Below, one piece after another: positions 1 to 64,000 of a DNA stretch of 64,000 nt (positions are counted from its first letter, which is position 1; each line of letters opens with the position of its first letter). Both the position numbers and the translations under genes were made by a program. The stretch is from Opitutales bacterium (lineage in GTDB: Bacteria; Verrucomicrobiota; Verrucomicrobiia; Opitutales; Coraliomargaritaceae): the NCBI GenBank assembly GCA_018607135.1, contig JABBCA010000082.1, positions 150,075 through 214,074 on the forward strand, in the 5' to 3' direction. The notes beneath the pieces were generated by a model that was not told where the DNA came from, searched no databases, and saw nothing but the letters and a program-made list of their open reading frames with translations.

Positions 1-14
1 GGGGGGGGGGGGGG
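1..14. other. Poly-G run at window start
   Basis: The window opens with 14 consecutive G residues followed by AT-rich sequence of ordinary composition. No comparable run occurs elsewhere in the window. This is more likely an assembly or two-colour-chemistry read artefact at a contig end than a biological element. If so, the left flank of the polysaccharide locus is missing rather than absent. Confidence 0.6.
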
Positions 15-227
15 CTGATAATCAATATCCCATATTAACATGTGCAAAATGTTAGTAGTATCAATACGAATCTAATAAAAAATCACATTGCTTACGTCTA
101 CCCGATTCAAGCCTCATAAAAAAGGACGGGGTTTGAAGCGTTGAACCATATGAATCACAGAAAAGTTAGTTTAATTCAACTCATAGCCAAGAACAACTGA
201 CTTAAAGGAGCGACTTGCTATTGAATT

Positions 228-243
228 AATGTTAATATTAACG
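228..243. promoter_or_regulatory. Palindromic element upstream of first secreted esterase
   Basis: The 16-mer AATGTTAATATTAACG contains the perfect 12-bp palindrome GTTAATATTAAC (231-242). It lies 85 bp before the preferred ATG at 329. An identical 16-mer occurs at 18746-18761, upstream of the other giant secreted esterase at the far end of the same locus. Position, symmetry and exact duplication suggest a shared operator for a locus-specific regulator. The regulator is not identifiable in this window. Confidence 0.5.
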
Positions 244-328
244 TTTATTCTTGAACCGGCTAGAAAGTAAGCTACATACAAAATTGATGCCTGCACTACA
301 GCAGCAACCCCTCACACCCCTACACTTT

Positions 329-3145
329 ATGCGTATCCTCTTCCTTATCTTTTTTAGTGCCGTGTCACTTTTTGCCGACACTGCCAGCGATTTAGTTGCC
401 GTCGATGCACTGGGTAGCTTAACCACAGCTCCTACCGTTTACAATGTAGACACCTCGTCAGGGACACATAATTCGTCAAGTATTGTAGCGACACTCAATC
501 CGGGCGATCACAAGACTATCTTCTTTGATTCTATCAACTACGAAGGAAATCCGACACGCGTCTATGCGTGGATCGACATTCCATCTGGTATATCCAACAT
601 CAATAAAGCGCCAGCGGTCGTCCTTGTTCATGGTGGTGGTGGCACCGCTTTCGAGCTTTGGGCCAGTCTATGGTCATCCCGTGGATATGTTGCGATCTCC
701 ATAGACACAGAAGGAAATTCGATCAACAACAGCGGCAATAGAACTCGACACAATATGGCAGGGCCTAACAGGCCGGGAGTATATGCAGAATCTGGGACTG
801 CAATAGAGGATCAGTTCATGTATCACGCCACAGCTGCAACGGTTCTAGCGAATTCTCTGTTGCGCAGCTTGCCTTTTGTCGATGATACCAAAGTCGGCGT
901 TCATGGACTCTCATGGGGCGGCGTCATCACTTCGACCACTATCGGAGTGGATCAACGCTTCGCCTTCGCGATTCCCACCTACGGCTGCGGGCACTCATGG
1001 GATGCGGTTGGCAATTGGGAGAGTTCACTGATCAATAACATACAATACCGTGAAGTTTGGGACCCGATGATCCGACTTCACAGAGCAACCATGCCAATCA
1101 TGTGGCTCTCATGGCCGCAGGATAGCACGTTTAACATCGACACACAGGCCAACTCCTACAACGCGGCACCAGGGACCGAGCTCGTGAGCCTTGTTCCCAA
1201 CATGAACCACAGCCACGGCTCTACTTGGCACCGTGCGGACTCCTACGAATTTGCAAATAGCATCGTGAACACGGGCAGCTCATGGTGCACCCAAGAAAGT
1301 CTTAGTTTGGTGGGCGATCAAATCACAGTCGAATTCGCATCGACCAGAACTCTCACTGGAGCGACTTTATTCTACACGAATGAAATGGGGCGGACGGATA
1401 CAATGGCTTGGCCAAATATCAGCGTCGACAGCTTTGCGGAAACCGCTCCGGGCTCTGGTGTTTGGCAGGTAACGGCAACCCTCCCCTCTGATGCGAATGC
1501 GTGGTATGTCAATGTGACGGCGAATAGTCTCACGACGGGGCACCTAAGAGGCGAAACTATTTACGCAAGCTCGCGCTTACAAGAAGTGGTTCAGATCGAA
1601 ACACCAGGTATCGAGGAATTCGGACTCAAGGCAGGCGACACTTCGGCGGTCAAGGATGTGAGCGTCGACTTTACGGCTATCTACAACTTGGAGATTTCCT
1701 CAATGCAACTTATCAGTGAATCTCACCCAGGTGCGTTCATCCCTAACATTTCTTATTATCCTTATAGCCTGACAAATGATTCACCTTTTGAAGTCAATTT
1801 TGACAATACCATCGCAGGATTGGCAGTCGGCGAATCCGCAACCGCAACCTTACGGCTCACATGGCTCGGCTTAGATAATCAACCCAACCTACTCGATATC
1901 CCGCTGGTAGCGACTGTTTACACTCCACAAATCGTAGTCTACAACACCAGCAGCAATTGGAGTTCGCAATCCCCCACCATCGCCGACCACGTCATCATTC
2001 GCGACGGCGCTGTAGTCACATTGGATGAGGACGTCGAAATCAGCAATCTCACTGTTGGCCAAGATGGAACGGTCGGAACACTTTCCATTATGAATCCGAA
2101 CGACTTTACGGTCGCAGAAGACATGATTGTCACTACCGGAAGTCTCGTCAGCATCGCCAACGGCAACTTCGATTACTTCAATACGGCATTCGATCTAGCA
2201 GGTGAGATTCAAGTTAGCGGTGGAAGGCTCAATCTGGACGGCACCAATGTCGACGGAGCAGGAAAACTGGCAATCAGCGGAGGCGAAGTCGTATTTACCG
2301 CTGCCTTTTCAGTCGACATTGCAGATATTGAGATCTCCGGTGGAAGCCTCAATTTCAACGGTAGCGGCAGCACCACACACACCCGCTTAGGAGATCAAGG
2401 CACGAGCAGACTGACCATCATTGGAAGCACCCCTACAATAAGCGTAGGTCGCCTACAAATGCAGACTTACGTAAATGATCCTAGAATTAACTTCGTGCTC
2501 GATGCCTCAGGCGTTTCCGAAGTCTACGCAAATGCATTTATGAATCTTCCTAAATTATCGATCCATGTGGACGCCTCAGCCTATGAAGGCGGCGTGGATA
2601 GCATTACCCTATTACGCTCCGGTAACTTGGCTACCCTGGGAGATCTCTCAAGGCATACCGCGACTGGATTTGCTGCGAAAGGCTTCGCAACTCAGTTCAC
2701 ACAAAGTCAGGCGGACGATACAGTAAAAATGGTTTTAACTAAAAACGCTTATGGAAATTGGGCAGATGCCGAGTCACTCCCTTCAAATACATACCACGCA
2801 ACATTAGATACCGATCTTGATGGCCGAAACAATTTAATGGAGTTCATCCTGGGCTCTGACCCTCAAGCCAGTGAAACCAACGAGGTTCCCGTAAGCCCAC
2901 TCACACCAAGTAATCTTGTCTTTAGTTTTTCGAGAAACGCCAATGCTTCTGGCATGACGAGTCAAATTTTTCAATATTCTAGCAATTTAAGCAACTGGAC
3001 AGATGTGATCATCGACGGAGCAAACCCAGATATCACGATCACCCCTACTGCTGGCAGCAGGGAAGACATCGAGATTACTATAAGTCCATCCGCTCCCGTG
3101 GACGGCAAACTTTTTGGCCGTCTATCTGCAACGATCGATGATTAA
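329..3145 (+). CDS. Secreted multidomain alpha/beta-hydrolase (acetylxylan-esterase-like)
   Basis: A 938-residue exported protein. The ATG at 329 is preferred over an upstream in-frame ATG at 251 because it directly opens a short hydrophobic signal peptide (MRILFLIFFSAVSLFA). Residues about 50-330 form an alpha/beta-hydrolase of the acetylxylan-esterase/dienelactone-hydrolase type, with an oxyanion-type HGGGG (101-105) and nucleophile motif GLSWGG (Ser195). A beta-sandwich follows, then a Gly/Ser-rich stretch of short beta strands resembling G8 or autotransporter-type beta-helix repeats. The C-terminus carries a DxDGxxNLxEf tail seen in many verrucomicrobial exported enzymes. The likely role is removal of ester substituents from a polysaccharide outside the cytoplasm. 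The exact ester is not determinable. It opens the locus and has the palindromic element upstream. Confidence 0.75.
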   Translation: MRILFLIFFSAVSLFADTASDLVAVDALGSLTTAPTVYNVDTSSGTHNSSSIVATLNPGDHKTIFFDSINYEGNPTRVYAWIDIPSGISNINKAPAVVLVHGGGGTAFELWASLWSSRGYVAISIDTEGNSINNSGNRTRHNMAGPNRPGVYAESGTAIEDQFMYHATAATVLANSLLRSLPFVDDTKVGVHGLSWGGVITSTTIGVDQRFAFAIPTYGCGHSWDAVGNWESSLINNIQYREVWDPMIRLHRATMPIMWLSWPQDSTFNIDTQANSYNAAPGTELVSLVPNMNHSHGSTWHRADSYEFANSIVNTGSSWCTQESLSLVGDQITVEFASTRTLTGATLFYTNEMGRTDTMAWPNISVDSFAETAPGSGVWQVTATLPSDANAWYVNVTANSLTTGHLRGETIYASSRLQEVVQIETPGIEEFGLKAGDTSAVKDVSVDFTAIYNLEISSMQLISESHPGAFIPNISYYPYSLTNDSPFEVNFDNTIAGLAVGESATATLRLTWLGLDNQPNLLDIPLVATVYTPQIVVYNTSSNWSSQSPTIADHVIIRDGAVVTLDEDVEISNLTVGQDGTVGTLSIMNPNDFTVAEDMIVTTGSLVSIANGNFDYFNTAFDLAGEIQVSGGRLNLDGTNVDGAGKLAISGGEVVFTAAFSVDIADIEISGGSLNFNGSGSTTHTRLGDQGTSRLTIIGSTPTISVGRLQMQTYVNDPRINFVLDASGVSEVYANAFMNLPKLSIHVDASAYEGGVDSITLLRSGNLATLGDLSRHTATGFAAKGFATQFTQSQADDTVKMVLTKNAYGNWADAESLPSNTYHATLDTDLDGRNNLMEFILGSDPQASETNEVPVSPLTPSNLVFSFSRNANASGMTSQIFQYSSNLSNWTDVIIDGANPDITITPTAGSREDIEITISPSAPVDGKLFGRLSATIDD

Positions 3146-3271
3146 TTGGAATACTGCGCATCTCCCGAGCACGGGTTTCACAGCACCAAAGCTCCTCTCC
3201 CTTCAATGGAACCTGCACACCGAAATTGCTGTCTCATCCTGATATCGTGAGCTACTCATGACCACCATCGC

Positions 3272-3277
3272 TATAAT
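3272..3277 (+). promoter_or_regulatory. Possible -10 hexamer before epimerase gene
   Basis: A perfect TATAAT lies in the 257-bp gap between the first esterase and the epimerase, about 125 bp upstream of the ATG at 3403. No convincing -35 hexamer is visible at 16-18 bp, so this is only a weak promoter candidate. Nothing else is recognisable in the gap. Confidence 0.2.
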
Positions 3278-3402
3278 CCTACACATATCGCTAAGGGCTT
3301 AGATGCGGCACCACTCAGTTATGATTACCCAAAATCGTGGACGAAATAATCCACGCTCAATTATTAAAGATTTCACCCACTAACTTCTGCTACAATCTTA
3401 AG

Positions 3403-4248
3403 ATGATAGACATCGGCTGCTTTGCACTTATCTCCCCTTTCAGCACTTTAGAAGCTCAATTTAAAGCGATCCACGAGATGGGATTCACCCATGCGGATCT
3501 GACCGACAGCCACGACGGTGCGCTTTTAGGAGGAGAGTTCGGCTTCACCGCAGCTGCCAGCTTGGATTCGCATCCATCTGGAATTAGTAAGATGCTAAAA
3601 GCTCATCAAATACTACTCACCTCTGTATGTGCGCATGCTAATTTACTAGATCCAACTGCACCCAATACCTTTGGCACCGCTCAAATCATCAAAGCGATTC
3701 GTCTCGCACGTGACCTCGGCGTGAAGCAAGTCATTACCACTGAAGGTGATCCTAAGACCCACTTTGGCGAATCCCTCAGCCATGAAGAGCGCATATTCAG
3801 CATCGCAGAGAAATTATATTGGCCAATCCAATGGGCTGCCGAGCTAGGTATTGAGCTACTGATCGAACCACACGGTATCGTAACCGACAATATAGACGCA
3901 ACCAGTGAACTCTTAGAGCGCCTCGGACATGCTGAAACTGTTGGACTCAATTTAGACACTGGCAACCTATGGCTAGGCGGTGGTGACAACTTACAATATA
4001 TCGAACGCTTTGGATCTCGCATCAAGCACGTCCACTGGAAAGACTTGGGTTCCAACTGGCTAGAAAAGCGCGGTCAACAATTCGGCTGCGGCATGGGTGA
4101 TATTGCCTTAGGTGATGGTGTTATCGGACTAGAAGCAATCGCAACTCAACTCAAGCAAATCGGCTTTGATGGTCCAACCACTTTGGAAGTGTTCGGTCCA
4201 GAAAATCTGAAAACCTCAGCTGAACGCCTGCGTCGCTGGTTTGCCTGA
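3403..4248 (+). CDS. Sugar phosphate isomerase/epimerase family TIM-barrel protein
   Basis: A 281-residue cytoplasmic protein of the xylose-isomerase-like TIM-barrel superfamily (AP endonuclease 2 fold). The start at 3403 (MIDIGCFALI) is chosen because the first barrel strand begins there; an upstream ATG at 3337 would add 22 residues with no family similarity. Candidate metal and catalytic residues follow the usual spacing: Glu155 (LLIEPHG), Asp185 (NLDTGN), His211 (KHVHWKD) and Glu262 (TLEVFGP). Members isomerise or epimerise sugars, keto-sugars or inositols. It is followed 36 bp later by a Tat-exported Gfo/Idh oxidoreductase, the same pairing seen in the second sugar island of this window, so it may handle oxidised monosaccharides from glycan breakdown. 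Substrate unknown. Confidence 0.75.
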   Translation: MIDIGCFALISPFSTLEAQFKAIHEMGFTHADLTDSHDGALLGGEFGFTAAASLDSHPSGISKMLKAHQILLTSVCAHANLLDPTAPNTFGTAQIIKAIRLARDLGVKQVITTEGDPKTHFGESLSHEERIFSIAEKLYWPIQWAAELGIELLIEPHGIVTDNIDATSELLERLGHAETVGLNLDTGNLWLGGGDNLQYIERFGSRIKHVHWKDLGSNWLEKRGQQFGCGMGDIALGDGVIGLEAIATQLKQIGFDGPTTLEVFGPENLKTSAERLRRWFA

Positions 4249-4284
4249 GCATCCACCCCAATTGATTAAACGACCCCACCCCTT

Positions 4285-5613
4285 ATGAAACAGACAGAAC
4301 TCACCCGAAGGAATTTCCTCAAAACATCACTTAGTGCCAGCGCGATACTGGGCTTTCCGACGATCATTCCTTCCGTTGTCTTAGGACAAAATGGCGCGGT
4401 CGCTCCAAGTAATCGAGTGAACGTCGCCCTACTCGCATGCGGTAGCCGTTCAAAATCGGCAGCTTCCTATAATCGCTATGCAAAATCTCAGATAATAGCC
4501 GTCTGCGACCCTATTCTGGAGCGACGTGTTGAGCGAGCAGCAGACTGGAATGTCCCTCATCATTACAACGATTTCAGAGATGTCCTTGCCCGTGATGACG
4601 TCGACGCTGTCCATATTTCAACTGGCGACTACTGGCATATTCCCATGTCTCTGGCTGCCGCTCGCGCCGGAAAAGATGTTTATTGCGAGAAACCGCTCGG
4701 CTTAACTATAGGACAAGACTTAGCCGCCCGCGCCATTGTTGATGATTATGGGCGTATTTTTCAATACGGCACACAACAACGTTCCAGCGCCGCTTGCAGA
4801 ATTGGCATTGAACTGGTGCTAAATGGACATATCGGAGACGTTAAGGAAATATATGTTTGGGCACCAGAGGGACGATCCGGTGGTCCCACACCGACTGAGG
4901 AACCAATCCCAGAAGGACTGGACTACGATTTATGGTTGGGCCCTGCGCCACAAGCACCTTACTTCAGACCCCGTTGCTATACTTCGCAATCCGCTTGGTT
5001 TCACTATGACTATGGAATCGGCTTTGTAGCTGGATGGGGCGCGCACCCGATGGATCAACTACAGTGGTGGGCAGATCACTCAAATATGGGAATCCCCCAT
5101 ACTTACAAAGCAAGCGGAACGGTTCCTGAGAACAGTTACTACAACGCGGTCACTCATTGGGATATGGAGGCTCAATACAAAAATGGAACCAAACTTCGTT
5201 TCCTCGACACCGAAACCGCACATCAAGTAATTCCATCTCTCAATCTAGAAGGTCTAAAAATGCAGAAAAACTGCACTTTATTTATGGGGACCGATGGCTG
5301 GGTGGCCGTCACCCGAGGCGTCTTTCAAGCCTCACGCGATGAAATACGTCGTGCAGGTCGCGATCCGGGTCCAATCAAACTACCTCAAAGCAAGGACCAT
5401 AACCATAACTTCGTCGATAGTGTGCTTTCACGTGAACAACCCATTTCAACACTAAATTCAGCCATCCAATCTGACATCATGTGTCACATGACAGACCTAT
5501 CGATCCGCACAAACGAAACATTAAGCTGGGATCCTGTTAAACAAACCGTGGTCGGAAGTGAAGACGCCGTCTCAAGAATGCAACGTCCTATGCGTAGCCC
5601 TTGGACACTGTAA
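4285..5613 (+). CDS. Tat-exported Gfo/Idh/MocA-family oxidoreductase
   Basis: A 442-residue protein starting with a twin-arginine signal (TRRNFLK, residues 7-13, then a hydrophobic stretch to about 34), implying export folded with its NAD(P) cofactor. The Rossmann domain follows (about 45-170). Its nucleotide loop reads ACGSRS rather than a classic GxGxxG. The catalytic-type lysine motif CEKP has Lys136. The C-terminal alpha/beta domain contains GWGAHPMDQLQWW, the usual region of the substrate-site histidine. The family oxidises or reduces sugars, often at C3, and can also act as glycosidases through transient oxidation. It sits between an epimerase and a SASA esterase on the same strand and probably processes glycan-derived sugars in the periplasm. 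Substrate specificity is not visible in the sequence. Confidence 0.85.
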   Translation: MKQTELTRRNFLKTSLSASAILGFPTIIPSVVLGQNGAVAPSNRVNVALLACGSRSKSAASYNRYAKSQIIAVCDPILERRVERAADWNVPHHYNDFRDVLARDDVDAVHISTGDYWHIPMSLAAARAGKDVYCEKPLGLTIGQDLAARAIVDDYGRIFQYGTQQRSSAACRIGIELVLNGHIGDVKEIYVWAPEGRSGGPTPTEEPIPEGLDYDLWLGPAPQAPYFRPRCYTSQSAWFHYDYGIGFVAGWGAHPMDQLQWWADHSNMGIPHTYKASGTVPENSYYNAVTHWDMEAQYKNGTKLRFLDTETAHQVIPSLNLEGLKMQKNCTLFMGTDGWVAVTRGVFQASRDEIRRAGRDPGPIKLPQSKDHNHNFVDSVLSREQPISTLNSAIQSDIMCHMTDLSIRTNETLSWDPVKQTVVGSEDAVSRMQRPMRSPWTL

Positions 5614-5676
5614 CCAATGGCAACTCACCGCAACAAACACAACAGTTTCATTCAGAGCTAATCAGCGTTCATACCA

Positions 5677-7287
5677 ATGAAGATCCCACTTATAGTAATT
5701 AGTATTCTAATAATCGCCTCAGTTTCCTGGGCGAAAGTCGAGTTGCCAGCCGTCTTCTCCGACGGGGCCGTTTTACAACGTGATCAAGATCTCCCCGTGT
5801 GGGGATGGGGCAGTCCTGGAGCCAATGTATCGGTGCGCTTTGCCGACCAAACGAAGACCACCCGAGTAGATGCAGATGGCAAATGGATGGTTACCCTGTC
5901 TCCGGTCAAGGGCTCTTACGACACGCATACCATGCAGATTCAGGTGGGCCGCGACTCGCTGGAGCTCACTGATTTGCTAGTCGGTGAGGTGTGGCTCTGC
6001 ACCGGCCAGTCCAACATGCAATATACTTTCGATGCTTTGGTCGGGCGTTCCAAAGATAAAGGCTACCAGTCAATCATCGATTCTATGCAGCAATTGAAGG
6101 ATACGGTAAAAGATCCCTATTTGCGTAAGATCACGGTGCCTGCGGTTGCGTCGCTGGAGGAAGGTATGCATACTTTCGAGGGTGAGTGGATGAGCGTCGA
6201 GCCGAAAAACAATGGCAGCTTTTCCGCCACCACATACTTCTTCGCTAGGGAGCTTCGAAACTATCTCGACTGTCCCGTTGGTATGCTGACTTGCGCATGG
6301 GGTGGGCAACGCATCGATGGATTCATCCCTCCCTCCGCGTGGATGGCTAGCACCGAAAAAGCAAATTACGAAAAAGAGATTGCTACGATTAAACACCAAA
6401 TCGCAACCTATGATCCCGTAAAGGCACAGGAAACCTTGGAAAAGGAACATGCGCAATGGAAGGCCAACAATGGTCACCGCCGCAAAGAGCCTAAGCTCTA
6501 CAATCCGTCGGTGATCACACCCAATATTCGCGGTGTCATCTACAACGGAATGATTCATCCACTGGCGCCTTACGCACTCCGCGGCATGCTCTGGTATCAG
6601 GGTGAATCACATTCTCGCAGCAACCCGCAATCCTATGGCTACCTGATGGAACTGCTCATCACTGGCTTGAGAGCCGAATGGGGACAAGGCGACTTTCCGG
6701 TCTACTACTGCCAACTGGCGGGATTCATGAAACCAGAGTCTGAGCCGCTCCAAGAAACGCCGAGCATGGTCGTCATTTGCAACCAGCAGCGCCTCTCGAT
6801 GAAAATTCCCAATACTGGCATGGCGGTGCTCAATGATGTGGGTCAAGCGACAGATTATCATCCAAAAAACAAGCTGGATGTCGGCCTTCGCCTCTCGAAA
6901 TGGGCCTTGAACAAAACTTATGGCTTTGAAGATATCGTGCCCAGTGGCCCACTGTATCAATCATACCACAACAACGGTAGCTCAATCACCATAACCTTTG
7001 AGTATGCGGGCAGCGGTCTGATGACGGGCAACAAACACCTTCTCAAGCCAGTGGTGCCTTCCAACGATCCTATAAGCGGCTTTGAGATCTGCGGCGATGA
7101 CCACCAGTGGAAAGCAGCGACCGCACACATAGTAGGGCACAATCAAGTAGAAGTCGCTCACCCATCCATCCAGAAACCGGTCGCGGTGCGTTATGCATGG
7201 CAAGGCAACCCCACCAATGCGAACCTCTACAATAAAGAAGGACTCCCCACGAGCTTGTTCATCACGGATGAGTCCATGGGTAAATAA
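5677..7287 (+). CDS. Sialate-O-acetylesterase-type (SASA/SGNH) carbohydrate esterase, copy 1
   Basis: A 536-residue exported esterase. The signal peptide covers about residues 1-19 (MKIPLIVISILIIASVSWA), followed by a beta-domain with the family opening [12 protein letters not shown]. The SGNH catalytic serine lies in CTGQSNMQ (Ser112). The conserved LWYQGES block is at about 306-312, and a DYHPKNK segment further on supplies the probable His of the triad. SASA enzymes remove O-acetyl groups from sugars. Because the neighbours are sulfatases and a fucosidase, the substrate is probably an acetylated algal polysaccharide rather than sialic acid. It is a close paralogue of the gene at 8805, with the sulfatase between them. 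Confidence 0.88.
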   Translation: MKIPLIVISILIIASVSWAKVELPAVFSDGAVLQRDQDLPVWGWGSPGANVSVRFADQTKTTRVDADGKWMVTLSPVKGSYDTHTMQIQVGRDSLELTDLLVGEVWLCTGQSNMQYTFDALVGRSKDKGYQSIIDSMQQLKDTVKDPYLRKITVPAVASLEEGMHTFEGEWMSVEPKNNGSFSATTYFFARELRNYLDCPVGMLTCAWGGQRIDGFIPPSAWMASTEKANYEKEIATIKHQIATYDPVKAQETLEKEHAQWKANNGHRRKEPKLYNPSVITPNIRGVIYNGMIHPLAPYALRGMLWYQGESHSRSNPQSYGYLMELLITGLRAEWGQGDFPVYYCQLAGFMKPESEPLQETPSMVVICNQQRLSMKIPNTGMAVLNDVGQATDYHPKNKLDVGLRLSKWALNKTYGFEDIVPSGPLYQSYHNNGSSITITFEYAGSGLMTGNKHLLKPVVPSNDPISGFEICGDDHQWKAATAHIVGHNQVEVAHPSIQKPVAVRYAWQGNPTNANLYNKEGLPTSLFITDESMGK

Positions 7288-7345
7288 AAACGTTCGCTTG
7301 ATAATCCACCAACCCTGCGTTGCATTCAAACACAGCACCCTTTGT

Positions 7346-8812
7346 ATGAAAATTCAATCCAAGACAATTCGCACACCTTTACTATTTGGGCTAAGCCTGA
7401 TCAGCCTACTTGGAGCTTCCGCACACGCAGCGGAGCCTCAGCAGCCCAATATCATCATCATACTAAACGATGATCAGGGCTATCAGGATTTGGGCTGTTA
7501 CGGCTCACCAGACATCAAAACACCCAATGTCGATCGACTGGCGAGCGAAGGAATCCGTTTTACCGACTTTTACGTGGCCTCGAATGTCTGCTCTGCCTCA
7601 CGTGCCGCTTTACTCACTGGCTCCTACCCTTCCCGCATCGGCGTGCCAGGGGTGTTTTTCCCAAACCGTGGACGCCAAGGAATGTCTCCGGATTGTCTAA
7701 CGATTGCCGAAGTTTTAAAAACCGCAGGCTATGCTACCAAGGCTGTCGGTAAATGGCACCTCGGCGAGCAGATCGAATTTTTACCTATTAACCAGGGTTT
7801 CGATTCCTATTACGGCATCCCTTACAGCAACGATATGTTTCCCACTAAACAGATGAAGTATGCCGACGATTGCCTCTGGCGAGAAGGCTTCAGCTATGCG
7901 TCGGTTAAAGAATCATTCGAGCCTGGCAATGGAAAAATATGGCGCGGCAATCCAATGCGCTTACGTGATAAAGTGCCCCTAATGCGCGATGATACCTGTA
8001 TTGAGTTTCCAACCGATCAAACAACGATCACACGTCGTTATGCCGATGAAAGTATTGAGTTTGTCACGGAAAGCGTCGAAGCCAAACAACCCTTCTTCCT
8101 CTATTTGGCCAATTCAATGCCGCACACGCCGCTCTTTGCTTCCGAAGCATTTAAAGGTAAAAGTGAAGGCGGACTCTATGGTGATGTGATCGAGGAAATT
8201 GATTTCAATACAGGTCGTATACTCGAGCATCTGCAGCAACTGGGTATCGCAGAGAATACCATTGTGGTATTCACCTCCGACAACGGGCCATGGCTCGTAA
8301 AAGGCAAACATGGTGGGAGCGCGCTGCCACTGTTTGAAGGAAAAATGACTAGTTTTGAAGGGGGCCAACGCGTTCCCGCGATTGTCCGCTGGCCTGGCCA
8401 CATTCCAGCTGGTATTACCTGCTCAGAACTCGCGACATCAATGGATCTGCTGCCTACATTGGCTGAGGTGGCCGGTGCGAAGCTCCCCGAAGGCCATGTC
8501 ATTGACGGTAAAAACATACTAAACCTACTAACAAACGAAACTGGGGCAAAGACACCCTACGACTACTTTTTCTTAAGCCATTTAGCGGTGCGCAGCGGCG
8601 ACTGGAAATACCATGAAAAAGAAAGCTTCAAAGTCAAAGCGACCGAGCGCGATACCGGTGGCCCCACTCTCTATAATTTGCAGGACGATATCGGAGAGAG
8701 CGTGAATCTCATTCGCGAATACCCCGAAATCGCGGAACGCCTCAAAGCAGCCTTGATGGAGTTTAAGCGTAGGAAATCTGCAGCCAAAGCAACTCCTGCA
8801 CACGATGCGTAG
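7346..8812 (+). CDS. Secreted type I sulfatase (formylglycine type), copy 1
   Basis: A 488-residue exported sulfatase. The ATG at 7346 is chosen because it opens a signal peptide (about 1-28, ending AHAA); the longer reading from 7193 would overlap the preceding gene. It begins with the metal-binding IIILNDDQG (Asp42, Asp43) and carries the formylglycine signature C-S-A-S-R (Cys82-Arg86), matching C-x-A/P-S/T-R. A second metal-site segment (FTSDNGPW) and HGGSALPLFEGK lie further on. The enzyme should hydrolyse sulfate esters on a polysaccharide after Cys82 is converted to formylglycine. No formylglycine-generating or anaerobic maturase gene is in the window. It is sandwiched between two SASA esterases and its last 8 bases overlap the second one. 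Confidence 0.92.
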   Translation: MKIQSKTIRTPLLFGLSLISLLGASAHAAEPQQPNIIIILNDDQGYQDLGCYGSPDIKTPNVDRLASEGIRFTDFYVASNVCSASRAALLTGSYPSRIGVPGVFFPNRGRQGMSPDCLTIAEVLKTAGYATKAVGKWHLGEQIEFLPINQGFDSYYGIPYSNDMFPTKQMKYADDCLWREGFSYASVKESFEPGNGKIWRGNPMRLRDKVPLMRDDTCIEFPTDQTTITRRYADESIEFVTESVEAKQPFFLYLANSMPHTPLFASEAFKGKSEGGLYGDVIEEIDFNTGRILEHLQQLGIAENTIVVFTSDNGPWLVKGKHGGSALPLFEGKMTSFEGGQRVPAIVRWPGHIPAGITCSELATSMDLLPTLAEVAGAKLPEGHVIDGKNILNLLTNETGAKTPYDYFFLSHLAVRSGDWKYHEKESFKVKATERDTGGPTLYNLQDDIGESVNLIREYPEIAERLKAALMEFKRRKSAAKATPAHDA

Positions 8813-10388
8813 ATATCTATCTACAATCTACCTCCTCCTAAACTCGTCCATAGCATGGGCGGAAATCCAGCTACCCGCCGTCTTCTCAGACGGCGCAGTA
8901 TTGCAATGCGAAGCAGACCTCCCCGTATGGGGCTGGGCGGATGCCGGAAGCACCGTCACTGTCCAGTTTGCGGGCCAAACCGCCACCACAACTGTGACGG
9001 ATAACGGCACCTGGAAGCTCACACTGCAACCCGTTGCCGCATCTTATCAGAAACATACGATGCGTATTGAAGTGGATACAGAGTCTCTTCAATTGACCGA
9101 TATTCTGGTTGGAGAGGTTTGGCTCTGTTCTGGGCAATCCAATATGGAAAGCACTTTAGACTTTTTATCCACTAATACAGTGGATCCAGGCTTTGAATCG
9201 GTCGTCGCCTTCATCACAAATGAAAGAAACACCACGAATGACGAATTCTTGCGTCATATCAAAGTGCCCAGAAAAGCAAATGCTGAAAATGCTGAACTAA
9301 ACTTTAACGGCGCATGGAAGCATGCGTCCCCCCAGAACAATGGCCAGTTCTCGGCGGCGGCTTATTTCTTCGGCAAAGAGCTGCGCAAACACCTCGATCG
9401 GCCCGTGGGCTTATTAAACAGTTCATGGGGCGGTAAACGTATCGAGCCCTTTATACCCCCTTCGCAATTTGGAAATTATGATCAAATTCTTGAAGATGCG
9501 CGTGAGCGTATCCAAAATCATGATGCAGCGAAAGCAGAGCAAGACTACCAACAAGTTGTGATGACATGGCAGGAAGCTGGCAGTAAGGGTCGCCAACCTC
9601 GTAAACCCGCCGCACCTAGCCTGCGATCCCCGGGCCTCCCGACATCGCTCTACAATGGCATGATTCATCCACTCGTGCCCTACGCAATGCGTGGAGCGAT
9701 CTGGTATCAGGGCGAAGCAAATACCCGCACCATACCTGAAAAATATGGAGCACTTCTAAACACGCTAGTCAAAGGCTGGAGGCAGGAGTGGCAACAGGGC
9801 GACTTCCCCTTCTATTTCTGTCAGTTAGCAGCTTATACAGCACCACTCTCCGATCCGCTGCAAAACAAAGATCCTTGGGTTACGGTATGCCATCAGATGT
9901 TTCTCTCTACGAATATTCCCAATACTGGCATGGTTGTTTTAAATGATGTCGGACAAGTAAAAGACATACACCCCAGAAATAAAGTAGACGTCGGCCTGCG
10001 CTTATCCAAATGGGCGCTCAACAGCACCTACGGCTTAAAAGAAATCGTAGCCAGTGGCCCCCACTACCGCTCATATGAAAAGAGAGAGAATACCATCGTG
10101 CTGACCTTTGATCATTCGGGCAGCGGCTTAATGGTCGGTAAGAAAACACTCTTAGAACCGACTCAAGCCACAGAAGAACCGCTTGGTGGCTTTCAAATTT
10201 GTGGAGAAGACCGCGAATGGAAGTGGGCCTCAGCAAAGATCATTAGCAACAATGAGGTGGAAGCCTTTCACCCATCGATCCCTCAACCGCGTGCGGTGCG
10301 CTACGCATGGCAGCCAAATCCTATTCATGCCAACCTCTACAATCAGGAAGGACTGCCCACCAGTTTGTTCTCCACTGAGGCCGAGTAG
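8805..10388 (+). CDS. Sialate-O-acetylesterase-type (SASA/SGNH) carbohydrate esterase, copy 2
   Basis: A 527-residue exported esterase, paralogous over its whole length to the gene at 5677. It has a signal peptide (about 1-19), the same [14 protein letters not shown] opening, catalytic serine motif CSGQSNME (Ser112 at the identical residue number), IWYQGEA, and DIHPRNK for the histidine. Its ATG lies inside the end of the upstream sulfatase gene (8-bp overlap), implying translational coupling. The esterase-sulfatase-esterase order suggests duplication of a SASA gene around a sulfatase, with the copies perhaps acting at different acetyl positions of the same glycan. GH95 follows 42 bp downstream. 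Confidence 0.88.
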
Positions 10389-10429
10389 CGAAAACCAAAA
10401 AAATCTCCGAGATCCAGACACATTTACGC

Positions 10430-12817
10430 ATGAAATCAATTATTACAGTTATCACGGCACTCGCAGCAGGTTTAGTCGGCCCGTTGCTAGCAAATCCTGC
10501 AGAACATACTCTCTGGTATGACGAGCCAGCTGAGCTTTGGACGGATGCACTGCCACTGGGTAATGGCTTCATGGGGGCAATGATCTTTGGAGGCGTTACG
10601 CAAGAGCGTATCCAACTCAATGAATCCACGATCTGGACCGACGAGCCGCGCGACTATGCCAATCCAGACGCAGTTGAGCATCTCCCAGAAATTCGGCGTT
10701 TACTGCAAGCGATGCGCGCCAAAGAGCGTGCTGGTGACTACAAGGCCGCTCGCCCACTTCAGCAACAGGCAGAAAAACTCGCCAACGAGAATTTTATGAG
10801 CGAGCCGCTCAAAGTCAGTTCCTATCAGCCCTGCGCGGACCTCCTGCTCGACTTTCACGGTCACGGCGCAGTGCAGAATTACCGCCGTGAACTCGACCTC
10901 TCGACAGCGCTCTCTCGGGTGAGCTACTCCTCGGGGGGCACACAGTTTGTTCGCGAAACCTTCGCCTCCTACCCTGATCGTTCGGTCGTTTCCAAGATTT
11001 CAGCAGACTCTCCGGGCAAGCTGTCGTTTAACATTTCGCTGACTAGTCAGCATGAAGGATACACGATACAATCCGTTTGGGATCAAGGCATGATACTGGC
11101 CGGCAAAGTTAAGGGCGGAGCCATTAACTTTGAAGTGCATCTCCATGTCGAAACGACTGGCGGTAAAGTCCTCAAAGGTGATCAAGGACTTGAAGTAAAG
11201 GGCGCGGACTCAGCCGTCATCAAGCTCGTTGCTGCGACCAATTTTAAAGATTACAAAACTGTCAATCAGGATCCATCTGCGCGCGCATTGGCCATGCTCC
11301 TGCCAATAAAGGATCAAAATTACGAGACACTCAAGGCCGCTCATTTGGCCGATTATCAGCCCCTCTTTGATCGAGCCTCCATTTCATTGAAGGCATCCCC
11401 CAGCGCTCAATTACCGACCGACGAGCGGATCATAAACTTCTCAAATGCCAACGATCACAGCTTAGTGACTCTGCTCTTTCAATACGGACGCTACCTATTG
11501 ATCGCCGCGAGTCGCGAAGGTAGCCAAGTGCTGACCCTCCAAGCCCTCTGGAACGACAGCCTGCGCCCACCGTGGAACAGTAACATGACGACCAACATCA
11601 ATACGGAAATGAACTACTGGCCTGCCAATGTGACGGGGCTTCCCGAAGCAAATGGATCGCTCTTCAGTGCATTGGAAGACTTAGCCGTGAGCGGTCGCAC
11701 GACTGCCAAGGGGCACTACGGAGCAGACGGATGGGTGCTTCACCACAACTTCGACCTCTGGCGCGCGACTGCCCCGGTATTTGATGCCAGATGGGGTATC
11801 TGGGTGTCGGGTAGCGGTTGGTTGAGCTATCACATCTGGGAGCACTTCCTATTCACAGGAGATCTGGAATTTCTAAAAAAATACTATCCGATCCTGAAAA
11901 GTGCCGCTCAGTTCTATGCCGACTTTTTATACGAAGACGAACTCACCGGCTATTTGATTAGTGGACCCTCGAACTCACCGGAAAATGGCGGCTTGGTGAT
12001 GGGGCCGACCATGGATCATCAAATCATTCGATCCTTATTCAAAATCGTGGATCAAGCGGCACGCTTGGTAGGTGACGACAGTGAGCTCCCGAAAACAGTC
12101 GCCGCCATGGCCGACAAAATTGCCCCCAATATGATAGGGCAGCACGGGCAGCTGCAGGAATGGCTCGAAGATAAAGACAACCCGAAGAATAAGCATCGCC
12201 ACGTCTCACATCTGTGGGGGCTTCATCCGGGCAATGATATCACATGGCAAGATCCCGATTTATTTAATGCCGCTAAGCAGTCGCTGATCTTCCGTGGCGA
12301 TGAAGCCACCGGTTGGTCGATGGGGTGGAAGATTAATTTCTGGGCTCGTTTCCTCGACGGCGATCATGCCTTGCTGATTTTAAACAACTTGATCCAACCA
12401 GCTAAGGACGGTCGCAAAGACGTGCGCCGCGCCGGCCTTTACAAAAACCTTTTCGATGCGCATCCCCCTTTCCAGATTGACGGAAACTACGGTGCGACCG
12501 CTGGCATCGCAGAGATGCTACTTCAAAGCCATATCGTCGCTGACATTCCAGAATCAGAAGCACTAAAATTCTCCGACTATACATTCCTGATCCACCTGCT
12601 CCCTGCGCTACCAACGGCATGGGCAAATGGATCGTTCGAAGGCCTCCGTGCCCGAGGCGGCTTCGAAATCAGCGCGAGCTGGAAAGACGGCAAACTTGAA
12701 GCCGCTACAATCCACTCATTGAAGGGAAATCCCTGTCAAATCAAACTTGGAGACACGGTGATCGACCTGCACTTGAATGTAGACGAAGCCAGAACCCTTA
12801 CGTTCTCAAAAGAATGA
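10430..12817 (+). CDS. GH95 alpha-L-fucosidase (or alpha-L-galactosidase)
   Basis: A 795-residue exported glycoside hydrolase of normal GH95 length. After a signal peptide (about 1-21) it shows the family N-terminal beta-domain ([20 protein letters not shown], 29-48). The (alpha/alpha)6 barrel has the expected catalytic elements: the NIN pair in [14 protein letters not shown] (Asn389 and Asn391), Glu518 in SNSPENG as the likely general acid, and Asp684 in [24 protein letters not shown] (590-601) is also conserved. GH95 enzymes release terminal alpha-L-fucose, or L-galactose in some members, by an inverting mechanism. With sulfatases and acetylesterases around it, it probably trims an acetylated, sulfated fucan. 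Family assignment is firm; the exact linkage is not. Confidence 0.93.
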
Positions 12818-12853
12818 AAAAAAACCTCAACGTTTTTAATTGGAATTATCATA

Positions 12854-13099
12854 ATGTGCCTCGCACGCATTGCTGATTTTATGACGACGATCACAGGAGT
12901 GAGTTTACTGGCAGTATTCGCATGGTTCGCGACTAGAGAGTGGCAGCTAAAGTGGTTCATCGACTTATACAATATGCTTGGGGCCATACTCTTCATATTG
13001 GCCGCTCTCATCTTGGCTACTTTTCTGGAAATTGTGTATTACCGAGAAGATTATCAAAGGGCACTCAAGCACAAAGAGTCAGCGGCAGATCAGCCGTAG
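12854..13099 (+). CDS. Small two-helix membrane protein, unknown function
   Basis: An 81-residue reading frame (possibly starting at an internal ATG, 12881). It has two hydrophobic segments (about 10-27 and 41-60), separated by a short Trp-rich loop (REWQLKWFIDLY), and a charged C-terminus. No family is recognised. It is on the same strand, 36 bp after GH95 and 58 bp before the second sulfatase, so it is probably co-transcribed. It could be a small inner-membrane accessory protein. Coding potential is supported by the helix pattern and clean placement between genes, but a chance frame cannot be excluded. Confidence 0.5.
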   Translation: MCLARIADFMTTITGVSLLAVFAWFATREWQLKWFIDLYNMLGAILFILAALILATFLEIVYYREDYQRALKHKESAADQP

Positions 13100-13157
13100 G
13101 TGCTATGAGAAGGCGCTACTTTTACTCGAATTTATAAAAATCTATAACCATCACATT

Positions 13158-14636
13158 ATGCTAATAAACCGAATTCTTAAAACCGCACTCATTCTAGCCT
13201 GCACTAACATACCATGCCTTGGACTGGCAGCAGAATCACTTATAGGCGCTCGCCCTAATATCGTCTTCGTCATAACCGACGATCAGGGCATGGGGGATCT
13301 CTCCTGCATGGGCAACCAGATCCTCCAAACCCCGAACATCGATACATTCTATCAGCAGTCGACCCGCTTCACTGACTACCAAGTGAGCCCCACCTGCGCC
13401 CCCACAAGGGCGGCGATCATGAGTGGTCGACCTCCTTTCAAAGTTGGGGTCACTCATACGATCCTGCAGCGTGAGCGCATGGCGCTCGATGTTTTCACAC
13501 TACCGCAAGCTTTGAAAAGCGCGGGCTACACGACTGGGTTGTTCGGCAAATGGCATCTCGGCGACGAAGAAGCTTATTTACCGCAAAATCGCGGTTTTGA
13601 TGAAGTGCTCATGCATGGTGCTGGAGGAATCGGACAGAGGAAATACGGCGACTTTCAACCCAACGGCAGAAACCCTTATTTCGACAACGTCTTGTTACAC
13701 AACAATACGATCGTTCAGACGAAGGGCTTTTGCACCGACGTGTTTTTTCATGCAGGCTTAGCTTGGATTAAACAGCAAGAAGCAACTGGCACTCCTTACT
13801 TCGCTTACATCTCACTAAACGCTCCACATGCTCCTTTTATCGCGCCAGAAAGCTACAAACAACGCTTCCTCGACGAAGGCTATGATCAAAAGACTGCTGC
13901 CCGCTACGGGATGATTGAGAACATTGACGATAACTTCGGCCTGCTCATGCAAAAGCTCTCTGAATGGGGAGCCTTGGAAAATACCTTAATCATATTCACC
14001 ACAGACAACGGCATGGACATGCGACCGATAACAAAAAACGGCCAGCGACTGAAGCCATTTAACGCTGGAATGAAAGGTTCCAAAAACTCAGCATATGAGG
14101 GTGGAACTCATGTGCCGGCCTTTTGGTATTGGAAAGGCCACACCTCAGAGGCACTCGACATTGACGTGCTGACGACACACTTAGACCTCTATCCGACATT
14201 CGTTGAGCTCACGGGAGTGAAACTACCTAAAGAGATGCAGCCTTTGGATGGACGCTCGCTATTACCACTCCTAAACAATCCGGAATCGCCCTGGCCCGAT
14301 CGTGAGCTCTTTATACACCGTGGCCGCTGGAAAGCGGATCAACGAAGTGCTGATCAATATAAAAACTTCGCCGTCCGCAGCGAGCGCTGGCGCTTTGTCA
14401 ACGATACCGAACTCTATGATATTGACGAAGACCCAGAAGAAACAGTCAATTTGGCAACAGCGCACCCAGAGGTCGTTTCTCACTTAAGGAAAGCCTTTGA
14501 ACAATGGTGGAACTCCGCATTGCCACTTATGATCAATGAAGGTTTACCTGAAGCGCACGCACACCCCTTACAAATCCGCTACACCCAACAATTGAAAGCC
14601 CTAGGCATCCCAACCTGGGCACCCGATGAGCTTTAA
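13158..14636 (+). CDS. Secreted type I sulfatase (formylglycine type), copy 2
   Basis: A 492-residue exported sulfatase. The start at 13158 gives a signal peptide (about 1-25); the longer frame from 12978 would overlap the small membrane protein. The metal-binding opening IVFVITDDQG supplies Asp41 and Asp42. The formylglycine signature is C-A-P-T-R (Cys80-Arg84), different from the C-S-A-S-R of the first sulfatase. GKWHLGD and FTTDNGMD follow as expected. The C-terminus ends in a family-typical 'LYDIDEDPEETVNLA' block. The two sulfatases are clearly different subfamilies rather than recent duplicates, which suggests they remove sulfate from different positions of the same polysaccharide. Confidence 0.92.
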   Translation: MLINRILKTALILACTNIPCLGLAAESLIGARPNIVFVITDDQGMGDLSCMGNQILQTPNIDTFYQQSTRFTDYQVSPTCAPTRAAIMSGRPPFKVGVTHTILQRERMALDVFTLPQALKSAGYTTGLFGKWHLGDEEAYLPQNRGFDEVLMHGAGGIGQRKYGDFQPNGRNPYFDNVLLHNNTIVQTKGFCTDVFFHAGLAWIKQQEATGTPYFAYISLNAPHAPFIAPESYKQRFLDEGYDQKTAARYGMIENIDDNFGLLMQKLSEWGALENTLIIFTTDNGMDMRPITKNGQRLKPFNAGMKGSKNSAYEGGTHVPAFWYWKGHTSEALDIDVLTTHLDLYPTFVELTGVKLPKEMQPLDGRSLLPLLNNPESPWPDRELFIHRGRWKADQRSADQYKNFAVRSERWRFVNDTELYDIDEDPEETVNLATAHPEVVSHLRKAFEQWWNSALPLMINEGLPEAHAHPLQIRYTQQLKALGIPTWAPDEL

Positions 14637-14690
14637 TCATGTCGAGAGAATACGGCATCAACTGCGGTAGTCAGTAGAGAAAGAAATGCG

Positions 14691-15926
14691 ATGAATAATA
14701 AACAAGGATATCTCCAGAAATCGACCATGGATGCGTGGCTATTACTCTATATAGGCATGGGGCTATACATGGTCAGTCAAGTATTGTTCACACGCAGTTC
14801 TATTTTGGCAGGCACCGCAGTAGGACAGATTCTATGCTTACTACTGCCATCACTCATTTTTGTAAAATGGAAGACTGGATCAGTTTATAAAGCACTACGC
14901 ATACGGCCAGTATCTGCTGGCATCATTTTGCGAGTAGTCATTCTGGCTGTCACATTCATGGGATTCGCAGAGCTCTTGCAGATGGTGACTCAGCCTCTCA
15001 TTGAACGATACTTCCCCGACCAGCTCGCCGCAATCGAAGCGATAATGAAAATGCTTACGCCGACATCCGCGACTGGTTTGTTCGGTAACCTGCTAGTCGT
15101 AGGTCTAATCGCACCGATATGTGAAGAGGTCTTTTTTCGTGGCGCATTTCAAGGCACACTCGAAAAACGGGGCCCGACGAGAGCAATCCTAATCAGTGCT
15201 CTGGTTTTCGCTCTGATACATTTAAACCCCTACAGCGTCTTCGGCATTTTTGTCATAGGCATTGGCTTGGGATACCTCACTTGGCGAACCCAATCCCTAT
15301 GGCCCGCAATACTGTGGCATGTTATCAACAACTCACTGGTCACAGTGCTGCTTTATTTCAAGGGTGACTCGTATACGATGCCATTATGGCTCAATGCAAT
15401 ACTGGCTGTGCTATTCGTCATAGCAGCTTGGGAATTCACCCGCCACACCCGCCTAGGATCTAAGCGTGAGGCAACTCCCTTGGTGAATGCTCCCAAGCTA
15501 CTGAGCAGAAAGTTTAGCCATCTGCTCACCGCATCGGGTGTCATGCTGACCCTGGCTATCTGCGCGGGACTCTTCTGTTTCGGCCTAGCAAGCTTAGGCA
15601 GTAATTTTTTAGAACCCAAATATTCATTGGGCGACATCGCAGTTTACCTACGCGGTCCAGCATTCAATCCCGAAGAGCTTCAGGTCGGTGATGTTGTGGT
15701 CTATCATTTAAACGAAGGGAATTTGAGATACTCTCGTATTCTAGCGATTGATAGTGACCAGATAACAGTCATAGGTCGATTCAACGCAAAAGGTGATCGA
15801 ATCAACGAAGTCATCGATCAAAAACAACTTGCTGGGAAGTTCATCTGGTCCTTCGATCCCGGCGAAGCCATCAAGCAGCTTACGGAAACCAACAGACCGC
15901 CGGCTCCTACCAGCAAAAGCAATTAG
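14691..15926 (+). CDS. CPBP-type intramembrane protease fused to degenerate S26-like domain
   Basis: A 411-residue polytopic membrane protein. Residues 20-245 form a CPBP (CAAX/Abi) intramembrane metalloprotease core, with EEVFFR (Glu145, Glu146, Arg150), His177 in ALIHLNP and His210/Asn214 in LWHVINNS. After another hydrophobic helix (280-302) comes a soluble region (305-390) that looks by eye like a signal-peptidase I / SEC11 (S26) beta domain: LEPKYSLGDIAVYL, then VGDVVVYHL, then RILAIDSDQITVIGR, ending LAGKFIWSF. In S26 enzymes the segment before EP carries the catalytic Ser and the later position a His or Lys; here they read Phe-Leu-Glu-Pro and Tyr-Ser-Arg, so the domain is probably inactive. 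The role, perhaps maturation or tethering of exported enzymes, is inferred. Confidence 0.75.
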   Translation: MNNKQGYLQKSTMDAWLLLYIGMGLYMVSQVLFTRSSILAGTAVGQILCLLLPSLIFVKWKTGSVYKALRIRPVSAGIILRVVILAVTFMGFAELLQMVTQPLIERYFPDQLAAIEAIMKMLTPTSATGLFGNLLVVGLIAPICEEVFFRGAFQGTLEKRGPTRAILISALVFALIHLNPYSVFGIFVIGIGLGYLTWRTQSLWPAILWHVINNSLVTVLLYFKGDSYTMPLWLNAILAVLFVIAAWEFTRHTRLGSKREATPLVNAPKLLSRKFSHLLTASGVMLTLAICAGLFCFGLASLGSNFLEPKYSLGDIAVYLRGPAFNPEELQVGDVVVYHLNEGNLRYSRILAIDSDQITVIGRFNAKGDRINEVIDQKQLAGKFIWSFDPGEAIKQLTETNRPPAPTSKSN

Positions 15927-15934
15927 CCTTGGTT

Positions 15935-17509
15935 ATGAAGCGATCCACCTATCTATGGCGCCTATCCAGGGGAATACTGTTTCTCACTGTATTGATTACC
16001 GCGAACAGAACCATCGCGCAAACAGACTTCATTCCAGTCGAACAAGCGGTCTATAAAATACAACAAGAGCAAAAGACACTCATCTACAAGATGGGCCCAA
16101 TCGCATTAGAGCTAGACAGCGCCTTAGCGTCTTTGAGTGGGAGCGCGAAAGTCGACCACTTTTATAAAAATCTCGATCTCTATGCGAGCCAAGACTTGAA
16201 ATTCAGTCAGCTGTTAGACGCACACCGGTTACTTGAAAAACAGGTTCAAGAACTGGAAGCTCAATCCAACACCGCCTTTGAAAACAACTCTGACAGCGAA
16301 GCCATGTTTCAATTACCAGATGCCCGCAAGCTAGGCATACCGAAGCTGCCGGAATCCATCCTGAATAAGGATTGGTCGTGGGACAAAATTCACCGCTACA
16401 TAGTCATACGAAAAAGAAGGACAGCATTCACTGAAGATGAGCTCAGGACCATTGCCAGCTTTGATATGATACAGATGGCCTCAGATCAGGGCTCGCTGGA
16501 TTTAGCCAAAGAACTAAAGGCGATCAACCCCAACATGATTTGCATCGGCTATCGAAATGTAATCATTTGGCACGAGACCTTTGATACGGATCTATTCAGA
16601 AACAACCCAAACTGGTTTCTTAAAAACTTCAAAACGGGTGCCTACGAGACCCACGGTTCTACTGGGCAAAAGGCACAGAAGCCACTTTTTGATCTACGCG
16701 TGCCCGCAATGAGAGATTGGTGGATTAAGGATGTTGCCTCACAATGCGACCAGGGGGTGCTCGATGGCATCCTCATCGACGCCTTTGCTAAAGTATTGAC
16801 GGGCTGGGGGCCGAAGCGCCGCTCCATAGAAACCGACCCTCAGGCAACTAAAGAATACAACCGGATTTTCACAGATGAACTTCTACTCAGAAATATCCGC
16901 GAAAATGGTCATAAAGGATTAATCATCGGCAATACGCTCCGCTCTGGCTATCCAGACGCCTTGAAGAGTTTTGTCGATGTCTACTTGCATGGCTCTTACA
17001 TGGAGTGGATCGAGGGCAATCAAGAACACTATGAAGAAGGCCTCAGCAGCTTGCTCGATGCGCTCATACAGATCGGCAAAGATCCCGGCGATAAAGTCCT
17101 CTGTTTTCAATTTGGTGCACACTATCCCCCACCACCTAAAGTTAAGGTCGAGAATGCACAGAACCACATCCCAGAGTCGACGATCATGCCCGAAATGGGT
17201 GAGCATTACGACGCGAGGAACAAGACACACGAGGACATCGTTAAAGAAATGCGCGAAGCATTTCCCTACAAACTCGCGATCTTTCTGATTGGTGCCAATA
17301 AGTATTCTTACATGGGATACGCTTCCACCGTAGTGTCCAACGATGGTCTCGAACGCTGGGCTCCTCAATACCCCGAACATAACAAAAAGATTGGTCGACC
17401 CTTGGGTCACGCGACCAAGAAAGGAAAATACTACTACGAGCGCGAATTTGAACATGTGTCCGTAAAGCTAAACGTAGAAACACGCGAAGCGGTGCTCACT
17501 TGGAAATAA
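15935..17509 (+). CDS. Exported putative TIM-barrel glycoside hydrolase-like protein
   Basis: A 524-residue exported protein. The ATG at 15935 is preferred over a TTG two codons earlier; a signal peptide (about 1-28, ending TIAQ) follows. Residues 35-120 are helical with coiled-coil character. From about 150 onward the pattern resembles putative glycosyl-hydrolase TIM barrels of the 'DUF/GHL' type: IHRYIVIRKRR, FDMIQMASDQGS, PLFDLRVPAMRDWWIKDV, then VLDGILIDAF with a candidate acid at Asp282, and YLHGSYMEWIEG with another acidic pair. No firm CAZy family can be assigned. Position between a membrane protease and a propeller glycosidase on the same strand supports a role in polysaccharide breakdown. 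The catalytic function is inferred. Confidence 0.6.
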   Translation: MKRSTYLWRLSRGILFLTVLITANRTIAQTDFIPVEQAVYKIQQEQKTLIYKMGPIALELDSALASLSGSAKVDHFYKNLDLYASQDLKFSQLLDAHRLLEKQVQELEAQSNTAFENNSDSEAMFQLPDARKLGIPKLPESILNKDWSWDKIHRYIVIRKRRTAFTEDELRTIASFDMIQMASDQGSLDLAKELKAINPNMICIGYRNVIIWHETFDTDLFRNNPNWFLKNFKTGAYETHGSTGQKAQKPLFDLRVPAMRDWWIKDVASQCDQGVLDGILIDAFAKVLTGWGPKRRSIETDPQATKEYNRIFTDELLLRNIRENGHKGLIIGNTLRSGYPDALKSFVDVYLHGSYMEWIEGNQEHYEEGLSSLLDALIQIGKDPGDKVLCFQFGAHYPPPPKVKVENAQNHIPESTIMPEMGEHYDARNKTHEDIVKEMREAFPYKLAIFLIGANKYSYMGYASTVVSNDGLERWAPQYPEHNKKIGRPLGHATKKGKYYYEREFEHVSVKLNVETREAVLTWK

Positions 17510-17522
17510 ACTCAACGCATCT

Positions 17523-18680
17523 ATGAATCAATACCGACTCCGAATATCACTACTCATTCTCACCTGTGCCCTGACGCCCTGCATCAAAGGATTGGGAAAC
17601 TCTCCAGAAAAAACTTACGCACAGTCACAAGCAGTCGTGATCGAAAAAACCAATCACTTGCAAAGTGCGAAGGAGACCGAAACACCAAAAAAACCATCGC
17701 CGATTTTGGAATCCTCATTCGGAGCTTCGTTAACAGCTGGCAAATACCTCCTCCCTGCGAAAGAAGGATGGTGGAATTGGGGCATGGCTCCAATTTATGA
17801 TGAGGCGGGCAAATTACATATTTTCAATTCTTCGATTCCCTACATAGGCGAACATGGCATGGGCAATTGGTCCAAGAGGAGTATCATACAGCACTTCGTC
17901 GCCGACTCGATAGAAGGACCTTTCGAATTGGTAGGTGTCCCCTTCCGAAGTAATCAAACCACCTATCACAATCCCCAAGTGACTCAAGTGGGCGATACCT
18001 ACGTTTTAGTATATCTAATGAATGATCCATCGACGTCAGCTGCATCACAAGCCGTCGGAATCGCCACTGCTCAGTCACTCTACGGCCCATGGACTGAAAG
18101 CCCGCACAATCCTGTCATACGGCCATCGCGGGCGCCTGGCACTCACAACGCGACGCATGCCTCCAATCCAACTTTCTTAGTCGATCGTGAAGGTAAGTTT
18201 CGCATCTACTATAAATCCATCTCTGATCAAAAATCTGGTTTCCGAACGATTGCTCTAGCAACTGCTGACACAGTTCTTGGACCCTACGAAGATTACGCCC
18301 ACAATCCCCTCATCAGCTACGCCGACATTGGGCGTGATATCGAAGACCCCTATGCCTTCTTTTACAGAGACACCTACTATATGATCCTAGAAGATCGCAT
18401 GGATGTGAAGGGAGCACTCGAAGGAGACCCCTATCCAAAAGAGCGCATCCAACGCGGGGGCAATCGACCTGGCTTATTCTACACCTCGAAAGATGGGCTT
18501 GATTGGGGACGTCCAGAGACCAGCTATAATACAAATACTCACTATTTTGAGGGAGAACCGCTTTCTCGCAGCGAGCGCCCGCACATCCTTTGGAAAGATG
18601 GGAAACCAGAATACCTCTTCCTTGCGAACCATGGTAGCGAAGCGGCAGGATACTATCTTAAGATCGGCGATTGGGAATAA
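17523..18680 (+). CDS. Five-bladed beta-propeller glycosidase (GH43/GH117-like)
   Basis: A 385-residue exported protein with a signal peptide at about 1-24 (ALTPCIKG) and a low-complexity linker to about residue 60. The rest shows the repeating blade pattern of five-bladed propeller glycosidases (clans GH-F and GH117-like): WWNWGMAPIYDEAGKLHIF, YHNPQVTQVGDTYVLVY, HASNPTFLVDREGKFRIYY, DIEDPYAFFYRDTYYMILE and ERPHILWKDGKPEYLFL. Acidic residues at blade starts (the Asp in MAPIYDE, Asp-Pro in IEDP) are candidate catalytic groups. Related enzymes act as exo-glycosidases on arabinose, xylose or anhydro-galactose. Here a fucan-side-chain role is plausible but unproven. It is 13 bp after the putative TIM-barrel gene, so co-transcribed. 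Confidence 0.7.
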   Translation: MNQYRLRISLLILTCALTPCIKGLGNSPEKTYAQSQAVVIEKTNHLQSAKETETPKKPSPILESSFGASLTAGKYLLPAKEGWWNWGMAPIYDEAGKLHIFNSSIPYIGEHGMGNWSKRSIIQHFVADSIEGPFELVGVPFRSNQTTYHNPQVTQVGDTYVLVYLMNDPSTSAASQAVGIATAQSLYGPWTESPHNPVIRPSRAPGTHNATHASNPTFLVDREGKFRIYYKSISDQKSGFRTIALATADTVLGPYEDYAHNPLISYADIGRDIEDPYAFFYRDTYYMILEDRMDVKGALEGDPYPKERIQRGGNRPGLFYTSKDGLDWGRPETSYNTNTHYFEGEPLSRSERPHILWKDGKPEYLFLANHGSEAAGYYLKIGDWE

Positions 18681-18745
18681 ATAAGCCTAACAGTCTCAAT
18701 ACAAAGAGTCACTAATTGTGCCAAACAGAAGCTTCCCCTTGCAGG

Positions 18746-18761
18746 AATGTTAATATTAACG
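18746..18761. promoter_or_regulatory. Second copy of the palindromic 16-mer, upstream of second giant esterase
   Basis: AATGTTAATATTAACG is identical to 228-243. It lies 48 bp before the preferred ATG at 18810 and overlaps an upstream ATG at 18747, which argues against that earlier start. It sits in the 129-bp gap after the propeller glycosidase. A TATAAA (18790-18795) follows the element and could be part of a promoter. Confidence 0.5.
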
Positions 18762-18809
18762 CATTTACTTATAACGAATCAATCAGGGTATAAAAAATCT
18801 AAAACAGTC

Positions 18810-21800
18810 ATGCCAACCACATTTTTCATCCTAGTCCTTGCGGCTCTAATTCTACAAACGAGTCAGCTAAAAGCCGAAATTCTCGGACCGCTCGACAATC
18901 CTGGCAATTTCGACCTAACCATCGAACCGGGCCTAATCGACTATTCAATCGATATGTCGACGAGAAACTTTACCGTAGTGCTTCCTAGCAATTACGATCC
19001 GAACGAGACCTATGGACTCGTAGCTTTCAATAACGCAAGTGATAGCCCAGCAGGGCCCTCAACTCCCTGGAAAGGTATTCTCGACAAGTACCGCCTGATA
19101 TGGGTTTCCGGCTCATTCATTGGGAATACGCAGTGGATCGATACGCGCCGAGGCGTCACACTCTTGGGTGCCATGCGCATGACCGAGCTCTACAATATCG
19201 ATCCCGAGCGCATCTACGCTTCTGGAAATTCAGGCGGCTCGCGTATGTCATCCGGTCTAACGTTGATGCGTGATGACTTCTTCACAGGGTTTATCGGAAA
19301 TGTGGGGGCAGCTTCAAGTGAGGCTCTCCCCGATGATTGGTTAACGGGAGACGACACCAGCTACCCGGAGGAAACCTCTGTTTCAGCGGACAGTGATACT
19401 TCGATCCGCAGTGCTTTTCAAACGTATTACAGAGAGAATAATTACGCTAATCAAGAGGGGGACTTTCGTGAACAGGAAAACATGACCATCCTCAACTTTT
19501 CGGTGATACCAAACGGAAACATCGGCAAGCTCGTGGATAGCCCAGGCACTCACGGCACGAAACTCGATTACGCATTCGAAGAATGCGTGAAATTCATGGA
19601 TCATCCCTGGCATCCAGTTATTTTTGACGAATTCGCAAACACGGCGATCACGTCTAACCCCGATGAGGGCAACGGATTCTCAGTAATCTCCGGCACGGCT
19701 ATTGAACAAAACGTAACCAACCCCATATCCGGCAGCACAGCAGCCGTCGTACTCGCGCCCGATTCCGAAATTCGCAGCGACGACGTTTTCAATTGGAATG
19801 ATGATTTCGGCCTACAAATGCAAACAGCTCTACGCGCCAGCTTCGACGGAGACTATAATCAGCGTATTGTCATTCGCTTAAAAGCAGCCGACCTTCGGGT
19901 GACTACCCAGCTTGAGCTAAGCATCGAGCAAGTATCGGCTACCGAAAAAACGGCCTCGCTCGTCATGTTTGAAGATGGGCTCCCTCCCCTCACCATCTAC
20001 TCCTGCCGCTTTGACGATACTGATGAGCCCATGACCCGTGGCGCTTCCGACCGAGCCTACTTCAAATTTGATGCCTATGATGGCCTAGGCTATCTGTTTC
20101 GAGGCTCTGACCTGCTCTGGACAATCGATGACGACAAATTCCAAATTAACTTCCGGCAGGATATGGACCGGAGCACATTCACTTCGGATCTCGCGACCAC
20201 GCCGATCCTTCTCATTGACCGATGGACCGTTCAAGCACGATGGGTTGACCTTGGCCTGACCAATAAAATCGAACGACTTAAAGCGATCAAAGATTGGCGT
20301 GTATCCATTAGTAACGAAAAAATCAATACAGCTCTTGCAGCCGACGATGCCTACGTAGACTACATTCGGGTCAATAATTCACAACCAAGCCGCGTCGCCC
20401 TCCAAGATGGCTCTGAGAGCAAAGGTTTACTCTTCGTGCAGGATTCGGGCTCCGATGGGCGCTTGGCGATTGAAGCGGAACTGTTTGACCGACAAGAGGT
20501 CCAAGGGCTTCACCACTGGGTCAGCTCCACTGCTGAAGCAGGATTCTCTGGTGCAGGTGCAGTCGCGACGCGCGAGAACCTGGGAACTAGCTATAACGCG
20601 TCCCAATTCAGCGCATGGGCCGCTCGTCTAGAATATCAAGTTGAGTTTACGCAAACTGGCACCTTCAAAGTCTGGATGCGCGCCCACGCCCCGACGACAA
20701 GCGATGACAGCGTTTGGCTCGGCCTCAATAAAAACGGGCAGGATGCCCTAGCCTTTTCCGGCTTCAGCCAGTCCGGATATTCATGGATTTCGCAAACTAT
20801 AAATGTCTCCGAAATCGGTCGTAAGAAACTCTACATCTGGGTTGGCGAAGACCGACTGGAGCTCGATCAATTTCTCATGACTGCCAATGCCGCTTACATT
20901 CCGACAGGTCCCGAAACCGCAGACGCCGGTATCGAACAACCTTTACCCGTAAACGGAGCACCGACTTTTTCAGTGGCGGCGATCTTAGGTTCGGATGCGA
21001 CGGAAAATGAAAGCTACACCGGTAGTATCGCTGGCACCGCGAGTGACCCCGAGGATGATGCATTGTCTTTTTCTAAAACAGTTGGTCCAGCTTGGCTGAT
21101 CGTAAGTGAAGACGGCACACTCAGCGGCACGCCCTCACTCGGCGACGTGGGCCTCAACGTGTTCACTGTTCAAGTCGTTGCCGCGGGCGGTTTCAATACC
21201 GCAATTTTGGAAATTACGGTGCTACCCAAGCCTGGAATCAAATTTAGAAACACGATCAACGGCAGCTCCACTTCGAAACAGTGGACAATCGCTAACTTAA
21301 ATAATACGGATCCAAGTGTCACCTCTGGAAACGGCAGCGCGATCGGCTTTCTCAAAGGTCAAGGAAACTTCAAGCTCAAAGAACAGTTCACGCTGACACT
21401 AGAAGCCTATTCAGGATGGAATTCATCCACTATGCAGACACTAATCAGTGCAGGCACGTTTAGCGATTTCCGAGATGGCCTGACTCCCGCGCTCGTAACC
21501 TCCGTCTCGATTGGTTACCTCGGAGTGAATTCAGAAGATAACGATCCAGCAACGACTCTTGATCAAAACACCGATCGACTTTCTGGCACCAACGAAGCTC
21601 TCGTTTTTACAGTCGATACGTCATTTCTCGCATCGAGTTCTCAGCTACTTTTGAAGGAACTCTCCTTTCAAAATTACAGTGGTTTAGACCGCACCGATTT
21701 CATCGTTTTTGACGCTAGTGAAAATTCGGTCATCGATGCTCGCTTTAACCAAAACTTCAATGGGAGTTCCACTGATATTTTGGAAGGTGAATGGCAACTA

Positions 21801-22295
21801 GGAGATGGTGACCTAATAATCATCGCAACCGGATCCACCAATGGAACGGACTTTTGTATCTTGCGCGATTTTAGATTTGATGTCTCAGCAACAGCGGGTC
21901 CAGAAACGAATATGAATGACTGGGAGCTTAATTACCTTCCGAACTTAGGAGCTCCCACAAACGACTACGATTTGGATGGAATGAGTAACTTGTTCGAATA
22001 CGCATCGGGCGGCGACCCCACAGACCCTAACAATCATGGCAACCTCCCAAAGCTGCTATGGATCAACGGAAACCTTACCTATTTCTACCACAAGCGCCTC
22101 AATGCGACCGACGTCTCCTATATTGTAGAAACGAAGGCGAACCTAACAGACCCCACGTGGTCCACGACACACGGCTTAAGTTTCACCCCTGAACCAGAGG
22201 ATGATCTATTTGACGCTATGCAAGCGACCGTGCCAACAAACTCAGATCAATTTTTCTTACGACTAAGAGTTGTTCAGGAGTCACTCGCTTACTAA
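18810..22295 (+). CDS. Giant secreted esterase with carbohydrate-binding and Ig-like domains
   Basis: A 1161-residue exported protein. The ATG at 18810 opens a signal peptide (about 1-22). Residues 45-280 look like an alpha/beta-hydrolase of the PHB-depolymerase/feruloyl-esterase type, with RIYASGNSGGSRMSSG (candidate nucleophile Ser141). Two beta-rich regions follow. One, around residues 555-700, resembles a CBM6/35-like carbohydrate-binding module (EAELFDRQEV, then LEYQVEFTQTGTFKVWMRA). Next comes a putative Ig/cadherin-like domain (PTFSVAAILG, then DGTLSGTPSLGDVGLNVFTV), another beta-sandwich, and a C-terminal tail with DYDLDGMSNLFEYASGGDP, matching the tail of the esterase at 329. It probably binds and deacylates polysaccharide. 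The palindromic element lies upstream. Confidence 0.7.
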   Translation: MPTTFFILVLAALILQTSQLKAEILGPLDNPGNFDLTIEPGLIDYSIDMSTRNFTVVLPSNYDPNETYGLVAFNNASDSPAGPSTPWKGILDKYRLIWVSGSFIGNTQWIDTRRGVTLLGAMRMTELYNIDPERIYASGNSGGSRMSSGLTLMRDDFFTGFIGNVGAASSEALPDDWLTGDDTSYPEETSVSADSDTSIRSAFQTYYRENNYANQEGDFREQENMTILNFSVIPNGNIGKLVDSPGTHGTKLDYAFEECVKFMDHPWHPVIFDEFANTAITSNPDEGNGFSVISGTAIEQNVTNPISGSTAAVVLAPDSEIRSDDVFNWNDDFGLQMQTALRASFDGDYNQRIVIRLKAADLRVTTQLELSIEQVSATEKTASLVMFEDGLPPLTIYSCRFDDTDEPMTRGASDRAYFKFDAYDGLGYLFRGSDLLWTIDDDKFQINFRQDMDRSTFTSDLATTPILLIDRWTVQARWVDLGLTNKIERLKAIKDWRVSISNEKINTALAADDAYVDYIRVNNSQPSRVALQDGSESKGLLFVQDSGSDGRLAIEAELFDRQEVQGLHHWVSSTAEAGFSGAGAVATRENLGTSYNASQFSAWAARLEYQVEFTQTGTFKVWMRAHAPTTSDDSVWLGLNKNGQDALAFSGFSQSGYSWISQTINVSEIGRKKLYIWVGEDRLELDQFLMTANAAYIPTGPETADAGIEQPLPVNGAPTFSVAAILGSDATENESYTGSIAGTASDPEDDALSFSKTVGPAWLIVSEDGTLSGTPSLGDVGLNVFTVQVVAAGGFNTAILEITVLPKPGIKFRNTINGSSTSKQWTIANLNNTDPSVTSGNGSAIGFLKGQGNFKLKEQFTLTLEAYSGWNSSTMQTLISAGTFSDFRDGLTPALVTSVSIGYLGVNSEDNDPATTLDQNTDRLSGTNEALVFTVDTSFLASSSQLLLKELSFQNYSGLDRTDFIVFDASENSVIDARFNQNFNGSSTDILEGEWQLGDGDLIIIATGSTNGTDFCILRDFRFDVSATAGPETNMNDWELNYLPNLGAPTNDYDLDGMSNLFEYASGGDPTDPNNHGNLPKLLWINGNLTYFYHKRLNATDVSYIVETKANLTDPTWSTTHGLSFTPEPEDDLFDAMQATVPTNSDQFFLRLRVVQESLAY

Positions 22296-22504
22296 GTTTT
22301 GTGCGTCTGGGTAAGGTGAGAAGACGTTAGAGAGTAGAAACCTGTTGCTAAAATATAATTAAAATAATACTTTCATGATAATCTTACCCTACCACTACTC
22401 ACTTTACTAAAACGCGTTTCTCGGCCTTTACTTTGAAGGCACCCACAGAACCTACTCTATATTTTTTTATAGATCGAGTTGGCCGCGCAAAATTTCGTCT
22501 GTAA
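22296..22504. other. Intergenic sequence after the polysaccharide locus
   Basis: This AT-rich spacer follows the second giant esterase. No gene, clear hairpin terminator or promoter was recognised. It runs into the decayed C-terminal part of the transposase remnant. Confidence 0.4.
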
Positions 22505-22934
22505 ATTAGTCTAAGCAAGTTGAGAGCGCTTGATATCCTAAGTCGTTTCCTTTTGTGCTCTGTCAAGTTAAAGACTTCGAGGCCTTCGGGTATGGCCGCT
22601 TCCAGACACTTGTTTAGCTGGAGGTGAAACTAACAGAGTGTCCGCACATCTTTTCCATAATTTTGGTCACGCGCCTGATGAAAACGCCTTGTAGATACAG
22701 CTCGGCGATGGCGACTTTGAAAGACCTGTCCGAACGCGAACCGCTTTCCAGCATGGAAGACCGGTAGCGTTCGTCACTATTACGGGTTTGTAGCGCTTGC
22801 AGAGTCAATGGGCCGACTGAGCTTTGGAAACTTCGCTCTTTCAGGCCATCGGCGTAACCGTTGCGGCCATCGCTGCGTTCATAAAGATCCGCTTGCAGGT
22901 AAGCGCTACGCTCGGTGAGCATCATCGAGTCCAT
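22505..22934 (-). pseudogene. Decayed IS256-family transposase remnant
   Basis: Read on the minus strand, an open segment at 22934-22614 encodes about 106 residues typical of the N-terminal half of IS256/Mutator transposases: ERSAYLQADLYERSDGRNGY, VGPLTLQALQTR, then AIAELYLQGVFIRRVTKIME and the start of the 'CG-VSxxQVS' motif, where it hits a stop. In a shifted frame directly beyond (about 22614-22510) the sequence reads LEAAIPEGLEVFNLTEHKRK followed by RLRIS, which matches the C-terminal 'PEGL-V-LPEHHRRRLRTSN' block of the same family. The central catalytic part (DDE core) is therefore deleted and the halves are frameshifted. A stop codon precedes the N-terminal ATG. It is a dead insertion-sequence relic. 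Confidence 0.72.
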
Positions 22935-23375
22935 TTAGATCTCTGCAATCTGAGGTAAACCATCGGCAGGGCCGTGCTGGAGAAGGAGATTGATTGGGTT
23001 TTCGCACTTCGTATTGTTTTCGTGGTGTCTGGTATTTGTTGGTGCTGTGTTTAGGATTTAACACCCTCAGTTTCCGGCATGGCCAGACGCCTCCAACTCC
23101 TGATTCTCGCATAGCGGACAATTTATAGCACCACCTAGACTCGCTCAGATGTTTCAAGGCTAACCCTAGAATCTATACCCATCGTATTCAGCGGGCTGAG
23201 GTTTCATACGGAAAAACTCAACACGTTACGCCGTGCGCTGAGGCTTAAAACCTAAAGCGGCGAAGACCAAAAAGTGCCTAAAAATCGGCTACTATATGAA
23301 AAATAGTGGTCTCTGGTGCATATTTATTTAGTGAAATTAGGGAAATTAACGACTATGAGAGTGTAGATTGTTAAT
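22935..23375. other. Intergenic sequence between IS relic and sigma factor gene
   Basis: About 440 bp without a supported gene. Minus-strand open frames here have no family resemblance. The last 100 bp are AT-rich and probably contain the promoter of the sigma factor operon, but no convincing -35/-10 pair could be fixed. A sequence one base off the 12-bp palindrome of 231-242 (GTTAATATGAAC) lies at 23370-23381, overlapping the first possible ATG of the sigma gene. Confidence 0.4.
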
Positions 23376-23909
23376 ATGAACATGAGCTCGCCAAAAATAA
23401 GCCAATCTGAGTTTGAATCTGAAGATCCATTCTGGATTCAGCATGAGAATGACTTACAGAATTATATTGGCTACAAATTACAAGGTGTTGATCCCACGGA
23501 TATTCAAGACATCTTCCAGGAAGTCACGATCGCAGCGGCAGCTTTTGCCCGTAAGAATAAGCGCCCCGAAAAGCCGGAGAAATGGCTACGAGGAGTCGCT
23601 CGTCATAAAATACAGGACTACTGGCGAAAAGAAGCAAAGCATCCTAGTAAGGTCGCCCTGTTTGAAGGAATCGAATGTGGCGATCCGTCACCCTACGAAT
23701 GGGTTCTATCTGTAGAGAAACGTTCACAAATCAACCAAGCAGTTGAAAAGCTATCCAATGAAGAACGCATACTGCTAGAGAAAAAATACATTACTGGTGA
23801 TTCGTGTGCAGCCATTTCCCGCGCCTCGGGGAAAAGCATCAAAGCAATCGAATATCAACTGTCAAAAGCGAGAAATTCCTTAAGAGCACTATTAATTAAG
23901 ACACTATGA
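23376..23909 (+). CDS. ECF-type RNA polymerase sigma factor
   Basis: A 177-residue protein of ECF size (start at 23376; 23382 is also possible). Region 2 is visible as LQNYIGYKL, DIQDIFQEVTIAAAAFAR and KWLRGVARHKIQDYWRK (about 28-90). Region 4 appears as AVEKLSNEERILLEKKYITG, followed by CAAISRASGKSIKAIEYQL, KARNSLR (about 128-170), a helix-turn-helix for -35 recognition. It would redirect RNA polymerase to a small regulon, often including its own promoter. The stop overlaps the next ATG by 4 bp (ATGA), the standard arrangement with a cognate anti-sigma factor. Confidence 0.9.
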   Translation: MNMSSPKISQSEFESEDPFWIQHENDLQNYIGYKLQGVDPTDIQDIFQEVTIAAAAFARKNKRPEKPEKWLRGVARHKIQDYWRKEAKHPSKVALFEGIECGDPSPYEWVLSVEKRSQINQAVEKLSNEERILLEKKYITGDSCAAISRASGKSIKAIEYQLSKARNSLRALLIKTL

Positions 23910-24400
23910 ACAATGACTTATTAAACAATATCCAAGCAGTGGTCGATGGAAACCTCTCAGATCCGGAACGACATGAATTATTGCAAGAACTCGAAAGAGA
24001 ACCGCGTGCCTACCGTCAGCTTGCTCTAGGTTTTATCGAAGAACAAATCATTCGAGACAGTTTTAGAGCAAAGCAACCCGCCCAAAAAAGCAGTGTTCAC
24101 CTAGCTACCATCGCTAAAATTGCTGCGCTATTAGCCATCGGATTCTTTAGCGCTAAACTGCGACTCCCCGTCAATGATTTGCAGCTAGTTAAAGCCAATA
24201 ATGAAACGATTCATGTTCATGCTAAAGAAAACCACATTCACGAGGATGCGCAACTGGATACGATTCAGACCGTCAAAGCAGCCATGAAGCAGCGAGGCTT
24301 TGACCCCATACTCACCACCGCGTATCTACAAGCAGATACTAAAGATGGACGCAGCGTCGTCATCCCTGTAAGGCAACTTGCAACTCGCTCTAAGTATTAG
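23906..24400 (+). CDS. Probable membrane-anchored anti-sigma factor
   Basis: A 164-residue protein overlapping the sigma gene by 4 bp. The N-terminus (LNNIQAVVDGNLSDPERHEL and the following LLQELEREPRAYR) resembles the cytoplasmic sigma-binding region of anti-sigma factors. A single hydrophobic helix follows (about 68-84, TIAKIAALLAIGFFSAK), then about 80 residues that would be periplasmic and include a His-rich patch (HVHAKENHIHED). The zinc-binding HxxxCxxC motif is absent, so it is not a ZAS-type anti-sigma. Function is inferred from position and topology. The periplasmic part could sense the envelope or the exported product of the next gene. Confidence 0.7.
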   Translation: MNNDLLNNIQAVVDGNLSDPERHELLQELEREPRAYRQLALGFIEEQIIRDSFRAKQPAQKSSVHLATIAKIAALLAIGFFSAKLRLPVNDLQLVKANNETIHVHAKENHIHEDAQLDTIQTVKAAMKQRGFDPILTTAYLQADTKDGRSVVIPVRQLATRSKY

Positions 24401-24483
24401 CAATAACTCTCAGCACCAAAGAAGCAGCACGCTTAAACATAGATAATAACGATAATTTAAATAGAAAATAAATAAACCGCTAT

Positions 24484-25017
24484 ATGAATACAAAAATCAC
24501 CACCCACATCCTCTCAGTCATCTTACTGCTACTGTCCACTTCCTTCGCAAACGCAGAACAGTCGACAAAAAAAGAAAAAAACATCACCTCGAATCAACCC
24601 ATTGTTAAAACCTTTGTCACAGCTAAGGAAATTGGTCCCGATGGCAGCGTGCGAGACATCTCAGACGAATTTCAGAATTCAGCAATACTAAGCAACTTAC
24701 TGAAGCAGGCAGCAGCGAAGGGGCTGGAGGAAGACATAGAATGCTCTACCGAAATCACCACAACTGGAAGCCTTACCGTTATCGGAGAGGATGGAGAAGC
24801 AACCACTCAAACGACTAATAATTTGAGCGATCTCAACGCACTCATAGGCGACGCTCTAGAAAGCTTAAACCTCGAATCGGATATCCTGAAATATATAGAA
24901 GTGGGCGACCCCATCGTGCTATCCGATTGCGACAACACTACCGCGATCAAAGAATTAAAGGAAGAGTTGGCCAGTCAGCGTAAGCTGCTCGAACAGATAC
25001 TACAGAAACTAAATTGA
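24484..25017 (+). CDS. Small exported protein of unknown function, sigma operon
   Basis: A 177-residue protein with a clear signal peptide (about 1-24, ending FANA). The mature part is acidic and has exactly two cysteines (Cys87, Cys149) that could form a disulfide. Its Gly/Thr-rich central segment contains GSLTVIGEDGEATTQTTNN, and it ends in a C-terminal coiled coil (about 153-177, IKELKEELASQRKLLEQILQ). No family is recognised. It follows the anti-sigma gene by 83 bp on the same strand, so it is either a regulon target or part of the signalling system. Nothing in the sequence indicates an enzymatic role. Confidence 0.65.
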   Translation: MNTKITTHILSVILLLLSTSFANAEQSTKKEKNITSNQPIVKTFVTAKEIGPDGSVRDISDEFQNSAILSNLLKQAAAKGLEEDIECSTEITTTGSLTVIGEDGEATTQTTNNLSDLNALIGDALESLNLESDILKYIEVGDPIVLSDCDNTTAIKELKEELASQRKLLEQILQKLN

Positions 25018-25092
25018 TTCAGCAGAAATCAGATCCACGCTGAGTTGGCGAATAGTCAGCCCATCGATGGCGTTCAACTCTAAGCGACAGAA

Positions 25093-26013
25093 CTAGTGAA
25101 CGCCCGATGGTGCTCCGCAGCGTTCACCCATCTTAGCATAAACCTCACGTCCATTCGCGGCATGCGTATTTAGATCGTCATCAAATTGTATCGCTCCTTT
25201 CTTAAACACAGTGGTGACGCAAGAACCACCGAAAGAGAAATACCCTTTATCGTCCCCCTTGCTGATCGTTCCCGGGGTAAAGGTCGAGTGCATCCCGCCG
25301 ACACAAGTCGCACCTACTTCCATAACGACTACTTTACCAAACTCCGGTGAATCGACAATGGTCTGTGCACGGCGATTCTCCCAAAGGATAGACAATTTAC
25401 GACGTAGCGCGAGCGGGCTCACGGAGCGCAAGCTTCCATCTAGAATCGCCACTTCACTGGCCTCACCTGAGATAGGGAAATGATAACGGTGATAGTCGAC
25501 TGGACAGAGACGCGAGATCAACACCGAACCTCCTTCGAATTCTTTTGCGAGTTCCTTATCTGCAAGAAACTTATCAAGGTCGAAGCACTGCCCTTTGATG
25601 TAAAATTGATCGGTAGCATCGAGATCTTGTATTGCTAAGTGTCGCCCATCGGCAGGAAACACAGCAACCCCATCACTTTGATCTATCGAACGCGCTTCTG
25701 GCTTCAGCTTGCGGTAGAAGAATTCATTAAAGCTGCGATAGCTTTCAACAGCATCGGCAAACTCCAACACATCGACTCCATAATCTTGAATAAAAGCCTG
25801 CACCTTCTTCTGACTGGCAGGACGGTCCATCCTCCAACCATACCACTGCGAAAACCATAAACGCTTCACGGCGACCTCAACAGTCAATCGCCCCAACGGA
25901 TTACCATACGCCCACCGCAGAAAGCCTTCACCATAGACCGACTCCGTTTCCACTTCCCCGCTATAGCGATTGTAAAATTGAATGGGCGCGTCGTATGTCT
26001 CAGTTGGGTTCAT
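25093..26013 (-). CDS. psd: Phosphatidylserine decarboxylase proenzyme
   Basis: A 306-residue protein of the chlamydial/eukaryotic-type PSD group. It self-cleaves at a Gly-Gly-Ser motif (FSFGGSC, Ser264 becomes the pyruvoyl group). The processing triad is visible: Asp122 in VFPADGR, His178 in [10 protein letters not shown], and Ser264. The N-terminal [20 protein letters not shown] block is typical of Chlamydiae/Verrucomicrobia homologues. It converts phosphatidylserine to phosphatidylethanolamine at the cytoplasmic membrane. It lies 46 bp downstream of the two crcB genes on the same strand and is probably co-transcribed with them. An inverted repeat (GTGAACGC with GCGTTCAC, 25096-25127) spans the 3' end and might act as a weak terminator. 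Confidence 0.93.
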
Positions 26014-26059
26014 ATAATAAGTCTAAATCCTCCACAAATCAAAGCGATTAAGATTAAGA

Positions 26060-26467
26060 TTACGAGTAAGATTCGGAGGATTCGCGACGCGAACGCACAG
26101 CCATCGACAATCCCAGCCACACCGCAACCAAGCCAAAACCGAAGCTTGCCGCAGCATAAAAGCCTGCAAGCTGCCCTTCTCCGCTGTTTACCAAGTCGAT
26201 GATCTGCCATGTGAAGGTCGAGAAAGTCGTATAGCCTCCGCAGAAACCAGTCATCCAAAAGTGAAAACGATACGGATGTGGCGTAATGGCGCCTTCAGTT
26301 GCCCAGCGCCCAGCGAGCCAGCCGATAAATAACGAACCTGTGAGATTGATTACCAATGTCGATGGCGAGAAACTCCCAAAGCCGATTTGCAATGCGAGCC
26401 AATCGAATAGGTAACGCAGGCTGCCCCCGAGTGCACTCCCCAGGCCAATCCACAAAAGTTGCTTCAT
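26060..26467 (-). CDS. crcB: Fluoride ion channel CrcB/Fluc, subunit 1
   Basis: A 135-residue four-helix membrane protein. The start at 26467 (MKQLLWIGLGSALGG) is supported by the 4-bp ATGA overlap with the stop of the upstream crcB copy. The family fingerprint is present: GGSLRY, LVINLTGSLFIGW and the phenylalanine-lined pore segment GFCGGYTTFSTFTW. Fluc channels expel fluoride passively. Members are antiparallel dimers, either dual-topology homodimers or, where two genes are adjacent, heterodimers of opposite topology. The tandem pair here fits the second case. No fluoride riboswitch is visible upstream, where there is no room for one. Confidence 0.92.
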   Translation of the reverse strand: MKQLLWIGLGSALGGSLRYLFDWLALQIGFGSFSPSTLVINLTGSLFIGWLAGRWATEGAITPHPYRFHFWMTGFCGGYTTFSTFTWQIIDLVNSGEGQLAGFYAAASFGFGLVAVWLGLSMAVRSRRESSESYS

Positions 26468-26889
26468 GCGGTCAGCCCTTCCATGATCATAAATCCAGCA
26501 ATCGCACAGAGTGCACAGAGTGCGAGACTCCCCAAAGCATTCGCAGCAACGCGCCCCCACTGCTGCCTGGAAACCAAGTTTAAGGTCTGTAAACTAAAAG
26601 TCGAAAAAGTCGTCAACCCACCGCAGAATCCAATTGCCGCAAACGCATGTGCTCTTTGCAGCGACAGCCATGAATCTGCAGGCGAAATTCCAGCACCTAA
26701 AACACAACCGAGTAAAAAACTTCCAAGCACATTGACCACCAATGTTCCCCATGGAAATCCATCGCCAAACTGACGAGTCACCCACGACGTGATGAGATAA
26801 CGCGCAATACCACCAAGGGCGCAGCCGATTGCTGTGAATAAGATTAGCACATATCTTGCTTGGCTCGATTCGAACGAACTGTAAAGCAT
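26464..26889 (-). CDS. crcB: Fluoride ion channel CrcB/Fluc, subunit 2
   Basis: A 141-residue homologue with the same motifs: GGIARY, LVVNVLGSFLLGC and GFCGGLTTFSTFS. The start at 26889 is chosen because the sequence before it (from an ATG at 26928) lies inside the divergent mgtE gene. The N-terminus before the first helix (MLYSSFESSQARY) differs in charge from that of the partner protein, as expected if the two adopt opposite orientations. It is the first gene of the minus-strand crcB-crcB-psd unit. Its ATG is only 12 bp from the mgtE ATG on the other strand. Confidence 0.92.
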   Translation of the reverse strand: MLYSSFESSQARYVLILFTAIGCALGGIARYLITSWVTRQFGDGFPWGTLVVNVLGSFLLGCVLGAGISPADSWLSLQRAHAFAAIGFCGGLTTFSTFSLQTLNLVSRQQWGRVAANALGSLALCALCAIAGFMIMEGLTA

Positions 26890-26901
26890 TGTTAAGAAAC
26901 T

Positions 26902-28278
26902 ATGGACTCCGAAACACCCACCATCCACTTTGACGAATTGCTCGAACGCTTACTAGATGCCATCGAGCGCTCCGATGTGGGCAAATGTATGGAAGTGCTC
27001 AGGGCTGCGGATGTCGAGGATACCGCAAAACTGGTGGACCGTTTAAGTGCTGACAAGCGCACCAAGCTTTTCGAAATACTCACACCCGAACAAAGCGCGG
27101 AAGTTCTAGAGCACGTTTACTACTTTCAAGGTGCCGACATCATTGAAGAACTGGAACCGGATGCAGCTGCTCAAATTGTCACACAACTCGACAGTGATGA
27201 CCGAGCAGACTTGCTCAACGAGCTCAAAGACAACGACTCCGAAGCGATTCTCGATGAGCTTGAAGACGACGTAGCCGAAGAGACCCGTCGCTTCATGGCT
27301 TATGAGGAAGGCACAGCGGGTTCTTTGATGTATAGCGAATTTGTTTCCTTCCACATGCGTATGACAGTCGAAGAAATCCTCAACGACATCCAATCGAAGC
27401 GTGACAAATACATCGAATACGGGGTTCAATATGCCTATGTGCTCAGTGCACGCAAAGAGCTTAAAGGCGTCTTGCCCGTGCGTAATTTACTCTTCGCTAA
27501 GAGAGACCAAACCGCCGCCGACATCATGATCCCCAATCCGACCACTGTCAGTGCAGGCACCACGGTGCTGGAATTGGAAAATTTATTTGAACAATACAAC
27601 TTTCTTGGGCTACCCGTAGTCGATGCGAAACATCGCCTCATCGGCATCGTGGATCGCGAAGCATCCACCGAAGCCCTTCAAGAAGCCGCTACCGAAGATC
27701 TATTGAAATTCCAAGGTTTGATGGGCAAAGAAGAGCTACGCTCAATGCCCTTGGCACTCCGCAGTCGTCGCCGTCTCTCTTGGTTAAGCATTAACATCGT
27801 GCTGAACTTGATCTCTGCGAGTGTCATTGCCTTCCACCAAGACACGCTTGAGGCAGTCATCGCACTCGCTGTCTTTTTACCCATCATTTCGGATATGTCG
27901 GGTTGTTCAGGTAATCAAGCGGTCGCCGTCTCAATGCGGGAGTTGTCGCTCGACCTGATCAGCCCCAAAGAGTTTGGCCGCGTATTTGTTAAAGAATCCA
28001 CTCTCGGCATGATCAATGGCGCCTGCCTCGGCCTACTCATTGGAACACTTGCCTGGATCTGGAAAGGCAATGCCATCCTCGGCTTGGTGGTAGGCGGTGC
28101 CCTCGCCCTCAACACCACGATAGCGGTTTGTGTTGGCGGCTTGGTGCCACTCTTACTCAAAGCCTTCAAGCAAGACCCCGCACTCGCATCGGGCCCGATC
28201 CTCACCACGGTCACTGATATGTGCGGCTTTTTGCTAATTCTGGGGCTCGCATCGATGTGCTTACCGTATTTGGTGTGA
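26902..28278 (+). CDS. mgtE: Magnesium transporter MgtE
   Basis: A 458-residue protein of normal MgtE length. Residues 1-130 form the acidic superhelical N domain (LVDRLSADKR, ILDELEDDVAEE). Residues 130-260 are the paired CBS domains (GSLMYSEFVSF, PVVDAKHRLIGIVDRE) that sense cytosolic Mg. From about 285 come five membrane helices, with FLPIISDMSGCSGNQAVAVS as the pore-lining signature (the DMSGxxGNQ block). It imports Mg2+ and closes when the cytosolic domains bind Mg. It is divergent from the fluoride channel genes with a 12-bp gap, so one or both transcripts must start inside the neighbouring coding sequence or be nearly leaderless. Confidence 0.95.
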   Translation: MDSETPTIHFDELLERLLDAIERSDVGKCMEVLRAADVEDTAKLVDRLSADKRTKLFEILTPEQSAEVLEHVYYFQGADIIEELEPDAAAQIVTQLDSDDRADLLNELKDNDSEAILDELEDDVAEETRRFMAYEEGTAGSLMYSEFVSFHMRMTVEEILNDIQSKRDKYIEYGVQYAYVLSARKELKGVLPVRNLLFAKRDQTAADIMIPNPTTVSAGTTVLELENLFEQYNFLGLPVVDAKHRLIGIVDREASTEALQEAATEDLLKFQGLMGKEELRSMPLALRSRRRLSWLSINIVLNLISASVIAFHQDTLEAVIALAVFLPIISDMSGCSGNQAVAVSMRELSLDLISPKEFGRVFVKESTLGMINGACLGLLIGTLAWIWKGNAILGLVVGGALALNTTIAVCVGGLVPLLLKAFKQDPALASGPILTTVTDMCGFLLILGLASMCLPYLV

Positions 28279-28378
28279 TAAAACCCGAAAAACCGCAAAA
28301 ATAGGCGTATTAGGCCTTGATCTTTAGCGGAGTGCCCCGTTTATTCCTCCGCTTTCACTTTTAAACAAGGAGCCCACT

Positions 28379-28537
28379 ATGTCACAACACAACAGCTTTA
28401 AGGCCACCGGCGGTGGCGGCAAAAAGAACCGAACAGTCCTCAAGCGTTTCGAGCGCGTGGACCTACTCCGCAAACGCGGCCAGTGGGAAGATGGCAACCG
28501 AGTGGTTGGTCTCAAAAAGACCAAACCTGAGGAATAA
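28379..28537 (+). CDS. Small basic protein of Chlamydiae/Verrucomicrobia type
   Basis: A 52-residue, highly basic protein with a strong ribosome-binding site (AAGGAG, 28367-28372) ahead of its ATG. It starts MSQHNSFKATGGGGKKNRTV and continues LKRFERVDLLRKRGQW, ending VVGLKKTKPEE. This pattern (N-VL-R-ER-LL---G-W-EG--V-GLPK) matches a short basic protein family I know from Chlamydiae and Verrucomicrobia genomes (small basic protein, TIGR04137 from memory). The function is not established; a ribosome- or nucleic-acid-associated role is suggested only by charge. A good hairpin terminator follows 21 bp later, so it is a separate transcription unit. Confidence 0.8.
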   Translation: MSQHNSFKATGGGGKKNRTVLKRFERVDLLRKRGQWEDGNRVVGLKKTKPEE

Positions 28538-28558
28538 GCCAACACTTTTAAGACTTTT

Positions 28559-28589
28559 AAGGCCCTTCAGCTATGAAGGGCCTTTTTTT
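28559..28589 (+). terminator. Rho-independent terminator after small basic protein
   Basis: The stem AAGGCCCTTCA pairs with TGAAGGGCCTT around a GCTA loop and is followed by a run of seven T. It ends the transcript of the 52-residue small basic protein gene. Confidence 0.9.
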
Positions 28590-28747
28590 GTGTCTCGCAG
28601 ACATCGAACAACTTTTTGGATTTTTTTACACCTTGACGGTTAAAATCTTCACAGACTTAATTGCAGATCTTATTGATGCGTAGTTTTAGCTCTGACTGGA
28701 TTATTTCTTGCTAAGACGCCATTTATTAGTTTTTTCCGCCTCACACA

Positions 28748-29053
28748 ATGAGCACACCAGAAACCAGCGACTCAAATTCAACTATGCACAAGGAACTTAC
28801 CGTGCAAAACAAGATGGGCATCCACGCCCGTCCTGCCGCCATGATAGTGCGTATCGCCAACACCTACTCCGGAGAAGTTTGGGTGGAAAAAGATGATGAA
28901 CAAGTCAACGGCAAGAGCATAATGGGCCTGATGATGCTCGCAGCTGGCAAGGGCTCCAAGCTTGTTGTTCGTGCTGAAGGCGATCAAAGCGCAGCTCAAA
29001 CCATGCTCGGCGAACTCGAAGCTCTCTTTGAACGCCGCTTCGAAGAAGCTTAG
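28748..29053 (+). CDS. HPr family phosphocarrier protein
   Basis: A 101-residue HPr. After a short N-terminal extension (about 13 residues) the fold starts at KELTVQNKMGIHARPAAMIV, with the phosphorylatable His in GIHARPA (about residue 26). The regulatory-site region NGKSIMGLMMLAAGKGS contains the Ser equivalent to Ser46. No EI, EII or HPr kinase gene is in the window. In organisms with few sugar PTS genes, HPr often serves a nitrogen-type or kinase-linked regulatory role, and that is likely but unproven here. It is monocistronic, with terminators on both sides. Confidence 0.93.
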   Translation: MSTPETSDSNSTMHKELTVQNKMGIHARPAAMIVRIANTYSGEVWVEKDDEQVNGKSIMGLMMLAAGKGSKLVVRAEGDQSAAQTMLGELEALFERRFEEA

Positions 29054-29074
29054 TGCACCTCACAGACTTTCTTC

Positions 29075-29104
29075 AAAAGCCGATTCGCAGGAATCGGCTT
29101 TTTT
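29075..29104 (+). terminator. Rho-independent terminator after HPr gene
   Basis: The stem AAAAGCCGATTC pairs with GAATCGGCTTTT around a GCAG loop, followed by further T residues. It starts 21 bp after the HPr stop codon. Confidence 0.9.
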
Positions 29105-29630
29105 GTGACACGATACCACGATCACCATAGGCACAACGACTTTTACTAGACGCAGAGCCTTCGCTCGGACTGTCTAATACCGAATTCAGTAAAGTTGGAT
29201 CCTTATACTTTCGTATTCGGTAGCGGTGTGGCCCACACCGCATTCATCCGACGAGCCTAAAGCTTTAAATCGTGCTGACTGGGCCAGTCAGCGCTACCCG
29301 ATCAAACATTTTTTCATTCGGTATAAAATAGAAAACTAGAGTGCATCAACCATTCAAACTGCCCCTAAACGGACGCTCTTGGCTACACGTCTTGAGTTTG
29401 TAGCCGATCCGAGGCGACGCCGACAACCCTCATCGTTTACGATTTAGGTTATTTTTGAGACAGCCTCCTTGCTGACTTCAAAGCAGACACGCTGGACGAT
29501 CCAACATGACCGGAAGTAGCATAGAGAAGCCTACCGCGAGCGCAGACGCGGCTCAACCATCACTTTCGCATACGGCGGCCAGAATTAACTGCCAATTCCT
29601 TTACCCACGTGACACATGCACTACAGGAGA
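29105..29630. other. Gene-free interval between HPr and recN 3' ends
   Basis: About 525 bp between convergent transcription units with no supported gene. It contains two 19-bp near-perfect palindromes (29223-29241 and 29274-29292) and a stretch at about 29447-29470 (ATTTTTGAGACAGCCTCC) that resembles the ends of the inverted repeat at 39965-40092. The rest shows no recognisable structure and may be degenerate mobile-element DNA. Confidence 0.5.
29223..29292. repeat. Pair of 19-bp palindromes, REP-like
   Basis: GCGGTGTGG-C-CCACACCGC (29223-29241) and GCTGACTGG-G-CCAGTCAGC (29274-29292) are each perfect 9-bp stems around one base. Outside them, CGGTAGCG on the left is nearly the inverse complement of CGCTACCCG on the right, so the pair forms a larger imperfect inverted unit. 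This layout resembles REP/BIME-type intergenic elements. Other copies were not seen in this window. Confidence 0.5.
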
Positions 29631-31289
29631 TTAAACCAGTAATTCTTTCGCGTGTGCTAGGGCAGATGCAGACTTCCGATCACCGAGCATTCGAGCCAAC
29701 TCCTCCAGCCGCTTATCACGAGATAAGTGTATCGGACCAATGGATACGGTTGTCGAATCCTCATCCTGCGACTTTGTCACTACAAAATGATTTTGGGCCA
29801 GCGATGCTACTTGCGGCAAATGAGTGACACAGAGCACCTGATGCTTGCCAGAAAGTCGTGCAAGCTCAGCACCCACCGCACGCCCGACTTCACCACCCAC
29901 ATTGGAGTCGACTTCGTCAAAAACAAGCAAGGGCGTTGCATCTGCTTCTGCGAGGACTGTCTTGAGCGCAAGCATCACGCGCGCTGTCTCGCCACTCGAG
30001 GCAATTTTATTTAGTGGTAAGAGCGACTGGCCTGCGTTCGGCGCAAATAAAAACCGGCAACTACTGTCTCCCATTTCGGTCAACTCTTGATGTTCGACCA
30101 TTTCAATTTCCAGACGCGCCTTTTTGAACCCCAATGCTTGAAGCAAATCTGCTGCTTTCGCTGACAAAACCTTAGCCGATTGCGTTCGAGTCTTTGTTAT
30201 TTTTTTTGCCCGTGCCTTGAGCGCCACTTCCTGCTTTTCCGCAGCGACACGTTTTTTAGCCAGGACACCTTCGACATCTCCCTGCACTGCTAGCTTTTGA
30301 GCCAGTTCTTCACGCTTATTAAGCACCGCCTCAACACTTCCGCCATACTTACGTCGCAACTCTTGCCACAGGTTCATACGCTCAGTCGTCGCCTCAATAG
30401 ACTCTGCGTCAAAATCAAAATCACTGGCAAGCCTCCCCACTTCATCGCCGACGTCTTCAAGCTCAATCAATAAACTACGCACACGCTCCATTAAAGGCTC
30501 ACAACTAGGATCCAATTGAGAGAGCGTTTCAAAATGAGCCACCAGTGTAGATAACTGTTCATTGAGACCGGCATCACCAGAAATACCATCCGCACAACTG
30601 GAAGCCAGTGCGACTAACTCTTGAGCGCTCGACATTCGCGTGTATTCGAGTTCAAGCGCATCTATCGACTCCTCGCTTACCTGCACCGCATCGATCTTGT
30701 TGATTTGCTTCTGCACAAAATCGATTTCATCGGGATCCAAACGCTCACCTCTTTCAAGGCTATCGATTTCTTTTAGTGAGAAACGCCATGCTTGATACGC
30801 ATCCACATAATCAGACAGCGCCGACTCATTGCTCGCATAGATGTCCAACATTTGCAACTGACGCCGTTCCTGAAACAACTTTTGCGGCTCGCCTGGACCA
30901 TGAAAATCAATCCACGACTCCCCAAGATTTTGCAGCTGTGTCAGCGTTGCTAAACTACCATTGATTTGAATGCGCGGCATTTTACTTTTGTGGATACTGC
31001 GTTGCAATACCAGCACCCCATCATCACATGGAGCAAGACCCCCAGACTCCAGCAAGGTATTCATCTCTTCGGGGTCTTCAAAATAAAGCGCCGCTTCAAC
31101 TTCAACAACATCCATGCCCTGGCGAATCAATGTCTTATCGGTGCGCGCACCTGCAAGCAATCCGAGTGCCCCCAACAGCACACTCTTACCCGCACCGGTC
31201 TCACCCGTGACCGCAGTAAAACCCGCTTCGAACTCAAGAGTCACTTGATCCAGCAAAGCCAGATCTTTAATTTTAAGATATTGCAGCAT
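29631..31289 (-). CDS. recN: DNA repair protein RecN
   Basis: A 552-residue SMC-like ATPase of usual RecN length. The start at 31289 (MLQYLKIKDLALLD) matches the conserved N-terminus. Walker A is AVTGETGAGKSVLLGAL (about 30-46). Long coiled-coil arms fill the middle. The C-terminal ABC half contains SSGETARVMLALK, the signature motif, and the Walker B LLVFDEVDSNVGGEVG. RecN holds or aligns broken DNA ends during recombinational repair. It is immediately downstream of the Yip1-like gene (1-bp gap) on the minus strand, so the two are likely co-transcribed. Confidence 0.95.
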   Translation of the reverse strand: MLQYLKIKDLALLDQVTLEFEAGFTAVTGETGAGKSVLLGALGLLAGARTDKTLIRQGMDVVEVEAALYFEDPEEMNTLLESGGLAPCDDGVLVLQRSIHKSKMPRIQINGSLATLTQLQNLGESWIDFHGPGEPQKLFQERRQLQMLDIYASNESALSDYVDAYQAWRFSLKEIDSLERGERLDPDEIDFVQKQINKIDAVQVSEESIDALELEYTRMSSAQELVALASSCADGISGDAGLNEQLSTLVAHFETLSQLDPSCEPLMERVRSLLIELEDVGDEVGRLASDFDFDAESIEATTERMNLWQELRRKYGGSVEAVLNKREELAQKLAVQGDVEGVLAKKRVAAEKQEVALKARAKKITKTRTQSAKVLSAKAADLLQALGFKKARLEIEMVEHQELTEMGDSSCRFLFAPNAGQSLLPLNKIASSGETARVMLALKTVLAEADATPLLVFDEVDSNVGGEVGRAVGAELARLSGKHQVLCVTHLPQVASLAQNHFVVTKSQDEDSTTVSIGPIHLSRDKRLEELARMLGDRKSASALAHAKELLV

Positions 31290-31290
31290 A

Positions 31291-31869
31291 TTAAGAACCC
31301 ACAGGTGCGACACCAAATGCTTGTGCGATAAACTGAGCCAAAAGTGTCAGCGGAAAAATCGACACAATACAAGTCACGACAAGACACATGAATGCTTTGA
31401 GCACGGATAAGCGTAAAGCCGCAGCAATTGATAATAGTATCGTCACATAGCCATAGATAAAACCTCCAAAAAGTGGCCATGCAAACGCCGCAAGTGCCTC
31501 CGCAGAAGCCCCACAAGCAATCGCGACCGCCATACTCAGCGACAAAATCGTCCAAGGCATAAGCCCCCAGCCCAAGGCAATACGCAATTCAAAAAGTTTC
31601 GCCTGAGCGCCAAACCAGCGTCCAAAATTACGAAGTAACCAAGAGAACAAATATAGACCAAAAAATCCAACAAAGGCACCAAAAACAACGATCAGAGCTG
31701 ATACCGACTCTTGGGATAGATAGAGACGATATGCTGGAGCAACTCCAAACAGCAATCCACAAGCGACTGCAAGCGAATGGCCAGAAGGCTCTTTGAGAAG
31801 CGCACCCACTACGGTTCCAGGGCGATACCAAAATTTTAAAAGATAGGGTTGTGCAGATGAATCAGGCAT
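31291..31869 (-). CDS. Yip1-family membrane protein
   Basis: A 192-residue protein with five or so hydrophobic helices. The start at 31869 (MPDSSAQPYLLKFWYRPG) is preferred; a longer frame from 32091 would run into the divergent ABC-F gene. The N-terminal KFWYRPGTVVGALLKEP followed by a helical bundle is the Yip1/DUF1282 pattern. The function of bacterial Yip1 proteins is not known. It leads recN with a 1-bp gap. Confidence 0.7.
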   Translation of the reverse strand: MPDSSAQPYLLKFWYRPGTVVGALLKEPSGHSLAVACGLLFGVAPAYRLYLSQESVSALIVVFGAFVGFFGLYLFSWLLRNFGRWFGAQAKLFELRIALGWGLMPWTILSLSMAVAIACGASAEALAAFAWPLFGGFIYGYVTILLSIAAALRLSVLKAFMCLVVTCIVSIFPLTLLAQFIAQAFGVAPVGS

Positions 31870-31972
31870 AATTACAACTGCACAGAAAACAGAAGCAAGC
31901 GCGGGCGCAAGTCTGACTCGAAAAGAAGACTTTAAAAGCCGCCAGGAATCGGTATTCCTCCTCGCTTCGCAC

Positions 31973-33907
31973 ATGCTTACCGTATCCAAAATTAGCAAAG
32001 GCTTCGGCCAAAAGACCCTGTTCACCGACATTTCACTGCGCCTCTTGCGTGGTGAGCGCTTGGGCCTAGTTGGTCCAAATGGTGCCGGCAAAACGACACT
32101 GTTCTCAATTATATTGGGAGACGCCGAGGCCGATAGCGGACTTATTGAACTTGAACGTGATATAAAGATCGGATTTTTGCCTCAAGAAAGTGCGCCTACT
32201 GGTAATGAATCCGTCGCTGAGCTGGCCACCTCGATTTCTCCAGAAATCACCAGCCTATACAAAACCCTTCGTGAACATCTCGACCCCAATGACGAAGCCC
32301 GCATTGATGCACTTGAACGCTTCGTGGAACTGGATGGTTATAATCTAGAAGCCAAAGCCAAGCGGATTCTCGCGGGCCTCGCCTTTAGACCTGAAGACTA
32401 CGAGCTACCTGCACACACCCTAAGTGGCGGTTGGATCATGCGAGCTCACCTCGCTCGCCTGCTGGTAATGGAGCCCGACCTGCTGATGCTCGACGAGCCT
32501 ACCAATCACCTCGACCTAGAAACGCTTGGCTGGTTTCAAAACCAACTCAAACGCTACTCAGGTGCAATCCTGACGATTTCCCACGACCGCGAATTCCTAA
32601 ATGCCATTTGCGACGGCATTGTCGAAATTGCCCACGGAAAACTGAATCGCTATCACGGCAACTACGAAGACTACCTAAGCCAAAAAGCTGAACGCGAAGC
32701 ACAACACCTCGCCGCCTACAACAATCAGCAACGTGAAATCGCCCACCTCGAGGACTTCGTGCGCCGCTTCCGAGCCAAGGCGAGCAAGGCAACTCAAGCA
32801 CAAGCACGGCTCAAGCAACTTGAGAAAATGGAGCGTATCGAAGCTCCTCTTAGTGAAGCGGATACGATTTCTTTCTCTTTTCCCCAGCCGCAACGCAGCG
32901 GTCAACGCGTCGCCACACTCGATAAGGTGCAACAGGCTTACGGTGAGCATATCGTCTACGAAGACCTCAGTTTGAACATAGAGAAAGGCGAGCGCATCGT
33001 CCTCGTTGGCCCAAATGGCGCGGGTAAATCCACACTTCTCAAAATTTTGTCTGGCGCAGTCGAGATACAGGGCGGAGCTCGCGAACTCGGCCACAACGTG
33101 AGTGTCGGCTACTTTTCCCAACAACGTGTAGAAGTGCTCAACATGGAGCGGACTGTCATCGACGAAGCGATGGAACGCATCGAAAATGGCATGAATGAGC
33201 AAAAAGTGCGAGGCATCTTGGGTGCGTTTCTTTTCCGTGGTGAGGATGTTTTCAAAAAAGTCAAAGTGCTCAGTGGTGGTGAGAAGAGTCGCCTAGCACT
33301 CGTCAAACTTCTGCTCGCTCCACCCAACCTGCTACTTTTGGACGAGCCGACGACTCACCTAGACATGCCCAGTATCGATGCGCTCATCGGCGCTATTAAA
33401 GAGTATAGTGGCACCCTTGTATTTGTCAGCCACGACGTGCACTTCATTCGCGCCATTGCTCAAAATACAATTCAGATACAAGCAGGCTCCATCACCACTT
33501 ATGCTGGTGACTACGATTATTACTTACGTAAATCTGGAGCGAGCTCTGAACAAAGTGGCTTAGTCGCAGGCCTCAAGAACGCCCGCCCTGACGGCAGCCC
33601 CGAAACGGAGGGCAAGCGTGACAAAGTTAGTGCCAAGGAACGTCGCCGCCTCGCTGCAGAGGAACGCCAACGGGCCTCTAAGGGCCGTAAAGGGATCGAA
33701 AAAAAGGTCGCCCAGCTCGAAGTTGAAATACTAGCGCTCGAAACCGAACAAGGCGAGCTCTCCAAACAACTAGAAGACCCCAATTCTTACAGTGACCCAG
33801 AAATAGCCAAAGAATTGAACATTAAAGCCGCGCGTGTTTCTAAACGACTTGAAGAAAAAAACTACGAGTGGGAGATTACCGCCGAAGAACTCAGCCAATT
33901 ACTGTAA
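31973..33907 (+). CDS. ABC-F family ATPase (Uup-like)
   Basis: A 644-residue soluble protein with two ABC domains and no membrane helices. Domain 1 has Walker A GLVGPNGAGKTT (about 31-42), signature LSGGW and Walker B LLMLDEPTNHLD. The linker between domains is highly charged (about 235-290). Domain 2 has GPNGAGKST, LSGGEKSR and LLLLDEPTTHLD. A C-terminal coiled coil (about 550-644) carries basic and Glu-rich helices, as in Uup. ABC-F proteins bind ribosomes and modulate translation; Uup-type members also bind branched DNA. It is divergent from the Yip1/recN unit, with a 103-bp gap. Confidence 0.9.
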   Translation: MLTVSKISKGFGQKTLFTDISLRLLRGERLGLVGPNGAGKTTLFSIILGDAEADSGLIELERDIKIGFLPQESAPTGNESVAELATSISPEITSLYKTLREHLDPNDEARIDALERFVELDGYNLEAKAKRILAGLAFRPEDYELPAHTLSGGWIMRAHLARLLVMEPDLLMLDEPTNHLDLETLGWFQNQLKRYSGAILTISHDREFLNAICDGIVEIAHGKLNRYHGNYEDYLSQKAEREAQHLAAYNNQQREIAHLEDFVRRFRAKASKATQAQARLKQLEKMERIEAPLSEADTISFSFPQPQRSGQRVATLDKVQQAYGEHIVYEDLSLNIEKGERIVLVGPNGAGKSTLLKILSGAVEIQGGARELGHNVSVGYFSQQRVEVLNMERTVIDEAMERIENGMNEQKVRGILGAFLFRGEDVFKKVKVLSGGEKSRLALVKLLLAPPNLLLLDEPTTHLDMPSIDALIGAIKEYSGTLVFVSHDVHFIRAIAQNTIQIQAGSITTYAGDYDYYLRKSGASSEQSGLVAGLKNARPDGSPETEGKRDKVSAKERRRLAAEERQRASKGRKGIEKKVAQLEVEILALETEQGELSKQLEDPNSYSDPEIAKELNIKAARVSKRLEEKNYEWEITAEELSQLL

Positions 33908-34012
33908 AGCTCTAGGGGTTAATACTATCAAGAGTCCTATTTTCGCTTTACAAGGTAGCTCTAAAAAATGAGCTTTGTCTATTTATTCCCAGTCTTCCCC
34001 ATTCTCAGCAAT

Positions 34013-37000
34013 ATGCTAAACCGATTTACCTTTCGAAAGTCGCTCTGCGCTGCCCTCGTTCTAGCGACCAGCCTCGTTTCCACTTATGCTCAAGAGGACT
34101 CTGGAGCGAGCCAACTCAGTTTCAGTAACCTTCAAGCTCAGGCCAATGGTTTAGTCGAACAAGGTGAGCTCATTAAGGCGATGCCCTTACTTAAAGAGCT
34201 GATCTCTCGGGTCGAAGGCATGACAAATACAGAAAGTGAAAACATCAAACTCGATTTTCCGATATTCCTTGTCGGCACTGGTTATATTCAGATCTACATA
34301 CAGAGCGGCGACGACTCCGACTTGCAGCAATGCCTCACTTGGTATGACAAGCTTGAAAAAGACTTTCCACGCTCTCCAAAAATCAAAGATGCATCGCTGA
34401 AGCGAATTGATGTGCTACGTGCGCTGGGCCAAGCAGAAGATGCAACGAAATTGATGATTAAGATCCTCGATGGAGGTTACAGTTTCAATCTTACCTATAA
34501 AGAGCGCATTAAAATCCTAAAAGATTTGGTATCCACTTTTTACGGCACTGGTAAGCTAAAGGATGGTCTCCCCTATTTTGGACAACTCTTAGAAGTCGCT
34601 CGCGACATTGAAGACAAGGGTCTAGCCGCTGCCGCAAGCTTTGAAGCCCTAGCTACGGAAAAACGTTTTGACGATGCGATGAAGCTCGTTCCCTTTCTGG
34701 CTCAAGAATCTGAGGCACGCTATCGCCCTCGTCTCAATGTGGCGCTGCTAAAAGCAAGTGATGCCGTGGTTGAGCTCGGCCGTATCAACGATGCAGCCAT
34801 TCTGCTAAACTTGATCAAAACAACTGACATCATTATCCAATATAACGAAGCGAAGCTCGCGACGATTAATTCCAAACTGGAGCAACGTGTCGCCTTCGGA
34901 GCCTCCTCAGAAGTTACGGAGAAATTTGAACAAGAAATTAGCACCATCGAAAAGAATTTAGAAAGCTTAGGTAAACTACCCACCCTTCGTAACGAACTTC
35001 TCGTCCGCCGCGCGCGCAATTACACACAGACTGGCCGCCGTTTTGAAGCATTCTGGATGTTTTACGACCTCATGGAAGAAAATCCAGACGACGAGCGAAG
35101 TGAATTTTACCTTTATGCATCCTTTGCGAATGCGCGCCAGATAGGTAAAGTCAAAACCGTCATTAAACTCGGGCGCGTCTATCGCCAAAAATTTCCGAGT
35201 GGCGACTACTATTCTGATATTTCAGCAGTTCTAGCAACTGAGCTTAAGAACCAAGGTGAATTTGTTGAATTCTCTGAAATCGTCATCGATTTCCTCAACC
35301 GATTCCCGATCGATCCAGTCTCAGCCAATTTACTCGCTCAGTGGGGTGCTTACAAATTTAGCGAGGAAGACTTTCAAGAAGTGGTCGATCAATGCGCGAA
35401 GTGGCTCAGTATGCACAATTCCAGCTCATTCGAAGATGGCCTTCACTACTGGAAAGGCCTAGGCGAACTACAACTCTCCGCATTTGTGCCAGCAGTTGAC
35501 AGCTTCGATAACGTTTTAGTTAAATTCCCAACCAGTGTTTATGCAGAAGATGCACTTCTAAGAAAAGGTGCGGCGCAATTTTATGCTCAGTTTTTTGAGA
35601 AAGCGCGCACCACACTCACCGCATACGTCCAAAAATATCCTAGCGGAAACGGTATCGACCAAGCCTACTTTTTCCTCGGTGAAGTGGAACTGATTGCCGA
35701 AAACTTTGAGCTCGCACTCAGCTACTTTCAAAAAGCCGACGAACTGACTACACAGCAAGACGTGCACGACAGTGTCGCCTTCAAGATCGGCACGATCTAC
35801 GAAATGCTAGAGCAGTATGATCAAATGGCAGCAAACTTTAAGAGCTACATCGAAACTTACGCAGAAGCAGGTCGCCTCACTGATGCGATTTTTCAACTGG
35901 GTCGTGCCTACGAGTTTAACCTAGAAGTCACCAAGATGCTCTGGCTCTACCGCGACAGTATCAACAAATATATTACCGCTGAGAATAATCATGGAGTCGA
36001 TACCCTGATCGAAGGCTACGCAGAAAAACATAACAGCAACGAAGCGATGCTCGTTCGCACGCTTGAATTTCTCTACGACCTAGAAAATGACCTCGAATTC
36101 CGCACTAAAATTGTAACCGACCGCGGCTTTCTCTTTGAGGTATTCTATGGTGATCCAACATTAGAGCAGACGCTGTATAATAAGCTTCGCCGACATCCAA
36201 ACTTTACGGTCAAGCTGCTAGACGATCTCAGTCTGATCAATGACATTACAGACGTCTATCGAATAGAGGGTGAACAATTTCCAGCGCAAACTCCCGAAGG
36301 ACTGTATCGAGAACTACTCGCGCAGTATCAAGCATCCGGAAACCGTATCGCTGAAGCGCGGGCATTGATGGGCCTCTATCGCATCGGCATCGAGATCGCA
36401 CCCAAGAAAGCCTTTGATCCAGCTCTTCTCGACGAAGCATCACCACGTGTGCTTCTTTACATTGCCGACTACGAACGCAACAAACGCAGAGAATTTGCAG
36501 TGACTGCCTGGAATTATGTTTTAAGCAGATACCCTCAAGATGATGCTGCCATCGTCGCATATATGCGCCTTGCTGACGTCACCGACGAAAGCGGAGATGC
36601 AAATGGCGCCCTCAATTACCTCGAAGCCATCATCACACAATTCCCTGGCTCGCCCAAGGTGCCTGCAATTATTCTGCGACAAGGTGAACTCCTCTCCTCA
36701 CTCGGTCGCGGTGATGAAGCCAGAGAAAAATACCAATATATTTTGAAAGTCCCCAACTGGCGCGGCATTCTCCACGCCAAAGCACTCTATCAAACTGGGG
36801 AGTCATACATGCAAGAGAACGCCTACGCCGAAGCGCACGGCTTCTTCGAGCGCACCTTCCTCGGTTATTCGCAATTCACAGAGCTCTGCGCGAAAGCCTA
36901 TCTCCAAGATGCCAATGCACTCATAGGAATGGGTGAGCGCGCGAGCGCTAAAGCGACCCTTCAAGAAGCCACTGAACTTCTCAGCGAGTCTGGCCCTGAA

Positions 37001-37045
37001 GAAGTCATGCAGTCTATCAACGCCAAATTAAAGGAGTTACCATAA
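34013..37045 (+). CDS. Large exported TPR-repeat protein
   Basis: A 1010-residue protein. The ATG at 34013 directly opens a signal peptide (about 1-29, ending STYA); an upstream in-frame ATG at 33968 is possible. The whole mature part is made of helix pairs of TPR/SEL1-like type (for example LQAQANGLVEQGELIKAMPL, ALLRKGAAQFYAQFFEKART, ALYQTGESYMQENAYAEAHG). No catalytic domain is seen. It is the first gene of an operon with another TPR protein and an ExbB/ExbD system (stop and next ATG share one base, TAATG). It is therefore probably a periplasmic scaffold for an energised envelope complex. Confidence 0.75.
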   Translation: MLNRFTFRKSLCAALVLATSLVSTYAQEDSGASQLSFSNLQAQANGLVEQGELIKAMPLLKELISRVEGMTNTESENIKLDFPIFLVGTGYIQIYIQSGDDSDLQQCLTWYDKLEKDFPRSPKIKDASLKRIDVLRALGQAEDATKLMIKILDGGYSFNLTYKERIKILKDLVSTFYGTGKLKDGLPYFGQLLEVARDIEDKGLAAAASFEALATEKRFDDAMKLVPFLAQESEARYRPRLNVALLKASDAVVELGRINDAAILLNLIKTTDIIIQYNEAKLATINSKLEQRVAFGASSEVTEKFEQEISTIEKNLESLGKLPTLRNELLVRRARNYTQTGRRFEAFWMFYDLMEENPDDERSEFYLYASFANARQIGKVKTVIKLGRVYRQKFPSGDYYSDISAVLATELKNQGEFVEFSEIVIDFLNRFPIDPVSANLLAQWGAYKFSEEDFQEVVDQCAKWLSMHNSSSFEDGLHYWKGLGELQLSAFVPAVDSFDNVLVKFPTSVYAEDALLRKGAAQFYAQFFEKARTTLTAYVQKYPSGNGIDQAYFFLGEVELIAENFELALSYFQKADELTTQQDVHDSVAFKIGTIYEMLEQYDQMAANFKSYIETYAEAGRLTDAIFQLGRAYEFNLEVTKMLWLYRDSINKYITAENNHGVDTLIEGYAEKHNSNEAMLVRTLEFLYDLENDLEFRTKIVTDRGFLFEVFYGDPTLEQTLYNKLRRHPNFTVKLLDDLSLINDITDVYRIEGEQFPAQTPEGLYRELLAQYQASGNRIAEARALMGLYRIGIEIAPKKAFDPALLDEASPRVLLYIADYERNKRREFAVTAWNYVLSRYPQDDAAIVAYMRLADVTDESGDANGALNYLEAIITQFPGSPKVPAIILRQGELLSSLGRGDEAREKYQYILKVPNWRGILHAKALYQTGESYMQENAYAEAHGFFERTFLGYSQFTELCAKAYLQDANALIGMGERASAKATLQEATELLSESGPEEVMQSINAKLKELP

Positions 37046-38178
37046 TGAGCCGCCCCACTTCTCAGAATTCACGCACCATGCAAAAACTCACCTTAAAAGC
37101 TTTGTTGATAGCGGCCGTCTCCATCGGCCTATCTCAGTCTGCAATCGCACAAAACCAATACTGGGATCAATATGGTGAGCTGCCAGTGCTGATGCAGCAA
37201 AATAACAACGGTGCGAAGCAGACACTCAAGTTCGTAGCCTTCAGAGATGGCATGCTGGTTGCAGAACTGGACGGCGGCATAGGAGAGGTCTCACTCCCTG
37301 TCACTGAATCAATGGCAAAAACACTGCGCCTAGCGGTGGATACCCAAAAAGCCACAAACATGATCGACTCTGAAAATTACACGGGTGCGTTGAAGCTCCT
37401 TCGCCCAGAGGTGTATCCATTGATCAAGTTCCACCAAGTGCCAGATATTCTCGTTCAACTACACGGCCCGGTTCGCCTACTGATTGATACACTAGTGGAC
37501 GCGCAAGAATTCACCGAAGCCGAAGCGGTTGTCTCGCGTCTAGATCTTGGTAAGATCGGGATCAAATACAGTGAAAGCGTCATTCGTTTTATGAATGCAC
37601 TGATCCGTGCGGAAGAATTTGAAGCCGCTGCTCGAATTGCCCAAATCCTGCCGGTTGAAGGCGACTACGTAGTTAACATCTCACCGCTCATTGACGCAGC
37701 CGATGCACTACGTGGCGCAGGTAAATTCGATGCAGTGATACCGCTCTATCGTGCGATTGAAACCGTAGTGCCAGAAAGCACACGTCCAAACATTCAAATG
37801 TGGCTGGCTTATAGCCTAGTGCTGGCAGACCGCCTAGACGAAGCCACTCCGATCTTGAATGGCCTGCAAGAACCAGATGCAAATGAGCGACTGTTCTCAC
37901 TTTACAAGCTATTACAAGGCTCCAAGTCACACCGTGAACAAAACTACGAAGAAGCACTGGATTTACTCACTCGCGGATTCGTTCGTGCACAAACCTCGTA
38001 TGCTTGGGTTCCTGAAATGCTTTATCTGATCGGTGATTGCTACGCACGCGCCGATGACAACGTCGCCGCACGTAATGTTTGGACCGAAATCGTCATTCTC
38101 TATCCAGATTCACCTTGGGCGAGCAACGCCGAAGAATCCCTCGACAAACTCCCTAGAGCAGAAATTTCAAATAACTAA
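37045..38178 (+). CDS. Exported TPR-type protein, ExbBD operon
   Basis: A 377-residue protein overlapping the preceding stop by one base; the ATG at 37078 (MQKLTLKALLIAAVSIGLS) may be the true start and would give a cleaner signal peptide. The mature N-terminus has a short beta-like region (LPVLMQQNNNGAKQTLKFVA). The remainder is helical TPR-like repeats (GALKLLRPEVYPLIK, AIPLYRAIETVVPEST-like units, then APEMLYLIGDCYARADDN-type pairs). No enzyme signature is seen. Gene order TPR-TPR-ExbB-ExbD-ExbD suggests a periplasmic partner of the proton-driven channel. The cargo is unknown. Confidence 0.7.
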   Translation: MSRPTSQNSRTMQKLTLKALLIAAVSIGLSQSAIAQNQYWDQYGELPVLMQQNNNGAKQTLKFVAFRDGMLVAELDGGIGEVSLPVTESMAKTLRLAVDTQKATNMIDSENYTGALKLLRPEVYPLIKFHQVPDILVQLHGPVRLLIDTLVDAQEFTEAEAVVSRLDLGKIGIKYSESVIRFMNALIRAEEFEAAARIAQILPVEGDYVVNISPLIDAADALRGAGKFDAVIPLYRAIETVVPESTRPNIQMWLAYSLVLADRLDEATPILNGLQEPDANERLFSLYKLLQGSKSHREQNYEEALDLLTRGFVRAQTSYAWVPEMLYLIGDCYARADDNVAARNVWTEIVILYPDSPWASNAEESLDKLPRAEISNN

Positions 38179-38226
38179 TTCACTAAACTCACCTAGACAC
38201 TTAGCTTTCTAAGACACACAACCGCT

Positions 38227-39018
38227 ATGAATAAAACAAAGTTCCCCCTCCTCCCTTCATTTTTTGCCATCGCGCTCTTCGTTGGCGTGGCACAATGGAC
38301 GATGCCCCAAAGCTTACACGGCCAAGACACGACAGTTACGACTGAAGGCGCCGCTGCCGAAGCAGAAGCAGCACCTGCCGGTGGGGAGAAATCCTTAATC
38401 GACATGTTCAACGCAGGTGGTTGGGCAATGTATCCACTAGGCTTGCTCTCCATTAGTGGCTTTGGACTCATTGTTTACAACTTCATGGCCGTCAAACCTG
38501 GCCCAATTCTTAAGACCGATGTCGCAATCGAAATCGATAAAGCACTACAAACCGCTGACGTCGAAACCGCGAAAAAGCTTTGCGAGGACAATCCAGCTCC
38601 AATGACGAATATCATCGGTGCGGGTCTGGTTCGAGTCGACACCAATAACTTTGATCCTGAGCAAGTAAAGGAAGCCGTCGAAGAAGCCTCTGCTGAAGAA
38701 CTCGCGAGCCCATACATTTTGATCAACTACCTCTCTGTCGTAGGTTCGCTCTCTCCAATGGTCGGACTCCTGGGAACCGTTTCTGGTATGGTAAAGGCCT
38801 TCAACGTAATTGAAGCTGAAGGTGCTGGTAGTGCTCAAGCACTTGCGGGTAATATTTCTGAGGCATTGATCACGACCGCTACGGGTATGATCGTCGGTAT
38901 CCCCGCAATGTTCTTCTTCTTCTTTTTCAAGAACCGCTACGGTAAGATCACCTCTCGCGTCGGCCGTATGGTAGGCGACCTCCAATTTACATTGGCAACT
39001 GCGCTTAAAAACCGCTAA
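38227..39018 (+). CDS. MotA/TolQ/ExbB proton channel family protein
   Basis: A 263-residue membrane protein with an N-terminal hydrophobic segment, possibly a signal peptide (about 1-35), and an Ala/Glu-rich linker. The first TM helix (MYPLGLLSISGFGLIVYNFM) follows, then a cytoplasmic loop and the paired helices with the conserved PMVGLLGTVSGMVKAF block (about 178-193) and ALITTATGMIVGIPAMFFFF. It forms the proton channel with the ExbD proteins encoded just downstream (22-bp gap). It probably couples proton-motive force to the outer envelope, as in TonB- or Tol-type systems. No TonB gene is in the operon. Confidence 0.9.
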   Translation: MNKTKFPLLPSFFAIALFVGVAQWTMPQSLHGQDTTVTTEGAAAEAEAAPAGGEKSLIDMFNAGGWAMYPLGLLSISGFGLIVYNFMAVKPGPILKTDVAIEIDKALQTADVETAKKLCEDNPAPMTNIIGAGLVRVDTNNFDPEQVKEAVEEASAEELASPYILINYLSVVGSLSPMVGLLGTVSGMVKAFNVIEAEGAGSAQALAGNISEALITTATGMIVGIPAMFFFFFFKNRYGKITSRVGRMVGDLQFTLATALKNR

Positions 39019-39040
39019 TTAATCCACTAAATACTGACCG

Positions 39041-39445
39041 ATGAAAACATGGACCCCAGACGAGGTTGACCCGGAGTTTGAATTAACTCCGATGATCGAC
39101 GTCGTGTTCCTACTCATCGCGTTTTTCATGACGCTGATTAGTTTTATCAGCGCGGAGTTGATTGATTTGGAACTACCCGAAGCCGAACAGGCTTCGATTC
39201 CCGAAGAACCGGGAGAGCGCCAATATATTTCAATCGATGCGGCTGGAAACGTCTACTTAGGCGCCACACCTGTATCTTACGAAGACCTCCCAGCTTACCT
39301 TGCACAAATGCGAAGCGAGATCCCGGGCATCAAAGTCTTTCTCCGTGCCGATACAGTTGTCCAGCACCGTCATGTAAATCGCGTTATGGGTGCCTGCGCC
39401 GAAGCAGGCATCTTTAATCTCATATTCGCTTCAGCAAAAGACTAG
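39041..39445 (+). CDS. ExbD/TolR family protein, copy 1
   Basis: A 134-residue protein with a short cytoplasmic N-terminus and one TM helix carrying the essential aspartate (LTPMIDVVFLLIAFF, Asp20). A periplasmic domain of about 90 residues follows. It partners the ExbB-like protein upstream. It is followed by a second exbD gene after 3 bp; two-ExbD operons are common in this phylum. Confidence 0.92.
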   Translation: MKTWTPDEVDPEFELTPMIDVVFLLIAFFMTLISFISAELIDLELPEAEQASIPEEPGERQYISIDAAGNVYLGATPVSYEDLPAYLAQMRSEIPGIKVFLRADTVVQHRHVNRVMGACAEAGIFNLIFASAKD

Positions 39446-39448
39446 ATC

Positions 39449-39880
39449 ATGGCCGTAAATAAAGTTCTAGAATCTGAAGATAAGGTCGACATCACTCCGA
39501 TGATCGACGTCGTCTTCTTGCTGTTGATTTATTTCATGTTTTTGCCTCTCCAGCAAGAGGCAGACATTGGCATCAAGCTTCCCAGTGATGCGCCCCCTGC
39601 AGAAAACCTCAAACTCCCAAGTGAACACATCGTTGAAGTGTTCCCCAATGGTTTGATTCTTCTCAACGGTGCGCCTATGGACTCAGTGAATGATCGCGAT
39701 ATGGCAAAGCTCACCAATACGCTCACTCGACTACGCATGTCTTCGGACCGCGCAGGCATTGACACAGTGGTGAAGATCCAAGCAGATCCCGATTCACCTC
39801 ACCAGAGGTCGATCGATGTTCTCAATGCATGTGCAAAGTCAGATATCACCAAAGTGTCTTTCGCATCCTACGGTTCATAG
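39449..39880 (+). CDS. ExbD/TolR family protein, copy 2
   Basis: A 143-residue paralogue of the preceding protein. It carries DITPMIDVVFLLLIYFM (Asp20 at the same residue number) followed by a periplasmic domain (LPSDAPPAENLKLPSEHIVE). The periplasmic parts of the two ExbD proteins differ considerably, so they may form heterodimers or contact different partners. It is the last gene of the operon; a terminator follows 28 bp later. Confidence 0.92.
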   Translation: MAVNKVLESEDKVDITPMIDVVFLLLIYFMFLPLQQEADIGIKLPSDAPPAENLKLPSEHIVEVFPNGLILLNGAPMDSVNDRDMAKLTNTLTRLRMSSDRAGIDTVVKIQADPDSPHQRSIDVLNACAKSDITKVSFASYGS

Positions 39881-39908
39881 CCAGACCAACGAAATTAAAT
39901 CATTTCCA

Positions 39909-39934
39909 GCCCTCACTGAGTGAGGGCTTTTTTG
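39909..39934 (+). terminator. Rho-independent terminator after exbD copy 2
   Basis: The stem GCCCTCAC pairs with GTGAGGGC around a TGA loop, followed by a run of T (CTTTTTTG). It closes the TPR-ExbBD operon. Confidence 0.9.
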
Positions 39935-39964
39935 TTCCCTTATCCAACGTAGGGCTGCCGCTTC

Positions 39965-40092
39965 GAGGCTGTCTCAAGAATAAACAAATCATTTCCGACA
40001 GCTACCAAGCTAGCATATTCAGTCGAAAGCGTGAGCTTTGGATTGGTTTGATTCGTGCGAGTGTAGTGTTTTTTATTTTGAGACCATCTCCT
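39965..40092. repeat. Possible MITE-like inverted-repeat element
   Basis: The left end GAGGCTGTCTCAAGAATAAA (39965-39984) and the inverse complement of the right end (GGAGATGGTCTCAAAATAAA, read from about 40091 down to 40072) match at most positions, flanking about 90 bp without coding capacity. A related end sequence (TTTTTGAGACAGCCTC) occurs alone at 29452-29467. Terminal 'GAGGCTGTCTCA' sequences are common at insertion-sequence ends, so this may be a small non-autonomous element or a relic. Target-site duplications were not identified. Confidence 0.4.
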
Positions 40093-40135
40093 TAAGGCAC
40101 CTCGCGATCAAACAGGCTGCTTTAGAGAGCCTCAC

Positions 40136-41194
40136 CTAATCTTGAAGCTGGAAACGCGTCTTATCGATCGCCTTCATGTAGGCTTCTTTCTTTGAAATCA
40201 CCCCATCGTTGAGCAGCTTGATGAGTGACGCATCCATCGAAATCATTCCTCGCTCGGCATTCTGATCAATAATGTTACGCACATTCGACAGGGCCCCTTT
40301 GCGAATACTGTTAGGCAGCGAACTATGTGTAAGCAAAATCTCATGCACCGCTTCACGGCCACCATCTACTTTTTGACAAAGCAACTGTGAAACAACACCA
40401 CGTAGGCAATCTGCCAACATGATTCGTGTCTGGTTCTGCTCTGCAGCTGGAAACGCATCAATCAGACGATCGATCGTCTTTGTGGCATTATTGGTATGAA
40501 CCGTAGCAAATACCAACATTCCCATCGCCGCACAATTCAATGCCAAGCGTATGGTTTCCATGTCACGCATTTCACCAATCAAAATAACATCAGGGTCAGC
40601 ACGTATGGCACCACGTAAACCACGTGCAAATGACTTTGTATGCACACTCACCTCTCGATGGATGATGGTGCTACGCTTATCTTCATGCGTAAATTCTACA
40701 GGATCTTCCAATGTAATGATCTGCTTCTGACTGTTCTCGTTGATATGGTTGATAATCGCGGCTAGCGTCGTCGATTTACCACTGCCAGTCGGACCTGTGA
40801 CCAATACGAGACCATCACTATAACTTGCTACATCCTTAAGCGCCTGCGGCAAACCCAATTCATCAATACTCGCAATTCGTGTTGGAATCTGCCTCAAAAC
40901 CGAGGCAACCCCATTGTGGTTACGAAATAAATTCATGCGAAAACGTGCGCTACCGGGGATCTCATATGCCAAATCAGCATCATTACTTTCTTCAAATCGA
41001 GCCCATCTCGCTTCAGGAGTCACTGCCTTGAGCATCGCTTCCAATTGTTCAGCATCGAAGGACTTCTCACCCAAAGGATAAATCTCCCCATCAATTCGGA
41101 TCTTTGGCACTGATCCAACAGAGAGGTGAAGGTCTGAGCCTCCTTGAGCGAGCATTTCAATGAGAATTTTATCTAGTGTTTCCATGTCAGTCAT
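40136..41194 (-). CDS. pilT: Type IV pilus retraction ATPase PilT
   Basis: A 352-residue AAA-type secretion ATPase of usual PilT length (start 41194; ATG 9 bp later is also possible). Residues 1-100 form the N-terminal PAS-like domain (GGSDLHLSVGSVPKIRIDGE). Walker A is VTGPTGSGKSTT (Lys140). The ASP box LEDPVEFTH and Walker B AIRADPDVILIGEMRD follow, then the family ATVHTNNATKTIDRLIDAFP. PilT depolymerises type IV pili for twitching. It lies 9 bp downstream of a PilU-like gene. No pilin or assembly genes are in this window. Confidence 0.93.
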   Translation of the reverse strand: MTDMETLDKILIEMLAQGGSDLHLSVGSVPKIRIDGEIYPLGEKSFDAEQLEAMLKAVTPEARWARFEESNDADLAYEIPGSARFRMNLFRNHNGVASVLRQIPTRIASIDELGLPQALKDVASYSDGLVLVTGPTGSGKSTTLAAIINHINENSQKQIITLEDPVEFTHEDKRSTIIHREVSVHTKSFARGLRGAIRADPDVILIGEMRDMETIRLALNCAAMGMLVFATVHTNNATKTIDRLIDAFPAAEQNQTRIMLADCLRGVVSQLLCQKVDGGREAVHEILLTHSSLPNSIRKGALSNVRNIIDQNAERGMISMDASLIKLLNDGVISKKEAYMKAIDKTRFQLQD

Positions 41195-41203
41195 TTCCGA
41201 GCC

Positions 41204-42571
41204 TTACTTTTCAGCATTCACACGATTCGCGGCGGCCACCTCTTCGGTAATACGCCCCTGTTTCACTAAATCATCTAATGACTCATTCATTAGACGCATC
41301 CCCTTCTTTCGCCCTGCCTGCATCGCAGCCTCCAAGCCAGTATCTTTCGCATCACGTATAATATTGGCCACCGCGTTGGTGTTCACCATCAACTCACATG
41401 CCAATGCCACCTTATCATCTACCGAGGGGATTAAACGCTGACTCAGCACACCGCGCAACGAGCCTGCCGTCATCGCCCGAATTTGATTTTGCTGTGATGC
41501 AGGAAATACATCGAGCAAACGATTTAAAGTCGAATGAGCGTCTCGCGTATGCATCGTGGCAATCACGAGGTGTCCAGTCTCGGCTGCGGATACTGCCATT
41601 TCAATCGTCGCCAAGTCACGCATCTCACCAATCACAATAATGTCGGGATCCTCACGCAGAGCGGATTTCAAAGCCGATTGAAACGACTTGGTGTGCTTGC
41701 CCACTTCACGCTGTGTAACGATAGAGCTCTGAGATTCCTGCAGCACTTCGATCGGATCTTCCACTGTTATAATGTGCTCCTTACGTGAGACGTTCAGCTC
41801 ATGAACTAAGCTCGCCAAGGTAGTCGTCTTTCCACTACCCACAGGCCCAGTCACTAGAATAATACCATTGTGGTAGGTCAAAAGCTTCCGAATCTCCTCC
41901 GCGTTGGGAAAGCCTAACTCTTCAAGCGTCTGCACATGGTCTGCAACAATACGATATACGCCAGAGATCCCCTTCTTTTGCTCCATCAAGTTGGCCCGAA
42001 AACGCATCCGACAGCCCTCTTCAACGTCGTTCAAAGTCAATGCGTAGTCGAGGTCCAGTTCCTCTTCAAAACGCTGCCTCTGTTTATCAGTCAGTAATAA
42101 TAAATTCATTCTCCGAGCCAAAGCATCTGGAAGCGGTTGTTGCGTGAGATAGACAATCTTACGGTGATGACGCACTCGTGGTCGTGTTTCACTGGTCAAA
42201 TGCAAATCACTCACCCCAACTTTCTGGCAAATCATGAATAAAGCCTGCACTGCTTTAACCAAGGCGGCATCATCCATAGATTCCAGTTCACTAATCGATG
42301 GAAAGCTCCCAAAGCCCTCAATAGCCACCTCTACATTCGCACCTGGTAGCGTCGGCAATTCGTAGCCTTCACGTGCATTTGTCTTCGCGGCGCGAGTCGC
42401 ATCCTCAAGAAAAGCTGCATCCTTGACCCAACCGGTTTTCGTTAACAATTCCGCACACGCTTCAGCCTTAGTCGAAGCATCTAAGTTCGATGCCATTCCA
42501 GAAACCTGCTCCGCAGTCAGTAACGAATTTTCGTAGCAAAAGTATAGAAGCCAATGGGTATCGGAACGCAT
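41204..42571 (-). CDS. PilT/PilU-like retraction ATPase with N-terminal extension
   Basis: A 455-residue ATPase; the start at 42571 (MRSDTHWLLYFCYENSLLTA) is preferred over 42640. The C-terminal 350 residues are PilT-like: VSDLHLTSETRPRVR (about 120-134), Walker A TGPVGSGKTTTL (241-252), VEDPIEVLQES, Walker B REDPDIIVIGEMRD and ATMHTRDAHSTLNRLLDVFP. The first 100 residues are an extra helical domain (ENSLLTAEQVSG, AELLTKTGWVK) absent from ordinary PilT and reminiscent of the GspE/PilB N-terminal domain. It probably assists PilT, as PilU does. The two genes form one minus-strand unit. Confidence 0.85.
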   Translation of the reverse strand: MRSDTHWLLYFCYENSLLTAEQVSGMASNLDASTKAEACAELLTKTGWVKDAAFLEDATRAAKTNAREGYELPTLPGANVEVAIEGFGSFPSISELESMDDAALVKAVQALFMICQKVGVSDLHLTSETRPRVRHHRKIVYLTQQPLPDALARRMNLLLLTDKQRQRFEEELDLDYALTLNDVEEGCRMRFRANLMEQKKGISGVYRIVADHVQTLEELGFPNAEEIRKLLTYHNGIILVTGPVGSGKTTTLASLVHELNVSRKEHIITVEDPIEVLQESQSSIVTQREVGKHTKSFQSALKSALREDPDIIVIGEMRDLATIEMAVSAAETGHLVIATMHTRDAHSTLNRLLDVFPASQQNQIRAMTAGSLRGVLSQRLIPSVDDKVALACELMVNTNAVANIIRDAKDTGLEAAMQAGRKKGMRLMNESLDDLVKQGRITEEVAAANRVNAEK

Positions 42572-42751
42572 AAAAAGGGGAATTGAAGGGACAGAATAAA
42601 AGGAAGCGGTCACCTTGCATTCTAACCAACCAAGAAGCAAGCCATCGCTGGTAAAAATGAATCCACATATTCACTGGTTACTGAACATGGAGACCCATCT
42701 GCTAGACTACGATATTGCCCAAAAATTGACTCTATTGTTAGAAAACTGGAC

Positions 42752-43435
42752 ATGAGCTTTTCGGGTAATGAGTATATAAAGATGAGCTCAGTCATCCAAA
42801 AACATGAATGGAGAAAACAAGAGAAGCGCATCTATCTGCCTAAAGCGAAGCCTGAGATAATCGATATCCCAAGCTATAAGTTCATTCGAATTAGCGGCCA
42901 AGGAAATCCCAACAGTCCTCAATTTGCAGAAGTCATTGGCGCACTTTATTCAGTAGCATATGGCATCAAAATGACAGCAAAGAAACCAGACTGCGCACTG
43001 GTTGGACACTACGACTACACCGTCTATCCTCTCGAAGGTGTTTGGGATATTACCGATGAGGCAAAAAAGAACTTCAACGGATTCATCAATAAAAACGACT
43101 TGATCTACCAACTCATGCTGCGTCAGCCAGATTTCGTAACAACGGAATTCTTCAACGATATTCTTGAGATCGTAAGAAAGAAGAAGCCTCACCCACTACA
43201 CAATGAGATACACTTCGAAACATCACGGGAGGGCCGCTGTATGCAAATGCTACATGTCGGCTCCTACGAAAATGAGGCTGCAACATTTGAGCTCATGGAA
43301 AGCTTCGCTAAAGAACAGCGTGTGAGTAGAAAGTCTAAAGTTCATCGCGAAATTTACCTTTCGGATTTTCGCAAGACCGCACCCGAGAAACTAAAGACCG
43401 TATTAAGATTTCAGCTGCATGAATCAGGCACATAA
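42752..43435 (+). CDS. GyrI-like small-molecule-binding domain protein
   Basis: A 227-residue soluble protein (an internal ATG at 42782 is an alternative start). It matches the SHV/GyrI-like fold in its stand-alone bacterial form: PEIIDIPSYKFIRISGQGNP near the N-terminus, FAEVIGALYSVAYGIKM, and a second half-repeat starting HFETSREGRCMQMLHVGSYE. There is no DNA-binding domain, so it is not a transcription factor by itself. Such proteins bind or hydrolyse small aromatic or cationic compounds. It stands alone between the pil unit and the galE terminator. Confidence 0.75.
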   Translation: MSFSGNEYIKMSSVIQKHEWRKQEKRIYLPKAKPEIIDIPSYKFIRISGQGNPNSPQFAEVIGALYSVAYGIKMTAKKPDCALVGHYDYTVYPLEGVWDITDEAKKNFNGFINKNDLIYQLMLRQPDFVTTEFFNDILEIVRKKKPHPLHNEIHFETSREGRCMQMLHVGSYENEAATFELMESFAKEQRVSRKSKVHREIYLSDFRKTAPEKLKTVLRFQLHESGT

Positions 43436-43741
43436 AATAGAGCCATTAACGAACTTGAATCGACTTTAATAGAACGCAATTAAGGCAGCTCCAGTTGAGG
43501 GACCTAGAATCATACATCTCGCTTCTCTGTGGGTTTCTAACTTGCTCAGCCAACAACTACTTCGATTGGCGTAATTTCTACGTGAAGAAGGCTTTAAATC
43601 GCTTTATTCTGGATAGCACAAGGCAATCGAAGTGATGCAAAGAGAATTAGGCAGAGATGCCCGCTCTGCGAAGCTAGACCTTACGGTTGAAAGCTAAAAG
43701 CTGCGTGTTCGAGGTTCCTATCACCCTCAACTAAAGAACTA
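43436..43741. other. Gene-free interval before the galE terminator
   Basis: About 305 bp without a supported gene. No tRNA, palindrome or promoter was recognised. It separates the 3' ends of the GyrI-like gene and galE. Confidence 0.4.
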
Positions 43742-43772
43742 TAAAAAAGCCGCGGCTATCACCGCGGCTTTT
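43742..43772 (-). terminator. Rho-independent terminator for galE
   Basis: On the minus strand the stem AAAAGCCGCGG pairs with CCGCGGCTTTT around a six-base loop and is followed by more T residues. It begins about 20 bp beyond the galE stop. The hairpin has A/T runs on both sides and could also stop plus-strand transcripts from the GyrI-like gene. Confidence 0.88.
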
Positions 43773-43791
43773 ATTTAAGTCTACATCGGGC

Positions 43792-44772
43792 TTAGTCTTC
43801 GTAGCCTTCTGGATTGGCGACATGCCATTTCCATGCGGCAGAGACGATCGCCTTCAGGTCTGGATACTTGGGCTCCCAACCGAGTTCATTGACGATCTTC
43901 CCACTGGCAGCAATTAGTGTAGCGGGATCGCCTGCACGGCGTGGTTTTACGTCGGCTGGAATGGCGTGTCCAGTCACTTCACGTGCAGTTTCGATCACTT
44001 CCTTAACCGAGTAACCTTGGCCGTTACCGAGGTTGTAAACCTTGTTCTCGTTCTCGATTGCATCGAGCGCGAGGATGTGTGCCTGTGCGAGGTCGACTAC
44101 ATGAATGTAGTCGCGGATACAGGTGCCGTCTGGAGTGTCGTAGTCGTCGCCAAACATATAAATCTTATCGCGCTTGCCAAGTGCCACTTGAAGCACCAGT
44201 GGGATGAGATGTAATTCTGGTGTATGGTCTTCACCACGCTCTTCACTCGCACCGGCTGCGTTGAAATACCGTAGGCACGCATAATTGAAGAATGGATAGA
44301 TCTTAGCCATCCAGTGGAGGTAACGTTCGATGATAAACTTAGACTCACCGTATGGGCTACCGGGAACGATGCGCTCGTCTTCAGCGATCGGCACACGCTC
44401 TGGATCATCAAACAGATTCGCAGTAGACGAGAGAATAAAACGGCCGACTTTAAACTCTACTGCACACTTGAGTAAATTTAAGCCGTTGATCGCATTGTCT
44501 CCGAGATAAATCCATGGATTTTCCATAGACTCACCGACCAGCGACTTCGCTGCGAAGTGCATAATCGCATCGGGTTTGAATCGCCCCATAGCTTCACGAA
44601 TTTCCTCCACATTAGCCAAATCACCAACCACTAGCTCTGCGGATGGATGCACCGCGGCTTTGTGGCCTAGCGATAGATTATCAAACACCATAACATCGTG
44701 CCCTGCTAGGACAAGCTGTTCGACGGCAACACTACCGATATAACCGGCACCTCCTGTTACAAATACTTTCAT
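43792..44772 (-). CDS. galE: UDP-glucose 4-epimerase
   Basis: A 326-residue extended short-chain dehydrogenase of standard GalE length. NAD-binding GxxGxxG is GGAGYIG (7-13). The catalytic region is [12 protein letters not shown] with Ser/Thr at about 115-117, and YGESK with Tyr141 and Lys145. The C-terminal blocks [22 protein letters not shown] and [11 protein letters not shown] match GalE. It interconverts UDP-glucose and UDP-galactose for exopolysaccharide or envelope sugars. It is monocistronic with its own terminator and faces away from the moxR operon (218-bp divergent gap, in which no firm promoter was fixed). Confidence 0.93.
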
Positions 44773-44990
44773 ACTAATATCTTATTGTTTATTGAAATGG
44801 ACTAATAAGGCACTCACAGATAGACGTCCATCACGAACTTCTTTTTGTAGATGCTATTATGAGAAATGTGAGGCACCATTATTCAAAAGAAAACACCATT
44901 ACAGGACCGTCCTCTGACCTTGCAACCCTGTGTTCCTCCACTCACTTTTAACAGAACCCTTTGTAACTTCGCTTTACCTGTTTAATTTCC

Positions 44991-45962
44991 ATGACCTCCT
45001 CTTCGACATCCGTCGCCCAGCACCTAAATAAAGTCCGCGAAAGCGTTGCTCAAATTGTGGTCGGCCAAGAGCCATTGGTGGATCGCCTCATGCTTGCTCT
45101 ACTTTGCAACGGCCACGTGCTCATCGAGGGCGTGCCGGGAGTCGCAAAAACCTTGACTGTCAACAGCCTAGCCAAAGCCATACACGCCCAATTTAGCCGA
45201 ATTCAGTTCACTCCAGACCTGCTTCCTGGAGACCTTACGGGCACTCTAGTATATGATCCACGCGAGCATACCTTCACCCCAGAAAAAGGCCCCATTTTTG
45301 CCAATTTCTTGCTCGCGGACGAAATCAATCGTGCGCCGGCTAAGGTGCAAAGCGCACTACTTGAAGCGATGCAAGAGAAGCAGGTCACACTGGGCAAAGA
45401 GACCTTCTCTTTACCGAAGCCGTTCCTAGTGCTGGCCACACAAAATCCAATTGAGCAAGAAGGCACCTACGCCCTACCCGAAGCGCAAGTCGACCGCTTT
45501 ATGTTTAAACTCAAAGTAAGCTATCCTTCTGTGGATCAAGAGCTCGTTGTCATGCAACGGATGGCCCGAACCGAACCGCTTCCAGAGATCGAGCCCGTCC
45601 TCACTATCGAAACACTCATGGAAATGCGTGCAGAGCTGGAAAAAGTCGCGATCAATGAGAAAGTTGAGCGCTACATTATCCGTATCGTCGACGCCACTCG
45701 CAGCCCAAGTAAATACGGCTTAGATATTGATCGCTACATGCGCTTTGGAGCCTCTCCACGGGCCTCGATTTTCTTGTCACTTGCAGCTCGTGGCAACGCC
45801 CTCATGGACGAACGCGACTACACGACACCTCAAGATGTAAAGGACGTGGCACACGACATTCTCCGCCATCGTATGGCGATCTCCTACCGAGCCGAGGCGG
45901 AGTCCATTACTTCCGACGACCTGCTCGAAAAGATTCTCTCGAAAGTCCCTGCAACTGAGTAA
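44991..45962 (+). CDS. MoxR-type AAA+ ATPase
   Basis: A 323-residue AAA+ ATPase. Walker A is EGVPGVAKT (about 46-54), Walker B is ANFLLADEINRAPAK, sensor 1 is LVLATQNPIEQEGTY, and the arginine-finger region ends PEAQVDRFMFKL. It has the MoxR/RavA-type C-terminal helical lid (GASPRASIFLSLAARG). MoxR proteins act as chaperone-like ATPases that activate partners through VWA-domain proteins. It is the first gene of the Bat operon; the DUF58 gene follows 12 bp later. Confidence 0.93.
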   Translation: MTSSSTSVAQHLNKVRESVAQIVVGQEPLVDRLMLALLCNGHVLIEGVPGVAKTLTVNSLAKAIHAQFSRIQFTPDLLPGDLTGTLVYDPREHTFTPEKGPIFANFLLADEINRAPAKVQSALLEAMQEKQVTLGKETFSLPKPFLVLATQNPIEQEGTYALPEAQVDRFMFKLKVSYPSVDQELVVMQRMARTEPLPEIEPVLTIETLMEMRAELEKVAINEKVERYIIRIVDATRSPSKYGLDIDRYMRFGASPRASIFLSLAARGNALMDERDYTTPQDVKDVAHDILRHRMAISYRAEAESITSDDLLEKILSKVPATE

Positions 45963-45974
45963 GGCCACCGCGTC

Positions 45975-46844
45975 ATGCTAGACGAAATCGATCCACGCCT
46001 CAACTTGCTTGAGTTGAAGTGCCGCCGTCCGGTTGAGCACTTACTTGCGGGTGAATACCGCTCTGTATTTCGCGGACGTGGGATCGAATTTGAAGATGTG
46101 CGCCCCTATCAACCGGGCGACGATGTGCGAACCATGGACTGGAAAGTCACGGCTCGCACCGGTGAACCCCATATCAAACGCTACATCGAGGAGCGCGAAC
46201 AATACTTCTATCTTTTAGTTGATGTTTCCGCCTCAATGCGACACGGCACACATGGTCGTAAGGCGAAGACTGTATCTGAGGTCTGCGCCCTCCTCACGAT
46301 GGCGGCAATCAATAACCAAGACCGTGTTGGATTGATCTTATTTAGCGATGAAATAGAGCAAATCGTTCCCGCTGCAAAGGGCCGCAGCCATGCCATGCGC
46401 ATCATGGACGAGCTGGTCAATTTTCAGCCCAAAAACAAGGGCACCAACTTTGTCGAAGCCATGGGCCGCTTTGGCCATATCGCCCGTAAACACTCAGTCG
46501 TTTTTGTCGTCTCCGACTTTTTAAGTGATGAGTATACAAGCGAGCTACAAAACCTCGCCTTCCGCCACGATGTGAACGCGATCCATGTCGGCGACAGCAA
46601 GCTGCAAGAGATCCGCGCCAAAGGTCTCGTGCGCATGGAAGATTCCGAATCAGGCGAACAACAAGTCATCGATTTAAAGTCTGGCGAACATGCAAGCGCC
46701 GCACACAGTCGACGACTACAGCAAGCGATGCTTGAGGCTGGCGTCAATCTACTCAACCTCGATGTCGGCGGCGATTGCGTCGAAGCGCTCGCAGGTTTTT
46801 TCCACGAACGGCAACGGCAAGTTCAAGATGTCACTGGAGGCTAA
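45975..46844 (+). CDS. DUF58 (VWA-like) domain protein
   Basis: A 289-residue soluble protein. It opens with a LLELKCRRPVEHLLAGEYRS region. The DUF58 hallmark is FRGRGIEFEDVRPYQPGDDV, RTMDW (about 33-60). A VWA-like fold follows with LLVDVSASMRHG (MIDAS-type D-x-S-x-S), and VFVVSDFLSDEY further on. DUF58 proteins are consistently paired with MoxR ATPases and Bat VWA proteins. The precise role is unknown. It sits between moxR and the bat genes on the same strand. Confidence 0.92.
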   Translation: MLDEIDPRLNLLELKCRRPVEHLLAGEYRSVFRGRGIEFEDVRPYQPGDDVRTMDWKVTARTGEPHIKRYIEEREQYFYLLVDVSASMRHGTHGRKAKTVSEVCALLTMAAINNQDRVGLILFSDEIEQIVPAAKGRSHAMRIMDELVNFQPKNKGTNFVEAMGRFGHIARKHSVVFVVSDFLSDEYTSELQNLAFRHDVNAIHVGDSKLQEIRAKGLVRMEDSESGEQQVIDLKSGEHASAAHSRRLQQAMLEAGVNLLNLDVGGDCVEALAGFFHERQRQVQDVTGG

Positions 46845-46850
46845 CTACAG

Positions 46851-47609
46851 ATGCGCACGGTGAACGATCTACTAGCGGCAATCAGTCTGTTGCCATGCTT
46901 CCTATTCGCGGCCGCACCAGAGCTCGAAGTTTGGCTTGAGCCTACAACGACTCAACCGGGAGATATCGTCGAACTGCATGCTCAAGTCGAAGGCCCCGAG
47001 TTCGCGTCCTTCGAACTACAAATACCAAAACACGACGCTCTCTATCTGGTCAGCAAACAAGACCTACCAGTCGATTACCAAAACGGCACTTACCGCCAAA
47101 AATCGATATGGGTCCTGCAAACGATCCAAACTGGAGCTTTCGAACTCTCCGAAATACAGGCTACCGTCCAACACCAGAAGCAAAGCACGACACAAACCAT
47201 CGCACCGATCGCATTCAAAGTTGACGCTTACAGAACTGTCGAGGACTCCGACACCCCACTCCCGTTGCCGGAGCGAACCCCTTCAGAAAGTAGCGTAGAA
47301 GGCAATAAAATCCTCATAGTCTCAGTGCTGCTCATCACACTCGGCTTACTCGCCATCGTAATTCGTAAAAACGAATCAAGCACACAAGCATCGCCCGAGC
47401 ACAAGCCCGCACCGACCCTCGACGATTTAAAAGCGCTCCTCGATTCAGGCAAGCTACCGCGTGAATTGATACAAGTGCTGCTTGAACAAAACAACCTCCC
47501 GATTTCCGATGCTCAGCGTAAGGCACTTGAGCAAGTCGCCTATCGTCCAAACCATCCAACCAGCGCTAAAGACCTGCGTAACACTCTAGACGAGGAGACC
47601 AAGCCATGA
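46851..47609 (+). CDS. BatD-like N-terminal/DUF4381-position membrane protein
   Basis: A 252-residue protein with a signal peptide (about 1-20). An Ig-like beta domain (about 25-125, LEVWLEPTTTQPGDIVELHA) resembles the opening domain of BatD. One TM helix follows (about 150-170, ILIVSVLLITLGLLAIVI) and then a cytoplasmic helical tail. In Bat-type operons this position usually holds a DUF4381-like protein; here it seems to combine that position with a BatD-type beta domain. It overlaps batA by 4 bp (ATGA), so translation is coupled. Confidence 0.65.
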   Translation: MRTVNDLLAAISLLPCFLFAAAPELEVWLEPTTTQPGDIVELHAQVEGPEFASFELQIPKHDALYLVSKQDLPVDYQNGTYRQKSIWVLQTIQTGAFELSEIQATVQHQKQSTTQTIAPIAFKVDAYRTVEDSDTPLPLPERTPSESSVEGNKILIVSVLLITLGLLAIVIRKNESSTQASPEHKPAPTLDDLKALLDSGKLPRELIQVLLEQNNLPISDAQRKALEQVAYRPNHPTSAKDLRNTLDEETKP

Positions 47610-48631
47610 GTTTCGCCTACCTCTGGGTGCTCCTCCTTATTCCCCTAGCGCTCTGGCTACTGCGCACTAAACGCACGCGCACTTCAATCGCAGTGCCCTC
47701 CGTCCAACTATGGTCTCGGCAAGCACCTGGACGTGTGCGTTACCTTTGGGCTCCAGTTTATCTGAGGCGCGTATCCATCGTCTTGATACTGCTCGCGATC
47801 GCACGCCCTCAAGCAGGCTCTACCTACGAAATACAAGTCATCGACGGCATCGCCATACAAATGCTCGTGGACGTCTCCAGCAGTATGGACATGAACCTCA
47901 AGGACCAAGAGGGCAAAAGCATCAGCCGTATGGAAGTCGCCAAAGACCTGGTGCAACGCTTCATAGCAGGCGATGGCGACCAACTCACGGGCCGACCACA
48001 CGACCTCATCGGCCTCATTACCTTTGCTCGCTACGCAGATACACGCAGCCCACTCACTTTCGGCCACGAAGCACTCCTGCAAATCGTCAGCCACCTTGAG
48101 ATTCAACAACGACCCAACGAAGACGGCACCGCCTACGGAGACGCACTCGCGATTGCTGCGGCGCGCCTACGCGATCCCGAAGCACTCAAATATGGCTCCA
48201 GCTCCATCGAAGCCGATGCGATCAAAAGCAAGGTCATCATCTTACTCACTGATGGCGAAAACAACTCAGGTGCACACCTCCCAATCGAGTCCGCAGGACT
48301 CGCCAAGCGATGGGGGTGCCGCATATATGCTATCAGCTTGGGAGAGTCCAATAGCAACAGCAACGATCCGACACTCGCCGACTCCCTCACGCCAGCCGAA
48401 CAAGTGCTTGAGCATATCAGTGTGCAAACTGGAGGCATTTTCCGCCAAGCCCACGATTTTGAATCCCTCCTCACCGTCTATTCTGAAATTGATAATTTAG
48501 AACGCTCGCAAATTTCTACTCGTAGCTTCGACCGTATCGCAGAGTGGTTCTGGTTGCCGCTCGCCCTCTCGATCGCAGCCTTATCCCTCGCCCTCATACT
48601 AGAAGCCACCTGGCTTCGCGTTGTGCCATGA
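47606..48631 (+). CDS. BatA-type VWA-domain membrane protein
   Basis: A 341-residue membrane protein. The N-terminal hydrophobic hairpin (LLIPLALWLL and VSIVLILLAIARPQA) is typical of the Bat family. The VWA domain has MIDAS DVSSS (89-93), a LIGLITFARYADTRSPLT strand and LLTDGENNSG. A second TM helix lies near the C-terminus (about 318-336). Bat proteins contribute to aerotolerance and envelope integrity in Bacteroidetes, where they were named. The role in Verrucomicrobiota is inferred. Its stop overlaps the next gene's ATG (ATGA at 48628-48631). Confidence 0.88.
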   Translation: MSFAYLWVLLLIPLALWLLRTKRTRTSIAVPSVQLWSRQAPGRVRYLWAPVYLRRVSIVLILLAIARPQAGSTYEIQVIDGIAIQMLVDVSSSMDMNLKDQEGKSISRMEVAKDLVQRFIAGDGDQLTGRPHDLIGLITFARYADTRSPLTFGHEALLQIVSHLEIQQRPNEDGTAYGDALAIAAARLRDPEALKYGSSSIEADAIKSKVIILLTDGENNSGAHLPIESAGLAKRWGCRIYAISLGESNSNSNDPTLADSLTPAEQVLEHISVQTGGIFRQAHDFESLLTVYSEIDNLERSQISTRSFDRIAEWFWLPLALSIAALSLALILEATWLRVVP

Positions 48632-50673
48632 ACGAATTTGTGTTTCAATGGCCTGCTGTATTGGCCCTCCTGCTGGCAAGCATTCCTTTGGTTTGGCTCC
48701 TTGCACATGCCCGCAAGCAACGACGACTGCTCATCGAAGCCATGGGCGGCGGACACCCAACACACCGCAAATTACGCGACATCTTACGTGTCAGCGCATT
48801 CATCCTGTTAGTCCTCGCACTCGCACGCCCCAGCTACGCCCCGCGCACTGAATCGATCTCTCGCTCTGGGCGCGATGTCGTCTTTGCCATCGATGTGTCG
48901 CAAAGTATGCTCGCCGAAGATGCCCCCTCCTCACGCCTCGAAGTGGCTAAACAAGGAGTGCGTGATGCGCTCAACACCTTCAGCAATGAACGTGTGGGAC
49001 TTGTCGTCTATGCGGGCAGTGCCTCCATACTTTGCCCCCTCACCTATGACTACGACTTCGTGCGCTACATGCTCGACCAGACGAGCACACGCACAGTCGA
49101 TTTCGGCGGCACCACGGTTCAAGCTGCAGTAGAAAAAGTCGTCGACCAAGTTTTCATCGACGGCCGTAAGGACGTGCAAGATTTGATCGTCATGACCGAC
49201 GGCGGCGATCACGACTCAGTCGTCACCAAAACAATAGAGCTGCTTAACGAGAAAGGCATCGACACCCTGCTCATCGGCTTAGGAAGCCCACACCAAGGTG
49301 CACCGATCAAAATTAAAGACGCCGAAGGCAACACCAAGTTACTTCAATACCAAGGCAGCACCGTCTACACCAAACTAGAAGATGCTGCACTGCGTGACTT
49401 CGCAGCTCAAAGTAATCGTGTCGACTACCTACCACTCGGCACTCAGCCCTTCAACCTAGGCCAAATCTACATCGAGTATGCGCAGGACAAACCAGTCGAT
49501 TCAACAGACAGTGACAACGGTATCATTATTTATCAAGAAGTAGCCCTCTTCTTTTTAATTCCAGCGCTCTTGCTGTTATTACTGTCTGAGCGCTGGGGCG
49601 CACGTGGCTTAAAGATGGGTCCCGCAGCAGCAGTGCTCGCCATGCTCATGATACTCCCAAAGCTCGATGCAGCCACAGACTTTCAAAACCAATACGAGTC
49701 CGCGATCTCTACGTTCAAAACAGGCGCCTACGAAGAAGCCGTTGCTTTGTTTGCAGAGCTGCAGCAAAACGCATCCGATAGCACTGCAAGCACCGAACAG
49801 ATCGCCGCGATCCAATTCAATCGTGGTCTTGCACTCATCGCACAATCCACCGCTCAAGAAACTCCGCAGGCAGCTCTCAGCTTCGCCCGAGAAGCCCAAC
49901 TCGCGTTTCTCGCAGCAAAACGCAGCGATCCGAGTCTCAATCGTGCTGGAGTTCGCCTACAAATGACCGCTAAGACGATCTCGAACCTCAACGCGCAAAT
50001 TGCTGAGATGGAGGAACAAAATGAGCTCGTTAATGAAAAGATGAAGACATTGATCGCTCTATTGCAAGCCCTCCTTAAAGCACAGACTGAGCTCCGCGAA
50101 CAAGTCATTGAGCAGGAAAGCGCAAGCAATGCCACTCAGCAAATCAAGGCCTTCTTAAGCAGTCAAAATCAGCTTCGCAGCGATTCAAAAGCGATCCAAC
50201 TACTCATGGAGGAACTCGACCAAATGATGAAAGTCGAAGGTATCGAAACAGAGGAGACACTCATGACTGAGCCCATTCGCCATATTATGCGTGCACATGT
50301 CTCACAAGAAACGGCGGCGATGCATTTAAAACAGGTCGATAAATGGCCTTTAAGCCGCGAGCTGCAGCTCGACGCTGAACATTTAGTCGAACAAATCTTA
50401 AAATTACTTGAGAGTAATTCACAACAGGACCCTTCCGACAATGAAGACTGGGAAGGATACGATGAAGACTACGACTACATGGCTGAGTCAGACCAAAGTA
50501 TGAGCAGCTCAGAAGCAATGGACGGTGACTTCGCCGCGAACTCTGAGATGCAAGAACTACCGATCCCCAATTATTCTGCCGAGGACATCTTGATGGAGGA
50601 GCAAGGTAACCAGCAATTCCGTCAACAAAAACGTGCCAGCGTAAACGCAGCAAAGGTGGAGAAAGACTTCTAA
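48628..50673 (+). CDS. BatB VWA protein fused to TPR (BatC-like) region
   Basis: A 681-residue protein; the start at 48628 is fixed by the ATGA overlap with batA. The first 330 residues are BatB: an N-terminal TM pair, VWA domain with MIDAS DVSQS (89-93), LIVMTDGGDHDS, and a TM at about 300-320. A further TM (about 330-347) leads into a region of TPR helices (YESAISTFKTGAYEEAVALF, then IQFNRGLALIAQ). A long coiled coil follows (AQIAEMEEQNELVNEKMKTL) and a strongly acidic tail. The TPR part corresponds to BatC, separate in the Bacteroidetes operon. The stop shares one base with the next ATG (TAATG). Confidence 0.88.
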   Translation: MNEFVFQWPAVLALLLASIPLVWLLAHARKQRRLLIEAMGGGHPTHRKLRDILRVSAFILLVLALARPSYAPRTESISRSGRDVVFAIDVSQSMLAEDAPSSRLEVAKQGVRDALNTFSNERVGLVVYAGSASILCPLTYDYDFVRYMLDQTSTRTVDFGGTTVQAAVEKVVDQVFIDGRKDVQDLIVMTDGGDHDSVVTKTIELLNEKGIDTLLIGLGSPHQGAPIKIKDAEGNTKLLQYQGSTVYTKLEDAALRDFAAQSNRVDYLPLGTQPFNLGQIYIEYAQDKPVDSTDSDNGIIIYQEVALFFLIPALLLLLLSERWGARGLKMGPAAAVLAMLMILPKLDAATDFQNQYESAISTFKTGAYEEAVALFAELQQNASDSTASTEQIAAIQFNRGLALIAQSTAQETPQAALSFAREAQLAFLAAKRSDPSLNRAGVRLQMTAKTISNLNAQIAEMEEQNELVNEKMKTLIALLQALLKAQTELREQVIEQESASNATQQIKAFLSSQNQLRSDSKAIQLLMEELDQMMKVEGIETEETLMTEPIRHIMRAHVSQETAAMHLKQVDKWPLSRELQLDAEHLVEQILKLLESNSQQDPSDNEDWEGYDEDYDYMAESDQSMSSSEAMDGDFAANSEMQELPIPNYSAEDILMEEQGNQQFRQQKRASVNAAKVEKDF

Positions 50674-53234
50674 TGAATCGCTGGCTCATACTACTCCTTT
50701 CCCTGACTACGGTGCCTCACCTACCTGCAAAGGATGAAACCAAGCCCTCTACAGACCAAGCAACCGCAGAAGTCGAAGAAGCGCTTCCAGTAGTTCCCGT
50801 CGCCGTCGAACTCAAAGATAAGGTCTGGTTCACCGACCGAGCAGCCACCGCAGTGCTCTACTTTGACGAAGCCGTTAAAGCTCCAGAAGTAGGGACCAGT
50901 AGTAACCATGACATTAGCTTCCTAGAATTCAGCACACAGGAAACAGCCAACCCAAAGACTGGCAAATTCGCTGCGGTTATACGCTACCTGCCGCGCAAGG
51001 TCGGCACAGTCCGTTTGCCCACAGTGATTTTCACCAGTGAAACGACTGCCTACCATACACAGCCTAAGGAGCTCACCGTCAGTGAGCCGCAACGAACGGA
51101 TGCAATGTCACTCACACTAACCACTGCGAAACAACGCATCTACGTCGGCGAGCCAGTGAAGTTCAATCTAGTATGGGACTGCCGTATCAACGCCGCCGAA
51201 CTTGAGGCACTCAAACTCTACCCTGAGTTCTTTAACGACTCCAACATCGAAGTCATTATTCCACGCAACACAGCAGACGAGAAAACGCACGTTGGCATAC
51301 CTATCGGAGGTCGCCGAGTGATCGGCACCCGCACCCGTGAAGAAGGCGACAACAAATCGCTCGGACGTATCGAGCTCCCCATCTACTTGCGCTTCTCCGA
51401 GGCAGGCACGTATACGCTGCCTGAAACTCGCCTCGAATGCGCACAGCTAGCCAAAGCAGGCAGCGACTTCGCCCGCTATGCAGCGCATTTCAACAACGCT
51501 TTGTTCGAGAGCGTAGATGCGGGTGAAAACTACGTTCGTATCTTCACCACCGCAGCATCCATACAACTCGAAGTTCTACCCCTACCTGCAAATGAAAGCG
51601 GCACCGAGTTTTCAGGCCTCTATGCGCCGATCGATTTTGAAGTATCACTCAAGCCCTCTGAAATTGAAATCGGGCAACTCATGGAACTCGATATCAAAGT
51701 GAGTGGGAACACTCCTCATGGCATGATCGAACTCCCGAAACTCAGTCACCAATCAGGCCTACGCAAACGTTTCCTAGTCGACAACGACTTGAGCAAAATC
51801 TGGCACGAGGACGGCACCCTCTTTCGCACTCGACTGCGTGCGCTCAGCACCACAGTTCAAGCGTTTCCATCATTACAATTTCTCGTCTTCAATCCAAAAA
51901 CAGGCGACTATGAGAAGTATTCCACTCAGGCCATTCCATTGAAGACCTTACCAAGCAACGGTCAAAATTTCATCCCACTCAAAAGCTACAAAGGCGCAGC
52001 AGTCACTTTAACAAATCAGCCAGAAGGCATCTGGCACAATCTGAAAGCCAATCGCATGAACGACCTACTCAACATCCTCTTCGATCTGTTCAGCAGCAAC
52101 TTCTGGCTCTTTATCCTACTCGGCCCCATCGCCTTCATCGCGCTGCTCCCAGTCGTTCGCGAGCGACACCGCAGGGCCAAGGATCGCCGCTACCGTGAGC
52201 GAGCGCAGGCCTATGAACACTTCAAACGCACAGATACAAATTCTCCTGAAAAATGGCCAGCGTTCTTAGCTTTCATGGCAGCGCATTTCGGCCATTCTAG
52301 TAAAGCATGGACGACTAGCGATTCAGTTGAGGCATTGAACCGCATTCAGGCTCCAGATGATGAAATCGAGCAAGTCATCGCCATGCACCGAGCCGTCGAT
52401 GCCCGTGAATTTGGCGAGAGCCAAAGCAGCCCAGAGTTCACCTCGCTCAATAGCATCGCGAAGCGTGTGCTAAAAAGCACGAGCCATTCCTTACTGATGC
52501 TTTTACTGGCATGCCAACTCTTCACCAGCGAAGCCTCAGCGACTGAGGAATGGAGCCAAGCGGAACAACTCTTCACACAAGCGCAAAACGAGCTCGCAGG
52601 CAGTGAAGCTGCCAACGCACTCTACATACAAGCAGCACTTAAGTTCCAGGCAGAAGCCAAAGCTGGCAAGCACACTGGTGAGTCATGGGGCAATGCGGGC
52701 AATGCATGGTTCCAAGCAGGCTCCTTAGGTAACGCCATCGCAGCCTACCGCATCGCTCAGAGCTATCGCCCCTTCGGCACCAAACTGGCAGAAAACTTAG
52801 CTGCCGCACGCGCGATGACGCTCAACGACATACCTATTAAGCAAAAATGGTGGCAACAACTACCCATACGTTGGCTCAAGTCGGCAGCGGTGCTGATCAG
52901 CTTACTCTTCTGGACCTGCCTACTGATTACACTGCGTTACCAAAACAGGAAGCTTTATATACTCACCACGATCACTGCCATCTGCCTACTTATCGTATCC
53001 ATATATTTAATACAAAAAACAAAATCTAAAGTCATTGCAGGGGTCGTAATCGTCGACGCACTCTATAGCAAAAAAGGTCCCGACTACGCATATAGCAATG
53101 CGTTCAATGAACCCCTTCACGACGGCTCAGAATTCATTGTGCTAGAAACACGCAACGACTGGAGTTTCGTCGAACTCAATGATGGCCGCCGGTGCTGGCT
53201 CAAAAAGAATCAAATCACGACATTTGAGTGGTAA
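50673..53234 (+). CDS. BatD fused to BatE-like TPR-SH3 region
   Basis: An 853-residue protein with a signal peptide (about 1-18). The N-terminal 450 residues are the tandem beta-sandwich domains of BatD (VWFTDRAATAVLYFDE, LTTAKQRIYVGEPVKFNLVW, SEIEIGQLMELDIKVSG). A TM helix (about 470-490) and a cytoplasmic helical segment follow. A second hydrophobic helix at about 605-620 leads to a TPR pair (WSQAEQLFTQAQNELAG, ESWGNAGNAWFQAGSLGNAI). Two more TM helices follow, then a C-terminal SH3 domain (FIVLETRNDWSFVELNDGRR). The second half matches BatE, so BatD and BatE are one polypeptide here. It is the last gene of the operon. Confidence 0.88.
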   Translation: MNRWLILLLSLTTVPHLPAKDETKPSTDQATAEVEEALPVVPVAVELKDKVWFTDRAATAVLYFDEAVKAPEVGTSSNHDISFLEFSTQETANPKTGKFAAVIRYLPRKVGTVRLPTVIFTSETTAYHTQPKELTVSEPQRTDAMSLTLTTAKQRIYVGEPVKFNLVWDCRINAAELEALKLYPEFFNDSNIEVIIPRNTADEKTHVGIPIGGRRVIGTRTREEGDNKSLGRIELPIYLRFSEAGTYTLPETRLECAQLAKAGSDFARYAAHFNNALFESVDAGENYVRIFTTAASIQLEVLPLPANESGTEFSGLYAPIDFEVSLKPSEIEIGQLMELDIKVSGNTPHGMIELPKLSHQSGLRKRFLVDNDLSKIWHEDGTLFRTRLRALSTTVQAFPSLQFLVFNPKTGDYEKYSTQAIPLKTLPSNGQNFIPLKSYKGAAVTLTNQPEGIWHNLKANRMNDLLNILFDLFSSNFWLFILLGPIAFIALLPVVRERHRRAKDRRYRERAQAYEHFKRTDTNSPEKWPAFLAFMAAHFGHSSKAWTTSDSVEALNRIQAPDDEIEQVIAMHRAVDAREFGESQSSPEFTSLNSIAKRVLKSTSHSLLMLLLACQLFTSEASATEEWSQAEQLFTQAQNELAGSEAANALYIQAALKFQAEAKAGKHTGESWGNAGNAWFQAGSLGNAIAAYRIAQSYRPFGTKLAENLAAARAMTLNDIPIKQKWWQQLPIRWLKSAAVLISLLFWTCLLITLRYQNRKLYILTTITAICLLIVSIYLIQKTKSKVIAGVVIVDALYSKKGPDYAYSNAFNEPLHDGSEFIVLETRNDWSFVELNDGRRCWLKKNQITTFEW

Positions 53235-53237
53235 CCT

Positions 53238-54449
53238 TTATTCTTTGGCCAGTTCGCCAATCATAGGGTTTTTCATAATCGCGTCGAATACAGTCGCGAT
53301 TCCTCCACGTAATGAATCATCACCTGAAGTGCCGACAATCAGATCTAAAGGATCGGTCATATAGGGCAAGGTATCTGACAGGATCGCCGCACGAATCGAC
53401 GGTTCAACGTATCGCATCAGCTCAGACAAACGCCCCCCAACAATTACCGTGGATGGATTAAACGTTTGCACCAGTCGCGCAAGCCCTAGCCCAATCTGCT
53501 CGCCTACATCTGACAATACAGCCAGCACAGTAGAATCCCCAGCTTGCACTTTTTGAATTGCCGATTCGATCCAATCGACACTGGAGGCTCCATAGGCTGA
53601 AATCTCAACACCAGCACCTGCTAATTTACGAAGCACCGCCGAGGCTCCTATTTCAGTGACCCAGCAGCCCTTTTTGCCGCAGCTGCAGTTGACACCGTTA
53701 TCCACAAATGCGGTGTGTCCAACTTGCCCGGCAAAACCCAGCTTACCGCGTATTAAAACTCCATCAACAAAGACGCCCGCGGCTAGCCCAACACCCAAAC
53801 TAAGGTAAATCATATTTCGCACCCCTTGGCGCTCGCCGAAATGATGGGCCCCGATGGCACCTGCATGTGCTTCATTTTCTACATACACAGGCATGCCAAA
53901 GCGCTGTTCCCAAGTGCATTTCAATGGCACATGCTCCCATCCTGTCGTCGGCCCATACGCAAGTTGCCCATCTTCACGGTCCACCAAACCAGCCCAAGCG
54001 ACACAAAGGCCAAAACACTTTAATTGGCTTAAAGCACTTTGTTCCAACGCACGCTCCACCAAACCAGCCGCAACCGCTAAGGTTTCATTCGCAGCACAAT
54101 TAGGCGCGATCTCCACCTCTTCGCGACTGAGCACCTCTTGACCAAAATTTGTCATCAATACACTCACTCGATCAATATCGATATCCAATGCCATCAAAGA
54201 GCCACAATTTGGATTCAAATTAAGTAACAATCCAGGACGACCCGTCCGACCTGCATCATACTCGGTTTCTGTAACCATGGATGCTTCGATTAAATCAGAG
54301 ACAATATTTGAAACGGTTGCACGTGTAAGCCCTAATACAGAGGCGATGTTCGCACGTGAAAGCGGCCCATTTACGCGTAATTGGTTTAAAACACTCACCG
54401 CATTTAAACGACGAATATCAGCACGGTCATATCTCTGCTGTTCGGACAT
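53238..54449 (-). CDS. ROK-family transcriptional repressor
   Basis: A 403-residue NagC/Mlc/XylR-type regulator; the start at 54449 (MSEQQRYDRADIRRLNAVSV) is preferred over 54551. The N-terminal winged helix-turn-helix includes NGPLSRANIASVLGLTRATV (about 27-46). The ROK sugar-binding domain has GPTTGWEHVPL, ENEAHAGAIG (with Glu in place of the usual Asp of the kinase catalytic motif, so probably not a kinase) and the zinc site CSCGKKGC (Cys255, Cys257, Cys262). It is transcribed divergently from the sugar-oxidoreductase cluster and next to a palindromic operator, so it probably represses that cluster and is released by a sugar ligand. Confidence 0.9.
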   Translation of the reverse strand: MSEQQRYDRADIRRLNAVSVLNQLRVNGPLSRANIASVLGLTRATVSNIVSDLIEASMVTETEYDAGRTGRPGLLLNLNPNCGSLMALDIDIDRVSVLMTNFGQEVLSREEVEIAPNCAANETLAVAAGLVERALEQSALSQLKCFGLCVAWAGLVDREDGQLAYGPTTGWEHVPLKCTWEQRFGMPVYVENEAHAGAIGAHHFGERQGVRNMIYLSLGVGLAAGVFVDGVLIRGKLGFAGQVGHTAFVDNGVNCSCGKKGCWVTEIGASAVLRKLAGAGVEISAYGASSVDWIESAIQKVQAGDSTVLAVLSDVGEQIGLGLARLVQTFNPSTVIVGGRLSELMRYVEPSIRAAILSDTLPYMTDPLDLIVGTSGDDSLRGGIATVFDAIMKNPMIGELAKE

Positions 54450-54494
54450 CTTTTTTAACAAGACAGCTTTTTTTATATTGCGAAAGCATGAAAT

Positions 54495-54525
54495 TTGACT
54501 TGTTTGTTTATTAAGTAAACATAAT
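54495..54525 (+). promoter_or_regulatory. Candidate promoter of sugar-oxidoreductase cluster
   Basis: TTGACT (54495-54500) and CATAAT (54520-54525) could form a -35/-10 pair with a 19-bp spacer, ahead of the ATG at 54570. The operator-like inverted repeat lies in the spacer, where a bound repressor would block RNA polymerase. The spacing is slightly long, so the exact hexamers are tentative. Confidence 0.45.
54505..54521. promoter_or_regulatory. Operator-like inverted repeat for ROK repressor
   Basis: TGTTTA-TTAAG-TAAACA is a perfect 6-bp inverted repeat around five bases, in the 120-bp region between the divergent ROK regulator and the first Gfo/Idh gene. ROK repressors such as NagC and Mlc bind AT-rich inverted repeats of this general size. 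Autoregulation plus repression of the + strand cluster is the simplest reading. Confidence 0.6.
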
Positions 54526-54569
54526 TGGAACCTTTTGGTCTCAAGCCCCACTTAATGTATAAAAACACG

Positions 54570-56024
54570 ATGAAAATTGCCCCATCCACACCAAGTCGCC
54601 GCGATTTCCTAAAAACCTCCGCAGCATTCGGTTCCCTAACCCTGTTACCCTCCTACATTGCCTTAGGAAATAAGTCCTCCAACGGTCTTGCCCCAAGCGA
54701 AAAAGTCAATCTAGCGGTGATCGGCATAGGTAACCAAGGCGATCGCGACCGTAAGTCATTACTCGCATCTCAACTGTGTAACGTAGTGGCACTTTGCGAT
54801 ATCGACATGGAGGGCGCCCATACTCACGAATCGCGTTACACTCACAGGCTGACAAACACGCCGCCGGTTATGCCAGTCGGACAAGCGGTTCCGGAGCAAA
54901 GCGCACTGAAAGCAAAAGCATATACTGATTTCCGTAAGATGTTTGATGAAATGGCCGACGAAATCGATGCGGTGCTCATCGCCACGCCAGATCACTCACA
55001 CTTTGCTGCCACCATGCTAGCGATGTCCCTAGGCATACATGTTTACGTTGAGAAACCATTGGCGCATACCTTCGGACAGTGCGCTCGGATGATCGATCTT
55101 GCCACGCGCAGTGGTGTCGCCACACAAATGGGCAACCAAGGTCACTCGGGCGCAAATTACTTTCAATTCAAAGCTTGGCGCGAGGGAGGAATTATTAAGG
55201 ACGTCACTCGAATCACCGCTCACATGAATAGCCGACGTCGTTGGCATGGCTGGGGTCAAGATGTCACCGAATATCCTCAAGAGGCAGTGCCAAGCTACAT
55301 CAATTGGGAGTTGTGGCACGATGTGGTCGCAGTGAATCGCCCTTACAGCCCCAAAATGCATCCACAAGAGTGGCGCAGTTGGTTTGAATTTGGCAGTGGT
55401 GCCTTTGGAGATTGGGGACCGCACATTCTTGATACCTGTCATGAATTCTTGGAGCTGGGTCTACCTGAAAAAATTACCGCTGTAGAACGCGACGGTGTCA
55501 ATCCGCTCGTCTTCCCTCAGGCATCGACGATTCGTTTCGACTTTCCAGAGCGCGCAGCAGACCTACCCGCATGCGCTGTGACTTGGTATGACGGCATCAA
55601 CAATCATCCACAGATCGAAGGTGAATATACTGAAAGCGGAGCACCTGAAGCAGTAAAAAATCCGGGTAAAGTCATCTATTCGAACGAGCTCGTTTTCCAA
55701 GGAGGCTCGCACGCAAGCCCACTTAAAATTATTCCAAAGGAAAAGTATATGGAAATGCGAAAATCACTGCCACGCTTCCCCCAGAAGAACTCCAATCACT
55801 ACGCAAATTTCTTATTGGCCTGCAAGGGCGAAGAAGAGACTCGCTCCCCCTTTAAAATCGGCGGTGAACTCACCCAAGTCTTCAATCTAGGAGTGCTCGC
55901 ACAGCACTTAGGTGGCGAACTAAAATTCGACCGATCAACGAAACAGATCACCAATAATGCCATCGCTCAAGCGCTCCTCGACCCAGCTCCACGAGAGGGC
56001 TGGGAAGAATTCTATAAACTTTAA
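54570..56024 (+). CDS. Tat-exported Gfo/Idh/MocA-family oxidoreductase
   Basis: A 484-residue protein; the ATG at 54570 is preferred (54555 is possible). Its Tat signal is SRRDFLK (9-15) followed by a hydrophobic stretch to about 33. The Rossmann motif is VIGIGNQG (about 50-57) and the catalytic-type lysine is Lys162 in VEKPLAHT. The C-terminal domain has GAFGDWGPHILDTCHEFLEL, with the expected His. Compared with the enzyme at 4285 it has an insertion around residues 95-115 (TNTPPVMPVGQAVPEQS). It is the first gene of the ROK-controlled cluster. The likely job is oxidation of a glycoside, perhaps at C3, in the periplasm, feeding the DUF1080 protein 27 bp downstream. Confidence 0.87.
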   Translation: MKIAPSTPSRRDFLKTSAAFGSLTLLPSYIALGNKSSNGLAPSEKVNLAVIGIGNQGDRDRKSLLASQLCNVVALCDIDMEGAHTHESRYTHRLTNTPPVMPVGQAVPEQSALKAKAYTDFRKMFDEMADEIDAVLIATPDHSHFAATMLAMSLGIHVYVEKPLAHTFGQCARMIDLATRSGVATQMGNQGHSGANYFQFKAWREGGIIKDVTRITAHMNSRRRWHGWGQDVTEYPQEAVPSYINWELWHDVVAVNRPYSPKMHPQEWRSWFEFGSGAFGDWGPHILDTCHEFLELGLPEKITAVERDGVNPLVFPQASTIRFDFPERAADLPACAVTWYDGINNHPQIEGEYTESGAPEAVKNPGKVIYSNELVFQGGSHASPLKIIPKEKYMEMRKSLPRFPQKNSNHYANFLLACKGEEETRSPFKIGGELTQVFNLGVLAQHLGGELKFDRSTKQITNNAIAQALLDPAPREGWEEFYKL

Positions 56025-56051
56025 ACGACACTTCGCCCCATCTGTATTTAT

Positions 56052-57389
56052 ATGAAATACCTCGCCACTTTGCTCATCGCATGCGTATCGCTCTCCTCGT
56101 TCGCGTGCGCCAATAAGATCTCTTCAGATCAACAAGGTTTTGTTGATAGGTATAAAAAGCAAAAAGACATAATTCCTCCTGAAGAGGCCCTCATCAATAC
56201 GGATCGCGAACCCGAGCTGAGCCAAGGCTTCATTCACCTCTACAATGGTGAAAACCTTGACGGCTGGGTCTCACTCGGCGGCGTATGCACTTTCGAGCCA
56301 AATGGTGAAATGATCACGGGAACCTGCGTGAAAGATTCTCCAAGCACGTATTTATCTACAACCAAAACGGATTACAAAGACTTCATTTTCACAATTGAAA
56401 TGAAGTGGGAGGTTGATGGAAACAGCGGCGTGATGTTTCGCTCAGCGAGTAAACCTGGTGAACAATTTGAAAAGGTTTACGGCCCTCAAGTTGAAATGGA
56501 GGGCTTTGAGTCTCACGATGGGAAGCGCAAATGGTCGGGCGGTATCTACGGTCAAGGATATGCCGCTTGGATCTACCCTCTCTGGCTCGATGCACATGCA
56601 GAAGCACGTGCAGCCCTGAAAGCTGGAGAATGGAATCGCCTCACCATCCACGCGGAAGGTGAAACGGTGAAAACTTGGGTAAATGGTGTGCCCGCAAGCC
56701 ATTGGGTAGATGATGGATTCCTTGAGGGGTTCTTCTCCCTACAAGTGCACTCTGGTCGCAAAGGCAAAATCCACTTCCGCAACATCATGGTCAAAGAACT
56801 CAACGTAGAGCCTGAATATGAAGACCTGTTCGGGACTGGAGATTTTTCCAAATGGACCAACCCTAAGGGGGGGCCAGTCGGTAATGGATGGGTCATCGAA
56901 AACGACGTCATCTACCGTGGCGGTCTCAAACCAGGCAGTATCAACACAATCGAAAACTACAAGGATTTCGAATTGAGGTTCGACTGGAAGATTTCTGAGG
57001 CGGGCAATAGCGGTGTCAAATACCGCGCACGCGGCGGTTTGGGTCTTGAGTATCAGTTGCTCGACGATGAAAAGAATGCAGACAGTGAGCAACCTAACCA
57101 CCGAGCTGGATCACTTTACGACTTGGTCGCTGCGGCTAATAATAAGCCGCTCAATCCAGCGGGCGAATGGAACCGTGCTCGCATCATAGCCAACGGCAAC
57201 CACATTGAACATTGGCTCAACGGCGAAAAGGTAGTTGAAATCGAATACGGAACAGAGGACTGGACCGAACGCTTCGAATTAAGCAAATACAGCAAACACG
57301 AAGGCTTTGGCGAGTGGACAGGCACCATTCACCTACAAGATCACCAGAGCCCAGTCTGGTATAAGAATGTGAAAATTCGCAAACTGTAA
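56052..57389 (+). CDS. Double DUF1080 (3-keto-disaccharide hydrolase-type) protein
   Basis: A 445-residue exported protein with a signal peptide (about 1-20, possibly a lipoprotein at Cys19 though the lipobox is poor). It carries two DUF1080 jelly-roll domains of concanavalin-like fold. The first (about 54-250) has FIHLYNGENLDGWVSLGG, FIFTIEMKWEVDGNSGVMFR and GEWNRLTIHAEG. The second (about 255-445) has DLFGTGDFSKWTNPKGG, FELRFDWKISEAGNSGVKYR and GEWNRARIIANG. The family name 3-keto-disaccharide hydrolase reflects members that cleave glycosides already oxidised at C3. Next to Tat-exported Gfo/Idh oxidases it would be the cleavage step. Catalytic residues are not certain from sequence alone. 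Confidence 0.85.
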   Translation: MKYLATLLIACVSLSSFACANKISSDQQGFVDRYKKQKDIIPPEEALINTDREPELSQGFIHLYNGENLDGWVSLGGVCTFEPNGEMITGTCVKDSPSTYLSTTKTDYKDFIFTIEMKWEVDGNSGVMFRSASKPGEQFEKVYGPQVEMEGFESHDGKRKWSGGIYGQGYAAWIYPLWLDAHAEARAALKAGEWNRLTIHAEGETVKTWVNGVPASHWVDDGFLEGFFSLQVHSGRKGKIHFRNIMVKELNVEPEYEDLFGTGDFSKWTNPKGGPVGNGWVIENDVIYRGGLKPGSINTIENYKDFELRFDWKISEAGNSGVKYRARGGLGLEYQLLDDEKNADSEQPNHRAGSLYDLVAAANNKPLNPAGEWNRARIIANGNHIEHWLNGEKVVEIEYGTEDWTERFELSKYSKHEGFGEWTGTIHLQDHQSPVWYKNVKIRKL

Positions 57390-57411
57390 TTTTAATACAA
57401 ACCAGCCTAGA

Positions 57412-59034
57412 ATGAGTAACCATATCGAAGAAATTCAATCTATCCAACAACGCAGCTTTATTGGGCGCTTGGGTGGCTACGCAAAACTTACTGGTCCCGG
57501 CTGGGTGCAGGCTGCGGTCACCCTTGGAGGTGGCTCTCTGGTCGGCGCTCTTTACCTCGGTGTGATTGGCGGTTATCAATTCATGTGGCTACAGCCGCTC
57601 GCAATGTTTTGCGGAGTCATCATGCTTGCAGCCATCTCTTACGTCACGCTCTCATCCGATGAGCGACCTTTTGTCTCGGTAAAAAAGAACATCTCACCTA
57701 CTCTGGCTTGGGGCTGGTTAATCGCAACCGTAGTCGCCAATGTCGTGTTTTGCTCCGCTCAATTTGCGCTAGGGACTGATGCGGCTCAAAACAACTTGGG
57801 AGTCTTGCCTGAAACTAAGCAACCCTATGTAATCACAGCCATATTCGCGAGCGGCAGCCTCATCTTGCTTTGGCTCTCTCGCCAAGGTGGCACCGCAGCA
57901 AAGATTATCGATAACGTTCTCAAAGCACTTGTTGCAGTTGTCGTCTTGGCCTTCATGGGAGTCGTCGTCGTTCTTGGCTTTAAAGGCGCTATTGAATGGG
58001 GTGCGCTGTTCAAGGGACTCATTCCTGACTTTGGCGCACTCTTCAGACCTACAAGCACCTACTCAGATGCCATCGCAGCAACTGGCAGCAGCTCAGAATT
58101 CTGGACGAAATACATCGCTGAGAATCAGCGTAATGTGATCATTGGAGCCTTTGGGTCTGCGGTAGGTATTAACATGACTTTCCTTCTACCTTACAGCCTC
58201 AAAGCTAAGGGTTGGGGCAAGGGACACCGCCAGCTGTCTAGATTTGATCTAGCGCTCGGCCTATTCATTCCCTTCATCTTAGCGACGTCCTTTCTGGTGA
58301 TCGCAACTTCATCACAGTTTCACGCACGTGCAGATGGCGTCTACTCCGAAGCTGCTTACGTGAACGTAATTGATACAAGACTTAGTGCGACCAATTCAGA
58401 GTTCAATACTCTCACTGAAGAGAGCAAGCAAGTGCTTCGTGGAGCACTCCCACAGGCAGAAAAGAACATGGGTGTCATGCTTGCCAAGCGGAATGCCAAG
58501 GACCTAGCCAGCTCGCTCGAACCCTTTCTGGGCAAGAACGCTCAACTCATCTTTGGTATCGGTGTGCTGGCAATGGCTGTCAGCACGATGATTGTGCACA
58601 TGATGATGAATGGCTATGCGATCTCCGAAGCCTTTGGAAAACCTGGAAAGACAGGTATTTTCATGATTGGCGCCTCAATGCCCGCACTCACAGGTCTGCT
58701 CTCTCCAATTTTATGGAGTGGCCAAACCAAAACCGCCCTAGTCGTCCCGGCGGCGGTCATTGCCACCACCCTACTACCCATTGCGTATGTAATATTCATA
58801 CTACTAATGAACTCAAAAAAAGCGCTCGACTCGGAGCTGCCAAAGAACCGCATACTCATCAACATATTCATGCTTCTAGCAGCTGGAGTGGCATCTTTTG
58901 CATCGATTTGGAATCTTGTCGGCAAAGCTTCTGCAGGCGGTTCCACGGGCACTCAGGGCGTGATTGGACTCATCGTCCTACCACTCTTATTACTCATCGG
59001 CATTATCGGCTTCGTTAAACGCAACCGTGCCTAA
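57412..59034 (+). CDS. Nramp-fold (APC superfamily) transporter lacking usual metal ligands
   Basis: A 540-residue membrane protein with about 11 hydrophobic helices. Its first helix opens KLTGPGWVQAAVTLGGGSL, aligning with Nramp helix 1 at GPG. The Nramp metal-binding DPGN then reads Gly39-Gly-Gly-Ser42. Helix 6, MPH in true Nramp, reads SAVGINMTFLLPYS. These differences (eye alignment) argue against a standard Mn/Fe carrier. It lies in a sugar-oxidation cluster (22 bp after DUF1080, 22 bp before a cytosolic Gfo/Idh), so it may import a sugar, keto-sugar or sugar acid. Annotation pipelines would probably label it a divalent metal transporter. Membrane-transporter status is secure; the substrate is open. 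Confidence 0.75.
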   Translation: MSNHIEEIQSIQQRSFIGRLGGYAKLTGPGWVQAAVTLGGGSLVGALYLGVIGGYQFMWLQPLAMFCGVIMLAAISYVTLSSDERPFVSVKKNISPTLAWGWLIATVVANVVFCSAQFALGTDAAQNNLGVLPETKQPYVITAIFASGSLILLWLSRQGGTAAKIIDNVLKALVAVVVLAFMGVVVVLGFKGAIEWGALFKGLIPDFGALFRPTSTYSDAIAATGSSSEFWTKYIAENQRNVIIGAFGSAVGINMTFLLPYSLKAKGWGKGHRQLSRFDLALGLFIPFILATSFLVIATSSQFHARADGVYSEAAYVNVIDTRLSATNSEFNTLTEESKQVLRGALPQAEKNMGVMLAKRNAKDLASSLEPFLGKNAQLIFGIGVLAMAVSTMIVHMMMNGYAISEAFGKPGKTGIFMIGASMPALTGLLSPILWSGQTKTALVVPAAVIATTLLPIAYVIFILLMNSKKALDSELPKNRILINIFMLLAAGVASFASIWNLVGKASAGGSTGTQGVIGLIVLPLLLLIGIIGFVKRNRA

Positions 59035-59056
59035 ACCTTGATCAGAAACCACTCTT

Positions 59057-60100
59057 ATGAAATTTGGAATTATTGGAGCCGGCATGATCGGCGAGTTTCA
59101 CGCTAAAGCAATTCGTGCAATGTCAAACGGAACGCTTGGAGGCATTGCGGACCGAGCACCAGAACGAGCCCAGGCTTTTGCCGAAAAGTTTTCGACGACA
59201 GCCTACGCAACAGTCACTGAAATGCTTGCAGACTCAACGATCGAAGTGGTCACGATCGGCACACCTTCCGGTGCGCACTTCGATCCAGCCATGGAAGCCA
59301 TCGAAGCGGGTAAACACGTCATCATTGAAAAGCCGCTTGAAGTCACGACTAAGCGCATTGATTCAATGGTCGATGCAGCCAAGGCTCAAGGCGTCACCCT
59401 TGCAGCCGTCCTCAATCGTAGATTCCACCCGGGTATGGATGCCTTCAAAAAAGCAGCCGACGACGGCCGCTTTGGCAAACTCACCTCCGCTTCAGCTTAT
59501 GTAAAGTGGTATCGCGATCAAGCCTACTACGACTCCGCAGGCTGGCGTGGCACATGGGCCCTTGATGGCGGCGGCGCCTTAATGAATCAATCCATTCACA
59601 CCATCGACGCCCTCCTCTATCTGGCGGGTCCAGTCCAATCCGTCCAAGCAAATACGGCCTGCCTCGCGCATACTGACATCGAAGTTGAAGACATCGCAGT
59701 TGCGATTGTTGAATTTAAAAGTGGCGCTCGTGGAATCATAGAAGGCAGCACCTGCACCTGGTCAAAAGACGGGCATCCAGCTCGCGTGCAGCTTGCAGGC
59801 ACTGAAGGCTCGGTGTTCCTCGCAGATGAAGCATTCGAAATATGGGACTTCATGAACGAGACTGCAGACGATGACTCGATTCGAGCGCACTTCATGAAAG
59901 GTGCTGAATCTGGGCTCGGTGCAAACGACCCAACAGCGATCAATTTCTACCAGCACCAACGCAACTTTGAAGAAATCGTCACCGCGATTCAGGAAGGCCG
60001 CGAGCCAAGCACTTGTGCCAGCGAAGCGCGTAAGAGCGTCGAACTCATTCAAGCCATCTACAAATCTGCTCAAAACAACGGCGAGAAAGTAGAACTTTGA
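59057..60100 (+). CDS. Cytosolic Gfo/Idh/MocA-family oxidoreductase
   Basis: A 347-residue protein without signal peptide, so cytoplasmic, unlike the other three Gfo/Idh enzymes of the window. The Rossmann motif is GIIGAGMIG (4-12), the catalytic-type lysine is Lys92 in IIEKPLEVT, and the His-containing helix is GGGALMNQSIHTIDALLYL. The length and motif set are of the inositol/glucose-type dehydrogenases. It probably reduces or re-oxidises the keto-sugar that enters through the adjacent transporter. A 200-bp gap separates it from the following isomerase. Confidence 0.88.
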   Translation: MKFGIIGAGMIGEFHAKAIRAMSNGTLGGIADRAPERAQAFAEKFSTTAYATVTEMLADSTIEVVTIGTPSGAHFDPAMEAIEAGKHVIIEKPLEVTTKRIDSMVDAAKAQGVTLAAVLNRRFHPGMDAFKKAADDGRFGKLTSASAYVKWYRDQAYYDSAGWRGTWALDGGGALMNQSIHTIDALLYLAGPVQSVQANTACLAHTDIEVEDIAVAIVEFKSGARGIIEGSTCTWSKDGHPARVQLAGTEGSVFLADEAFEIWDFMNETADDDSIRAHFMKGAESGLGANDPTAINFYQHQRNFEEIVTAIQEGREPSTCASEARKSVELIQAIYKSAQNNGEKVEL

Positions 60101-60300
60101 TGTGCTATCCAAGTTTTATGTTCATTCACCATTAACCTTGGACGTTCGATACTGAACGTTCCTAGATCTTCACCAAAGAAAAAATATTCTACCCCAAAGC
60201 GTTCTACTACAATCACAAGTGAATGGCTCATCGATAGCGTCGAGCTATACGGCTAGTAGTTGGAGATAGGGAATCAGAGTATGGCAACACACACCTAAAC

Positions 60301-61173
60301 ATGATTCTAACAGGATTTACAGACGAAGCTGGACAACCACTTGAAACACAGATCAAAGCAACTCAAGCTTTGGGCTGGAAGCACCTCTCTGCGCGGAGTA
60401 TAGATGGAACCAACATTCATGACCTCTCAGAAGAAGCTTTTGAGCAGACAGTGGAGCAACTCGAAGCTGCCGACATTCAAGTCATAGAATTTGGCTCACT
60501 CATTGGCAGCTGGTCGAAAACCATCGAATCCGACTTTGAGCTTACACTTGCTGAAGTGGATCGTGCCATCCCTCGCATGCAGCGGCTTGGCACCAAAATG
60601 ATTCGCATCATGTCCTATGCACAAAAACCATGGGGTGAGAATCAACACGAAACCGAACGTTTCAGGCGACTGCGCAAAATCGTGCAGCGCTTTGCCGATT
60701 CTGGTATCCAGGCATTGCACGAAAACTGTATGAACTGGGGCGGCTTCTCTGCTCAACACACCCTAAGACTCATCGAAGAGGTGCCAGGCCTAAAACTCAT
60801 CTTTGACACGGGGAATCCAGTCTTCCAACGCGACCGCTCCAAACCAAAGCCTCAGCCCTGGCAAGATCCCATCGAATTTTACGAAACCATTAAGAAACAC
60901 ATCGCTCACGTGCATGTGAAAGATTGTTTAAACCCTCCCAATGGAAGTGACGAACCAGAGCGCTATACGCTTGCAGGCGAAGGCCAAGCGCAAGTGCCCG
61001 CGCTTCTTTCAGCACTGAAGCGAGACGGTTATCAAGGAGCAGTTGCCATTGAGCCCCATATCGCCACGGTTTTTCACGCTAAGGAAGGTGAAGCCATCGA
61101 TGCACAAGCATGCTATGACAGTTACGTAAATTATGGAAAGCACTTTGAGAAGTTGGTCTCCCAAGCCATTTAA
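60301..61173 (+). CDS. Sugar phosphate isomerase/epimerase family TIM-barrel protein
   Basis: A 290-residue cytoplasmic xylose-isomerase-like TIM barrel. Candidate metal and catalytic residues follow the family spacing: Glu141 (ALHENCMNWG), Asp169 (LIFDTGNP), His205 (HVHVKDC) and Glu251 (VAIEPHI). Starting ATG 60301 gives a clean first strand (MILTGFTDEAG). Members isomerise or epimerise keto-sugars. It resembles the gene at 3403 in fold and in genomic pairing with Gfo/Idh enzymes but the two sequences are clearly diverged. It probably completes sugar processing after the transporter. An AT-rich stretch follows. Confidence 0.78.
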   Translation: MILTGFTDEAGQPLETQIKATQALGWKHLSARSIDGTNIHDLSEEAFEQTVEQLEAADIQVIEFGSLIGSWSKTIESDFELTLAEVDRAIPRMQRLGTKMIRIMSYAQKPWGENQHETERFRRLRKIVQRFADSGIQALHENCMNWGGFSAQHTLRLIEEVPGLKLIFDTGNPVFQRDRSKPKPQPWQDPIEFYETIKKHIAHVHVKDCLNPPNGSDEPERYTLAGEGQAQVPALLSALKRDGYQGAVAIEPHIATVFHAKEGEAIDAQACYDSYVNYGKHFEKLVSQAI

Positions 61174-61422
61174 ATGACGAAATATGACAAAATATAGCTT
61201 TTTTTAAAAATATTTCGATACCTACAACCTTTAAATAAAGCAGTCAATAATTACCTAAATAATTGCAAAACAATTAGTTGAAATTAAAATTCACTCATAC
61301 TTAAATCGTTTAATGAAATTTTAAATCCATAACTGATAAATTTTATTTGTATATTTTGTGATTTATTGCATATCTAGGTTCAGTTTCAGTTTTACCCTTT
61401 AAAACGCAAAACCCACTCCATC
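61174..61422. promoter_or_regulatory. AT-rich leader region before DoxX-like gene
   Basis: The 249-bp interval is conspicuously AT-rich compared with the rest of the window, with repeated AAATAT/ATATTT tracts (for example 61203-61217 and 61348-61358). It contains several -10-like hexamers but no decisive -35, so it probably holds a promoter for the DoxX-Gfo/Idh unit. AT-rich regions of this kind can bind nucleoid proteins. No open frame or hairpin terminator was recognised in it. Confidence 0.4.
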
Positions 61423-61944
61423 ATGTCCTCAAAAGAAAACAATTGCTCCAACGACCTTGGCTTAAGCCTTGGCATGATTACGCTTCGCGTTTGGCTCGGT
61501 ATCCGCGCCATCCAAACAGGTGTTGAAAAATTCGCCGGCACAAAATCGATGGACACTGCTGTCAAGATTGATGGCGCCCCCAATGCCTACGGTCTGACAG
61601 AAACGACAACTGGCAAGGTTTATGCATTGAGCAACTACAATGGTGTTCCTGCTCCATTAATGGACAAGTTCAGCAATGAACCGCTCATTCCTAGCTGGGG
61701 ACTCAGTCTCTATGATACGATCCTCGGACCAGTGCTCATAATCCTAGGGCTGACTGTGCTTCTAGGTATCGCGACTCGTTTTTCACTTTTCTTTATGGGT
61801 CTAGTCTACACCAGCCTGACCTTCGGTTTGATTCTTATTAAACAAGACGCAGGCGTTGCTTGGCTCGGTATCCACATGATTATGGTCGTAATGGCGCTCG
61901 CGCTTGCGAAATACAACAAGTTTGCCATCCTTAAAAAGTGGTAA
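61423..61944 (+). CDS. DoxX-like membrane protein
   Basis: A 173-residue protein with four hydrophobic helices. The pattern SLGMITLRVWLGIRAIQTGV, EKFAG at the N-terminus, then LYDTILGPVLIILGLTVLLG, IATRFSLFFMGLVYTSLTFG and WLGIHMIMVVMALALAK matches the DoxX family. Its large loop between helices 1 and 2 (about 35-90) is longer than in minimal DoxX proteins. DoxX members are involved in quinone- or thiol-linked redox reactions at the membrane. Here it could pass electrons from an exported oxidoreductase to the respiratory chain, but that is speculation. It lies 19 bp ahead of the next Tat-Gfo/Idh gene, so the two are probably co-transcribed. Confidence 0.7.
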   Translation: MSSKENNCSNDLGLSLGMITLRVWLGIRAIQTGVEKFAGTKSMDTAVKIDGAPNAYGLTETTTGKVYALSNYNGVPAPLMDKFSNEPLIPSWGLSLYDTILGPVLIILGLTVLLGIATRFSLFFMGLVYTSLTFGLILIKQDAGVAWLGIHMIMVVMALALAKYNKFAILKKW

Positions 61945-61963
61945 CTCCAACCTTTCGCAAACC

Positions 61964-63346
61964 ATGAAATTTGAACTTCCAAGACTCTCCCGTAGAGAAT
62001 TCCTCTCCAAGTCAACCCTAGGTGCAGGCCTAGTTCTCGGCGCCCCTTCCATTTTAAAAGCCAAGGAGCCTGGCGCTCCTTCCGATGACATACGCGTCGG
62101 ATTCATCGGCTGTGGCAAGCAACACGAGGTGCTGTTTAACGCCATGGTAAACATACCGGGACTTCATTACGTTGCAGCTTGCGACATCATGAAGACTCGA
62201 TCCAAAGGCACTGCTGGTCGTATTTACAAGCGTTTTGGTAACAAACCGAACATGTATACCAGCGCAGAGGAAATGCTGGATAAAGAAGAACTGGATGCTG
62301 TCTTTATCTCGACGCCCGACTTCTGGCATGCGCCCCACACAGTCATGGCACTCGAAGCGGGCTGCCATGTCTACTGCGAAAAAATGATGTCTAACACCAT
62401 TGAAGGCGCGCGCAGTATGGTTGCAGCTATGGACCGCACCGGCAAACTTTGCCAAATCGGGCATCAACGTCGAAGCAATCCTCGCTACCTATTTACGCTC
62501 AATGAATTAATCCACAAGGAAAAGCTCTGCGGTCAGATCATTAATATTAACGGTCAGTGGAACCGCGCACTCAGCTCATCGCAAGATATTGTCTACGGCA
62601 AACCAGATCACTTACCCAAAGCCGACATACTTCGCGAGTTTGGCTTCAACACTGGAGCAGACAAAACACTAACTGAGGAAGAGCTTCGTCACCGATTCCT
62701 CAATTGGCGCTTTTACACTGCCCTCTCGGGTGGCCCAATCTCCGACCTTGGAGCACACCAAATTGATATATTCAATTGGTATCTGGGCGCACAACCAAAG
62801 TCTGTCATGGCATCGGGCGGCCGCAGCTACTTCAAAGGTCGTGAGCACTTTGACAACGTAATGTGTATCTTTGATTACGACACCCCAGCAGGCAGTGCGC
62901 GCGCATTCTACCAAGTATTAACCACGACAAGCTCAGGCGGCGGTTATTACGAGTCCTTTATGGGCACCGAAGGCACCATCGAAATTTCTGAGCGCGAAGC
63001 TTACACAAATATCTACAAAGAGTCTGGCGCAGACAGCGCAAAATGGGACAAAGCAGTAAGCCGTGGCCTCCTTAAGAAGGAAGCTGCTGGTCAAGCAGCT
63101 GGCGGAGCCGACGCAATTGCTTCCTACGAATCCGCTCCACCCGATAAATACGCACTGCCAGGCGGTCTTAGCAAACAGCCGCACACACCACATATTGAAA
63201 ACTTCTGCGCTGCAGTCCGCGGCGAAGCGAAACTGACTTGCGATGCACGTCATGCCCTCGAATCTGAAGCCCCTATTTACTGGGTGAATCCAGCCGCAAA
63301 CAGCAACCAAATCATCAATTTCACAGACGAGCACTTGCATGCATAA
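61964..63346 (+). CDS. Tat-exported Gfo/Idh/MocA-family oxidoreductase with EKM variant
   Basis: A 460-residue protein; the start at 61964 (MKFELPRLSRREFLSKSTLG) places the Tat motif SRREFLS at residues 9-15. An earlier ATG at 61904 would lie inside the DoxX gene. The Rossmann motif is FIGCGKQ (about 47-53). The lysine motif reads CEKM (Lys140) instead of the usual CEKP: the lysine is kept but the proline is lost. The C-terminal domain has ISDLGAHQIDIFNWYL, with the expected His. The nearest neighbours are the DoxX-like protein and a lipoprotein. It probably oxidises a sugar outside the cytoplasm and may hand electrons on through the DoxX protein. Confidence 0.87.
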   Translation: MKFELPRLSRREFLSKSTLGAGLVLGAPSILKAKEPGAPSDDIRVGFIGCGKQHEVLFNAMVNIPGLHYVAACDIMKTRSKGTAGRIYKRFGNKPNMYTSAEEMLDKEELDAVFISTPDFWHAPHTVMALEAGCHVYCEKMMSNTIEGARSMVAAMDRTGKLCQIGHQRRSNPRYLFTLNELIHKEKLCGQIININGQWNRALSSSQDIVYGKPDHLPKADILREFGFNTGADKTLTEEELRHRFLNWRFYTALSGGPISDLGAHQIDIFNWYLGAQPKSVMASGGRSYFKGREHFDNVMCIFDYDTPAGSARAFYQVLTTTSSGGGYYESFMGTEGTIEISEREAYTNIYKESGADSAKWDKAVSRGLLKKEAAGQAAGGADAIASYESAPPDKYALPGGLSKQPHTPHIENFCAAVRGEAKLTCDARHALESEAPIYWVNPAANSNQIINFTDEHLHA

Positions 63347-63385
63347 GCTCTCTACTATCTAAAAGTATATCCCAACAAACAGACT

Positions 63386-64000
63386 ATGAAACATCTAGTA
63401 ACCCTCACTCTCACAGCCAGCGCACTGATCTTCACCGCGTGTGGCGATAAAGGCGCATCAGACGATGCAGCAGTCAGCACAAACGCATCCGCTCCAGCTT
63501 CCTCTGGCGGTGGCATGCCACTAACTACTGAGATCCCACCTGAACTCATCGAGGGAACTCCGCAACCGATCAAGGTCTCCAACCTCGAACAAGCGCCCAC
63601 CAGCGCACCGGTGCTCATGGTCCCCGAAGGCACGAAGCTTCTCTCCGCTGGCAAGCCTGTGACTGGCAGTGACGACTTCCCTATCATCGGCGAACTCGAA
63701 TACATTACTGACGGCGACAAAGAGGCTGGAGAAGGCTATTTTGTAGAACTCATGGATGGCCCCCAGTGGGTGCAAATCGACCTCGAAGCACCCGCAGATT
63801 TAGCAGCCATTTGGGTATGGCACTACCACTCCCAAGCACGTGCTTATCACGACGTGGTCGTGCAGGTGTCCAATGACCCTGAGTTCGCAACTGGCGTAAC
63901 CACCCTCTTCAACAATGACTACGACAATTCAGCTGAACAAGGCAAAGGCTCCGCGAAGCCATATGTGGATTCACGCTATGGTAAGCTCATTGATGCCAAG
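63386..64000 (+). CDS. Lipoprotein with discoidin-like domain, truncated by window end
   Basis: At least 205 residues are visible and the frame is still open at 64000. It starts with a short signal peptide and probable lipobox (ALIFTAC, Cys19). A low-complexity Ala/Ser linker follows. From about residue 110 it resembles F5/8-type (discoidin-like) carbohydrate-binding domains: [40 protein letters not shown]. Such proteins often recognise or retain sugars at the cell surface. It lies 39 bp after the Tat-Gfo/Idh gene and probably belongs to the same unit. Function beyond carbohydrate binding cannot be stated because the C-terminus is missing. Confidence 0.65.

Follow-up and report, generated by a model that had tools for sequence, protein, structure and literature searches.

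The gene at positions 14,691 to 15,926 of the window (the whole 64,000-nucleotide stretch of an Opitutales genome analysed here) encodes a predicted CPBP intramembrane protease that continues, by way of an extra membrane helix, into a domain resembling the signal peptidases of the SEC11/S26 type but deprived of their catalytic serine and histidine. Both this architecture and the loss of those residues draw support from profile evidence and from an independent homologue in a second genome, referred to as G278. The features of the gene and its immediate neighbors are as follows.

14691..15926, + strand: whole gene, 411 amino acids; CPBP intramembrane protease, extra transmembrane helix and degenerate SEC11/S26-like domain
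14721..15356, + strand: CPBP region (residues 11-222), scoring highest in NCBIfam against the CPBP half of NF041647 (131.7 bits)
15123..15140, + strand: EExxxR motif (E145, E146, R150), invariant in 22 of 22 aligned proteins
15219..15221, + strand: H177, the CPBP histidine, invariant in 22 of 22
15318..15332, + strand: HxxxN motif (H210, N214), invariant in 22 of 22
15441..15512, + strand: basic linker, residues 251-274, predicted to be cytoplasmic by the positive-inside rule
15510..15590, + strand: putative extra membrane helix, about residues 274-300; a hydropathy peak, and a helix in both structure models, at low confidence
15591..15878, + strand: degenerate S26B/SEC11-like domain, residues 301-396, predicted to be periplasmic (NCBIfam, hhalign, hmmsearch)
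15606..15608, + strand: F306, at the position of the catalytic serine in the joint alignment (H in G278); faces an Asp of SipA in the phmmer alignment
15732..15734, + strand: S348, at the position of the catalytic His/Lys in the joint alignment (S in G278); faces a Gly of SipA in the phmmer alignment
15777..15779, + strand: R363, where SEC11 has GDNN (R in G278; stand-alone relatives have V or I)
12978..14636, + strand: sulfatase reading frame, upstream, ending 54 bp before the fusion gene
15935..17509, + strand: hypothetical glycosidase of GHL15 type, downstream, with an in-frame ATG 8 bp past the stop codon of the fusion gene

The reading frame of the fusion gene is uninterrupted over its 411 amino acids, from 14691 to 15926, just as an earlier reading of the sequence by itself (the sequence-only reading) had placed it. 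The gene and the GHL15-type gene that follows it likely belong to the same operon. The run of genes on the same strand around them also includes an AXE1-like esterase, two SASA-type esterases, two sulfatases, a GH95 enzyme and a protein with a sub-threshold match to GH43. The host genome amounts to 3.5 Mb in 106 contigs. An origin of the gene in foreign DNA, as judged from base composition, was considered and rejected (GC 0.477 in the gene, as compared to 0.493 in the window). Two further observations concern the same run. The two SASA-type esterase genes (5677-7287 and 8805-10388) are similar in sequence, flank a sulfatase gene and are likely paralogues, and between the GH95 and sulfatase genes lies a small reading frame (12854-13099) for a predicted membrane protein of 81 amino acids, with no Pfam match above cut-off. 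The small frame overlaps the start of the frame at 12978-14636, whose start is probably over-long.

The N-terminal half had been read as carrying a complete CPBP site, and the evidence bears this out. The Rce1-like family of Pfam (PF02517) matches residues 131-215 with an E-value of 7.1e-25 (87.6 bits, against a gathering score of 22.4), and the motifs listed above are invariant throughout an alignment made up of the window protein and 21 relatives from 20 loci. The relatives were retrieved by peptide patterns that included PICEEVFF, so that the invariance of E145 and E146 is partly built in; the invariance of H177, H210 and N214 is not built in by that pattern. The CPBP glutamic-protease motif set is complete, and proteolytic activity is predicted. 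The top NCBIfam model for both fused proteins is NF041647 (ABC_perm_CPBP), with 131.7 bits for the window protein and 136.9 bits for that of G278. The former does not thereby belong to the NF041647 family, as its score lies under the cut-off of 435 bits and only profile positions 422-635 are matched. Eight other CPBP proteins were compared to the same model: the seven that have no permease half scored between 51 and 110 bits, and the one that carries an ABC permease half (L039) scored 593 bits. Nor were the cut-offs of the myxosortase-type NCBIfam models reached (47.7 bits against 75 for MrtJ, 51.6 against 130 for MrtS). The hydropathy pattern of the window protein agrees with the placement of motifs described for the myxosortase MrtX, in which EExxxR falls in TM4 and HxxxN in TM7 (PMC11980579).

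Hydropathy and the structure model together predict nine membrane helices, the first eight of which carry the CPBP motif set. The distribution of charges suggests a cytoplasmic location for the N-terminus and the basic linker, in which case the C-terminal domain would be held in the periplasm on one further helix. The structure models have little to say about the fold of that domain. AlphaFold2 gave a mean pLDDT of 52 for the C-terminal part alone and 59 for the whole protein, in which the C-terminal part was low; the model of the whole protein, made with the 21 CPBP relatives, had low confidence outside the CPBP core. Foldseek found no match at E ≤ 0.001, either with the model of the C-terminal part or with the full model. 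The best row for the full model was the SagB-SpdC complex (E 0.39, not significant), and a designed SH3-like barrel was also amongst the non-significant rows.

The likeness of the C-terminal half to S26/SEC11, noticed by the sequence-only reading from a few short strings, was put to profile searches, and these lend it support. Pfam gave no match for this half of the protein. NCBIfam gave three, all of them signal-peptidase models scoring under their curated cut-offs: with the whole protein sigpep_I_arch (E 1.8e-4), SipW (8.7e-4) and sigpep_I_bact (1.4e-3), and with the C-terminal fragment sigpep_I_arch (TIGR02228; E 4e-5, 23.5 bits against a cut-off of 51.85), SipW (1.1e-3) and sigpep_I_bact (1.5e-4). 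The G278 homologue by itself matched no signal-peptidase model of NCBIfam. Amongst solved structures, phmmer with the window protein returned a single sequence at E ≤ 10, the SipA protein of Streptococcus pyogenes, and that weakly (E 0.36), and a profile of the two fused C-termini found nothing. When two stand-alone SEC11-like proteins were added to this profile, giving four sequences in all, the first three of six rows in an hmmsearch of solved structures were SEC11A (0.0018), SEC11A (0.0038) and SEC11C (0.0052), followed by signal peptidase I at 0.12 and by a designed SH3-like barrel at 1.2. A control profile of three stand-alone proteins, made without the fused ones, reached SEC11A only at E 0.83, which indicates that the fused sequences contribute to the SEC11 signal. 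A single stand-alone relative used alone gave four rows of solved structures, with no signal peptidase amongst them.

Alignment of profiles by hhalign points the same way. The profile of the two fused C-termini aligned to that of ten stand-alone SEC11-like relatives with a score of 40.8 (probability 86.9; none of 200 column shuffles exceeded 24.9), and to a set of two stand-alone sequences with a score of 41.5 (maximum 21.3, again in 200 shuffles). The 47 other reading frames of the window scored at most 21.0 against the two-sequence set and 24.3 against the fused profile. One of the two stand-alone types is responsible for the signal: the type represented by L077 taken alone gave 46.9, and the type represented by L078 gave 18.1, at the level of the controls. 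Single fused sequences set against L077 scored 28.4 (window) and 33.0 (G278). These matches span the middle strands only, 54-55 columns, and hhalign run with -mact 0 does not position the serine box; its position comes from MAFFT and from the weak phmmer alignment to SipA (E 0.36). Taken together, the profile evidence suggests that residues 301-396 form a diverged domain of the SEC11/S26B type.

Catalysis by SEC11A depends on a triad of Ser, His and Asp (PMC13385932). In the joint alignment, the serine and the histidine are absent from both fused proteins, which upholds the claim that the catalytic residues are missing from the window protein and extends it to the second genome. The column of the serine contains F306 in the window protein and H in that of G278, and the column of the histidine contains S in both; the corresponding entries are S and H in ten of ten distinct stand-alone proteins from five genomes of the window's family (G009, G011, G012, G019 and G021), which were retrieved with a signal-peptidase model, a procedure that favors proteins retaining the active site. 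At the position of the Asp, the fused proteins have R and the stand-alone proteins V or I. That position is weak evidence of decay, because relatives that keep Ser and His also lack the Asp.

The stand-alone proteins occur as a divergent pair of small SEC11-like proteins, seen in G009 (L055:548-1758) and likewise in the other four genomes (L077-L087 minus L082). One member of the pair has a lipoprotein-like start, Ser and His are kept in both members, Asp in neither, and their matches to sigpep_I_arch fall under the cut-off. The signal-peptidase model used to retrieve them has a single match in the genome of the window, namely the window protein.

The only other fused protein found, that of G278, has 420 amino acids and is 45% identical overall to the window protein. 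Identity is 51% in residues 11-222 (109 of 212 aligned) and 42% in residues 275-396 (50 of 120). Conservation of both halves between two distant genomes makes the dead domain look as if it has been kept by selection, to the extent that two sequences permit, and the presence of the same fusion in a second genome led me to reject a frameshift or an error of assembly as its source.

The fusion is rare. It was found in 2 of 355 genomes of the class. The sets of genomes searched with the C-terminal query share members, and for the most part they sample larger groups; with this understood, matches were obtained in 2 of 387 genomes of the phylum (the window genome and G278), 3 of 355 of the class (the same two, and G009 with a stand-alone protein), 2 of 177 of the order (the window genome, and G009 again with its stand-alone protein) and 1 of 195 of the family of G278. 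None was found in 392 genomes from the phylum of G726 (locus L051, Planctomycetaceae) or in 287 from the phylum of G708 (L032, Blattabacterium), two sets that held no genome known to match, nor in the 19 genomes of the CPBP relatives. Viral contigs contained no relative of the C-terminal part, nor did they with the stand-alone proteins as query. Fifteen plasmid records matched, all inside query residues 9-227 and so without the C-terminal domain. In the window's family, 41 of 43 genomes have some match, and among the matches listed none but the window protein passes residue 271. In the genus of G278 the figure is 67 of 73, with a full-length match in G278 only and the other listed matches stopping by residue 266. 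The sequence-only reading judged two unrelated peptidase folds in one polypeptide to be unusual, and this particular pairing is indeed rare; fusion as such is less so, since CPBP proteins joined to a PDZ domain, an ABC permease or an exosortase E exist.

The genes next to the fusion gene differ between the two genomes. One side of the G278 copy is the end of a contig. On the other, 16 kb with nine reading frames were compared to Pfam: a membrane glycosyltransferase of PMT type, divergent to the fusion gene, an AcrB-type transporter, an outer membrane efflux protein, a DUF2851 protein, a protein of metallo-beta-lactamase fold, an SMC/RecN-like protein, an FtsX-like permease, and two frames with no match. 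Neither a glycosidase nor a sulfatase, a sigma factor or any polysaccharide-degradation gene is present amongst the nine. The proposal that the dead domain serves the polysaccharide enzymes of its locus thus lacks support beyond the window genome.

What might such a protein do? I tentatively propose, at somewhat less than even confidence, a putative intramembrane protease in which the pseudo-signal-peptidase domain, on the periplasmic side, serves to dock the substrate. The dead domain, if its relation to SEC11 and SipA is a guide, would retain the peptide groove of a signal peptidase. A peptide of an exported protein, extended and close to the membrane, would bind in the groove, and the transmembrane segment next to it would in this way be offered to the active site of the CPBP core and cut there. 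The idea is modelled on SipA, a proposed binder of a surface component, and on the PDZ domains of other proteases. PDZ domains play such a substrate-binding part in other proteases, and one is found at the C-terminus of a CPBP protease of Planctomycetota (L047:3517-4584; Pfam PDZ_2, E 1.3e-9), which shows that CPBP proteins can carry a peptide-binding module at this end. Binding of peptides by the dead domain is plausible by analogy with SipA. The fuller version, in which a pseudo-signal-peptidase has been recruited as a docking arm so that recognition of a signal or sorting peptide, outside the membrane, and cutting of its transmembrane segment, inside it, are both done by one polypeptide, is possible but rather doubtful. 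The different neighborhood in G278 and a fold that the models leave unconfirmed may both be counted against docking.

A rival reading is a protein with no tie to its neighbors: an orphan CPBP protein, engaged in upkeep of the envelope or in self-protection of the Abi or bacteriocin-immunity type, with the dead domain as a stabilizing or partner-binding decoration and the position in the sulfatase/fucosidase operon an accident. The patchy distribution of the fusion (2 of 355 genomes of the class) agrees with this, as does the change of neighborhood in G278, and the best Foldseek row, at a non-significant E of 0.39, was SagB-SpdC. SpdC is a membrane protein with the CPBP fold that is not known to act as a protease. 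The window protein, however, keeps the full set of CPBP residues, and its C-terminal domain is conserved nearly as well as its protease half (42% as compared to 51%). I consider this explanation fairly unlikely.

A regulatory role is distinctly unlikely. Here cleavage by the CPBP core of an anti-sigma factor bound to the membrane, which the dead domain senses or holds, would turn on the polysaccharide genes. A gene for a sigma factor of ECF type (23376-23909; Pfam Sigma70_r2, E 1.3e-7) does lie some 7.5 kb downstream of the fusion gene, overlapping by 4 bp a frame for a protein of 164 amino acids (23906-24400) with a central hydrophobic stretch, possibly an anti-sigma factor; both lie near the polysaccharide genes. 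RsiV is cut at site 1 by signal peptidase. The same is described for the anti-sigma factor RsiP (PMC8844934). The pair in the window is not adjacent to the fusion gene, though, Pfam finds nothing at E ≤ 0.01 for the 164-amino-acid protein, and no sigma factor is encoded by the nine reading frames in the 16 kb next to the G278 copy.

There is a slight chance that the C-terminal domain is some other small beta domain, resembling SEC11/S26 by accident: the scores against signal-peptidase families are all under curated cut-offs, with none at all for the G278 protein, the models and Foldseek are uninformative, and the designed SH3-like barrel turns up both in hmmsearch (E 1.2) and as a non-significant Foldseek row. 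Against this, several profile comparisons concur, and they passed their controls. That the domain is still an active peptidase using other residues, for which R346 and R363, common to both fused proteins, might be considered, is very improbable and was rejected, as the residue at the serine column (F in one, H in the other) gives no conserved nucleophile, the shared S348 lies at the position of the base, and the residues that replace the catalytic ones in SipA are described as playing no part in activity (PMC4049620).

If the docking proposal is right, a soluble peptide-binding fold would be seen to direct an intramembrane protease to its target, and SipA and the other known pseudo-signal-peptidases would gain a further example. 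The choice of substrates by prokaryotic CPBP proteases is poorly known, and these members of the family have been called largely unexplored (PMC11980579). Titles and abstract openings in the literature, a scope largely outside subscription journals, yielded no description of a fusion of CPBP protease and signal peptidase, and a search of like scope yielded no paper on exosortase E with CAAX or VPEID-CTERM.

Amongst known systems, the window protein is most evidently one of the CPBP/Rce1-like proteases (PF02517; NF041647), with which it shares EExxxR, H and HxxxN and a core at residues 131-215. In contrast to NF041647 proteins, it has no ABC permease half and adds a C-terminal helix and a SEC11-like domain. 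It is like the SEC11/S26B signal peptidases (TIGR02228, SipW; PDB 7p2p, 7p2q) in having one helix followed by a pattern that aligns to the S26 core as far as the late G382, and differs from them in having F, S and R at the positions of the Ser-His-Asp triad (PMC13385932) and in being fused to another protease. SipA (PDB 4n31), described as a catalytically dead relative of signal peptidase that is a pilus factor of Gram-positive bacteria and is proposed to bind a surface component (PMC4049620), is likewise an S26 relative without the catalytic residues (phmmer E 0.36), but it is not fused to an intramembrane protease. MrtX, a CPBP sorting protease, shares the core with EExxxR and HxxxN, and the available text on it mentions no signal-peptidase-like domain (PMC11980579). 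Similar in plan are the exosortase E/protease proteins (NCBIfam TIGR04162), where a CPBP core is joined to a second domain that is a sorting enzyme by the name of the model, and the CPBP-PDZ protein of L047, where the core is joined to a peptide binder. What is joined to the core in these is an exosortase or a PDZ domain; in the window protein it appears to be a pseudo-signal-peptidase.

Follow-up and report, generated by a model that had tools for sequence, protein, structure and literature searches.

A Nramp-fold protein without metal ligands, encoded beside sugar-oxidation genes and probably importing an organic solute

We propose that NRL, the name used here for a Nramp-related transporter encoded in the window (the whole 64,000-nucleotide stretch of DNA that was analysed), is a Nramp-fold secondary transporter that does not bind metal and imports a small polyhydroxylated organic molecule for the enzymes of its operon. 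We assign this reading a probability of roughly 0.6. It is supported by the loss of the metal ligands, the uniform replacement of these residues, the conserved operon, and the exchange of NRL for an MFS transporter in related genomes. The sequence-only reading of this DNA had already suggested an organic substrate and had called a metal-transporter label misleading; ligand loss, the operon with its Gfo and TIM-barrel partners, the MFS exchange, and the presence of other metal importers (ZnuA-type and FeoB) lend support to both suggestions. The features of the cluster are listed in Table 1.

Table 1. Features of the NRL gene cluster, in window coordinates.
Feature	Position	Strand	Remarks
Divergent ROK-family repressor	53238..54551	-	Pfam; true start probably near 54449
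Perfect palindrome TGTTTA-N5-TAAACA, candidate operator	54505..54521	.	divergent ROK/operon promoter
Tat-signal Gfo/Idh/MocA dehydrogenase	54570..56024	+	start inferred; ORF listed from 54525
3-keto-disaccharide hydrolase family protein (PF06439, two stretches)	56052..57389	+	Pfam
NRL, Nramp-related transporter	57412..59034	+	540 aa, LeuT fold
TM1 GGGS, residues 39-42, replacing metal-binding DPGN	57526..57537	+	profile and MAFFT alignments
TM6 GIN, residues 252-254, replacing MPH	58165..58173	+	MAFFT alignment
Gfo/Idh/MocA dehydrogenase, conserved partner of NRL	59057..60100	+	22 bp downstream of NRL
Xylose-isomerase-like TIM barrel (AP_endonuc_2), second conserved partner	60301..61173	+	Pfam
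Small membrane protein, 173 aa, DoxX-like by eye	61423..61944	+	no Pfam match
Second Gfo/Idh/MocA dehydrogenase, Tat-like N-terminus	61964..63346	+	start inferred

Fold and metal-site residues of NRL

In the ORF listing, the NRL gene begins with an ATG. Its product scores 83.4 bits against the Pfam Nramp family (PF01566, cut-off 29.8) and does not reach the NCBIfam equivalog Nramp_1 (20.7 bits, cut-off 50). The AF2 model of NRL has a mean pLDDT of 86, and Nramp structures are its top matches in Foldseek and VIA-align, with a Z of 39.3 for DraNramp (6d91). A phmmer search of the PDB with the single NRL sequence gave no match, whereas a profile of 21 NRL relatives did match PDB chains; tblastn of NRL against plasmids returned weak Nramp matches only. 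At the level of family profiles and the predicted structure, NRL is confirmed as a genuine PF01566 protein of the Nramp fold. With canonical Nramp/MntH/DMT1 proteins (SLC11), it shares PF01566, the LeuT fold, and the helix breaks of TM1 and TM6. These breaks, modelled at residues 38-39 of helix 1 and 251-252 of helix 6, coincide with the location of the Nramp metal site.

NRL differs from canonical Nramps in carrying GGGS for DPGN and GIN for MPH, in lacking the TM10 Gln, and in forming a separate clade. The two motif replacements had been noticed by eye in the sequence-only reading; the helix breaks of the AF2 model sit at GGGS and GIN. In the alignment made with the 21-relative profile, LGGGS of NRL pairs with LDPGN in human NRAMP1 (9f6p) and with the NDAGG stretch in EleNRMT (7qia), so the TM1 Asp position is Gly against both. 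Both replacements recur in a MAFFT alignment that includes 13 canonical Nramps of the same phylum, where MDPGN pairs with LGGGS and VMPHN with VGINM. The TM10 Gln ligand (Dra Q378) corresponds to Ala/Ser in NRL when the profile alignment is counted back from a conserved Pro. The TM3 Asp/Glu of the proton pathway also appear to be absent, at a stretch where the alignment has gaps. The alignments show that all side-chain ligands of the putative metal site are lost. Na+ coupling was considered from the invariant S391-T392 of TM8, but canonical Nramps have Ser/Asn-Ser at these positions, which makes the pair uninformative.

Relatives of NRL are present in 24 of 288 genomes of the phylum, the window's genome included. 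A scan of species genomes yielded 539 stretches encoding relatives, and the best 80, which were retained, span Verrucomicrobiota, Bacteroidota, Planctomycetota, and Lentisphaerota. Conservation was counted over 81 aligned rows with 79-81 letters per column. Gly occupies position 39 in 79 rows, position 40 in 77, and position 41 in 79; position 42 is Ser in 68 and Thr in 10, the latter exchange retaining the hydroxyl. At TM6, position 252 is Gly in 79 rows and position 254 is Asn in 80, so that almost every row reads GGG(S/T) at 39-42 and GINM at 252-255. This near-invariance leads us to dismiss a chance or damaged-copy origin of the GGGS and GIN replacements. Among the 81 rows there is no conserved acidic residue at the site, and the fully conserved Asp, D279, is placed at the start of TM7 in the AF2 model. 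M255 is invariant and lies three residues past the canonical Met position; were it a ligand, TM1 would offer no Asp/Asn partner.

Relation to other Nramp-related proteins

Our tree took in canonical Nramps and several PF01566 groups without DPGN/MPH, all from the same phylum, and set the NRL clade apart from the canonical Nramps with 100% SH-aLRT support. The other groups read GEL/GASE, SHL/APID, or GASD at TM1/TM6 in the MAFFT alignment; loss of DPGN/MPH is therefore common in the superfamily and not unique to NRL. In the loci of these groups (L143-L161), none of the genes lies near Gfo/Idh genes. Nramp-related proteins have been described as a paraphyletic, mostly uncharacterised assemblage without DPGN/MPH or the proton pathway, in which NRMT-like and G-motif groups are named (PMC12873925). 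Canonical Nramps are regarded as having emerged from this motif-free group, for which almost no substrates are known (PMC12873925). NRL, with a Nramp fold and without the canonical substrate motifs, is an Nramp-related protein and belongs to this already recognised sort.

The Mg2+ transporter EleNRMT matches the NRL fold with a Z of 31, and the Met ligand is missing in both. NRMTs, however, follow the pattern DxxG-TxxA/T and keep the TM1 Asp (PMC8806188), whereas NRL has Gly at that position and does not carry the NRMT pattern. This Asp has been termed universally conserved in SLC11, and its mutation in EleNRMT strongly compromised transport (PMC8806188). YcsG/MntG/PxpT and other "G-motif" proteins resemble NRL in being Nramp-related, non-canonical, and encoded inside an organic-catabolism operon; the YcsG model 9a52 matches NRL with a Z of 30.6. 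The YcsG/PxpT operon contains a 5-oxoprolinase, in which the NRL operon differs. Our searches of the open-licence literature found no link between an Nramp-like protein and pathways of the Gfo/Idh or 3-keto-sugar type.

Operon, conserved partners and exchange with an MFS transporter

NRL is the only large polytopic protein encoded in the operon. Its start lies 22 bp from the gene of the 3-keto-disaccharide hydrolase, the N-terminus of which looks lipoprotein-like by eye. The Tat-signal dehydrogenase upstream is related to the BT_2158 glycoside 3-dehydrogenase family; BT2158 is a periplasmic glycoside 3-dehydrogenase required for disaccharide use (PMC11300592).

The partnership with the downstream genes is conserved. 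Neighbour genes were called by a simple longest-ORF rule in the best 80 of the 539 stretches, a set made up of the nearest relatives of NRL, some of them near-duplicates. Of the 74 loci in which a gene was called at +1 of NRL, 43 have a Gfo-type gene (>150 bits) at this place. The type is absent from the 471 genes that lie at least five places away, a position control that rules out chance adjacency in Gfo/Idh-rich phyla. A TIM barrel stands at +2 in 19/64 loci. The Pfam scan found GFO_IDH_MocA at +1 in 44/63, and AP_endonuc_2 at +2 in 19/35 and at -1 in 11/47. Near canonical Nramps and other PF01566 groups, 0 of 50 loci had the Gfo/TIM-barrel partners, 30 of these loci spanning only about 4 kb. 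The basal and Planctomycete members of the NRL family are not adjacent to the dehydrogenase, so the substrate may vary inside the family; the evidence for a sugar link is confined to NRL's own subclade and does not extend to the Planctomycete branches. In Planctomycete loci (L080, L084, L090, L094, and others) the product of the +1 gene is often about 460-485 aa long, and five +1 genes of the whole set match tRNA-synt_2.

The strongest functional evidence is a swap in which one dehydrogenase is accompanied, in the same slot, by either of two unrelated transporters. Among 40 loci of the dehydrogenase, NRL is adjacent in 18, an MFS transporter in 6, neither in 16, and both in none. The MFS proteins exceed the Pfam cut-offs of Sugar_tr and MFS_1 (PF00083/PF07690), and are thus unrelated to NRL in family and fold while occupying its genomic slot. 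All MFS cases fall in one genus (g38), where nine genomes have the dehydrogenase, with NRL in the slot in three and the MFS in six; in these six genomes NRL was absent anywhere. The replacement probably reflects one or two events. The 16 loci with neither transporter imply that the dehydrogenase can manage without either. Orthologues of the dehydrogenase with no transporter recognised adjacent include L199-L202, L241, L243, L244, and L255-L257.

Candidate substrates

We infer both the transporter role of NRL and the direction of import. NRL would bring a sugar, an oxidised sugar, or a polyol, probably uncharged, into the cytoplasm, and the adjoining Gfo/Idh/MocA dehydrogenase and TIM barrel would process it. 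The substrate may be held where TM1 and TM6 unwind, by main-chain groups together with uncharged polar side chains; conserved residues of this kind include S42, N254, T256, and Q117. More speculatively, a 3-keto sugar could be generated on the outer side of the inner membrane by the Tat-exported dehydrogenase and the exported hydrolase, and NRL might then import it for reduction. Support for an organic solute comes from a precedent in the Nramp family, PxpT, which is 50% identical to YcsG and essential for growth on 5-oxoproline (PMC13274462). Extended to the entire Nramp-fold clade with GGG(S/T) in TM1 and GINM in TM6, the idea that its members are importers of sugars, perhaps of 3-keto sugars, is one we hold tentatively, at slightly less than even odds.

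Proteins of the NRL clade pass the Pfam Nramp cut-off and so risk being labelled as divalent-metal transporters. If the clade carries sugars, such labels are wrong across several phyla, and the origin of the Nramp metal site becomes a testable question. The Gfo/TIM-barrel pathways of sugar oxidation would gain their missing transporter, and the Nramp metal site would be one specialisation of an organic-solute carrier. Together with PxpT/YcsG, much of PF01566 would then carry organic solutes. The swap of NRL and MFS within a single genus lends itself to a straightforward test by genetics.

That NRL carries not a neutral sugar but an organic acid or a sugar with a negative charge (a uronate, an aldonate, or a sialate-like compound) is unlikely, although several observations point towards it. 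The nearest solved chains of the 59057 dehydrogenase are 3q2k and 3q2i, which we take to be WlbA-type sugar-nucleotide uronate dehydrogenases, followed by the glucuronide-3-dehydrogenase 8tdi. The swapping MFS proteins are nearest to aromatic acid:H+ and sialate:H+ symporters in NCBIfam, so the NRL substrate could be an acid, but these subfamily scores lie far below cut-off. The solute of the precedent PxpT, 5-oxoproline, is itself an acid (PMC13274462). The unwound TM1/TM6 segments, however, hold no conserved basic residue.

We consider it quite improbable that NRL still imports Mn or Mg through a rearranged site, to supply the operon's metal-dependent TIM barrel. The Nramp fold and Pfam family, the invariant M255, and the lack of a second Nramp in the genome (99.98% complete) would agree with such a role, but TM1 provides neither an acidic nor an amide ligand, the Asp that is important in EleNRMT being Gly (PMC8806188), and the site as a whole lacks a conserved acidic residue. 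The genome also carries two ZnuA-type binding proteins and a FeoB; a ZIP was not found in it. YcsG, likewise without a canonical site and encoded within a 5-oxoproline operon, was concluded to import Mn (PMC10448178). Mn import was also reported for MumT, a divergent protein encoded in a urea operon (PMC5050338). The field is split on the metal or organic role of such Nramp-related proteins, and this conflict with the PxpT report is the reason for retaining metal import among the alternatives. Beside the dehydrogenase, however, the substitute for NRL is an MFS and no metal importer.

That NRL is a substrate-sensing or regulatory homologue (transceptor) without real flux is highly improbable. 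Transport by NRL is predicted only, and a divergent ROK repressor belongs to the same cluster, yet NRL is the one large polytopic protein among the operon's products, an MFS substitutes for it in sister species, and the 540-residue model has no extra signalling domain. With regard to this repressor, the palindrome TGTTTA-N5-TAAACA has a single other exact match in 270 loci, at 5020-5036 of L047, again in the ROK/operon region, and a variant occurs near 7109 in the ROK/operon intergenic region of L049; our guess is that it serves as the ROK operator. The small membrane protein of the cluster is likewise retained next to NRL in L047 and L049, as well as in L033 and L060.
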